From NCBI GenBank assembly GCA_019247695.1, contig JAFBAP010000148.1:1-36311 (forward strand): 36,311 nucleotides of DNA. Reading direction: 5' to 3'. The stretch comes from Verrucomicrobiota bacterium (GTDB lineage Bacteria > Verrucomicrobiota > Verrucomicrobiia > Chthoniobacterales > JAFAMB01). Positions within the stretch are counted from its first letter, which is position 1, and every line of letters begins with the position of its first letter. A model generated the notes under the pieces. It had not been told where the DNA came from and searched no databases. It saw nothing but the letters and a program-made list of their open reading frames with translations. The translations under genes were made by a program, and so were the position numbers. Below, piece after piece: positions 1 through 36,311 of the stretch.

Positions 1-20
1 GCCCGGCCTCTCCGAGTTTG

Positions 21-99
21 TACCCGCAACTCGTTACTCGTTACTGCTTACCCGACACCCGTTACTCGTTACTCGTTACTCGTTACTCGTTACCCGCCA
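21..99. repeat. Heptamer tandem repeat array (GTTACTC/GTTACCC)
   Basis: Degenerate head-to-tail copies of a 7-nt unit, GTTACTC with variants GTTACCC and CGACACC, fill this stretch; the four copies from position 61 are nearly perfect. A similar array with the same unit occurs at about 27085-27147. The array lies just beyond the 3' end of the MFS gene on the minus strand. An open frame crosses it on the plus strand but encodes only the repeat and antisense of the transporter. No gene is seen here. Confidence 0.85.
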
Positions 100-122
100 C
101 TTCTTCATTTGTGGCATTTCCC

Positions 123-1835
123 CTAGCCCGGGTAATCCGGGGTATGGGGATCATGATGCAGCGGACGATCCTTGGTCTCGGGAATGAAGATCAAGCCAAC
201 CACGAACGTCAGGGCCGCGACCACGATCGGGTACCACAGTCCATGATAGATGTTACCATTGGTTGCCACCAGCGCGAAGGCGATCGTCGGCAGAAATCCG
301 CCGAACCACCCGTTGCCGATGTGGTACGGAAGTGACATTGAAGTGTAACGGATGCGCGTTGGGAACAGTTCGACGAGCGCCGCGGCGATCGGACCATAGA
401 CCAGCGTCACGTAAATCACCAGGACGGTGAGCAAGAGGATGACCACCGGGCCGTTGAGTTGTGCCTTGTCGGCTTTGTCCGGGTAGCCTGCCTGCTTAAT
501 GGCGCCGCCGAGTTCCTTGGTGAACGCGGCATTCCTGGCTTTGAAATCGGCCGGACTTAACGGACCGCCTTCAAAACTCGGGATAACTTTGTCGCCGACC
601 TTGACCGAAGCGACCGTGCCGGGCGGGGCCGGATCAATGGAGTAGGAAACCGAGGCGCGGGCCAGCGCTGCGGTGGCGATATCGGCTGACGAGGTGAAAT
701 TGGGCTTATTGGGGTTGGCAAAGAGCTCGAACTGAAAATGTGCAGTCTGGGGATCGGCGGTAACGATCACGGGGGATTTTGTCTGCGCGGCCTCGAGCGC
801 GGGATTGGAATAATGGGTAATGGCTTTGAACAGCGGGAAATAGGTCAAGACGGCAAGCAGGCAGCCGAGCATGATGATCGGTTTGCGCCCCACCCTGTCT
901 GAAAGCGCGCCGAAGATGATGAAGAAAGGAGTGCCGATCAGCAGCGACGCTGCGATCAGGATGTTTGCGGTCGGACCGTCCACCTTCAACGTTTGCGTCA
1001 GGAAATATAGGGCATAAAACTGGCCCGTATACCAAACGACGGCCTGACCGGCCGTGAGTCCCAAAAGCGCGAGCAGCACGATCCGGAGATTGCTCCAGCG
1101 GCCGAAGGACTCCGAGAGCGGCGCCTTGGAACCGCGGCCCTGGGCCTTCATCTCGGCAAACACGGGTGATTCATTCAGCTTGAGGCGGATGTAAACGGAG
1201 ATCCCGAGGAGGATTATCGAAACCAGGAACGGTATACGCCAGCCCCAGAGTCCGAACTGTTCTTCACCCATCCAGGTGCGCACCCACAGGATCACGAGCA
1301 GTGAAAAGAACAATCCGACCGTCGCGGTGGTCTGGATCCAACTCGTGTAAAAACCGCGTTTACCCTGAGGCGCGTGCTCGGCAACGTAGGTGGCTGCGCC
1401 GCCGTATTCACCGCCGAGGGCGAGCCCTTGCAACAGGCGCAAGGCAATCAGGAGGACCGGGGCCGCGACGCCGATTGCCTGGTAAGCGGGGAGCAGTCCG
1501 ACCACGAAGGTTGATGCACCCATGCAGAGAATAGTGATCAGGAAGGTGTATTTGCGTCCAACCAGGTCGCCGATTCGGCCGAAGACCAGGGCGCCGAAGG
1601 GCCGCACCGCGAAACCGGCCGCAAATGCCAGCAGCGCAAAGATGAACTGCGAGGTCGGGTCCAACCCGGAGAAGAACTGTTTGCCGATGATCGCCGCAAG
1701 CGATCCGTAAAGGTAAAAATCATACCATTCAAAGATCGTACCGAGAGAAGAGGCGAGAATCACCAACCAGTGGCGGGTCGCCAGCGTCGGGGGTTCGACA
1801 CCGCCAACCCGGTAGGAAGAAGAAGAGCCGTTCAT
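123..1835 (-). CDS. MFS transporter, metabolite:H+ symporter (MHS) type, with large internal insertion
   Basis: A 570-residue inner-membrane transporter, probably proton-coupled uptake of an organic acid or similar metabolite; the substrate cannot be read from the sequence. Residues 34-39 (IFEWYD) are typical of the MHS/ShiA/ProP group. The two MFS loop motifs are visible: GRIGDLVGRK at 86-95 and GALSDRVGRK at 309-318. Family members are usually 430-450 residues; the extra length is a hydrophilic segment at about 342-460 between two membrane helices of the second half, probably extracytoplasmic. The ATG start is chosen because the conserved N-terminal helix follows directly; no clear Shine-Dalgarno precedes it. 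It is separated from the malonate decarboxylase operon by two genes, so import of malonate or another dicarboxylate is possible but unproven. Confidence 0.88.
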   Translation of the reverse strand: MNGSSSSYRVGGVEPPTLATRHWLVILASSLGTIFEWYDFYLYGSLAAIIGKQFFSGLDPTSQFIFALLAFAAGFAVRPFGALVFGRIGDLVGRKYTFLITILCMGASTFVVGLLPAYQAIGVAAPVLLIALRLLQGLALGGEYGGAATYVAEHAPQGKRGFYTSWIQTTATVGLFFSLLVILWVRTWMGEEQFGLWGWRIPFLVSIILLGISVYIRLKLNESPVFAEMKAQGRGSKAPLSESFGRWSNLRIVLLALLGLTAGQAVVWYTGQFYALYFLTQTLKVDGPTANILIAASLLIGTPFFIIFGALSDRVGRKPIIMLGCLLAVLTYFPLFKAITHYSNPALEAAQTKSPVIVTADPQTAHFQFELFANPNKPNFTSSADIATAALARASVSYSIDPAPPGTVASVKVGDKVIPSFEGGPLSPADFKARNAAFTKELGGAIKQAGYPDKADKAQLNGPVVILLLTVLVIYVTLVYGPIAAALVELFPTRIRYTSMSLPYHIGNGWFGGFLPTIAFALVATNGNIYHGLWYPIVVAALTFVVGLIFIPETKDRPLHHDPHTPDYPG

Positions 1836-2014
1836 AGGAGAATTCAGGAGAAATCCTAACTTTTCGCGGATTTATCCCAGCTTCCGTTTCACTAACCAAG
1901 GAGAAAATGTACGGGGCGGGCCACCGGCAAGGGTATTATTTACAACGAGACCAGAAATCGTAATTACTTCGGGCGGAAAAATGACGCTGCGCGGTGTTCT
2001 CCGGGTGCGAGCGG

Positions 2015-2623
2015 TCAGGGCCCCTCAACTTCGAGCCAGGCAAACGTCGCCACAAATCCCGCCGCTTGCGGGCTGCAGACGTACAAACCGGCACAGATCG
2101 GCCCTGCACCTTCGTGCAGGTGAGCCATCCGGATCTGGGTCCAGTTTTTCGGCAGGTCCGATTCCGGAGCGCCGGTGGCGGCGGAGACGGTGTAATCGGA
2201 TTGCGTGCGCACGATCCGGAACCACGCGGCCCCGTAATCGGGCCCCAGGTCCTGGGTCGACCAGTCCGACCAGCCGTGGTTAGTCACCACCGCACCGAGG
2301 CGGCTTGGCTGATCCGGTTCAAACTCGACCGCCGTTTTAAGCCAGCACTCGGACGACGACCAGACCAGCAGCCCGGCCTGATCGTACTGATGCTTCGGCG
2401 TGGAGGTCACTTTGGTACTCAAGGTAAAATCGCCGGTCAACGGCAGGTACAGGTGGTGCCCGTTATCCACCTGAAATCCGTAGTGGGTGCGCTGCCAGAA
2501 ATCGGTCTGCGCCGCAGTTACCACCTTTAAACCTTGTGCGGTGAGCGCGTAATCCGGCGGTGGATTTCGCCACTGCATCGTGGGGCTGAGGCTCGGGCCG
2601 GAGAAAGACTCGCGAAGGTGCAT
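2015..2623 (-). CDS. DUF1349 family protein (concanavalin A-like fold)
   Basis: A 202-residue protein without signal peptide or membrane segment. The pattern ESFSGPSLSPTMQW followed by NPP near the N-terminus, DFWQRTHYGF around 42-51, and a later DQAGLLVW segment match the DUF1349 family, a predicted jelly-roll/concanavalin A-like beta-sandwich sometimes annotated as 'regulation of enolase protein 1'. Its biochemical role is not established; carbohydrate binding is a guess from the fold. The start at 2623 keeps the FSGPSL segment that family members share; a second ATG at 2578 would remove it. It lies on the minus strand upstream of, and co-directional with, the MFS transporter, and is divergent from the dioxygenase-like gene. 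Confidence 0.75.
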   Translation of the reverse strand: MHLRESFSGPSLSPTMQWRNPPPDYALTAQGLKVVTAAQTDFWQRTHYGFQVDNGHHLYLPLTGDFTLSTKVTSTPKHQYDQAGLLVWSSSECWLKTAVEFEPDQPSRLGAVVTNHGWSDWSTQDLGPDYGAAWFRIVRTQSDYTVSAATGAPESDLPKNWTQIRMAHLHEGAGPICAGLYVCSPQAAGFVATFAWLEVEGP

Positions 2624-2775
2624 CCGGCGCAGTGTAGAAGCGCGGCCGCGCGAGTACAGCGTTTCCGGCCGGCAAAAAGATCGCGCGGCTCATCAGCCGC
2701 ATCCGCCGGTGCGGCGTAGCGCCGCGCGGCGATGGAAATGGATTGCAAAATCATCCAGGCGCGTGAGGATATCAG

Positions 2776-3393
2776 GTGGCGGATTCTGGTCGATCGACCT
2801 TCTCAAGGCGCCGGTTCCTTCGTGCGATGGCCGTGGCGGCTGCCCCGGTCGCCTTGTTTGCGCGGGTTCAGACTCTGCTCGGGCGGGACAACGGTACGGT
2901 CGAGCTGGAACCCACCCCTCCCGCCGGTGATCAACTGGAAGTCACGCCTGAGGAGACGGCGGGGCCGTTCTTCCGGCCGCACTCGCCCTTGACGAACGAT
3001 TTTCGCGGGTCAGGCCTGAAAGGTGTTCCGGTCACGTTGTCCGGTTATGTTCTCAACCGCAAAGGCCAGCCGATTCCCGGGGCGCTGCTCGACTTCTGGC
3101 ATGCGGACGCCGATGGTGAATACGATTTTGAGGGATTCCGCTGCCGCGGGCACCAATTCTCGGATGCGAGCGGGCGGTACGTGCTTGAGACGATCGTGCC
3201 GGGCCTATACCCGGGCCGCACGCGTCACTACCACGTCCGCTTGCAGGCGGCAAATGGTCCGATCCTTTCCACCCAGCTCTATTTTCCAGGGGAAACCCGA
3301 AACGCATCTGATTCGTTATTCCGGCCGGATTTGCTTCTCAAAATTCGGGAGACAGGCTCGGTACGCCTCGCCAGTTTCAACTTCGTCCGGTGA
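2776..3393 (+). CDS. Intradiol ring-cleavage dioxygenase-like protein, Tat-exported
   Basis: A 205-residue protein related to protocatechuate 3,4-dioxygenase and catechol 1,2-dioxygenase, which use non-haem Fe(III) to open catechol rings between the hydroxyls. The four iron ligands of the family are present: Y116 (GEYD), Y145 (GLYPG), H151 and H153 (RHYH). A twin-arginine signal SRRRFLRA at 10-17 followed by an alanine-rich hydrophobic stretch predicts folded export through Tat. It is a single-domain protein, near the size of a PcaG/PcaH subunit, with no second subunit beside it. Start: GTG at 2776 preceded by a GAGG element about 9 nt upstream. The exported single-subunit form resembles dioxygenase-like proteins of uncertain substrate, so an aromatic-degradation role is inferred only. 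It lies 92 nt upstream of mdcA on the same strand. Confidence 0.82.
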   Translation: MADSGRSTFSRRRFLRAMAVAAAPVALFARVQTLLGRDNGTVELEPTPPAGDQLEVTPEETAGPFFRPHSPLTNDFRGSGLKGVPVTLSGYVLNRKGQPIPGALLDFWHADADGEYDFEGFRCRGHQFSDASGRYVLETIVPGLYPGRTRHYHVRLQAANGPILSTQLYFPGETRNASDSLFRPDLLLKIRETGSVRLASFNFVR

Positions 3394-3485
3394 CGCGTGC
3401 CGTCCGCCGTTACCCGCCGGGTTTATGGATCCTGGGCGCCGGGCAGCTTCCGTTCCACCTCTTAACCTGATGCCAGGAAACCCTT

Positions 3486-5129
3486 ATGCCCGAGTGGCGG
3501 ACACAACAAGCTGAGAAGGAGTCGCGGCTCAATGCCGGTCGCAGATTTTCCGAGGGCAAAGTCTTCGCCGCGAACGATACGACCGCGTTGCTGGAAGCGG
3601 TGATTCGATCCGGGGACCGCGTTTGCCTGGAAGGCGACAACCAAAAGCAGGCCGACCACCTGGCAAACGCGCTGGCTGCGGCGGACAGATCCAGGCTGCA
3701 CGATCTGCACATCGTGCAATCAGGGCTCGTGCTGTCCGCACACCTTGACCTGTTCAGCAAGGGGATTGCGTCCAAGCTCGATTTTTCGTACTCCGGCCCG
3801 CAGGGCGCCGCGATCGCGCGCGCGCTCTACGCGGGCAAGATCGAGCTTGGGGCCATCCACACTTACATTGAGCTTTTCGCGCGTTACTTCGTGGATCTGA
3901 CGCCGCACGTCGCGCTCATCGCGGCCGTCAGCGCCGATCGCGAGGGTAACCTTTACACGGGCCCGAACACGGAGGACACGCCGACGATCGTGGAGGCGAC
4001 CCATTTCAAAAGCGGGATCGTCATCGCGCAGGTGAACCGGTTGGTCGACCGCGTGCCGCGGGTGGACATTCCCGGTGACCGTGTGGACTTCGTGGTCGAG
4101 GCGCCCCGCCCGTTTTACGTCGAACCCCTGTTCACGCGCGATCCGGCGGAAATCACCGACACCCAGATCCTGATGGCGATGCTCGCCATCAAAGGCATCT
4201 ACGCCGAATACGGTATCCGGAGGCTCAACCACGGGATCGGCTACGGAACGGCCGCCATCGAACTTCTCCTGCCCACGTTTGGTGAGTCGCTGGGGCTGAA
4301 AGGGCAGGTGGCGACGCATTGGGCACTCAACCCCCACCCGACGCTCATCCCCGCCATCGAATCAGGCTGGGTGAAGCAGATTCACTGTTTCGGCTCGGAG
4401 GTCGGGATGGACGAATACATCCGTGCCCGGCCGGACGTGTATTTCACCGGGTCGGACGGCTCCCTGCGTTCCAACCGCGCGTTCTGCCAGACGGCCGGGC
4501 TTTACGCCTGCGACCTGTTCATCGGATCCACGCTCCAGATTGATCTGGCCGGCAACAGTTCAACGGTCACGCCCGAACGCATCCCGGGGTTCGGCGGCGC
4601 GCCGAACATGGGTTCGGACGCGCACGGCCGCCGTCACGTTTCGGGGGCCTGGCTAAAGGCCGGCCGGCAGGCAAGCGAAGGGCAGCCGGGCATGGCGCGC
4701 GGCCGCAAACTGGTGGTGCAACTGCTTGAAACGTTCGGCGACAAGATGGTGCCGGCATTCGTCGAGGAACTCGCCGGTATAGAGTTCGCCCGGCGCATGA
4801 AGCTGGAGCTGGTCCCGGTGATGATCTACGGTGACGACGTGACCCACATTGTCACGGAGGAAGGCATCGCCAACCTGCTGCTTTGCCGCACGGCCGAAGA
4901 ACGCGAACAGGCAATCCGCGGCGTTGCCGGTTTCACCGCGGTGGGCCGCGCGCGAGACCGCAAAATGGTGGAAGCGCTGCGCAGCCGCGGCGTGATCCGC
5001 CGTCCTGAGGATCTTGACGTCAACCCTCTGGATGCGAACCGGCATTTGCTGGCGGCGCGTTCGATTAAAGACCTGGTGAAATGGTCCGGCGGCCTCTACC
5101 GGCCGCCGGGCAAGTTCCGGAATTGGTAA
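3486..5129 (+). CDS. mdcA: Malonate decarboxylase alpha subunit (acetyl-S-ACP:malonate ACP transferase)
   Basis: A 547-residue cytoplasmic protein, the usual MdcA length. It exchanges the acetyl group on the special acyl carrier protein for malonate, giving malonyl-S-ACP and acetate. Recognised by end-to-end similarity to known MdcA, with the CoA-transferase-type fold and conserved stretches such as LEGDNQKQADHLA near residue 45, RRLNHGIGYGTAAIELLLPT in the middle and GFGGAPNMGSDAHGRRH in the second half. ATG start with AGGA about 9 nt upstream. It is the first gene of mdcA-C-D-E-H, all on the plus strand with short or negative spacing. The genes for cofactor synthesis and attachment lie 3-4 kb away on the other strand. 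Confidence 0.95.
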   Translation: MPEWRTQQAEKESRLNAGRRFSEGKVFAANDTTALLEAVIRSGDRVCLEGDNQKQADHLANALAAADRSRLHDLHIVQSGLVLSAHLDLFSKGIASKLDFSYSGPQGAAIARALYAGKIELGAIHTYIELFARYFVDLTPHVALIAAVSADREGNLYTGPNTEDTPTIVEATHFKSGIVIAQVNRLVDRVPRVDIPGDRVDFVVEAPRPFYVEPLFTRDPAEITDTQILMAMLAIKGIYAEYGIRRLNHGIGYGTAAIELLLPTFGESLGLKGQVATHWALNPHPTLIPAIESGWVKQIHCFGSEVGMDEYIRARPDVYFTGSDGSLRSNRAFCQTAGLYACDLFIGSTLQIDLAGNSSTVTPERIPGFGGAPNMGSDAHGRRHVSGAWLKAGRQASEGQPGMARGRKLVVQLLETFGDKMVPAFVEELAGIEFARRMKLELVPVMIYGDDVTHIVTEEGIANLLLCRTAEEREQAIRGVAGFTAVGRARDRKMVEALRSRGVIRRPEDLDVNPLDANRHLLAARSIKDLVKWSGGLYRPPGKFRNW

Positions 5130-5168
5130 CCGAGTCGGACGGGCGGCGAAAGCCACCGTTTTTGGTTT

Positions 5169-5483
5169 ATGGAAACACTGGAAATCTGCCGGACGGCGGC
5201 GCGCCGTGCGCCCGGCGCGAAGCGTCACGCAATCACGGGAGTGGTGGCATCCGGCAACCTGGAAGTGCTGCTGGAGCGGGTCCTGGGCGACACCCGATGC
5301 GAGGTGACCGTCAAGACCTCCGTGGAGGGGTTCGGCGACGTGTGGCGCGCCGTCATCGACGATTTCGTGGAGCGGCATTCGCCTGGCGGGCTGAGAATCT
5401 CGATTAATGACGGGGGCGCCCGGCCCGACACGGTTTCGCTGCGGCTGGCGCAAGGGGTACGCCTGATGGAGGCCGGCGAATGA
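5169..5483 (+). CDS. mdcC: Malonate decarboxylase delta subunit (acyl carrier protein)
   Basis: A 104-residue acyl carrier protein of malonate decarboxylase. Known MdcC proteins carry a 2'-(5''-phosphoribosyl)-3'-dephospho-CoA group on a serine, through which malonyl and acetyl groups are bound as thioesters. The expected attachment site is S29 in VVASGNLEVL (25-34), close to the reported serine of the Klebsiella protein. Length agrees with the family (about 100). The gene begins 39 nt after mdcA and its stop overlaps the start of mdcD by 4 nt (ATGA), so translation is probably coupled. The attachment enzyme MdcG and cofactor synthase MdcB are encoded at 11234-12817. Confidence 0.92.
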   Translation: METLEICRTAARRAPGAKRHAITGVVASGNLEVLLERVLGDTRCEVTVKTSVEGFGDVWRAVIDDFVERHSPGGLRISINDGGARPDTVSLRLAQGVRLMEAGE

Positions 5484-6406
5484 AGGACCCGCTCACGAAG
5501 TACCGGACGGGAAGCTGGTATGAAGCGACGGCACGCGAGCGCCTTGCGGGCTTGCTCGACACCGGGAGTTTCAGCGAATTTATCGGGCCCCAAGAGCGCG
5601 AGGTCAGCCCGCACCTTGCATGGTTTGATCTGCCGGAAGCTTTTGACGACGGCATCATCATCGGTCACGGCGCGATCCAGGGCCGGGAGGTGCTCGTAGC
5701 GGCGCAGGAGGGCCGCTTTATGGGCGGTACTTTTGGTGAAGTGCACGGGGCCAAGCTCACCGGGCTGCTCCGCTACGCGCGCGACGACCGGGCTGCGCCG
5801 CGTATAGTGCTGCTGCTCCTGGACACCGGCGGCGTGCGTTTGCAGGAGGCGAACGCCGGTGAACTGGCGGTTTCCGAAATCATCCGCGCCATCCTGGAAG
5901 CGCGCACAGCGGGAGTCGCCGTGATTGCGATGGTCGGCGGACGGGCGGGCTGCTTCGGCGGCGGAGGCATCATCGCCGGGTGCTGCAGCCGGATCGTGAT
6001 TTCTGAGCAGGGCCGGATCGGCGTTTCCGGGCCGGAGGTGATCGAGACCAACATGGGCGTGGAGGAATTCGATTCGCGCGACCGGCCGCTGGTCTGGCGC
6101 ACGACGGGCGGCAAAACGCGCCGGGTGCTCGGCGGCGCCGATGCTTACGCCGGGGACAACATCGCCAGCTTTCGGGACGCAACCATCAGTCTGCTGGACC
6201 GGATCCCCGCGTTCGATCTCGATACCATGGAGAAGGAGCAGGCGCGCCTGGCGCGTCGTCTCGAAAGGTTCGGCCGCTGCGGCGATACGCCGGAAATCTG
6301 GCAGGTCCTTGGCATCGCCGAAGCGGACCGGATCGCCGATTTGGCGGATGAAGATTTTGTCCGGATAGCGAATGCGCAAGAGGGGGCGAATCATGACGCT
6401 CGTTGA
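5480..6406 (+). CDS. mdcD: Malonate decarboxylase beta subunit (malonyl-S-ACP decarboxylase)
   Basis: A 308-residue crotonase/carboxyltransferase-fold protein. MdcD and MdcE together decarboxylate malonyl-S-ACP to acetyl-S-ACP without biotin in the soluble enzyme type. Conserved features include DTGGVRLQEANAGE at about 116-129, the glycine-rich GGRAGCFGGGGI segment at about 153-164 and VSGPEVIETN at about 184-193, all arranged as in MdcD. The start overlaps mdcC (ATGA) and the 3' end overlaps mdcE by 14 nt, supporting a single operon with coupled translation. Neither biotin carrier (MadF-like) nor membrane decarboxylase (MadB-like) genes are visible, so this is the soluble, biotin-independent type. 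Confidence 0.93.
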   Translation: MKDPLTKYRTGSWYEATARERLAGLLDTGSFSEFIGPQEREVSPHLAWFDLPEAFDDGIIIGHGAIQGREVLVAAQEGRFMGGTFGEVHGAKLTGLLRYARDDRAAPRIVLLLLDTGGVRLQEANAGELAVSEIIRAILEARTAGVAVIAMVGGRAGCFGGGGIIAGCCSRIVISEQGRIGVSGPEVIETNMGVEEFDSRDRPLVWRTTGGKTRRVLGGADAYAGDNIASFRDATISLLDRIPAFDLDTMEKEQARLARRLERFGRCGDTPEIWQVLGIAEADRIADLADEDFVRIANAQEGANHDAR

Positions 6407-7133
6407 AGTGCTGGATACCTTGTTCCCGGCCGGTCACGACACGCGGGTGGAGAATGAAGGCATCCTCCACGGCACAGCCCGATACGGCGAAGGCCGGACG
6501 GCGGCCGTCCTCGGCCTGGTCGGCCGGACGCCTCTGGGAGTTGACGGCGCGCTGGCGCTCGCAGGCCGCGTGCTTGACGTGATCCACGGTGCGCCGGGCC
6601 GACCGGTTGCGGTGTTGATCGATGCGCAGAGCCAGCGCATGCGCCGGCGCGACGAGATGCTTGGGCTGAATGAGTATCTGGCGCATCTGGCCAAATGTTT
6701 TGTGCTGGCCTCGCAGCGCGGACATCGCACCGTCAGCGTCCTTTTCGGACGGGCCGCTGCGGGGGCATTCATCGCGACCGGCCTGGTGCAGGATGAACTG
6801 GTAGCAGTGCCGGGGGGCGATCCGGTGGTGATGGACCTGCCCTCGATCGCTCGCGTGACCAAGCTGCCGCAGGACAGGCTGGAAGCGTTATCCAAAGATA
6901 CGCCCGTGTTCGCTCCCGGGTTGGACCATGCGCCGCCGATCGGCGCAGTGGCTGAAATCTGGACCGACGGTGGTGGGTGGGCGCAGAAGATGGCGATGGC
7001 TCTGGATGGCCCGCCGGGTGCGCCCGACCGGCGCGACGAAATCGGCGCCGAGCGCAAAGGCCGTTTGAAGGCGGCGGCGATCGCCAGGCGCGTCAAGCAG
7101 GAAGCCGTCGCGAGCATTCAACGCAGACCGTGA
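6393..7133 (+). CDS. mdcE: Malonate decarboxylase gamma subunit (co-decarboxylase)
   Basis: A 246-residue partner of MdcD in the malonyl-S-ACP decarboxylase step; both have the carboxyltransferase fold. Recognisable MdcE segments are IHGAPGRPVAVLIDAQSQRM and a following LGLNEYLAHLAKC, then GRAAAGAFIATGL near residue 120. The ATG at 6393 is preferred over the one at 6372, because a GAGGGGG element lies just upstream and the first residues MTLVEVLDTLF match the family start; this gives a 14-nt overlap with mdcD. The stop overlaps the GTG start of mdcH by 4 nt. The C-terminal 30 residues are charged and variable. Confidence 0.92.
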   Translation: MTLVEVLDTLFPAGHDTRVENEGILHGTARYGEGRTAAVLGLVGRTPLGVDGALALAGRVLDVIHGAPGRPVAVLIDAQSQRMRRRDEMLGLNEYLAHLAKCFVLASQRGHRTVSVLFGRAAAGAFIATGLVQDELVAVPGGDPVVMDLPSIARVTKLPQDRLEALSKDTPVFAPGLDHAPPIGAVAEIWTDGGGWAQKMAMALDGPPGAPDRRDEIGAERKGRLKAAAIARRVKQEAVASIQRRP

Positions 7134-8068
7134 GCGGTCCGACCGCCATTCTGTGCTCCGGCCAGGGAACGCAGCACGCAGGGATGTTTGACCTGACGGG
7201 CCAGCAACCCGAGGCGCAACGCGTATTCGAAGCGGCGCGCGCCGTGCTGGACGGCAAAGATCCGCGGCAACTCGTTCGTGAGGCGGACCCGGCAACGCTT
7301 TATTCGAATCGCGTGGGCCAGGTTCTGTGCTGCTCCCAGGCGCTCGCCGGCTGGACGCTGATTCAGCGGCACCTTTCGAGGCCGGTGATCATCGCGGGTT
7401 ACAGCGTCGGCGAACTTGCCGCCTGGGGCTGCGCCGGTCTGCTGACACCCGAGGAAGTGTTGCGGCTGGCCGTGCTGCGGGCCGAGGTCATGGATGCTGC
7501 GGGTAACGGTAACACCGGCCTCGCCGCCATCCGGGGATTGGGGCGTGCGCGGCTCGAATCCATCTGCCATCCGCACGACGTTCATATCGCCATCGTGAAC
7601 AGCGGGGACCTCTTCATCGTAGGCGGCGTTCGGGACGCATTGAGCCGCGTTTGCGATGCGGCGCTCAAAGCCGGGGCCGCACGGGCAGGCATGCTGCACG
7701 TCGCCGTGGCTGCCCACACGCCGCTCCTGGCCGAGGCAAGCCGGCGATTCGGCGCGGCCCTCGCGCAGTTAAACCTGCCCCTGCACTCCCCGGCGGATGT
7801 GCGGTTGTTGACCGGCATCGACGGCGAAGTGGTATTCGATCCGCCCGCCGGGGCCGGCAAGCTCGCGCAACAGATCAGCCGCACCGTTGATTGGGCGGCT
7901 TGCCTGGATGCCTGCCGCGCGACGGGGGCAAAAACGGTGCTCGAACTCGGGCCGGGACGTGCACTCGCAAACCTGGCCCGCGAGGTCCTGACGGATGCAC
8001 AGGTTCGCAGCGTCGAGGATTTCCGCACGCCGGAAGGCGTGGTGAAATGGGTGCCGGGTGCCGGGTGA
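7130..8068 (+). CDS. mdcH: Malonate decarboxylase epsilon subunit (malonyl-CoA:ACP transacylase)
   Basis: A 312-residue FabD-like acyltransferase that loads malonyl groups from malonyl-CoA onto the carrier protein, priming the decarboxylase. Conserved elements are GQGTQ near the N-terminus and GYSVGE, which holds the catalytic serine of the GxSxG acyltransferase motif; a distal AHTPLL histidine and the C-terminal LELGPGRAL also fit. The frame is open farther upstream, but the GTG at 7130 (GTGA overlap with the mdcE stop) places the GQGTQ motif at the normal distance from the N-terminus. The last residues (VPGAG) and the stop codon come from a heptamer repeat that starts here, so the C-terminus may have been altered by repeat insertion. 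Confidence 0.92.
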   Translation: MSGPTAILCSGQGTQHAGMFDLTGQQPEAQRVFEAARAVLDGKDPRQLVREADPATLYSNRVGQVLCCSQALAGWTLIQRHLSRPVIIAGYSVGELAAWGCAGLLTPEEVLRLAVLRAEVMDAAGNGNTGLAAIRGLGRARLESICHPHDVHIAIVNSGDLFIVGGVRDALSRVCDAALKAGAARAGMLHVAVAAHTPLLAEASRRFGAALAQLNLPLHSPADVRLLTGIDGEVVFDPPAGAGKLAQQISRTVDWAACLDACRATGAKTVLELGPGRALANLAREVLTDAQVRSVEDFRTPEGVVKWVPGAG

Positions 8069-8381
8069 CGGGTGTCGGGTGTCGAGTTAAATGCCACAAA
8101 TGCCACAAGCGGAAAAATGCCACAAATGGAAGAGAGTGCCGGGTGCCGGGTGTCGAGTAGCGTTCGGCGTTCGGTCACACGGCGGGCACAACGACGGAGT
8201 TCACACGGTCACGCCACGGGCACGACGTAAGAGTTCACACGGCGACCACGGCGGGAAGAGGGGGAAAGCGTTCGGAGCTCTGAGTTCGGGGTTCGGAGCG
8301 GGATCCTGGGGGGGCTGGGTGGGAATATCAACCTTAGCGTTGCCGCCAAGTATTGGGCCCGCCGAGTCCTCTCAATCTGTG
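8069..8381. repeat. Intergenic repeat mosaic between convergent genes
   Basis: No gene is visible between mdcH and the convergent acetolactate synthase-type gene. The stretch contains GGGTGCC/GGGTGTC heptamers (from about 8051 and again near 8140), three ATGCCACAAA-type copies (8089-8127), CACACGGCGAACACGG-type modules (about 8177-8265), TTCGGAG heptamers (8273-8300) and a reverse copy of the CACAGATTACACAG module at its right end. The same module types recur at 21060-21360, 26724-27147, 31403-31735 and 35969-36311. Confidence 0.8.
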
Positions 8382-10049
8382 TTAATCTGTGTAATCTGTG
8401 GACGCTCTCGCTGGTACCGCCTGGCGCAGCTCGTCAACCAGCACCCGGGTGTTCTCGGAATAGTCGACCGGCACCGCGACCAGATGGACGCCGCCGGCGT
8501 TGAAGGCCGCTTCCAGGGCCGGGACGAGTCCGTCTGCCTTTTCGACGCGTGATCCCCTGGCCCCGTATGCCTCGGCGTACTTCACAAAATCCGGATTGCC
8601 GAAAGTCAGACCCCAGTCAGGAAAATCGTCCACCGCCTGTTTCCAACGGATCATGCCGTACGCTTGATCGTCCAGGATAAGCACCACCACGTTCAGTCCG
8701 AGCCGCACGGCGGTCTCCAACTCCTGGGAGTTCATCATGAAGCCGCCGTCGCCGCAGACCGCCAGGACGCGCCGCTCGGGGTAGAGGATCGCGGCCATCA
8801 TGGCCGAGGGCAGGCCTGCGCCCATCGTCGCCAACGCGTTATCAAGCAAGAGTGTATTGGCCACATGCGTACGGTAGTTACGCGCAAACCAAATCTTGTA
8901 CATGCCGTTGTCGAGGGCCACGATCCCGTCCTCCGGGATGACCTGCCGCACGTCGTGCACGATACGCTGCGGGGTGAGCGGGAAACGGTCCTCCGTAGCG
9001 CGGTCCATGATGGGCCCGAGAATGCCTTCACGCAGCGGGAGAAGCGCCGCGGCGTGTTTTATGCTCCCTTCAAGCCGGTCCGCCAGCAGCGCCAGGCTGG
9101 GCCCGACGTCACCGACGACCTCGGCATGCGGGAAGAAAACCTGTTCGACCGTAGCCGGCGTGTAGCCGACATGGATCACCTGCGGACCACCCGGTCCCAT
9201 GAGGAAGGGCGGTTTCTCAACGGTATCATGGCCGATGGTGACGATAAGGTCGGCTTGGTCAATCGCCTGGTGCACGTAATCCCGCTCGGAGAGCGCGGCG
9301 GTACCCATGTAAAGCTTGGAGCCGCCGACCACGGACCCCTTGCCCATCTGGGTATTGAAGAATGGGATGCGCAAACGCCGGACGAATTCCGAGAGAGCAG
9401 TGGAGAGACGCGGCCGGCTCGCGGCGGCCCCGAGCATAATGAGGGGGCGCTCGGCACCGCGAATCATCGCGGCCGCACGGTCAAGGGCAGTTGAGTGCGC
9501 CACGGGCAGGTCGACCGGGTGCGGCGGCACCAGCGGCGGAGGATCATTGACATTTTCAGCCGCGACGTCCTCCGGCAGTTCCAGATGCACCGGGCCGAGC
9601 CGTTCTTCCTGAGCCACGCGGAAAGCGTCACGGACCAAGGTAGGAATACTCGCGGCACTGACAATCTGGCGTGACGACTTGGTCAGCGGCTTCATCGTCG
9701 CGACAACGTCAACGATCTGGAAGCGCGCCTGGCGGCTGGTCCTGATCGCTTTTTGCCCGGTGATCATGACCATCGGCATCGCGCCAAGCTGCGCATAGGC
9801 AGCCCCGGTAACGAGGTTTAACGCCCCCGGGCCCAGCGTGCTGATGCAGACGCCGGCGCTACCGGTCAAGCGGCCGTAGGTCGCGGCCATGAATGCCGCG
9901 GATTGTTCGTGCCGGGTGAGAACAAGCTGGATGCTCGAACGGCGCAGCGACTCGACCACATCAAGATTTTCCTCGCCCGGAACGCCAAAAATGCGCTCGA
10001 CCCCTTCATTCTCCAAAGCAGCGACCAGCAGATCGGATCCCTTCGTCAT
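8382..10049 (-). CDS. Acetolactate synthase-type ThDP-dependent enzyme (large subunit-like)
   Basis: A 555-residue thiamine diphosphate enzyme of the acetolactate synthase/acetohydroxyacid synthase group, which condenses two pyruvates to acetolactate. The N-terminal domain has FGVPGEENLDVVESL (21-35) and the activating glutamate E48 in HEQSAAF; the C-terminal cofactor motif is GDGGFMMN followed by the metal-binding region and LILDD. No small regulatory subunit gene is adjacent, so a catabolic AlsS-like role or another 2-oxoacid reaction is possible. The ATG at 10049 is chosen for its GGAAGG element about 9 nt upstream; an upstream in-frame ATG lacks this. The final residues (TDYTD) and stop codon are formed by an interspersed repeat, so the native C-terminus may have been replaced. 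Confidence 0.88.
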   Translation of the reverse strand: MTKGSDLLVAALENEGVERIFGVPGEENLDVVESLRRSSIQLVLTRHEQSAAFMAATYGRLTGSAGVCISTLGPGALNLVTGAAYAQLGAMPMVMITGQKAIRTSRQARFQIVDVVATMKPLTKSSRQIVSAASIPTLVRDAFRVAQEERLGPVHLELPEDVAAENVNDPPPLVPPHPVDLPVAHSTALDRAAAMIRGAERPLIMLGAAASRPRLSTALSEFVRRLRIPFFNTQMGKGSVVGGSKLYMGTAALSERDYVHQAIDQADLIVTIGHDTVEKPPFLMGPGGPQVIHVGYTPATVEQVFFPHAEVVGDVGPSLALLADRLEGSIKHAAALLPLREGILGPIMDRATEDRFPLTPQRIVHDVRQVIPEDGIVALDNGMYKIWFARNYRTHVANTLLLDNALATMGAGLPSAMMAAILYPERRVLAVCGDGGFMMNSQELETAVRLGLNVVVLILDDQAYGMIRWKQAVDDFPDWGLTFGNPDFVKYAEAYGARGSRVEKADGLVPALEAAFNAGGVHLVAVPVDYSENTRVLVDELRQAVPARASTDYTD

Positions 10050-10130
10050 GGGCGCATCCTTCCAATAATTGCCTGCGTGAGCTTCGATGTCATTTTGTCT
10101 CCCCATCAAAAGCAGCACGGAACGGGAGAG

Positions 10131-11129
10131 TCAACTCGCGACGCGGATCAACACCTTTCCCATTGGTCCTTGAGCCAATCGGGCGAATGCGTCTTTTACT
10201 TCCTCAAACGGGAACACGCCGTCCACGACCGGCCGCTTTCCCGTCGCATCAACACGGCCGCAAATTTCCTTCCAGGCGGCTTGGGCAGCTTCCGGAGCGT
10301 AATCCCCAACCGACACGCCGCCGATGCGATTTCTCCGGAAGAACAGGGTTGCAGTGTTGAATTCCGGCACTGCCCCGCCGCTCCGGCCGACGACGCTGAT
10401 CCGGCCACGATGGCCGAGCATTGCGATCAGTTCGTTGAATTGGGATCCCCCGACGTTATCCACGGCAAGATCAATTCTCTTTGGATCGATTGCGGCGAGA
10501 ATCGTTTTGCGCAGGTGCGGATCTTCCGGGTTAAACACGAAGTCAGCCCCAAGTTCCTTCAGCCTCGCGCCTTTCTCGGCGCTGCGGGACAGAGCCAACA
10601 CGGTAAGGTCCATCGATTTTCCAAGCAGGACCGACGCGACGCCGACGCCGCCGGAGGCCCCGGTGACCAACAGCACTGACCCTGGATCGGGCGGAGCCGG
10701 CGGGTCACTCCACTGGGTCAAGGCCTGCCAGGCAGTCAGGAAGACCAACGGGGCGCCGGCCATCTCTTCCAGCGACCAACCCGGCTGCACTTCGACCAGA
10801 TTCGTGACTGGAACGACGACCTTCTCCGCAAGGGTGCCCCAGGCGTCCACCCCCGTGATCCCGCGCAGTATGCCCATGGTCTCGCCGGCACGCACGTTGG
10901 TCACGCCCGCGCCCGTGCCCAGCACCTGACCAACGCCGTCACGCCCGAGCACGTGCGGCATTTGAGGCCGGGCCGGGTACATGCCTCGGGCCAGAAAAGC
11001 ATCCGCCGGATTCAAGGCGGCAAACCTGACCCTGAGCAGCGCCTGACCCGGGCCGGGCTCAGGATCGGCCACCTCGGCCAGACGCAGTTTCTCGACTCCA
11101 TCGTACGACTCCATTAGCCATGCGCGCAT
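10131..11129 (-). CDS. Quinone oxidoreductase-like medium-chain dehydrogenase (zinc-independent)
   Basis: A 332-residue MDR-superfamily oxidoreductase, probably NADPH-dependent. The N-terminal GroES-like domain contains ALNPADAFLARGMYP and VLGRDGVG; the nucleotide-binding domain has VTGASGGVGVAS, the usual glycine-rich turn. The catalytic zinc cysteine/histidine set of true alcohol dehydrogenases is not seen, which points to a quinone oxidoreductase/crotonyl-reductase-like enzyme. The frame stays open far upstream, but the ATG at 11129 has CAGGAGA about 8 nt before it and starts the conserved domain. It lies between mdcG (about 105 nt upstream) and the acetolactate synthase-type gene (about 80 nt downstream), all on the minus strand; a shared transcript is possible. 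Substrate unknown. Confidence 0.85.
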   Translation of the reverse strand: MRAWLMESYDGVEKLRLAEVADPEPGPGQALLRVRFAALNPADAFLARGMYPARPQMPHVLGRDGVGQVLGTGAGVTNVRAGETMGILRGITGVDAWGTLAEKVVVPVTNLVEVQPGWSLEEMAGAPLVFLTAWQALTQWSDPPAPPDPGSVLLVTGASGGVGVASVLLGKSMDLTVLALSRSAEKGARLKELGADFVFNPEDPHLRKTILAAIDPKRIDLAVDNVGGSQFNELIAMLGHRGRISVVGRSGGAVPEFNTATLFFRRNRIGGVSVGDYAPEAAQAAWKEICGRVDATGKRPVVDGVFPFEEVKDAFARLAQGPMGKVLIRVAS

Positions 11130-11233
11130 CGCAGTCTCCTGATGTTCCTGGAAGATACCGTGTACAACAATAATTCGTTGCTCATGCCTGAACCGGGGCG
11201 CCAAAGTCTCTCGACGGCCTTCCAGAGTGGGCG

Positions 11234-11926
11234 CTAGAAGTTTACGGCCGCAAGACCGGTGCGGGATGAGCCCGGGCCTGGGTCCCACGGGTCGAACACC
11301 AGGACGGGACCATCGGTTTGCCGTAGAAGGACGGGCCTCTCGCCACGGGCGTATTCCGCCAGTGACACGGCGCCCCGAGGGGTCTCGAGTTGCACGTCCA
11401 CGCGGGATGGTCCCGCAGACAAGTTCGCCAGCAGCCATTCCGCGGCTGCCGCCGGTAAACGTTTGGGGACGCGAATGAGGAGGTCGAGGTCGCTCGCGGG
11501 GGTAGCAGCGGCCAACCCGGTGGCGAGTTCAAATCCGACGCTGCCGGTCGGTCCCCAGCGGAGCGGCCGGTCGGCAAGCTTCGCTTTAATCATCGTCAAA
11601 GTGCCGAACGCCGGAATCCGGCCGCTTCGGGCCCTGACCTGCGCTGGTCGCGCTCCGACCAACTGTTCGGGAGTAATCCGGCTAACGATCAGGCTGCGGT
11701 GAAGGTAAGCCGCAAATCTTTGGTTGCGCAGCGAACCCCGAATCCCAACCGGGATCATGCCGGCGACGATGGGGGCACGGCGCACCACCACAAACGGCGC
11801 CTGCGCCAAAGCATCCTCTACCCAGGAAGGAGCCGGCCCCGGGCAGACCAGGTCGGCTGTACCGGTTAACCTCAAAAGGTCGTGCGCCGGCCATGCCCGC
11901 GCTTCAGTGGAATTATCCAGGTGCAA
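11234..11926 (-). CDS. mdcG: Malonate decarboxylase holo-ACP synthase (phosphoribosyl-dephospho-CoA transferase)
   Basis: A 230-residue nucleotidyltransferase-like protein that attaches the phosphoribosyl-dephospho-CoA group to the serine of MdcC. Visible family features are HDLLRL near residue 15, GIRGSLRNQRFAA at 61-73, WGPTGSVGFELATG at 124-137 and the metal-binding SDLDLLI at 145-151 with D146 and D148. The apparent start is TTG, placed directly after the mdcB stop (TGATTG), so its translation probably depends on mdcB. Typical mdc operons have this gene between mdcE and mdcH; here it has been moved, together with mdcB, to the opposite strand. Confidence 0.9.
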   Translation of the reverse strand: MHLDNSTEARAWPAHDLLRLTGTADLVCPGPAPSWVEDALAQAPFVVVRRAPIVAGMIPVGIRGSLRNQRFAAYLHRSLIVSRITPEQLVGARPAQVRARSGRIPAFGTLTMIKAKLADRPLRWGPTGSVGFELATGLAAATPASDLDLLIRVPKRLPAAAAEWLLANLSAGPSRVDVQLETPRGAVSLAEYARGERPVLLRQTDGPVLVFDPWDPGPGSSRTGLAAVNF

Positions 11927-12817
11927 TCAGGTCTCGGCCGGTGGCGGGTTGGTTAGAAAATCCAGGAAGAGGGTAGCCGCAAGTAAGTCGGCGCTACCTC
12001 CCGGCGAGGCATTAATTGCAACCAAGCCGCGATCGAGTCGCCGGAGCCGCTGCCGGCCTTGCCGCGTCGCGGTGCCGCCTGCCGCCAGGACCGCAGCGGC
12101 GCCTACCCGGGCTGTCTTCAGCGCGGCGGGTCCGCCCCGGTGCAACAGGCAGGTATCGTCCAGGCTTCGCATGATCGCGAGCAAAGCATCCAGCCGGGCG
12201 TTGGTTTCGGCGGCACCCGACCGGCGTGAACGGTTAAGGACGGGCAAGCCGATGCCGATGAGATGAGGGAAACCGGCTCGGGCTTCGCCGCGCGCACCGG
12301 CCACACCGTAGCGGCGAACCATCCTTGACCCGTTGGTTTCCAGCCCGGGCGCCTTTCGATCCGGCAGGCAAGCGAGTTGCCGCGCCCGGTTCGCGATCAC
12401 CGGGGCAGAGGCTGGGCCCATCGCCGCCCCGGAAACAAGGAGACCCAGCGCCCAGATCGCGCCGCGATGCGTATTGACGCCACCGGTGGCCAGCAACATC
12501 GAACGCTCGGCGGAGCGGCCGAGAGCGCCGATTTCTTCCCTGAGGTCAAGGCCGGGCAGCCGTTGAAATGAAGCCAGGGCCATGCGTTCAAAATGCGGGT
12601 GAAGACACTGAGCGGAGCGCTTCATCAGCGTCAATGACAAGTCGGAGTGGGCGCCCGGGCCGCGTCCATCGACGAGGGCCGGCTTGGGAGTCAGTTCGGC
12701 TTCCTCGACCAGGGCGCGGACGGCGAAGGCCGCGAGGCGCGCAGCCTGATCCTGCCGCGTACCGGGGAGGTTCGCCCGGATCAGGCGGCCGGCGGCGGTA
12801 AGGGCTGCCGGTTGCAT
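11927..12817 (-). CDS. mdcB: Triphosphoribosyl-dephospho-CoA synthase
   Basis: A 296-residue CitG/MdcB-family enzyme that joins ATP and dephospho-CoA to make the precursor of the MdcC prosthetic group, releasing adenine. Family signatures are TPKPALVDGRGPGAH at about 44-58 and a following SLTLMKRSA, then GGVNTHRGAIWALGLL near residue 110. The frame is open farther upstream, but the ATG at 12817 has a GAGGTG element about 9 nt before it and gives the normal N-terminus. First gene of a minus-strand group with mdcG, the oxidoreductase and the acetolactate synthase-type gene. A TATAAT hexamer lies about 75 nt upstream. Confidence 0.9.
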   Translation of the reverse strand: MQPAALTAAGRLIRANLPGTRQDQAARLAAFAVRALVEEAELTPKPALVDGRGPGAHSDLSLTLMKRSAQCLHPHFERMALASFQRLPGLDLREEIGALGRSAERSMLLATGGVNTHRGAIWALGLLVSGAAMGPASAPVIANRARQLACLPDRKAPGLETNGSRMVRRYGVAGARGEARAGFPHLIGIGLPVLNRSRRSGAAETNARLDALLAIMRSLDDTCLLHRGGPAALKTARVGAAAVLAAGGTATRQGRQRLRRLDRGLVAINASPGGSADLLAATLFLDFLTNPPPAET

Positions 12818-12892
12818 CACCGGACACCTCAGACAACGCAAAGCATTTCCAAGTCTTTGATTAACTTTTCCCGATTCGCACCGATTACGAAA

Positions 12893-12898
12893 ATTATA
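12893..12898 (-). promoter_or_regulatory. Possible -10 element upstream of mdcB
   Basis: Reading the minus strand, an exact TATAAT hexamer lies in an AT-rich island about 75 nt before the mdcB start. No convincing TTGACA-like element is seen 16-18 nt farther upstream, so assignment as a sigma-70 promoter is tentative. Confidence 0.35.
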
Positions 12899-12914
12899 GA
12901 AAAAGGAGTGAATC

Positions 12915-13073
12915 ATGCGGATCAGTTTTGAGGGGTCTGTCGCGGCGGTTGTATTACCAAGGACTACGCAAATTTACTGCCATTTGGCTTGCGTTCACAA
13001 GCAACTCGTACGCGGGCATTTGGACCGGGTGCCGTTTCATCTCCGCGGGATCGTGCGAGCCCTTCTCCCTTGA
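12915..13073 (+). CDS. Possible 52-residue small protein with strong ribosome binding site
   Basis: An ATG at 12915 is preceded at about 6 nt by AAGGAG, one of the best Shine-Dalgarno matches in the window, and opens a 52-codon frame ending in TGA at 13071-13073. The product begins MRISFEGSVAAVV and is moderately basic with no recognised domain, signal peptide or clear helix. It lies in the mdcB upstream region, divergent to mdcB, and ends 8 nt before a tRNA-like element. It could be a leader peptide or chance. No homologue is recognised. Confidence 0.2.
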   Translation: MRISFEGSVAAVVLPRTTQIYCHLACVHKQLVRGHLDRVPFHLRGIVRALLP

Positions 13074-13080
13074 TGTGGCA

Positions 13081-13153
13081 GGCGGGATGCCGGGATCGAA
13101 CCGGCGACGGGGTCCTGCGGCTAAAACGCCGATGATCCGTTGAGGCAACCCAC
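13081..13153 (-). tRNA. Degenerate tRNA-like element, identity unclear
   Basis: Read on the minus strand, these 73 nt have canonical tRNA spacing. The T arm is perfect: stem GCCGG/CCGGC with loop TTCGATC at tRNA positions 49-65. The acceptor pairs GTGGGTT with ATCCCGC at 6 of 7 positions (one G-U, one T-T mismatch). A D-arm CTCA/TCGG pairs weakly. The anticodon arm is poor: GTTTT/GGACC pairs 4 of 5 with two wobbles, and the residue expected to be T33 is G, giving a nominal CCG anticodon. An alternative stem CGGCG/CGCAG would present TTA. CCA is not directly attached (TGCCA follows the discriminator base). It may be a tRNA pseudogene, a non-standard tRNA or another structured RNA. Confidence 0.4.
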
Positions 13154-13422
13154 TTTACTCCCCAACGACGAAATGCCTCCTGCTAAGGTCGCCTGGTCCT
13201 GCGCGCCAAAGACCGTTTGCCCGGGATGGTCTCCGTCATGAGCAGGATGCAATGGATGGAAATCATATTCTGCTCCGCAATGGGTTTTTGGCAAACGGCA
13301 TAAAAATGAGAGCTCCCCGGAAGCACACCGGCTCCGGTTTGGCGTGCGGCCGCCGGTCAGGCGGAGGCGAAACCCAGGCCGCAGGCCGCCCCGGGTTAAC
13401 CGCTGGATAAGTTGGGGCCGGC
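13154..13422. other. Intergenic stretch without visible gene
   Basis: Between the tRNA-like element and the small protein gene, no reading frame with coding character, strong hairpin or repeat module is apparent. Confidence 0.6.
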
Positions 13423-13710
13423 GTGCGAATCTCGACCCCTATGAATAAAGGCTCGAACGGCCACGTTACCGAATTGCGTATCAACAAAGAGGGACCGCGC
13501 TTCAGCGCGGTGATTACCCTGGAGAACTCTGAATTTACAGGCACTGAAGATTTTAGTCACTTGACCATCAGGCCTCCGGTCGATTTCGAGGATTGCAGGA
13601 TTGACCGGGACGACCAGGGAAAACCCCGGAGCATCGAGCTTCTGTCGAGTCGCCAACTGCCGTTAGCCCGGAACGAGGCGATCTGGGTGTATATCGACCA
13701 ACCGCGGTAA
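13423..13710 (+). CDS. Small hypothetical protein (95 residues)
   Basis: No family is recognised. The product is soluble and mixed alpha/beta in appearance, with TELRINKEGPRFSAVITLENSEFTG-like alternating hydrophobic and charged residues suggesting beta strands, then FSHLTIRPPVDFEDC and IWVYIDQPR at the end. The start is uncertain: GTG at 13423 or ATG at 13441 (six residues shorter); neither has a good Shine-Dalgarno. It stands alone about 105 nt upstream of the sugar ABC operon on the same strand. Codon usage looks coding and slightly lower in GC than neighbours. Confidence 0.6.
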   Translation: MRISTPMNKGSNGHVTELRINKEGPRFSAVITLENSEFTGTEDFSHLTIRPPVDFEDCRIDRDDQGKPRSIELLSSRQLPLARNEAIWVYIDQPR

Positions 13711-13814
13711 TGATGATTTCTAGACGTCGCCACGACGGAAACAAAGCCGTTTCGGTTTTCCTGCATGATTAGGCGTTGCTAAGGCGCATGCTTTTTGACT
13801 AAGCTATCGGGTTT

Positions 13815-15443
13815 GTGTCTCCCCCCAGCACCCGCTCCTCCCAAGACACCGGCCTGCCCGGAGCGGCTCCGGTCGCACTTGAGATGCGCGCGATCTCCAA
13901 GGCGTTCGGTCCGACGCTGGTCTTGCGGGGTGTAGACCTGAAGGTGCACGCGGGCCAGGTCCACGCGCTGATGGGCGAAAACGGCGCGGGCAAATCGACC
14001 CTGATGAAAATCGCGGCGGGCCTGATCCCGGATTACGAAGGCACGCTGCTGGTGGACGGGCACCCTTGCACTTTTGCCTCCCCGCGCGACGCGAGCCGGG
14101 CCGGCATCGCGATGATCCATCAGGAACTCAGCCTGGTTCCGGAACTGGCGGTGGACGAAAACATTTTCCTCGGGCAGGAGAAGGCGCGCTGGCTGTTCCT
14201 GGTTGACCGCCGCCAGCAGAGGCGGGCCGCCCGGGAGGTGTTGCGGCCCCTGGACTTTCACGCGCGCTTCGACGTGCCGGTGGCAAAGCTGCGCATCGGC
14301 GAACAGCAATTGGTCGAGATCGGAAAGGCGCTCGTGGCCAATGCTCGCATCCTGATTATGGACGAGCCGACCTCGGCCTTGTCGGTCAATGAAGCGGACC
14401 GGTTGTTCCAGGTCATCCGGCGCCTGGCCGCCTCCGGCGTAGCCGTCGTCTACATCTCGCACCGAATGGAGGAGGTTTTTGCCTTGGCGGACGTTGTGAC
14501 GGTGCTCCGGGACGGCAAATACGTCGGCACGCTTCCGGCCGCGCAAGCCAACCGCCGCGAAATCATCCGGCTGATGGTAGGTCGCGAGCTGCAGGAATGG
14601 TTCATCGCACCGAAGGCCAAATCGAGCGGCGGCGGGACCGCATCGGTTCCCCCCGCCCTGGAAGTGCGCGGGCTGAGGCTGCCGAATCCGACGCCGTCAC
14701 CGAGCCGGCCTTACCTGGTCGCCGGTGTGAACTTCACGGTCCAGCCCGGTGAAGTATTCGGGCTCGCGGGGCTGCTCGGGTCCGGCCGGACCGAAGCGCT
14801 CGAAGTGATTTTTGGCTTACACGCCCAGACTTCATCCGGCGAAATCAGGCTCGACGGCAGGCCGGTCCGTCTCCGGCACCCGATTGACGCCAAAGCCGCC
14901 GGCATTGCTTTCGTGACGGAGGATCGCAAACGGGATGGGCTGATCTTAAATGCAGGGCTGGACCGGAATGCCGCGCTTACGGTGATGCGGATGCTGGCGT
15001 CCTATGGCCTGGTGGTCAAGGATCGGGAGCAACAGAACGCGGCCCGCACCATCCAGCAACTCGGCATCCGCGCTTCGGGAACATTTCAACTTGCGGGAAC
15101 GCTCAGCGGGGGCAACCAGCAAAAACTCGTGATCGGCAAATGGCTGCCAACCGGGCCCCGGGTCCTCCTGCTCGATGAGCCGACCCGCGGGATTGATATC
15201 GGCGCAAAAGCGGACGTTTACCACCTGATTGAACAGCTGGCCGCAGAAGGTCTCGGCATTGTGCTGGTCTCTTCCGAACTCCCCGAACTGATGTTCCTGA
15301 GCCACCGGATCCTGGTCTTACGCGAGGGCCGTCCTACCGCCCTGCTGCGCAAAGATGAGTTTGCACCTGAAGTCATCCTCGATTACGCATCACCCGGCGG
15401 TGCAGTCCAGGAGCGGTTTGCTTCTGCAGAAGCGGCGGCATGA
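13815..15443 (+). CDS. Sugar ABC importer, duplicated ATPase subunit (RbsA/XylG type)
   Basis: A 542-residue ATPase with two fused nucleotide-binding halves, as in monosaccharide importers. First half: Walker A GENGAGKST at 54-62, a weak signature LRIGEQQLVEI and Walker B ILIMDEPT. Second half: a degenerate Walker A (GLLGSGRTEAL, lacking GKS/T), which is normal for this family, then LSGGNQQKLVIGKWL and VLLLDEPTRGIDIG. GTG start at 13815; the next in-frame ATG would cut into the domain. It overlaps the permease gene by 4 nt (ATGA), and the binding protein gene follows. The substrate is probably a pentose or hexose, not resolvable here. Confidence 0.93.
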   Translation: MSPPSTRSSQDTGLPGAAPVALEMRAISKAFGPTLVLRGVDLKVHAGQVHALMGENGAGKSTLMKIAAGLIPDYEGTLLVDGHPCTFASPRDASRAGIAMIHQELSLVPELAVDENIFLGQEKARWLFLVDRRQQRRAAREVLRPLDFHARFDVPVAKLRIGEQQLVEIGKALVANARILIMDEPTSALSVNEADRLFQVIRRLAASGVAVVYISHRMEEVFALADVVTVLRDGKYVGTLPAAQANRREIIRLMVGRELQEWFIAPKAKSSGGGTASVPPALEVRGLRLPNPTPSPSRPYLVAGVNFTVQPGEVFGLAGLLGSGRTEALEVIFGLHAQTSSGEIRLDGRPVRLRHPIDAKAAGIAFVTEDRKRDGLILNAGLDRNAALTVMRMLASYGLVVKDREQQNAARTIQQLGIRASGTFQLAGTLSGGNQQKLVIGKWLPTGPRVLLLDEPTRGIDIGAKADVYHLIEQLAAEGLGIVLVSSELPELMFLSHRILVLREGRPTALLRKDEFAPEVILDYASPGGAVQERFASAEAAA

Positions 15444-16747
15444 AAACATTCGGCAGACGTCTGGTCAGTTTCCTGCTCGCCACCAAGCTGTTCTGGGGCC
15501 TGGCGGTGTTATACACCGTGGGCGTTCTCTCTTCACCGGTGAACCGCCGCGGGGTTAACATTTTTCTGAGTCCGGGTAATCAAGCGGACGTGCTTCGCCA
15601 GGTGTCCAACAACGGCATTATCGCGGTTGGGATGACTTTGGTCATCCTCACGGGCGGGATTGATCTTTCGGTCGGCTCCCTTATGGCGCTGGGCTCGGTG
15701 CTGTGCGCGATGCTGTTGACCCTTCCCGGGTGGACCAATGCTTCCGGGATTGCCATTCCTTTGCTTTCCGTGGTGCTCCTGTTGCTCGGCGCTTACGCGG
15801 TACCGTTACTCACCGTCAATCTCCGGCACCGGCCCGCACGGCCGGTCGCGCGCGCGCCACGCAACGTCCGGCTCGCCGGGTGGGCCCTGGGCGCCGTACT
15901 CGCGCTCCTGGCCTGGTTTTGGACTACCAGCCAACTGGGCACCAAGTTCGGCGTGCTCGGGGTGTTGGTTACCGTTCCGGCGGCCGGCCTGGTTGTTGGT
16001 GCGTTCAACGGGATTATCATCACCAAAGGCAAGATGCAGCCGTTCATCGTAACGCTCGCAATGATGGTCGCGGTGCTCGGGATTGCCCGCCTCCTGGGCG
16101 GGCCGAGCGCGGCGATTTTCCCGGTTTACAGCGGCTCCAACGCCACGGAGCAGTTCGACGTCCTGAGGGCACTGGTCTTCCAGGTAGTCCCGGTGCCGGG
16201 TCTATTCTTTCTCGCGGCTGTGTTGGTTTTCGGGTTCCTGCTGCGCTTCAGCACCTTCGGCCGTTACGTCTACGCGATCGGGGGCAATGAACAGGCCGCG
16301 CGCCTCGCCGGCATCCACGTTGATCAGGTCAAAATCGCCGTTTATGCCATTTCGGGTTTTCTGTCCGCCTTGGCCGGTGTCCTTTACACCGCGCAATACC
16401 GGCAGGGTAAACCCGATGCGGGGACAGGAGCTGAGCTCGACGCGATCGCCGCGGTGGTTATCGGCGGCACAAACCTCATGGGCGGCCGGGGAACCATGCT
16501 CGGCACCCTGGTCGGTGTCTTGATTTTCGGTTTTCTCGGCAACATCCTGCTCCTCCGGAACATTGACAGCAACACGCAACTCGTCCTCAAAGGGCTGATT
16601 ATCCTCGCGGCCGTTCTGCTGCAGGAAGGACAGCTCAACTTCTGGCGCCAGCATTGGATCCGCGCGTTCCGGCGTGAACCTGAGCCGGCCGGCCCGATGC
16701 CCCAGGCCGCCGGCCCGACGACCTCGCCGTCAGTTCCCAAGGCATAA
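15440..16747 (+). CDS. Sugar ABC importer, permease subunit (RbsC type) with internal extension
   Basis: A 435-residue integral membrane protein of the ribose/xylose/galactose permease family. The conserved VGMTLVILTGGIDLSVGS (around 62-79) and FSTFGRYVYAIGGNEQAARLAGI segments are diagnostic. RbsC proteins are about 320 residues; the excess here is a segment at about 105-170 between the first membrane block and the NGIIITKGKMQPFIVTLAMM region, containing a basic stretch (RHRPARPVARAPR) and an added hydrophobic helix, plus a proline-rich C-terminal tail. It overlaps the ATPase gene by 4 nt and is followed after 67 nt by the binding protein gene. Confidence 0.92.
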   Translation: MKTFGRRLVSFLLATKLFWGLAVLYTVGVLSSPVNRRGVNIFLSPGNQADVLRQVSNNGIIAVGMTLVILTGGIDLSVGSLMALGSVLCAMLLTLPGWTNASGIAIPLLSVVLLLLGAYAVPLLTVNLRHRPARPVARAPRNVRLAGWALGAVLALLAWFWTTSQLGTKFGVLGVLVTVPAAGLVVGAFNGIIITKGKMQPFIVTLAMMVAVLGIARLLGGPSAAIFPVYSGSNATEQFDVLRALVFQVVPVPGLFFLAAVLVFGFLLRFSTFGRYVYAIGGNEQAARLAGIHVDQVKIAVYAISGFLSALAGVLYTAQYRQGKPDAGTGAELDAIAAVVIGGTNLMGGRGTMLGTLVGVLIFGFLGNILLLRNIDSNTQLVLKGLIILAAVLLQEGQLNFWRQHWIRAFRREPEPAGPMPQAAGPTTSPSVPKA

Positions 16748-16814
16748 CATAACGATCGCGAAAACCAACCTACCGCCGTTTTCTCCTCAAAACCAAACCT
16801 GACTGACAACCCCC

Positions 16815-17777
16815 ATGAACAGACGAACCTTCATCCGAACCGCGGCGGCCGCGACCGCCGCAGCCACCGTGCTTAAACCGTTCCAGACGCGTGCCCAGGG
16901 CAAGAAGTACCGCTTTGGTTTCTCGCAGGTCACCGTAGTGGAGCCTTGGCGTGTCCAATTCAACAAGGACATGAAAAAGGAGGCGGACCAACACCCGGAC
17001 CTCGAACTCATCATCACCGATGGGCAGGACAAGACTGAAAAGCAGGTCGCCGACGTCGAGAACCTGATTCAACAAGGCGTCGATGTGCTGCTGATCAGCC
17101 CGAAGGAATCGGCCGGCCTCACCGGGGTCACGCTGAAAGCGATCGACGCCGGAATCCCGGTCATCGTGCTGGACCGCAACGTCAACACCGACAAGTACAC
17201 GCAATTCATCGGGGGCGACAATGTAGTGATCGGGCGGGCTGCGGGCGAGTATGCGGTCAAGCTGTTGGGGGGCCCCGGCAACGCTAAAGGGAGCATTGTA
17301 GAACTCTGGGGTGGCATGGGTACCCAGCCGGCGCACGATCGCCACGACGGTTTTCAAGAATTCGTCGGCAAAGAAGCCGGGATCAAATCGCTGCTCAAGC
17401 CGATCGACACCGACTGGAAACAGCCGCGCGGGTACGATGTTATGTCGACGGCCCTTAAAGAGTTCGACAAGATTGACCTGGTCTACGGGCACAACGATCC
17501 GGTTGCCTACGGCGCGTACCTGGCGGCGAAAGATGCCGGTCGCGATAAGGAAATCAAGTTCCTCGGGATTGACGCCCTGCCCAACGAAGGGGTCACGTGG
17601 GTGGCCAAGGGCCAGTTGACGGCGACGTTCCTTTATCCGACGCCTGGGGCGGAAGGGGTCCGGCAGGGGCTGAAAATCGTCAAAGGGGAGAAGGTGGAAA
17701 AAAAGATCGTGCTTGCCACCAAGACCATCGATGCTTCCAACGCCAACGAGATTCTAAAGGAAAACGGGCTCGCGTAG
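16815..17777 (+). CDS. Sugar ABC importer, periplasmic binding protein (RbsB type)
   Basis: A 320-residue periplasmic-binding-protein-like I family member that captures a sugar and delivers it to the permease. The N-terminus NRRTFIRTAA with an alanine-rich stretch to about residue 28 looks like a Tat-type signal, cleaved near TRAQG. The mature part has GFSQVTVVEPWRVQFN, then VDVLLISPKES, VIVLDRNVN, FIGGDN and HNDPVAYGAYLAAKDAG, all standard ligand-pocket regions. Together with the two upstream genes it forms a complete importer. No sugar catabolic gene or repressor is adjacent, so the substrate is left open. Confidence 0.93.
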   Translation: MNRRTFIRTAAAATAAATVLKPFQTRAQGKKYRFGFSQVTVVEPWRVQFNKDMKKEADQHPDLELIITDGQDKTEKQVADVENLIQQGVDVLLISPKESAGLTGVTLKAIDAGIPVIVLDRNVNTDKYTQFIGGDNVVIGRAAGEYAVKLLGGPGNAKGSIVELWGGMGTQPAHDRHDGFQEFVGKEAGIKSLLKPIDTDWKQPRGYDVMSTALKEFDKIDLVYGHNDPVAYGAYLAAKDAGRDKEIKFLGIDALPNEGVTWVAKGQLTATFLYPTPGAEGVRQGLKIVKGEKVEKKIVLATKTIDASNANEILKENGLA

Positions 17778-18337
17778 CCGGCGGGCCAAACGGCTCTGCG
17801 CGGAATTTCAGGATGACGACGCCCTGACCGGCGACCGTAAGCAGCAGGGTTGGCGGCCGGGTTGCCCGTTCCCTCGGGCGGAATGAGGCGTGCAACAGCT
17901 TTTCAATAGATGGTGACGATCTAAGCCTTCTAAGCTTTCTATCTTTTCAACCTGCCATCGCTTCCGGCTCTGCAATGCGGCGTGCCGGCGCGGTCAATCT
18001 TGTAAATGCACGCTTCAGGGTGGGCGTGAGTGGTATACCTGCACCTTGGGAGTCAGGTGATTGAAGCAAGCGAAGTAACGTGAAGTAGTAAATTCAGCAA
18101 ACGATCTTTGCCGTCGTCCTCAGGCCGAGCGACGCACGGAAAAGGTTGCGCGCCACCAGTATGCAATGAATAAATTCGTGGAAATTCTCTGCAGCCTTGC
18201 GTTCGGTGCATGCCTGTCCCTGGGCGCCTGGGCTTTGTTTTGTCTCGGCATTCTGCATTGACTGCGGCGTGGCGTCATACCATTCAGGCCGTGAATTCGG
18301 CAGAAAGCCGGCTTCGGGGGGCGCAGTTACCTCCGAA
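17778..18337. other. 560-bp intergenic region
   Basis: Between the end of the sugar importer operon and the convergent hydrolase gene, no conserved protein gene is seen. A frame on the minus strand (18094-18534) is mostly antisense of the hydrolase and has no coding character. The only item of note is a very short hydrophobic frame at 18166-18261, listed separately. No tandem heptamers occur here, unlike most other long intergenic regions of this window. Confidence 0.6.
18166..18261 (+). CDS. Possible 31-residue single-pass membrane peptide
   Basis: An ATG at 18166 opens 31 codons that encode MNKFVEIL followed by an almost uninterrupted hydrophobic segment rich in Leu, Ala, Gly and Cys, ending in LGILH. 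It has the look of a small membrane protein, with a short polar N-terminus and one helix. No Shine-Dalgarno is well placed (AAAAGG lies about 20 nt upstream), and chance cannot be excluded. Confidence 0.2.
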   Translation: MNKFVEILCSLAFGACLSLGAWALFCLGILH

Positions 18338-19075
18338 TTACACGGCCTGCCTCCCGCCCGGTATCCGTTTCCAGTGCCGTTGAAACCACCGGGCTGCTGA
18401 CCGGGCCACTTGCTCGAGGGTGCCGGGTTCCTCGAACAGGTGGGTGGCACCGGGGACGATCGCAAGGTCCTTCTCACCTTTGATCCGCTCGAACGCCCGC
18501 CGGTTAAGCTCCAGGACAACCTTGTCGCGCTCACCGACGATCAACAGCGTAGCGGCGGTCACTCGCGGCAACGCCTCCATCGCCAAATCCGGCCGTCCAC
18601 CCCGCGACACCACCGCCTCGATGCGGGGCCCGAGCGCGGCCGCCGCGGCCAGCGCCGCCGCACCGCCGGTACTCGAACCGAAGTAACCGACCGGAAACCG
18701 TGACGCAACCGGGTGCAGGGACAACCATTGCGTCGCGGCGACGAGTCGATCGGCCAAAAAGCCGATGTTGAACCGAAGGTGTCCGGACAAGGCGTCTGCG
18801 GCTTCCTCCTCTCGCGTGAGCAAATCGAACAGGAGCGTCCCGTTACCGGCTTCGCGGAGCACACGCCCGACGAAACGGTTTCGCGGGCTATGCCGGCTAC
18901 TGCCGCTGCCGTGTGCGAACAGCACGACGCCTGTGCCCCCCGCAGGGACCTCGAGGTCACCGGCCAGCGTGACCGGACCGGCCGGAATCCGGACGGCCTC
19001 CTGCAAAGGCAGCGAAATCTGCGCTTCACCGTTTTGACGTCCCGGCGCGTCCGCGTGATCAGCCTGCCCGCTCAT
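18338..19075 (-). CDS. Alpha/beta hydrolase (dienelactone hydrolase-like)
   Basis: A 245-residue cytoplasmic hydrolase of unknown substrate. The core has VLFAHGSGSSRHSPRN (oxyanion region, around 51-66), the nucleophile elbow GSSTGG with S135, an acid D184 in GERDKVV and H212 in ATHLFEE: a complete catalytic triad. In some bacteria this type is fused to a phosphoribosyltransferase; here it is stand-alone. The ATG at 19075 is preferred over an upstream TTG. It is the third gene of a minus-strand group after the kinase (19700-20386) and universal stress protein (19136-19684), with 15- and 60-nt gaps, a stress-associated set. Confidence 0.82.
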   Translation of the reverse strand: MSGQADHADAPGRQNGEAQISLPLQEAVRIPAGPVTLAGDLEVPAGGTGVVLFAHGSGSSRHSPRNRFVGRVLREAGNGTLLFDLLTREEEAADALSGHLRFNIGFLADRLVAATQWLSLHPVASRFPVGYFGSSTGGAAALAAAAALGPRIEAVVSRGGRPDLAMEALPRVTAATLLIVGERDKVVLELNRRAFERIKGEKDLAIVPGATHLFEEPGTLEQVARSAARWFQRHWKRIPGGRQAV

Positions 19076-19135
19076 CCTTAAAACACCCACCAACCGGCCC
19101 CATCAAGCCTCTGTTAACGTCCAAAACGAGCCCCT

Positions 19136-19684
19136 TCACTCCTTCCATTCACCGCGCGAGACCAGCACGGAACAAGTCGCATACCGCACCACGCGCTCGG
19201 CGGTTGTCCCCAACAGAAAACGCGCGAGCCTTGACGCTCCCTTGTGACCGACGACGACCAAATCGGGAGAAGTCGTTTCCACCTCGTCGAGGATTTCCTT
19301 GTACGGAATGCCCATCCGGACGCTCACCGAGCATTTCACGCCGCGCTCCCGGGGACGGGCGGCGGCTGATTGGAGGCGTTCACGCGCCTGCCGGGCGACC
19401 TCATCGAGGTTAGCCAGGATCCGCTCGATTCCGACCAGGCCGGTTGGGTTGATTTCCGAAGTCCTGACCTCAACCACGTGCAACAGGGTGATGTATCTCG
19501 AGGTCATTAGAGCGATCCGGACCGCGTGGTCGACCGCTACGGCCGATTCGTCCGAAAAATCGATCGGGACAAGGATATGCCGGGACTCCGCACGTTCGCC
19601 TGGGGCGGGTACGGCGGGAATCGGGTGCGAGCCGGGATTTTCCGGGCCGGCCATGGTCAGGTTTCCGTCAAGGTGTTCATGCAT
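19136..19684 (-). CDS. Universal stress protein (UspA family)
   Basis: A 182-residue single-domain Usp. After a 35-residue variable N-terminus comes HILVPIDFSDESAVAVDHA, and near the C-terminus VVGHKGASRLARFLLGTTAERVV, which contains the G-2X-G-9X-G(S/T) pattern of ATP-binding Usp proteins. The length is slightly above the usual 140-160 because of the N-terminal extension. It begins 15 nt after the ROK-type kinase gene and precedes the hydrolase gene, suggesting a common transcript. Family members act in survival during stress and starvation; the specific target is unknown. Confidence 0.9.
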   Translation of the reverse strand: MHEHLDGNLTMAGPENPGSHPIPAVPAPGERAESRHILVPIDFSDESAVAVDHAVRIALMTSRYITLLHVVEVRTSEINPTGLVGIERILANLDEVARQARERLQSAAARPRERGVKCSVSVRMGIPYKEILDEVETTSPDLVVVGHKGASRLARFLLGTTAERVVRYATCSVLVSRGEWKE

Positions 19685-19699
19685 CAGGACGCCGGTTTC

Positions 19700-20386
19700 T
19701 CAGGTCCGTGACCGGTGTTCGGCCAAAGCGGAGGCCCTGGCTTCCTCCCAAAGGCGAAATCCGCCGACGAACGCGGCGTTGTTGGTAACCGTCCGGCAGC
19801 CGGGCGGCAACTCTTTAACTTCTTTGACGTTGCCTCCTCCGAGCACCACCTCGTCGGGCTGAAGCGCGGCAGTCAGCCGTGCGACCACGTCCGTCACGTA
19901 TTGTCGCCATTGCTTTTTACCCCAACGCTCCAGACCCCGAAGGCCGACATAATCCTCGAAGGTACCTTTTTCGTAGGGCAGATGGGCAAGTTCCAGCGGC
20001 AAGACGAGCCCTTCAGCGATCAGCGCCGATCCTAAACCGGTGCCCAGCCCCAAAAAGAGCATCTTTCCGCGTTCGTAACTGCCTAACGCCTGCATGGCTG
20101 CATCATTGATCACCTTCACCGGGCAACCGAACCCGGCTTCAAAGTCAAACCCCACCCATCCGGGCGCGAGGTTATGCGGTTCCGAGACGATCCGTCCCCG
20201 CAGCACCGGGCCGGGATAACCGATCGAGACAGCCTCGAACCGCCAGTCTTCCGCCAATTGCCGGACACCGGCAACCATCCGTTTAGGAGTCAATTCCGGC
20301 CCGGACGGCAGCTTCCGGCGCGCTTCCTGTCCGGTGGCGAGGATCTTGACATTTGTCCCACCGACATCAACCACCAACACGTCCAT
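19700..20386 (-). CDS. ROK-family sugar kinase, polyphosphate glucokinase-like
   Basis: A 228-residue kinase of the actin-like ATPase superfamily. It shows the phosphate-1 motif VDVGGTNVK (6-14), GYPGP (56-60), IND (93-95) and GLGTGLGSAL (113-122). The short length and these motifs fit polyphosphate glucokinases, which phosphorylate glucose with polyphosphate or ATP; a plain ROK glucokinase is the alternative. The reading frame is open for 43 codons farther upstream, but the conserved fold starts at the ATG at 20386. First gene of the kinase/Usp/hydrolase group on the minus strand. Confidence 0.8.
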   Translation of the reverse strand: MDVLVVDVGGTNVKILATGQEARRKLPSGPELTPKRMVAGVRQLAEDWRFEAVSIGYPGPVLRGRIVSEPHNLAPGWVGFDFEAGFGCPVKVINDAAMQALGSYERGKMLFLGLGTGLGSALIAEGLVLPLELAHLPYEKGTFEDYVGLRGLERWGKKQWRQYVTDVVARLTAALQPDEVVLGGGNVKEVKELPPGCRTVTNNAAFVGGFRLWEEARASALAEHRSRT

Positions 20387-20511
20387 ATGTAGAGATAGCT
20401 TCGCTTCGGCGAGGCCGCACCTCAGACCATCCGGCGGTAGACCAATTAAGTGGCCCGGGGCAGGTGGCGCGGTCCGGGGTTTGCCGCCTCGCCTTATAAA
20501 ATTGTTGAAAG

Positions 20512-20575
20512 GCAAAACCGGTCGATTTTCCGGGTGCGCCTACGGGAAACCTGACTCATCCCCAACCGGTTTTGC
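20512..20575. other. 11-bp inverted repeat in intergenic region
   Basis: GCAAAACCGGT at 20512-20522 is mirrored exactly at 20565-20575 with a 42-nt spacer. It lies between the hypothetical gene ending at 20665 and the kinase start at 20386, both on the minus strand. It could form a leader or terminator hairpin, or be a binding site. The rest of 20387-20664 shows no gene. Confidence 0.4.
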
Positions 20576-20664
20576 TTTCCCCGGGAGTCTAGCTCCTTTT
20601 CAAAGGCGGGTTCAAGGTCTTTACGTGCTCGGATACCGGAGAAACGGAAGGTGTAGAAGCCGCA

Positions 20665-21021
20665 TCAACGGGTGATCAGCGCTTCCGCCCGATCCAGAGC
20701 TTTGAGCACCGCCTGGTGTGCGCCGGCGCGGTCACTCAACTGGGAATCGTCAAAAACGGTTGCCTGGAAGCGCCGGATGGCCCGGCAGAGTTCGTCCAAC
20801 GCCGTTTCCCGCTCGGTAATCAACTGGTCAATAAAGATGGCCAAAGTTGCACCCTCACCGTCAAAGGAGCGGGCAACCGGTTCCGTAATCTTTTCACGGT
20901 GCCAGTGCTCGAGGCGTTGGCGAATACCCTGCAAAGCGAGCCAGGCACGTCTTCTGGCTTGGCGATTGCGTTCGAGTTCATCAAGCAAGGCTTGAAAATC
21001 CTGCGGTGTGATGGGTGGCAT
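20665..21021 (-). CDS. Hypothetical helical protein (118 residues)
   Basis: No family is recognised. The product is highly charged and predicted to be almost wholly alpha-helical: DFQALLDELERNRQARRRAW, then RQRLEHWHREK, and a C-terminal AVLKALDRAEALITR; a coiled-coil or helical bundle is likely. The frame stays open to 21201, but that upstream part is translated repeat DNA and should not be included. Two ATG starts are possible, 21054 and 21021; the latter is chosen because 21054 lies inside a palindrome and its first residues look non-coding. It is followed on the same strand by the kinase group after about 280 nt. Confidence 0.6.
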   Translation of the reverse strand: MPPITPQDFQALLDELERNRQARRRAWLALQGIRQRLEHWHREKITEPVARSFDGEGATLAIFIDQLITERETALDELCRAIRRFQATVFDDSQLSDRAGAHQAVLKALDRAEALITR

Positions 21022-21036
21022 TTCCGGCTGGGCAAA

Positions 21037-21056
21037 ATATGTTCGTTTGAACATAT
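21037..21056. promoter_or_regulatory. Palindrome ATATGTTC-GTTT-GAACATAT
   Basis: A perfect 8-bp inverted repeat with a 4-nt spacer, about 16 nt upstream of the preferred start of the hypothetical helical protein. The form and position fit an operator for a dimeric repressor; it could also be a short RNA hairpin in the leader. Confidence 0.4.
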
Positions 21057-21059
21057 GAC

Positions 21060-21360
21060 CACGGATGCTCGGCGGGCACGGTGGATGTGGCGGAACACGG
21101 CGGAAAGACAGAATCATCCGCAGAACACGCAGAAAGGAAAGCATCCACAGATTACACAGATTAAGAGGAGCGGGCGGCAACTCCAAGGTTGACACTCGCA
21201 CCCACCCCCTACAATGCCGCTCCGAACTCCGAACTCCGAACTCTTTCCCCTTCCCCTTCTTTCCGCCGTGTTCGCCGTGGTCCGCCGTGTTCGCCGTGTG
21301 AACTCAGTCGTTGTGCCCGCCACACCCGCCGTGCCCGCCGTGTGACCGCCGTGTGACTTT
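21060..21360. repeat. Intergenic repeat mosaic
   Basis: No gene. From left to right: a CGGCGGAACACGG-type module, a module starting CAGAATCATCCGCAG (21109) and running through CACAGATTACACAG (about 21148) and GGTTGACACTCGCACC, then CCGAACT heptamers (about 21220-21245), then CCGCCGTGTTCGCCGTG units to about 21345. The module order from 21109 to 21243 is repeated at 36057-36311, with clear base-level similarity. Confidence 0.8.
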
Positions 21361-21393
21361 AATCCCTTTGATCTGTGTGGTACTGAAGGTGAG

Positions 21394-21948
21394 ATGGAGC
21401 AACCTGAAGTTCCCCTTGAAGCGGTCAGCGAACAAATTCATCATCAGGCCGAACACGCCAAGGAGCGCTGGATTTTAGGCGTGGCCCTGACCTCAGCTCT
21501 TCTGGCGGCACTCGCGGCCATCGCTTCCTTGCTGGCTGGTCATCACGCTAACGAAGCCATGATCGACCAGATCGCCGCGTCAGATCACTGGAGTTATTAT
21601 CAGGCCAAGGGTGTAAAAGCCGCCGTCCTCGGATCAAAGATGGAGACGCTTCAGGCGCTGGGCCAGACAAACAGCGCGGCAGACGAAGACAAACTGAAAC
21701 GTTACGGCCACGAGCAGGAGGAAATTCAGCAACAAGCCCGGGAGAAACAGTCCAGCTCGGCGATTCACCTGCAGACGCACACAATTTTTGCGCGAAGCGT
21801 CACGATGTTTCAGGTAGCAATCGCCGTGGCGGCGATTTCTGTCCTGACGAAACGCCGGCGGTTCTGGCTCATCAGCATACTTTTCGGGGTAGTCGGCATC
21901 GCCTTCCTCGTCCAGGGTGCATTCAATACCGGCCACCCCCTGTCTTAG
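21394..21948 (+). CDS. DUF4337 family membrane protein
   Basis: A 184-residue inner-membrane protein of unknown function. It matches the DUF4337 architecture: a polar N-terminus (residues 1-25, EAVSEQIHHQAEHAKERW), a first membrane helix at about 27-47, a long polar middle region containing ASDHWSYYQAKGVKA and a charged helix, then two membrane helices near the C-terminus (about 136-150 and 156-175). It follows a repeat-filled intergenic region and is convergent with the NADH dehydrogenase gene, so it appears to be monocistronic. Confidence 0.8.
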   Translation: MEQPEVPLEAVSEQIHHQAEHAKERWILGVALTSALLAALAAIASLLAGHHANEAMIDQIAASDHWSYYQAKGVKAAVLGSKMETLQALGQTNSAADEDKLKRYGHEQEEIQQQAREKQSSSAIHLQTHTIFARSVTMFQVAIAVAAISVLTKRRRFWLISILFGVVGIAFLVQGAFNTGHPLS

Positions 21949-22024
21949 TCGCCGTTTGGGCGGAGGAAGGAGGCTCGATCTTCCTCAACTCCCCGTTGCT
22001 TCCCGCGCTGCTCTCTTGCGCGGA

Positions 22025-23458
22025 TTAACCTGCCGGCGGCGATTTGCCATCCGTCCGTGGCGTTGGAGGAACGGCCGGAGCCGTCTCGGCGACGACGTCG
22101 CGTCCCAGGACGAGATCAAGCACCCAGTCCAGCAGAATACGAACCCGCTGCCTCACGTCCGGCATTTTCGCCCAATAGACGGCGCGCCACATGGCCCAGG
22201 CGAGGAGGCCTGAAAAATGGAGGTTATGGAGCCGGGCGACCCCGGTGCGCTTGCCGACCAAAGCCAGTTCGCCGAGCGGCTGGAAACGGAACGGCTGCGG
22301 GCGCTCACCTTGCAGAGTGGCGGCGATATTCCGCGCCACCAGCGTCCCTTCGCGGGTCGCGTTCTGTGCGGTAGGCGCGTAAGTGCCCTGTCCGTCCGGG
22401 TGCGGAATTTCGGCGCAATCGCCCAGGGCCCACACCCCCGGGTGATCCGGCACCGCACAGGATGCGTCTACGACGATACCGCCATGGCGCCCGCGCCGGC
22501 AGTCTATCTTCTCGATCACCGGGCTGGGTTTCACGCCGGCGGCCCAGATCAGCAGGTAAGCCGGGATCCGGCGGTTACCCTCGAGCTCGACGTAGCCTTC
22601 CCCGGCGCCGGCAATTCTCGTGTTTAGCATGACTTCAACGCCGCGTTCCTGAAGCTTGCGTTGCGCGTACGCGGCAAGGTCGGGACCCAACTCGGGCAGG
22701 AGGCGGTCACCCGGGTGGACAAGGAGGGTGCGGACGTCCTTGGGGTCGACATTTCGATACCTGCCGACTTGTTCCCGGACGAGGTCATTTATAGCCGCCA
22801 TCGTTTCGACTCCCGTGAATCCGCCCCCGCCGACGACAAAAGTCAAAAACGGGCGCCGGGCCTCCGCGTCCGGCTCTTCGTCTGCGCGTTCGAGCAGTGC
22901 AAGCACCCGGGTACGCACGGCGGCGGCGTCCTGCAAACGTTTCATCGTTAACGAGTGCTGCTCGAGTCCCGGGATATCGTGAAAGTTCGTCGTCGATCCC
23001 AGCGCAATGACGAGCTGGTCGGCCGAAAGCGTACGTTCCGATTCCGGGACCCCCTCGGCCGGGTTACCAATCGTCAAGGTGACGCGTTTCTCCTTCAAAT
23101 CGATCGCGTCAATGCGGCCTTGCTCAAAGCGAACGCGCCTGGGCAGATGAACGGCCGGGCTGACGATATGGTGGGTATCCAGTTCACCACCGGCTGCTTC
23201 CGTAAGCATCGGCGTGAACAGAAGAAATGGATTTTCGTCCACGACCGTGATGTCGCCGTCGTCCGGTTCCGGCAGCAGCCGCGCCAGTTCAAGGGCGACA
23301 TTTCTGCCGCCGAAGCCGGCCCCAAGGATCACGATTTTCCGGCCCCGGGGAATGGTCAGGTTGGCAATTTGCAACCGGTTTCGCTCAGCCCCGCGCCAAA
23401 GGGCATAGATGCCTGCAACCCCCAGACTCCAGATGACCAGCTTAATCTTTTTCGCCAT
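22025..23458 (-). CDS. Type II NADH dehydrogenase (NDH-2-like FAD oxidoreductase)
   Basis: A 477-residue flavoprotein that oxidises NADH and passes electrons to quinone without pumping protons. FAD motif VILGAGFGG at 43-51, NADH-binding VGGGGFTGVE at 209-218 and a second FAD contact WALGDCAE in the C-terminal half are present. The C-terminal part (MWRAVYWAKMPDVRQRVRILLDW) contains amphipathic segments typical of membrane attachment, and residues 6-21 form an N-terminal hydrophobic stretch that is uncommon. Starts at 23458 (MAKK) and 23491 are both possible; neither has a strong Shine-Dalgarno. Convergent with the DUF4337 gene; downstream of, and co-directional with, the L,D-transpeptidase gene. 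Confidence 0.88.
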   Translation of the reverse strand: MAKKIKLVIWSLGVAGIYALWRGAERNRLQIANLTIPRGRKIVILGAGFGGRNVALELARLLPEPDDGDITVVDENPFLLFTPMLTEAAGGELDTHHIVSPAVHLPRRVRFEQGRIDAIDLKEKRVTLTIGNPAEGVPESERTLSADQLVIALGSTTNFHDIPGLEQHSLTMKRLQDAAAVRTRVLALLERADEEPDAEARRPFLTFVVGGGGFTGVETMAAINDLVREQVGRYRNVDPKDVRTLLVHPGDRLLPELGPDLAAYAQRKLQERGVEVMLNTRIAGAGEGYVELEGNRRIPAYLLIWAAGVKPSPVIEKIDCRRGRHGGIVVDASCAVPDHPGVWALGDCAEIPHPDGQGTYAPTAQNATREGTLVARNIAATLQGERPQPFRFQPLGELALVGKRTGVARLHNLHFSGLLAWAMWRAVYWAKMPDVRQRVRILLDWVLDLVLGRDVVAETAPAVPPTPRTDGKSPPAG

Positions 23459-23612
23459 AGATCGAGAAAGACGGCCTGCCGGATGGTTCATCGTGCCCAC
23501 CGCGGAGGCCGGCCTGATGGCATCCCTACCAGCAGCCGGTCTTCGGCGCAAAAAAAAGCGATGTAAAAATTACGTCCCGCGCGCGGCGGAATCAGTGCGG
23601 GCCGGCGTCACC

Positions 23613-24206
23613 TCAGCGCCAACCGGTGCCAATGGTAGCGGCATAACCCCGGCTGCGGTAGGTATAACGCTGATTCGCATAAAGCGGCATGGCCCGGCGC
23701 AGACGGCTGACCTGCCGGGAATCGCCGGTCACATAGACCGGGGTCCCGACCGGGACCGCGGCAAAGAACTGGGCCGCGAGGTCACGAGGCATCCGCACAC
23801 ACCCATGCGAGGCCGGCACGCCGGGAAGGTAGCCCGCATGCATGCCGACCTTGGGAGCAAACTCGATGAAGTACGGCATCGGTGCAGGCACGTACCTGCA
23901 GCCGGGCGGCACATAGGAAGCCGGGGTTGCACTCGAGTTAACCGCGCGCCCGCCGCCATCCCTGATCGAGCCGAAACTACCCGACTCGTGAGATGCATCC
24001 TTGGCGAGCACATGGAAGTGCCCGGTGGGGGTGCGCCAGCCGTCGCGCCCGGAAGAAATCGGCGACTCCAGCACCACCTGACGATTCTGCAACAGGTACG
24101 CAGCCTGTTGGGTAAGGTTAATAATCACTTCCTTATCGGCCGCGAGCGCCGGGCACTCCACGCTGACGCCGATAACTACCATTGCTAAAAAGAACAAGAT
24201 CCTCAT
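23613..24206 (-). CDS. L,D-transpeptidase (YkuD domain)
   Basis: A 197-residue exported cell-wall enzyme. A signal peptide is visible at 1-23 (cleaved near ALAADK). The YkuD catalytic motif is complete: H123 in MHAGYLPG, then SHGCVRMP with H134, C136 and R138. Such enzymes make 3-3 cross-links in peptidoglycan or anchor lipoproteins to it. There is no LysM or peptidoglycan-binding domain, and the C-terminus is basic and tyrosine-rich (YANQRYTYRSRGY). It is divergent from the lipoprotein gene at 24493, with an AT-rich intergenic region between them. Confidence 0.9.
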   Translation of the reverse strand: MRILFFLAMVVIGVSVECPALAADKEVIINLTQQAAYLLQNRQVVLESPISSGRDGWRTPTGHFHVLAKDASHESGSFGSIRDGGGRAVNSSATPASYVPPGCRYVPAPMPYFIEFAPKVGMHAGYLPGVPASHGCVRMPRDLAAQFFAAVPVGTPVYVTGDSRQVSRLRRAMPLYANQRYTYRSRGYAATIGTGWR

Positions 24207-24435
24207 GCGAGTCGCCTCTCATTCTATTTAACGCAGAAATGCGCCTTGGCTGACGTACCCGAACGGGTGAGTCGCCAGGCGCGAGGCGGATGGTTCCGGA
24301 CGGACGGCGGGCCGTCTTTTCAGGCGGGCGTTCCGGGATTGACACCTGGGCCCGGGCAAGGCGACCGGGGCGAGAAATTTTTGTGGACGGCCCGACAGGG
24401 CACGCGGCGAGGAGTTTAAATTTACCATATTTTCA

Positions 24436-24472
24436 ATAAATTCCGTTACGCCACCGCCGTTAGGGAATTTAT
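24436..24472. promoter_or_regulatory. AT-rich inverted repeat in a divergent promoter region
   Basis: ATAAATTCC (24436-24444) is mirrored by GGAATTTAT (24464-24472) with a 19-nt spacer, inside the most AT-rich stretch of the window. It lies 20 nt before the lipoprotein start and in the shared upstream region of the divergent L,D-transpeptidase gene. A promoter with an operator is likely; no regulator can be named. Confidence 0.4.
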
Positions 24473-24492
24473 CGAAAAAAAATTTACCGGTT

Positions 24493-24888
24493 ATGAAGTT
24501 AGCGTTTTGTCAGACCCGTATCCGATGCAGCGTCGCCGCCGCGGCGGTTCTGTTGGTGGCGTCTCTGGCCGGCTGCGCGGGGCTGGGCGATAGTTACGTT
24601 GCAAACGATTGTTTGATCGTGGCTGCAAAGGCCCAGTTTTCCCTGCCGCCCTCCACGTGGAACCGGCTTCTGGTCGTCCGATACGGGCAGAGCTCGTTAC
24701 AGCACGTTTACCTGGTTTACAGTCGCGGCGATGGCATGCTCACCGCCTTCGACAGCGCGTACGGCACGCGCCAGATCGCGACCACTGAGCGGGACGCAGA
24801 CCGGTTGGCGCGCCTCGTGGATCCACTGGCCCGTTCGGGCTGGTTTGTCGAAGACAACGCCGGCAACCGGCACCTTGCCGCGAACTGA
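24493..24888 (+). CDS. Putative lipoprotein, unknown function (tandem paralogue 1)
   Basis: A 131-residue protein with a signal peptide and a lipobox LAGC, giving a lipid-modified cysteine at C28. The mature part has no recognised domain. The segment VAAKAQFSLPPSTWNRLLVV, followed by HVYLVYSRGDGMLTAFDSAYGTRQI, resembles in order and spacing the product of the next gene (VAAHDELPAPIWKRVLEVR, then HYLVFNLHHTFFCYSAHDGSRRI), so the two are probable paralogues. The gap is 15 nt. No strong Shine-Dalgarno. The role is unknown; an envelope location is predicted. Confidence 0.7.
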   Translation: MKLAFCQTRIRCSVAAAAVLLVASLAGCAGLGDSYVANDCLIVAAKAQFSLPPSTWNRLLVVRYGQSSLQHVYLVYSRGDGMLTAFDSAYGTRQIATTERDADRLARLVDPLARSGWFVEDNAGNRHLAAN

Positions 24889-24903
24889 TCGGCCCGACCT
24901 CTT

Positions 24904-25251
24904 ATGCGAATCCGGCTAATTCTGGCAGCCCTCCTGGGTTTCAGCGGCCTCGCTCCGGCGGCGGCATACCATTTGGATGCGGCGACCCGCTTTGTCGTGG
25001 CGGCGCACGATGAACTGCCTGCACCGATTTGGAAGCGCGTGCTTGAAGTGCGTCTCCTTCCGGGCAATACGGTCCGTCATTACCTCGTCTTCAACCTTCA
25101 CCACACCTTTTTCTGCTATTCGGCCCACGACGGCAGCAGGCGGATCTGGCCGGCAGGCACCAACCCTGCGGCGTTGGCGCGCGCGATCTCGCCGGCAACG
25201 GCGCTGACGGCATCCTTCGTGCAACCGGCGGACCTGCGTCTGAGCGAGTAG
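24904..25251 (+). CDS. Exported protein, unknown function (tandem paralogue 2)
   Basis: A 115-residue protein with a signal peptide at 1-21 (cleaved near PAAAYH) but no lipobox, so it is probably periplasmic while its paralogue upstream is membrane-anchored. It shares the core pattern of an 'AA..L....W.R.L.VR' segment, then 'YLV' and a 'D(G/S).(R)..I' end. It has no known domain. The gene starts 15 nt after the lipoprotein gene and is almost certainly cotranscribed. It is convergent with the phosphofructokinase gene, and a GC-rich hairpin lies between them. Confidence 0.7.
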   Translation: MRIRLILAALLGFSGLAPAAAYHLDAATRFVVAAHDELPAPIWKRVLEVRLLPGNTVRHYLVFNLHHTFFCYSAHDGSRRIWPAGTNPAALARAISPATALTASFVQPADLRLSE

Positions 25252-25319
25252 AACCTTTAACCAGCTCAAACGGGACCGGCGGCCCCAGCTTCAGCGTGGG
25301 GCTGCCTCGCGTTCTGAGC

Positions 25320-25339
25320 GGACGGCCCTTCGGCCGTCC
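25320..25339. terminator. GC-rich hairpin between convergent genes
   Basis: GGACGGCC-CTTC-GGCCGTCC forms a perfect 8-bp stem with a 4-nt loop in the gap between the convergent exported-protein and phosphofructokinase genes. No U-tract follows on either strand, so this may be a pause or RNA-end structure and not a classical intrinsic terminator. Confidence 0.5.
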
Positions 25340-25364
25340 GGACGGGCTTGGTGGCGCCGCCGGG

Positions 25365-26672
25365 TCAGGCCATCCACGCCGGCTGTCCCGTCTTTGCCAG
25401 CACCGATTGCCAGAGATCGCCATGGGGATCGACCCGCCTGCGCCCCTGAGTGATCATTTGCAAGGGGATGTGAACGAACGAGCCGTGCCATCGCCCGATG
25501 AGCATGTTTGTCCGTCCGCTCATCGCGGCGTGTACCGCGTTCTGAGCCAGGCGCGAACAATAGACGTTGTCCTGAGGCGAGGCCGGCACGCTTCGGATCG
25601 TGTAGCTCGGGTCAATGTATTTCAGGTTTACCTCCATTCGAAGCGAGGTCAGGTACTCCGTAATCCGGTCGCGCAGGAATAATCCGACATCCCCGAGGCG
25701 CCGGTTGCCGGAGGCGTCGGTTCGAGCCGTTTCGGTGTCTTGCTTTATGAGGTCCTGACCGGCGCCTTCCGCCACGACGATCAGCGCGTGATTACGCTTT
25801 ATCAACCGGTGGCGCAGCAAGCCAAGCAGACCGCATTCCCCATCCAGATGAAACGGCACTTCCGGGATCAGGCAAAAGTTTACGTGCTGCCCGGCCAGCG
25901 CAGCGAAAGAGGCAATGAACCCGGAATCGCGGCCCATCAGCTTGACAAGGCCGACCCCGTTGACCGCGCCGATCGCCTCAACGTGCGCGCATGAGATCGC
26001 TTTCACGGCTTCGGCAAAGGCGGTCTCGAAACCGAAGCTCTTGTCGAGGTACATAATATCGTTATCGATCGTTTTTGGAATGCCGATAACGCTTTTACGC
26101 AGGCCCCTGCGGCGGATCTCCTCATTGATCGACACGCCTCCTTTCATCGTACCGTCGCCGCCGATGATAAAAAGGATATCGACCCCGAGTTCTTCAAGAT
26201 GATCGACCATTTCGCCGACGCTCTGGCCGCCGCGCGAGCTTCCCAGGATCGTGCCGCCAAAATTATGGATCGTCGAAACCGAATCCGGCCGCAGCGTCAG
26301 GGGGATGTGGCCGTAGAGCGGAATCAATCCCTGGTAACCGTACCGGATGCCGTAAATGCGGGTGACGCCGTAGCCTGAGTACAATTCCATGACGATGCCG
26401 CGGATGACGTCGTTGAGTCCCGGGCATAAGCCGCCGCATGTCACGATGGCAGCCGTGGTCTTCGGAGGATCGAAAAAGATCCGCTCACGCGGACCGGCAA
26501 GCTCGAAACTCAACGGGGTCTCACCCTTGTCGAAAATGTGAGAGACGTTCTCAAGGGAGTCGTCGTACAGAACACGATGGACATCCGTTTTGAAAGTTTC
26601 CGCTCCAAAATGCCGGTACCGCAACGGCGAAAAAAACTGACACTCTCCTAACCCCTCGATGCGAATGTCCAT
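25365..26672 (-). CDS. ATP-dependent 6-phosphofructokinase, plant-type (long form)
   Basis: A 435-residue phosphofructokinase that phosphorylates fructose 6-phosphate in glycolysis. Conserved features: GGLCPGLND (80-88), GGDGTMKGG (171-179), PKTIDND (199-205) and LMGRDSG (246-252). The glycine in GGDGT, in place of the aspartate of GGDD, favours ATP over pyrophosphate as donor. The approximately 70-residue N-terminal extension and overall length match the group that includes plant cytosolic ATP-PFKs and some bacterial homologues, not the 320-residue PfkA of E. coli. The upstream 55 codons of open frame are repeat-derived; the ATG at 26672 begins the conserved protein. Confidence 0.9.
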   Translation of the reverse strand: MDIRIEGLGECQFFSPLRYRHFGAETFKTDVHRVLYDDSLENVSHIFDKGETPLSFELAGPRERIFFDPPKTTAAIVTCGGLCPGLNDVIRGIVMELYSGYGVTRIYGIRYGYQGLIPLYGHIPLTLRPDSVSTIHNFGGTILGSSRGGQSVGEMVDHLEELGVDILFIIGGDGTMKGGVSINEEIRRRGLRKSVIGIPKTIDNDIMYLDKSFGFETAFAEAVKAISCAHVEAIGAVNGVGLVKLMGRDSGFIASFAALAGQHVNFCLIPEVPFHLDGECGLLGLLRHRLIKRNHALIVVAEGAGQDLIKQDTETARTDASGNRRLGDVGLFLRDRITEYLTSLRMEVNLKYIDPSYTIRSVPASPQDNVYCSRLAQNAVHAAMSGRTNMLIGRWHGSFVHIPLQMITQGRRRVDPHGDLWQSVLAKTGQPAWMA

Positions 26673-26756
26673 CCCGCCGCAAACGGAACGGCAGGATACC
26701 GGTCCGCGCAAGCACGATTTTGGCACACGGCGGCCGCAGCGGGTGTGGCGGGCGCA

Positions 26757-27026
26757 ACGTAAGAGTTCACACGGCGAACACGGCGAGCCACGGCGAACAC
26801 GGCGGGAAGAGGGGGTTACTTGGCCCCGACCCTGCATTCGGCACTTGGCAAGAAGTACGCCGTCTTTGCCCCGGAGCGGCGGCGAGAGGACTTGGCACTA
26901 AAGTTCCCGGCTACCGCCAACCGCCGCTCCGGGGCAAAGACGGCGTAGATTCCCGGCGTGCCCAACCCGCAGCCCTCATCGGTGGCATTCTTCCTTCCGC
27001 CGTGTTCGCCGTGTGAACTCTTACGT
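26757..27026. repeat. 29-bp perfect inverted repeat, outer arms
   Basis: The 29 nt at 26757-26785 (starting ACGTAAGAGTTCACACGG) are exactly complementary to 26998-27026. The arms are copies of the dispersed CACACGGCGAACACGG module, placed in opposite orientation, and they enclose a second perfect inverted repeat. No transposase or other gene lies inside the 212-nt interior. Confidence 0.9.
26856..26947. repeat. 27-bp perfect inverted repeat, inner arms
   Basis: The 27 nt at 26856-26882 (starting TACGCCGTCTTTGCCCCGG) pair perfectly with 26921-26947, leaving a 38-nt loop. This is a very stable potential hairpin in DNA or RNA and is unrelated in sequence to the dispersed modules around it. It could be a MITE-like element, a structured RNA or a decayed insertion end. 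Confidence 0.9.
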
Positions 27027-27147
27027 GGTGCCCGCCAAATCGCCGTGCCCGCCGTATGACCCGGCACCCGACACCCGACACCCGCGACTCGTTACCCGCT
27101 ACCCGTTACCCGTTACTCGTTACCCGTTACCCGTTACTCGTTACCCG

Positions 27148-28143
27148 CTACCGGTTGATCCAGATGCCACGGTAAACCCGCCGGTCTTCCTGAGGCGGCG
27201 GCAGAGTATATTGGGCGTCTCGCGCCGAGGGACCATTTCGCTGCCCCGGAAGGGCGTGCAATTCTCTAAGCGTCTCTTGATCGAGCCGGCCGGTCACCGG
27301 CAGCCCTTCGTCCTGTTGAAACACTGCGACAGCTTCCGATATGGCCCGTCCCGGCATACCATTTACGTCGCCGCGGTAAACGCCGCGCCGGCCCAGGAGC
27401 ACCTGGACGGTGTAGATTACATTTCGCTGCACCTGTCGCGGTGCCCGCTCATACACGGAACCGGCGAGAAATGATCCAGACGCGGTCCAACCGAATTCAT
27501 AATCGCCGGAATCATCGGACGGGGGCACGGCAGGGACGGCGCGTTCGCCGGCTTCGGGCCGCTCCGCCGGTGCCTCGTACGGATCATCCGGCCGGTCGCC
27601 ATTGTAGCGTTGGTCGCGGTCCCGGTCCGAATCGCCGCGATCAGGCTCACGGGCGTCGTCGCCCCGATCAACGGGAGCGGGCGCCGGCACACTTCGCACG
27701 CTCCGGTTTGCAGACGCCGGAGGGTTACTGTTACTGGTCGCGGGCGGTGTTTTCTTGACCGGGGACGGGGACGCAACGGCGTGACTCGGAGGCTTGGAGG
27801 GAGTATGACCGGCGACCGGCGGCGCTTTTTCAACCGGAGGCGGTTCCGGCATGACTTGATTCCAACCCCTGGACGGGGTGCGGCCGGCCGCAGGCGATCC
27901 GGCATTCCCCCCTACCCCGAGCGACCGCAAGGTTTCGGTATCAGCCTCGCCGGTCACCCGCAAGCCATACCGGATCTGGTAACGACGAAGCGCGGCGGCG
28001 GTTTCAGAGCTGTTCTGCCCGGTCACCTCGCCGTAATAAAAACCCTGGTCTTTCAGCTTCTGCTGAAGCGTGCGCGTGACATCATCCGCGCATGAGAGGG
28101 TGACCAACCCTAACCAGCACACCAAAAAGACGTGTAATTTCAT
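27148..28143 (-). CDS. Peptidoglycan-binding protein with two PG_binding_1 domains
   Basis: A 331-residue exported protein. A hydrophobic signal segment at 1-18 ends in LSC, so lipid attachment is possible. The first peptidoglycan-binding domain (about 22-75) has LQQKLKDQGFYYGEVTGQNSSETAAALRRYQ; a proline-rich and then Asp/Arg-rich low-complexity linker spans about 90-220; a second binding domain (about 240-300) has VQVLLGRRGVYRGDVNGMPG. No catalytic domain is present. The start overlaps the stop of the amidase gene by 4 nt (ATGA), so the two are translationally coupled and probably act together on the cell wall. Its TAG stop lies within a heptamer repeat. Confidence 0.85.
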   Translation of the reverse strand: MKLHVFLVCWLGLVTLSCADDVTRTLQQKLKDQGFYYGEVTGQNSSETAAALRRYQIRYGLRVTGEADTETLRSLGVGGNAGSPAAGRTPSRGWNQVMPEPPPVEKAPPVAGHTPSKPPSHAVASPSPVKKTPPATSNSNPPASANRSVRSVPAPAPVDRGDDAREPDRGDSDRDRDQRYNGDRPDDPYEAPAERPEAGERAVPAVPPSDDSGDYEFGWTASGSFLAGSVYERAPRQVQRNVIYTVQVLLGRRGVYRGDVNGMPGRAISEAVAVFQQDEGLPVTGRLDQETLRELHALPGQRNGPSARDAQYTLPPPQEDRRVYRGIWINR

Positions 28144-28970
28144 AAAGACTCTCCCGCCTTGCCGGGATGATCCCCAACCGTGATTGCTTCCGGCACCGCC
28201 GCCACCGACACGCTCGAGCGATAGAGAGCGATTCCCTTCGCGATCGCTCCGGTCAGCTTCGTCCGAAAGGCGGGATCCGTGAGCGCCTTTGCATCCTCGG
28301 GATTGGTCAGAAATCCGCACTCGATCAGCAACGCAGGCATGTCGAGGTTGCGAAGCACAAAAAAGTTAGCGGTTCTTATTTCATGATGATCGCACCGCAA
28401 AGTCTCACCAAGGCTATTCTTGATTGCACCGGCGAGTTGCGCCTCGGAGATGGCCAGCGCCTCCAAACCTGCAGAAGTTTGCACCACGGTTGCCGGAAAG
28501 GCCGGGCTCTTGGTTTCAGCGTGGTAAATCTGAAAGCCGCGGGCACTTGCGTTGTGCGCGTAGTTGCAGTGGAGGCTGACAAAGATCGCGCCCGGCACAG
28601 ATTGGGCGAATTTTATCCGGTCCGGCAACGAAACGTAGGTATCGTCGTCACGGGTCAGCACCACCGTAAAGCCCAGGTTGCGCAACTCGACGGCAAGCCG
28701 GCGCGCCAGGTCGAGGCTGATCTTTTTCTCCTGCAATCCGTGGGCCGAAGCCCCGGTGTCATTACCTCCGTGACCGGGATCGATTATGACGGTGTCGAAT
28801 CCTGCCGGCAACTGGTGAACCGGCGCCGGCGGCGACACCGGTGCTTCAAACGGCCCCGGCAACTCGGGCCATAAAACGCACCAGACAACGGAGATAACCA
28901 AAACGGCCCCGAGCCACGGGGCTAACCGCAGCGACCATTGCCGCCACCCCGCTCTGCCTTTTGCGCGCAT
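28140..28970 (-). CDS. N-acetylmuramoyl-L-alanine amidase (Amidase_3)
   Basis: A 276-residue membrane-anchored, zinc-dependent amidase that cleaves the bond between muramic acid and the stem peptide. A single membrane helix lies at about 15-34. Zinc ligands and catalytic residues are in place: H67 (DPGHGG), E81 (QEKKIS), H134 (SLHCN) and E217 (LLIECGF). ATG at 28970, 31 nt after the prcA stop; an upstream in-frame start would overlap prcA. It is coupled to the peptidoglycan-binding gene downstream. Its place directly behind proteasome genes makes a common transcript likely. Confidence 0.9.
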   Translation of the reverse strand: MRAKGRAGWRQWSLRLAPWLGAVLVISVVWCVLWPELPGPFEAPVSPPAPVHQLPAGFDTVIIDPGHGGNDTGASAHGLQEKKISLDLARRLAVELRNLGFTVVLTRDDDTYVSLPDRIKFAQSVPGAIFVSLHCNYAHNASARGFQIYHAETKSPAFPATVVQTSAGLEALAISEAQLAGAIKNSLGETLRCDHHEIRTANFFVLRNLDMPALLIECGFLTNPEDAKALTDPAFRTKLTGAIAKGIALYRSSVSVAAVPEAITVGDHPGKAGESL

Positions 28971-29001
28971 CCCACGGGTTTTTACCTTCCCCAAAGATTC
29001 C

Positions 29002-29778
29002 TCAGGCGCAGAAACGCGCAACCACCTTTTCAAGCTCGCTGAATGACACCGGGGCAAAAGTCACCCGCGCTTTTCTCTCCAGCACGGCAGCCTCGGGGGT
29101 GTACTTAGGAAGGTTTTCACCGAGAAATGCACGCAGCGAATCGGCATCCGGCAATTCCTGGTGGTCTTCGTCTGCGCTGAAAAGGCCTACGCCCCAAGCT
29201 CTGACGGCGAATTCAACTGCGTCCTCAAAGGACTGTGCCGGCGACAGGCCCTGCAGATAAGTCTCGACCTGCTGGGCTGCCCGTTTGGTTCCCGCGATGA
29301 TACCGAACCATTCTCGCCGCGATCCGATGCCCATGTTACTCGCCTTGATGGTACCATCGTAATCAAGGCGGATAAACAGGTCGGTTTCCTGCGTTTCACC
29401 GACTTCGGCGAACAACACGCGGGCCAGGTACGGCGCGCCGTAAATCTGTTCGAAAGCCTGCTTCAACGCCGGGCTGAAAGAATAAGTGACCATTCTGCGC
29501 AACGAGACGTCTGCGGAAGATCGGGTAAAACCCTCACCGCTGGCCAACTCGATGGCGCTCATGCGCAGCCGTTCGATGTCGCCCGGGTGACCCACGGCGC
29601 CCATCGCGATCCGGTCATAAACCTCGAATATTTTGCGCCGATCCCGGCCAAACGTCAGAAGCAGCTGCCCTTCCGGGTAGCTTATTCCGATCGTGGGGCT
29701 GCCGGGCGAAAGCTCATTTTCGATGTATTCGCGCCGGTTGGCGATCGCTTCTACCCAACGGAACGGTTCATCAATCAT
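29002..29778 (-). CDS. prcA: 20S proteasome alpha subunit
   Basis: A 258-residue protein of the bacterial proteasome alpha family, which forms the outer gating rings of the 20S core. It lacks a catalytic N-terminal threonine and has the alpha-type N-terminus (FRWVEAIANRREYIENEL), followed by TIGISYPEGQLLLTFGRDRRKIFEVYDRIAMGAVG-like core strands; length is close to actinobacterial PrcA (about 250). It overlaps prcB by 4 nt (ATGA), so the two subunits are translationally coupled, as in actinobacteria. The C-terminus ends in RFCA. The regulatory ATPase that would dock on it is not encoded in this window. Confidence 0.92.
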   Translation of the reverse strand: MIDEPFRWVEAIANRREYIENELSPGSPTIGISYPEGQLLLTFGRDRRKIFEVYDRIAMGAVGHPGDIERLRMSAIELASGEGFTRSSADVSLRRMVTYSFSPALKQAFEQIYGAPYLARVLFAEVGETQETDLFIRLDYDGTIKASNMGIGSRREWFGIIAGTKRAAQQVETYLQGLSPAQSFEDAVEFAVRAWGVGLFSADEDHQELPDADSLRAFLGENLPKYTPEAAVLERKARVTFAPVSFSELEKVVARFCA

Positions 29779-30572
29779 GCATTGCCAAACTGGTAAAGCT
29801 CGCTTAACCGCGAGTCGGAAACGGTGGTAATACCCTTCTCATTGATGGTTTTGATGATCGGGTAAATTTTCCCGGATCGATCCACCCCGCCGGTCGCCGT
29901 ATCGGCCTCCGCCGCGGTGTCCAAGGCCTGCAGCGCCAGACGAATCGAGCTTTCCTCGTCAAGTTCCCGGACGCGTTTGGAACCCCATCGGTTCTGGTAA
30001 TAAAGCACGCTGCGGACCGCGGGCGACCCTGAACCGCTGGATGCGTAATCGGCGGCTTCGAACTGAGCGCCCATCGCGTCATAAAAATAGACCTTGGCGG
30101 GATCGGCGCTTCCGGAGTCATAAGTGGCAAACAGCGGTACGACCACGCCGACTCCCTGCATGACCATGCCGAGGTTTTCGCGCAGCAACTTTGACAAGGC
30201 GCGCACCTTGCCCTCCACACTCATTTCCTGCAACTGGCTGCGCCGGTAAAACTGGAAAGAATGCTCCAGAATGCGCGCCATTTCCCAGGCCGTGGCCGGC
30301 GAACCGGCGATGGCCATCACCGAAGCGCGGTCGATTTCCAGGACTTTGTCGGCCCGGTCATACATGACGATATTGCCGGCCGTCGCGCGCCGGTCCCCGG
30401 CGACCAGCACGCCATCACGGAATTTAAACGCCAGGATGGTGGTTGCCTGGACCTCAACGGGAGCAGCGGCCGTCCGTTGCACCGCCGGCGGAACGGACGG
30501 CAGCCAACCCTGGCTTCGCAGCAGGGACGGGAAGTCCCGCGGAGCGCCCTCAGGGCGTTGCGAAAAATCCAT
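29775..30572 (-). CDS. prcB: 20S proteasome beta subunit (catalytic)
   Basis: A 265-residue precursor of the proteolytic beta subunit. A 43-residue propeptide ends before the TTILAFKF segment; after self-cleavage T44 would become the N-terminal nucleophile. The other catalytic residues are at the correct spacing: D60 (position 17 of the mature chain, in AGDRRAT) and K76 (position 33, in DKVLEI). A conserved IAGSPATAWEMARILEH segment follows. The start is 5 nt after the stop of the UBact-like gene. The beta-before-alpha order with the modifier in front is the arrangement known from Pup- and UBact-proteasome operons. Confidence 0.95.
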   Translation of the reverse strand: MDFSQRPEGAPRDFPSLLRSQGWLPSVPPAVQRTAAAPVEVQATTILAFKFRDGVLVAGDRRATAGNIVMYDRADKVLEIDRASVMAIAGSPATAWEMARILEHSFQFYRRSQLQEMSVEGKVRALSKLLRENLGMVMQGVGVVVPLFATYDSGSADPAKVYFYDAMGAQFEAADYASSGSGSPAVRSVLYYQNRWGSKRVRELDEESSIRLALQALDTAAEADTATGGVDRSGKIYPIIKTINEKGITTVSDSRLSELYQFGNA

Positions 30573-30577
30573 TCCGA

Positions 30578-30754
30578 TTACTGACCGGTACGTTGGCGGT
30601 AGCGCTTGCTTTGGTTTGGATCAACCTTGCGCATGCGCTTGAGAAGATCTTTGGTGTCGGGCTTGGAAACATCAGGCGAACGGGGACCGTCGCCGCCCCC
30701 CTGTTTTGGTTCCCAAGGAGCAGGTGCTGGTGGTTTTTGCGTCCTTTCGGGCAT
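30578..30754 (-). CDS. ubact: UBact-like ubiquitin-like modifier (Pup analogue), 58 residues
   Basis: A short gene directly before prcB (5-nt gap). The product begins MPERTQKPPAPAPWEP, has a flexible Gly/Pro-rich middle (GGGDGPRSPDVSKPD) and a basic helical C-terminal part (TKDLLKRMRKVDPNQSKRY) ending RQRTGQ. Length, GGDGP core, PDV.(K/R)PDT..LLKRMR.VDPNQ..RYRQR pattern and C-terminal Gly-Gln agree with UBact, described in several Gram-negative phyla as the counterpart of Pup. Such modifiers are ligated through the C-terminal residue to lysines and mark proteins for the proteasome; a terminal Gln needs deamidation to Glu by a Dop-like enzyme first. There is a weak AGG element about 10 nt before the ATG. 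Confidence 0.93.
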   Translation of the reverse strand: MPERTQKPPAPAPWEPKQGGGDGPRSPDVSKPDTKDLLKRMRKVDPNQSKRYRQRTGQ

Positions 30755-30815
30755 GGCGCAAACCTACCGGTTTCGGACCAAGAAAGCAACTCCCTCCCGC
30801 AGGTTACACCGGGAG

Positions 30816-31361
30816 TCACGGTTGATCCGCCGGACTGGGCGACTGCGCCGGGTTGGCGGAATTGGCCGGCGGCGGAATCTTGATGGTCTGGCCCGCCTGC
30901 AGTTTTTTGGCATCCCCGATCTTGTTAAGATGCTCGATGTCCTCGACCGTAACACCGAACTGCTTGGCGATCTGCGTCAGCGTTTCACCCCGTGCCACGG
31001 TATGCGTCCGCGTATTGGCGGGCTCGACTGGAAGCGCCCTTTCGACGCCGACCGTTGCAGGCGCAGCGGCGCCGGCGTTGGTACTTGCGTTTGGGGTGGG
31101 CGAAGCCGCGACGGCAGGGGCGGGCGGCGCCGGCGGAGGTGGAGGTGGAGGTGGTGGGGTCGCCGGCCGTTGCTGTCTGATCGCGTCATTAAGTTTGTTA
31201 ACCTGCTGGGATAGTTTGTCGATCCGTTCTTGCTGCGCCTTCAACTGCGCCTTAATGGCTTCGAGGTCCCTGGTGGCAACAGAACCTTTGTCTTGAGCCA
31301 ACACCGCACTCGCTCCTGCTACGATGGCAATCAGCCAACCGCACACGCTTTTGCCGTCCAT
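30816..31361 (-). CDS. LysM-domain exported protein with coiled coil
   Basis: A 181-residue protein with a signal peptide (1-22, ending VLAQ), a predicted coiled coil at about 31-64 (IKAQLKAQQERIDKLSQQVN), a run of nine prolines and an Ala/Pro linker, and one LysM domain at about 118-165 (HTVARGETLTQIAKQFGVTV then LNKIGDAKKLQAGQTIKIP). LysM binds N-acetylglucosamine in peptidoglycan. The upstream 33 codons of open frame are repeat-like and excluded; ATG at 31361. It lies 61 nt upstream of the UBact-like gene on the same strand and may share its transcript, which would begin a cell-wall/proteasome/cell-wall gene order. Confidence 0.85.
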   Translation of the reverse strand: MDGKSVCGWLIAIVAGASAVLAQDKGSVATRDLEAIKAQLKAQQERIDKLSQQVNKLNDAIRQQRPATPPPPPPPPPAPPAPAVAASPTPNASTNAGAAAPATVGVERALPVEPANTRTHTVARGETLTQIAKQFGVTVEDIEHLNKIGDAKKLQAGQTIKIPPPANSANPAQSPSPADQP

Positions 31362-31735
31362 GGTGCCTCTGTACAACCAGGGTCGAAACCGTGCAACCGG
31401 CGAGTGACAGGTAGAGTTCGGCGTTCGGCGTTCGGAGATGCCGTGCGTACCGTTCAGCAATCACTTTTCATCCCACGCCTCAAAACCCGTAAGTCCGGAT
31501 CCTGGACCGTTTCCGCGTTTTCCGTGTCCGCCGCGAATCCCCTCACCCGGTGCGAGCGCGGCGCCGCCTCCGCTCCGAACTCCAAACTCCGAACCCCGAA
31601 CTTCTTCCCCCTCTTCCCGCCGTGGTCGCCGTGGCTCGCCGTGTGAACTCTGTCGTTGTGCCCGCGTTTAGCCGCCGTGGCCGCCGTGTGACCGAACTTT
31701 GCTCGACACCCGGCACCTGACCCTCGACACTCGGA
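31362..31735. repeat. Intergenic repeat mosaic
   Basis: No gene. TTCGGCG heptamers at about 31411-31437, CCGAACT-type heptamers at about 31574-31605, CCGCCGTGGTCGCCGTGG units at 31617-31690 and CGACACC heptamers just before the modA start (31702-31733). Part of this mosaic extends the modA frame upstream artificially. Confidence 0.8.
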
Positions 31736-31737
31736 CG

Positions 31738-32607
31738 ATGAGCCGAAACGTTCGAATTACTCGAGTAACGGCGGCGTTTTCCCGGCCGTGGCCCGGCGGT
31801 CCCCGGTTCCGGGCGCGATTCCTCGCGTTGCTCTGCCTGCGGTTTCTGTTAGTGCTGATGATCGTACCGGCGCGCACGGAGACGCTGACGGTAGCCGCAG
31901 CGGCCGATCTGACTTATTGTCTTCCGGAAGTGGACCAGGCTTTTCAGGGTCAGCATGCCGGTGTGGAGGTCCGGCTTTCCACCGGTTCCAGCGGCAACTT
32001 TTTCGCCCAGATTCAGAATGGGGCGCCTTTTGACGTTTTCCTGTCTGCCGATCTCCACTACCCGCAGGAGCTGATCAAGAGCGGAGACGCCATCCCGGAC
32101 AGCGTGTTTATCTATGGATCAGGCAGATTGGTTTTGTGGACGAACAAACCGCAAGCCGTCGACCTGACGCGCGGCCTGGAGGCCCTTCGGGACACGCGCA
32201 CGGTGCAGAAGGTGGCGATTGCAAACCCCGAACATGCCCCTTACGGCCGGGCGGCAAAGGCCGCGCTGCAGAAGGCCGGTCTTTGGGATGAAATTCAGCC
32301 CCGGCTGGTGGTCGGAGAAAACATCGCGCAGACGCTGCAGTACGTTGAGACGCAGAACGCCGACGTGGGCCTGGTTGCGCTTGCGCTGGTGCTTTCACCG
32401 CGGCTTGGCGGGACCGGCAAGTACGCCGAGGTAGACGACCGGCTCTATCCGCCGTTGAACCAAGCGGCCGTGATCACCCGGCATGGCTCTGAAAAAGCGG
32501 TTGCCAAAGCATACCTTGAGTTTCTCCGGTCAACGGCTGCGCGCGGCATATTCGACAAATACGGTTTCAAACCACCGGTGGGAGACCAGCCAAATTCGCC
32601 GCGATGA
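31738..32607 (+). CDS. modA: Molybdate ABC transporter, substrate-binding protein
   Basis: A 289-residue periplasmic molybdate-binding protein. A long N-terminus with a hydrophobic segment at about 28-45 is the signal, cleaved near ARTETL. The mature start LTVAAAADLTYCLPEV and then VRLSTGSSGNFFAQIQNGAPFDVFLSAD are diagnostic for ModA; APYGRAAKAAL and VGENIAQTLQYV follow as expected. The ATG at 31738 is used because the twelve residues before it come from repeat DNA. modB begins 4 nt after the stop. The binding site composition suggests molybdate or tungstate. Confidence 0.92.
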   Translation: MSRNVRITRVTAAFSRPWPGGPRFRARFLALLCLRFLLVLMIVPARTETLTVAAAADLTYCLPEVDQAFQGQHAGVEVRLSTGSSGNFFAQIQNGAPFDVFLSADLHYPQELIKSGDAIPDSVFIYGSGRLVLWTNKPQAVDLTRGLEALRDTRTVQKVAIANPEHAPYGRAAKAALQKAGLWDEIQPRLVVGENIAQTLQYVETQNADVGLVALALVLSPRLGGTGKYAEVDDRLYPPLNQAAVITRHGSEKAVAKAYLEFLRSTAARGIFDKYGFKPPVGDQPNSPR

Positions 32608-32611
32608 GCGC

Positions 32612-33283
32612 ATGTGGGGAGATTTGTGGCAGGAACTCGGGTTGACCCTTCGTCTGGCGGGCATAACCACCGCCATTCTGGTTGCGCTGGGGATCCCGTT
32701 AGCCGCCTGGCTGAACCGGCGCTCCGGCCGATTTGCCGTGTTGTTGGAAGCCATCGTGAGTCTGCCGATCGTTCTTCCTCCCACCGTGCTCGGCTTTTAT
32801 CTCCTGATCTTCCTGGCACCGAGCCATTTTCCGGGTTCGATCTGGCGCCGGTGGTTCGGGCATCCGCTCAGCTTCTCATTCGAAGGGATCGTGTTCGGTT
32901 CCGTGCTCTACAGCCTGCCTTTCGCGGTGCAGCCGTTTCAGGCGGCGCTCCGCGGGGTACCAGCTACGGTGCTGGAGGCGGCTTCGCTGGAGGCAAGCCC
33001 CTGGCAGGTATTCGTGTTCGTACGGGTACCGCTGGCCGCGCGCGGGCTGTTGGTCGGGGCGACTTTGGCGTTCGCGCACACCGTCGGCGAATTCGGGGTA
33101 GTCCTCCTGGTGGGCGGCAATATTCCCGGCCAAACCCGGGTGGCGTCGATTGCGCTCTACGACGCCGTACAGAACCTCGATTACGGGATGGCGCACCGCT
33201 TTGCCCTGGTCCTGCTTACACTGTCGCTGGCGCTGCTGATCGTGACGGCCTGGATGCAGCGCAACGGGCGCTTCATCGAGTGA
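32612..33283 (+). CDS. modB: Molybdate ABC transporter, permease
   Basis: A 223-residue inner-membrane permease with five or six helices. Conserved ModB regions are SLPIVLPPTVLGFYLL near residue 50 and the EAA loop with LEAASLEASPWQVFVFVRVPLAARGL, followed by AFAHTVGEFGVVLLVGGNIPGQTRV. The start at 32612, 4 nt after modA, gives the normal N-terminus (LTLRLAGITTAILVALGIPLA). No ATPase gene (modC) follows; the next gene is on the other strand. Confidence 0.93.
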   Translation: MWGDLWQELGLTLRLAGITTAILVALGIPLAAWLNRRSGRFAVLLEAIVSLPIVLPPTVLGFYLLIFLAPSHFPGSIWRRWFGHPLSFSFEGIVFGSVLYSLPFAVQPFQAALRGVPATVLEAASLEASPWQVFVFVRVPLAARGLLVGATLAFAHTVGEFGVVLLVGGNIPGQTRVASIALYDAVQNLDYGMAHRFALVLLTLSLALLIVTAWMQRNGRFIE

Positions 33284-33328
33284 CGTACGCCGGACGCGGG
33301 CGCCGGTCCCCGGTCACAGGAAGTCAGG

Positions 33329-34006
33329 TTAGTTTCCCGGCTCGTCAAGCACCCGTTCGATGTCGACCTTCAATTTGGCGGTGTCCTGAAGTTTATCGTA
33401 GTCGTAGATGAGCTCCACCTTGCCCTGAGGATTGACCAGGTAGGTAAAGGTTGAGTGGTTCACGAAATAAACGCCGGGCTCGTCTCCCGGTTTGTGGTCG
33501 ATCTCATAACTTGCGCCGTAAGCCTGCACCGTGTGGTCGATCTCCGTTTTCGGGCCGGTCAGCCCCACGATGTTCGGGTCGAAATAGGGCACGTACTGCT
33601 GCATTGCCTGAGGGGTATCGCGCTGCGGGTCAACGCTGATGAACAGAATTCGCACCCGGCTTTGCTCGCGCGGCGACAAGGCGTGGTAGACCGAGGCGAG
33701 ATCGGACAGCGTGGTGGGGCAAAGATTCGGGCAGTGCGTGAAACCGAAGGCGAACAATACTACCTTGCCCCGCAGCGACGATAGCTGGAAGGGACGGCCG
33801 TTCTGGTCGGTGAGCGTGAAGTTGTAGGCATCCTTGGCGGGGAAGAGCCGCAGTCCGAAAAAGCCTTCCTGAGCCTTGTGTCTGGCGCCCCACAACACGG
33901 AGATCACGACCGCTACCGCCAAGGTCGCCGCGACGATCCAGAGACGCCAGCCTCTCGGCCTGTATGCCGGGTTTACGGGGTTATCGGTGCTCAGGGTTGT
34001 GTTCAT
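33329..34006 (-). CDS. SCO1/SenC family copper chaperone
   Basis: A 225-residue membrane-anchored thioredoxin-fold protein that helps assemble the CuA centre of cytochrome c oxidase or acts as a thiol reductase. One membrane helix is at about 22-40. The copper ligands C92 and C96 (CPNLC) and H184 (VNHST) are all present, as is the ISVDPQRDTP segment. The start overlaps the end of the PCu(A)C gene by 26 nt. Third and last gene of a copper-related minus-strand set; no oxidase genes lie in the window. Confidence 0.92.
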   Translation of the reverse strand: MNTTLSTDNPVNPAYRPRGWRLWIVAATLAVAVVISVLWGARHKAQEGFFGLRLFPAKDAYNFTLTDQNGRPFQLSSLRGKVVLFAFGFTHCPNLCPTTLSDLASVYHALSPREQSRVRILFISVDPQRDTPQAMQQYVPYFDPNIVGLTGPKTEIDHTVQAYGASYEIDHKPGDEPGVYFVNHSTFTYLVNPQGKVELIYDYDKLQDTAKLKVDIERVLDEPGN

Positions 34007-34475
34007 TTGCGTTGTCGTTTGGTTTAGGGGCCTGGCGCAGAACCGGCAGGGTTGCCTCCATCTCCTGATGGCCCGGGTTGATGATCAGAGTCAACGTTAC
34101 CTTCTCCCCGGGGTTCGGGTGCCGGCGTAAGTTCATTAGCATCAAATGATCGCCGCCCGGTTGGAGAACGAGTTCACCGTGCGCCGGAATCGTCAGCGCC
34201 GGCACGGATTTCATCCCGCTCATCCCTTTGGCATCCCGGGTCGTGACCATGGTTTCGACCGTTTCGGCAAGCCCCGTCCGGGCGCCGGCCAGCTCAAAGG
34301 TTTCGCCGGTGGCATTAGCGATTCGGACGAAAGCGACGGACGCTGCCGCCGATGGCGGCACGGCCTGCACCCATCCGCCGGTCAGGCGGAGCGGTAAGGT
34401 CTCGGCGCAGCCCGCGGTGCCCGGCCATACCGACGGGAAGAGTGCCAGGATGAGGACGGCGAAAGGGCGTTTCAT
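33981..34475 (-). CDS. PCu(A)C-type periplasmic copper chaperone
   Basis: A 164-residue exported protein with a signal peptide (1-24). Family members bind Cu(I) through a H(M)-X10-M-X21-H-X-M pattern and deliver it to the CuA site or to SCO. Here the last part is intact (H110-L-M112), as is the M85/M88 region, while the first ligand position is M76, where histidine is more usual. The C-terminal tail is Asn/His-rich (NDNANEHNPEHR), which may add copper ligands. The start overlaps the cytochrome c stop by 4 nt (ATGA), and the end overlaps the SCO gene. Confidence 0.88.
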   Translation of the reverse strand: MKRPFAVLILALFPSVWPGTAGCAETLPLRLTGGWVQAVPPSAAASVAFVRIANATGETFELAGARTGLAETVETMVTTRDAKGMSGMKSVPALTIPAHGELVLQPGGDHLMLMNLRRHPNPGEKVTLTLIINPGHQEMEATLPVLRQAPKPNDNANEHNPEHR

Positions 34476-34894
34476 AAGGCTTTCAAACTACGCAGAAAAA
34501 CGGTTAAGGCATCCACCTGGGCGTCGCTCAGGTCAGCGTTGGGCGGCATCGCGCTGCTCTCACCGACCGACTGCCCGCCTTGCTTGATCACTCTCTGAAT
34601 TTTCGCATTCGACGTCGCCTGCTGCCACCGGGGATCGGTAAAGTCCCGGGGGTTTGCGCCCAGACCGACTGCAGCCGGCCCGTCCCCCTTCCCTCCCCGG
34701 CCGTGACACACGAAACAACGGGTCTCGAACAGCATTTCTCCTTGCAACCTCAACGCGTCCCGGCCGTCTGCCGTCCCCGGACTCGCGGTCTGCGCCGGGG
34801 CGCGAGATGACCAGACAACGCTGCCCAAACTCAGCACGGCTCCCAAGCCGGCAAGCCAGGCGGGCTGCAAACGATTCGTCACCCTGGCATTCAA
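34472..34894 (-). CDS. Small c-type cytochrome
   Basis: A 140-residue exported class I cytochrome c. A signal segment at about 11-35 precedes one haem site, C60-F-V-C63-H64; the likely axial methionine is M116 in SSAMPPNADLSD. LSDAQVDALTVFLRSLK is the usual C-terminal helix. The start codon appears to be TTG, with a GGGAAAG element a few bases upstream. First gene of the cytochrome/PCu(A)C/SCO group, whose overlaps suggest one transcript for periplasmic electron and copper handling. Confidence 0.9.
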   Translation of the reverse strand: MNARVTNRLQPAWLAGLGAVLSLGSVVWSSRAPAQTASPGTADGRDALRLQGEMLFETRCFVCHGRGGKGDGPAAVGLGANPRDFTDPRWQQATSNAKIQRVIKQGGQSVGESSAMPPNADLSDAQVDALTVFLRSLKAL

Positions 34895-34996
34895 CGCGCT
34901 TTCCCGAAGGGTTCAACCCGAAGCCGGAGAAAGCAGTTGATTACCTCACATTCCTGCTAAATTCGCGGGGCCGTTCGCTCTAACCTGCCCTGTGAC

Positions 34997-35968
34997 ATGA
35001 AATCGATTTCTGAGTTCATCGCCCACCATTACCGCCATTTCAACGCGGCTACGCTGAAGGAGGCCGCCCAGGCTTATGCGAAGCACGTGGAGACGGGCGG
35101 CAAGATGCTTATCACCGTCGCCGGGGCGATGAGCACGGCGGAACTCGGCCTCTCGCTGGCGGAGATGATTCGCCAGGACAAGGTGCACGGCATCTGTTGT
35201 ACCGGTGCAAATCTTGAAGAGGACATTTTCAATCTGGTCGCGCACGATCATTACCGGCGAATTCCCAACTGGCGGGAACTGACGGCCCGGGACGAGCAGG
35301 CGCTGCTCGACCAGCACCTTAACCGCGTCACCGACACCTGCATCCCGGAAGCTGAAGCGATGCGCCGGATCGAAAAAGCGGTCCTGGCGGAATGGGTCGC
35401 CGCCGATCGTGAGGGTCGCCGGTTGTTTCCTCACGAATTCATGTACGCTATCCTCCGGGACAATCGGCTCAAGCCATCCTACCAGATCGAACTGCGGAAC
35501 AGCTGGTTATACGCCGCCATGGAGAAGAACCTGCCCATGTTTGTCCCCGGCTGGGAGGATTCGACCCTGGGCAACATGTATGCGGGCCATTGCATCACGG
35601 GCGACGTCAAGAATGTGCACACGGTGCGAACCGGGATTGAGTACATGATCGAGCTCGCCGGCTGGTACACCGGAACGTCGGAGCAGGGCTCAATCGGCTT
35701 TTTCCAGATCGGCGGCGGTATTGCCGGCGATTTTCCGATCTGCGTGGTGCCGATGCTGCACCAGGATCTGCAACGGGCAAACGTCCCGCGCTGGGGTTAT
35801 TTTTGCCAGATCAGCGATTCCACCACGAGTTACGGGTCGTACTCGGGGGCCGTGCCCAACGAGAAAATCACGTGGGGCAAATTGTCGTTGGAAACTCCGA
35901 AATTTGTGATCGAATCCGACGCAACGATCGTCGCGCCGCTGATCTTCGCCTGGGTTCTGGGCTGGTGA
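34997..35968 (+). CDS. Deoxyhypusine synthase-like protein (possible homospermidine synthase)
   Basis: A 323-residue NAD-dependent enzyme of the deoxyhypusine synthase family. The N-terminal half has VAGAMSTAELGLSLAEMI and GICCTGANLEEDIFNL, typical of bacterial members; the active-site lysine that carries the aminobutyl group in the eukaryotic enzyme is conserved as K295 in ITWGKL. Bacteria lack the eIF5A substrate; characterised bacterial homologues make homospermidine from putrescine or spermidine, so that role is likely but not certain. ATG start without a strong Shine-Dalgarno. The stop at 35968 is immediately followed by heptamer repeats. Confidence 0.88.
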   Translation: MKSISEFIAHHYRHFNAATLKEAAQAYAKHVETGGKMLITVAGAMSTAELGLSLAEMIRQDKVHGICCTGANLEEDIFNLVAHDHYRRIPNWRELTARDEQALLDQHLNRVTDTCIPEAEAMRRIEKAVLAEWVAADREGRRLFPHEFMYAILRDNRLKPSYQIELRNSWLYAAMEKNLPMFVPGWEDSTLGNMYAGHCITGDVKNVHTVRTGIEYMIELAGWYTGTSEQGSIGFFQIGGGIAGDFPICVVPMLHQDLQRANVPRWGYFCQISDSTTSYGSYSGAVPNEKITWGKLSLETPKFVIESDATIVAPLIFAWVLGW

Positions 35969-36311
35969 TGAGGTCGGAGCTCGGAGGTCGGAGTTCGGAG
36001 GCGTCGTAGAACCGGGTCCGATCTCCCCCGAGGGTCACGCTCACACGGCGGGAAAACAGAATCATCCGCAGAACCCGCAGAAGAACGCAGAAAAGAGAAA
36101 ACGTCCACAGATTACACAGATTAAGAGGACTTGGCGGTAAATCTAAGGTTGACACTCGCACCTAACCTCCATGATGCCGCTCCGAACTCCGAACTCCGAA
36201 CTCCGAACTCCGAACTCCGAACTCCGAACTCCGAACTCCGAACTCCGAACTCCGAACTCCGAACTCCGAACTCCGAACTCCGAACTCCGAACTCCGAACT
36301 CCGAACTCCGA
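35969..36311. repeat. Intergenic repeat mosaic ending in a long CCGAACT heptamer array
   Basis: No gene. GGTCGGAG/TTCGGAG heptamers (35972-36000), then a module from 36057 (CAGAATCATCCGCAG ... CACAGATTACACAG ... GTTGACACTCGCACC) that copies 21109-21243, then from about 36180 a perfect tandem array of CCGAACT with about 19 units that runs off the end of the window. The short copy at 21220 has only three units, so unit number varies between loci. Confidence 0.95.

Follow-up and report, generated by a model that had tools for sequence, protein, structure and literature searches.

The window, that is, the whole 36,311-nt stretch of DNA analyzed here, belongs to a Verrucomicrobiota MAG (5.19 Mb, 191 contigs, 96.7% complete) and carries a UBact gene followed directly by prcB and prcA, the genes of a 20S proteasome (Table 1). 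The UBact product reads MPERTQKPPAPAPWEPKQGGGDGPRSPDVSKPDTKDLLKRMRKVDPNQSKRYRQRTGQ up to its stop codon and contains the GGDGP, LLKRMR.VDPNQ and RYRQR motifs and the Gly-Gln end that the earlier note had listed; on re-translation, every one of these sequence details proved correct. No start other than the ATG at 30754 is possible, as the frame is closed by a TAG four codons ahead of it, and UBact relatives begin with the same or a very similar, MPERTQK-type N-terminus. The UBact stop ends at 30578 and the prcB ATG stands at 30572, leaving the 5-nt gap that had been taken as strong context for the gene, and prcB and prcA overlap by 4 nt. Both the gap and its weight as context stand, as adjacency to prcB is kept across relatives: prcB lies on the UBact fragment in 79 of the 80 fetched relatives, and the remaining fragment ends, at a contig end, 114 nt past UBact. 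In 49 of these 80 loci, the stop codon of UBact shares one base with the first ATG of the prcB frame, an arrangement that suggests translational coupling and of which the 5-nt gap in the window is a mild variant.

Table 1 Features of the UBact locus and the proteasomal ATPase gene of the same genome
Feature	Location	Strand	Evidence
UBact, 58-aa prokaryotic ubiquitin-like modifier, end RTGQ	30578-30754	-	NF033388 84.1 bits, PF20513 80.6 bits; purifying selection
prcB, 20S proteasome beta subunit, 265 aa	29775-30572	-	TIGR03690 4e-52 (below curated cut-off), PF00227 8.2e-28
prcA, 20S proteasome alpha subunit, 258 aa	29002-29778	-	TIGR03691 8e-17 (below curated cut-off), PF00227 over cut-off
Gap between LysM-protein gene and UBact, 61 nt, place for any promoter of its own	30755-30815	-	Sequence
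LysM-domain protein gene, upstream neighbor, outside the system	30816-31460	-	PF01476 3.7e-14
Probable N-acetylmuramoyl-L-alanine amidase gene, neighbor downstream of prcA	28140-29057	-	ORF, named by eye from sequence
ARC/Mpa proteasomal ATPase, C-terminus SISDVI	8083-9774 of L016, contig C134	-	ARC match 1.2e-132

A scan near UBact, including the 61-nt gap upstream of it, found no sigma-70-like promoter. A terminator-like site at 30574-30588, the sole site found, was disregarded because the number of such sites is below chance expectation. Several relatives likewise have the LysM-domain gene beside UBact, with its orientation differing among them. On the other side, the amidase-like ORF is followed by a peptidoglycan-binding-like gene (27148-28320, reverse strand), and similar genes occur in many relatives of the order; an ORF resembling the amidase lies 3' of prcA in most of those whose loci extend that far. 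This cell-wall gene neighborhood downstream of prcA is conserved in the order.

The UBact ORF is a genuine member of a known family already catalogued in curated NCBI and Pfam models. A profile search, set beforehand as a refutation test of the UBact identity, matched NF033388 (NCBIfam) over residues 7-58 and PF20513 (Pfam) over residues 17-58, with scores above the respective cut-offs of 35 and 27.8 bits and E-values of 5.6e-24 and 7e-23 in the two libraries. UBact was reportedly described by Lehmann and colleagues in 2017. The earlier note had called the gene short and easily missed; short it is, but such genes are not generally overlooked, because the curated NCBI model names them. Besides UBact, only the irrelevant DUF3563 was listed at E up to 10; no Pup profile appeared in this search, although very weak matches can be lost to the HMMER filters, and identity with actinobacterial Pup was rejected on that ground. 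Purifying selection on the frame is strong, with median proportions of 0.77 for synonymous and 0.13 for non-synonymous differences in comparisons with 74 relatives of equal length. The protein of the closest relative (L086) is identical at a pS of 0.17, and the UBact of a same-genus genome (G358) is also identical to that of the window. A chance or non-coding frame, for which short length is the sole supporting point, is thus refuted by profile E-values near 1e-23 and by non-synonymous change far below synonymous change, and we give it a negligible probability.

All 80 fetched relatives end in G[QE], as RTGQ in 66 and as RTGE in 14. AlphaFold2, run on 13 sequences, predicts short helices at residues 34-42 and 48-56 and an unstructured N-terminal half (mean pLDDT 67), and this predicted fold fits a mostly disordered, Pup-like tag. 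A PDB search returned no UBact relatives among solved structures (best E 1.1, unrelated), and no viral UBact copies were confirmed. UBact is present in a single copy in the genome of the window, where a search for a second gene found none. In another genome (G352), a second, divergent UBact ending in RYRQRSGQ (7609-7782 of L069, forward strand) has no proteasome genes nearby and accompanies a normal UBact-prcBA locus.

Searching the window's genome family by family for pathway parts revealed two proteins of the Pup_ligase family. The first, on contig C134, is Dop-like (best match Dop, 1.4e-146) and adjoins the ARC gene, and the second, on contig C161, is PafA-like (best match PafA, 9.2e-99) and lies away from the other genes of the system. 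Six parts, UBact, PrcB, PrcA, Dop, PafA and ARC, are therefore encoded at three loci of one genome. TIGR03686, TIGR03688, TIGR03689, TIGR03690 and TIGR03691 were all matched, each below its curated cut-off, so that we only infer functional orthology; the cut-offs of these Dop, PafA, ARC, PrcB and PrcA models were probably set on actinobacterial proteins. The window's PrcA matches mycobacterial PrcA at 3.7e-9. As the enzymes for attaching and removing the tag and the motor that feeds the proteasome occur in the same genome, this bacterium very probably has every part of a ubiquitin-like disposal system. Conjugation of UBact is a putative function assigned by homology with pupylation, in line with the earlier statement that the function of UBact in any Gram-negative host is mostly inferred; to that statement can now be added that the required enzymes are present.

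The key residues of the proteasome are retained. The predicted mature N-terminus of PrcB is Thr44, which aligns with the residue at which solved bacterial beta subunits begin. Across 19 PrcB sequences, the catalytic Asp60 and Lys76 are invariant and Thr44 is found in 18; all 19 PrcA sequences likewise retain the activator-pocket lysine, which alignment with mycobacterial PrcA places at Lys49. The only sequence lacking Thr44 comes from a locus (L083, genome G439) in which UBact has lost its C-terminus and the frame runs towards a prcB from which the region of the Thr nucleophile is missing; this run-on reflects a deletion or misassembly.

UBact and the ligase family occur together across both samples of genomes. 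Of 289 genomes across the phylum, ten have UBact over cut-off and the same ten carry Pup_ligase, in two copies each; two more UBact matches were sub-threshold, came without a ligase and were taken as chance. The 213 genomes of the window's order include 111 with UBact and 121 with Pup_ligase. In the subset with a completeness of 90% or more and a contamination of 5% or less, UBact and the ligase family occur together in 52 genomes, one genome (G294) has UBact alone and one (G456) the ligase family alone. G294, a 96% complete MAG, combines a UBact containing a Gly-rich insert with prcB and prcA (L073); a search of it found no Pup_ligase family (PafA/Dop) protein and no strong ARC. Its system is possibly decaying, or contigs may be missing. 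Such a genome is what one would expect if UBact were a small, non-conjugated cofactor or adaptor of the proteasome that needs PrcBA alone, and the orphan UBact of G352, which has no prcB beside it, can be listed on the same side. Against this, UBact is otherwise accompanied almost without exception by two Pup_ligase family members, and all 80 fetched relatives keep the G[QE] end that ligation requires, making a cofactor role very improbable.

Proteasomes in bacteria are commonly regarded as a speciality of actinobacteria that is sporadic in other phyla; in this order, the UBact set is common. Verrucomicrobial homologues of Pup/UBact have been on record since 2008 (PMC2588565), and a 2020 paper called Dop and PafA very sporadic there (PMC7947786). 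By contrast, Dop and PafA are common within this order. Named UBact relatives are Verrucomicrobiota, Spartobacteria and Chthoniobacterales MAGs, and in a contig scan for UBact the best 80 matches listed were all verrucomicrobial or PVC; from the type of these relatives we take the host to be most likely a Chthoniobacterales-type bacterium and infer that it lives in soil.

We propose, with a probability of about 93%, that UBact is a Pup-type degradation tag that works with Dop, PafA, ARC and PrcA/PrcB. In favor of this pathway we counted the profiles, frame conservation, linkage to prcB, the presence of Dop, PafA and ARC, co-occurrence, the G[QE] end, the active-site residues and the predicted helices; on the opposite side we counted the TGQ end, the missing Pup profile match, the lack of GQYL, the sub-cut-off TIGR matches and G294. 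Several steps can be modeled on actinobacterial pupylation. First, UBact would be co-transcribed with prcB and prcA, and its translation would probably be coupled to that of PrcB and PrcA. Second, the depupylase/deamidase homologue Dop would convert the C-terminal Gln to Glu, after which the ligase homologue PafA could join the side-chain carboxylate of this Glu to lysines of target proteins. Next, the N-terminal coiled coils of ARC, the Mpa homologue, could bind the C-terminal helical part of UBact, and the ARC ring would thread and unfold both tag and target, passing both on to the PrcA/PrcB chamber for cleavage by PrcB Thr44. Alternatively, Dop could remove the tag.

Conjugated UBact could instead serve chiefly as a mark for regulation or storage, as is thought for pupylating actinobacteria that lost the proteasome. 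Some actinobacterial pupylation loci are known to lack proteasome genes (PMC3511204), and an ATPase without the classical docking tail would also suit such a mark. Nevertheless, UBact lies directly 5' of prcBA in nearly all relatives, and PrcB and PrcA have retained their active-site residues and pocket lysine, respectively; we therefore regard a mainly regulatory or storage role as unlikely and favor the degradation tag.

How the ATPase of such a pathway would reach the proteasome is a separate matter. Mycobacterial Mpa docks via GQYL at its C-terminus; the penultimate tyrosine of this tail corresponds to that of the eukaryotic HbYX motif, and the tail is believed to pair with a lysine conserved in the alpha subunit (PMC12288473, PMC8755798). 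Neither a GQYL nor an HbYX docking tail is present in the ARC of this genome, which ends in SISDVI, or in 35 distinct ARC tails drawn from the window's order and a second family of the same class (f9). Of these 35 tails, 34 have Val and one has Ile as the penultimate residue, and 31 end in Ile and four in Val, whereas the linker after the last domain varies both in length (12-18 residues) and in sequence. Because an almost fixed free terminus that follows a variable linker resembles a docking motif, V-[IV]-COOH may have replaced GQYL. We see an even chance that UBact-type ATPases dock on and open the proteasome via an X-Val-Ile/Val free carboxylate instead of GQYL/HbYX, in which case the terminal carboxylate of ARC would continue to pair with Lys49, the conserved pocket lysine of PrcA. 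If this model were true, a penultimate tyrosine would be no general requirement for ATPase-proteasome coupling. We found no mention of a V-[IV] ATPase tail in the literature covered, which is an incomplete part of the whole.

Gene order provides another difference. Iyer et al. 2008 described the Pup gene as invariably next to a PafA-family gene (PMC2588565), and a 2012 review called the order of pupylation genes 'rigidly conserved' (PMC3511204). In family f9, which we suggest consists of Methylacidiphilum relatives, ARC-dop-UBact-prcB-prcA-pafA form a single cluster. In the window's order, this arrangement is broken into three loci, with UBact-prcB-prcA, ARC-dop and pafA in separate places. 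The split is not merely a matter of fragmented assemblies, because the UBact genes of two genomes (G167 and G013) are embedded deep in large contigs (737 and 846 kb), and dop and pafA are found elsewhere, on different contigs. In the window's genome, likewise, UBact adjoins neither dop (C134) nor pafA (C161); such adjacency is a trait of the described loci (PMC2588565, PMC3511204) and does not define the family. The unlinked loci and the ATPase tail are concrete, testable departures from the mycobacterial model.

Comparison with described systems places the locus more broadly. With UBact as modeled by NF033388 and PF20513 it shares the near-full-length profile match, the RTG[QE] end, the prcB neighbor and Dop, PafA and ARC in the genome; the distribution of the pathway over three loci rather than one cluster is different, and nothing excludes membership. 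At 58 residues and with an RTGQ end, the product resembles the Methylacidiphilum Pup homologue (Iyer et al. 2008, PMC2588565) in lying within 50-90 residues and in its C-terminal Gly-Gln/Gly-Glu, and both genomes have proteasome genes and two PafA-family proteins. In Methylacidiphilum, however, Pup adjoins a PafA-family gene, whereas here only prcB is adjacent. The Pup/Mpa/proteasome system of Mycobacterium tuberculosis has the same six-component set and the same Thr/Asp/Lys proteasome active site, but UBact has no Pup profile match and ends in TGQ where Pup has GGQ, and the ATPase tail is V-[IV] here and GQYL there.

Finally, the window starts and ends within tandem heptamer arrays, which probably broke the assembly; three arrays were seen, at 21-101, 27080-27156 and 36180-36311 (ACTCGTT, CGTTACC and, in ~19 copies, CTCCGAA).
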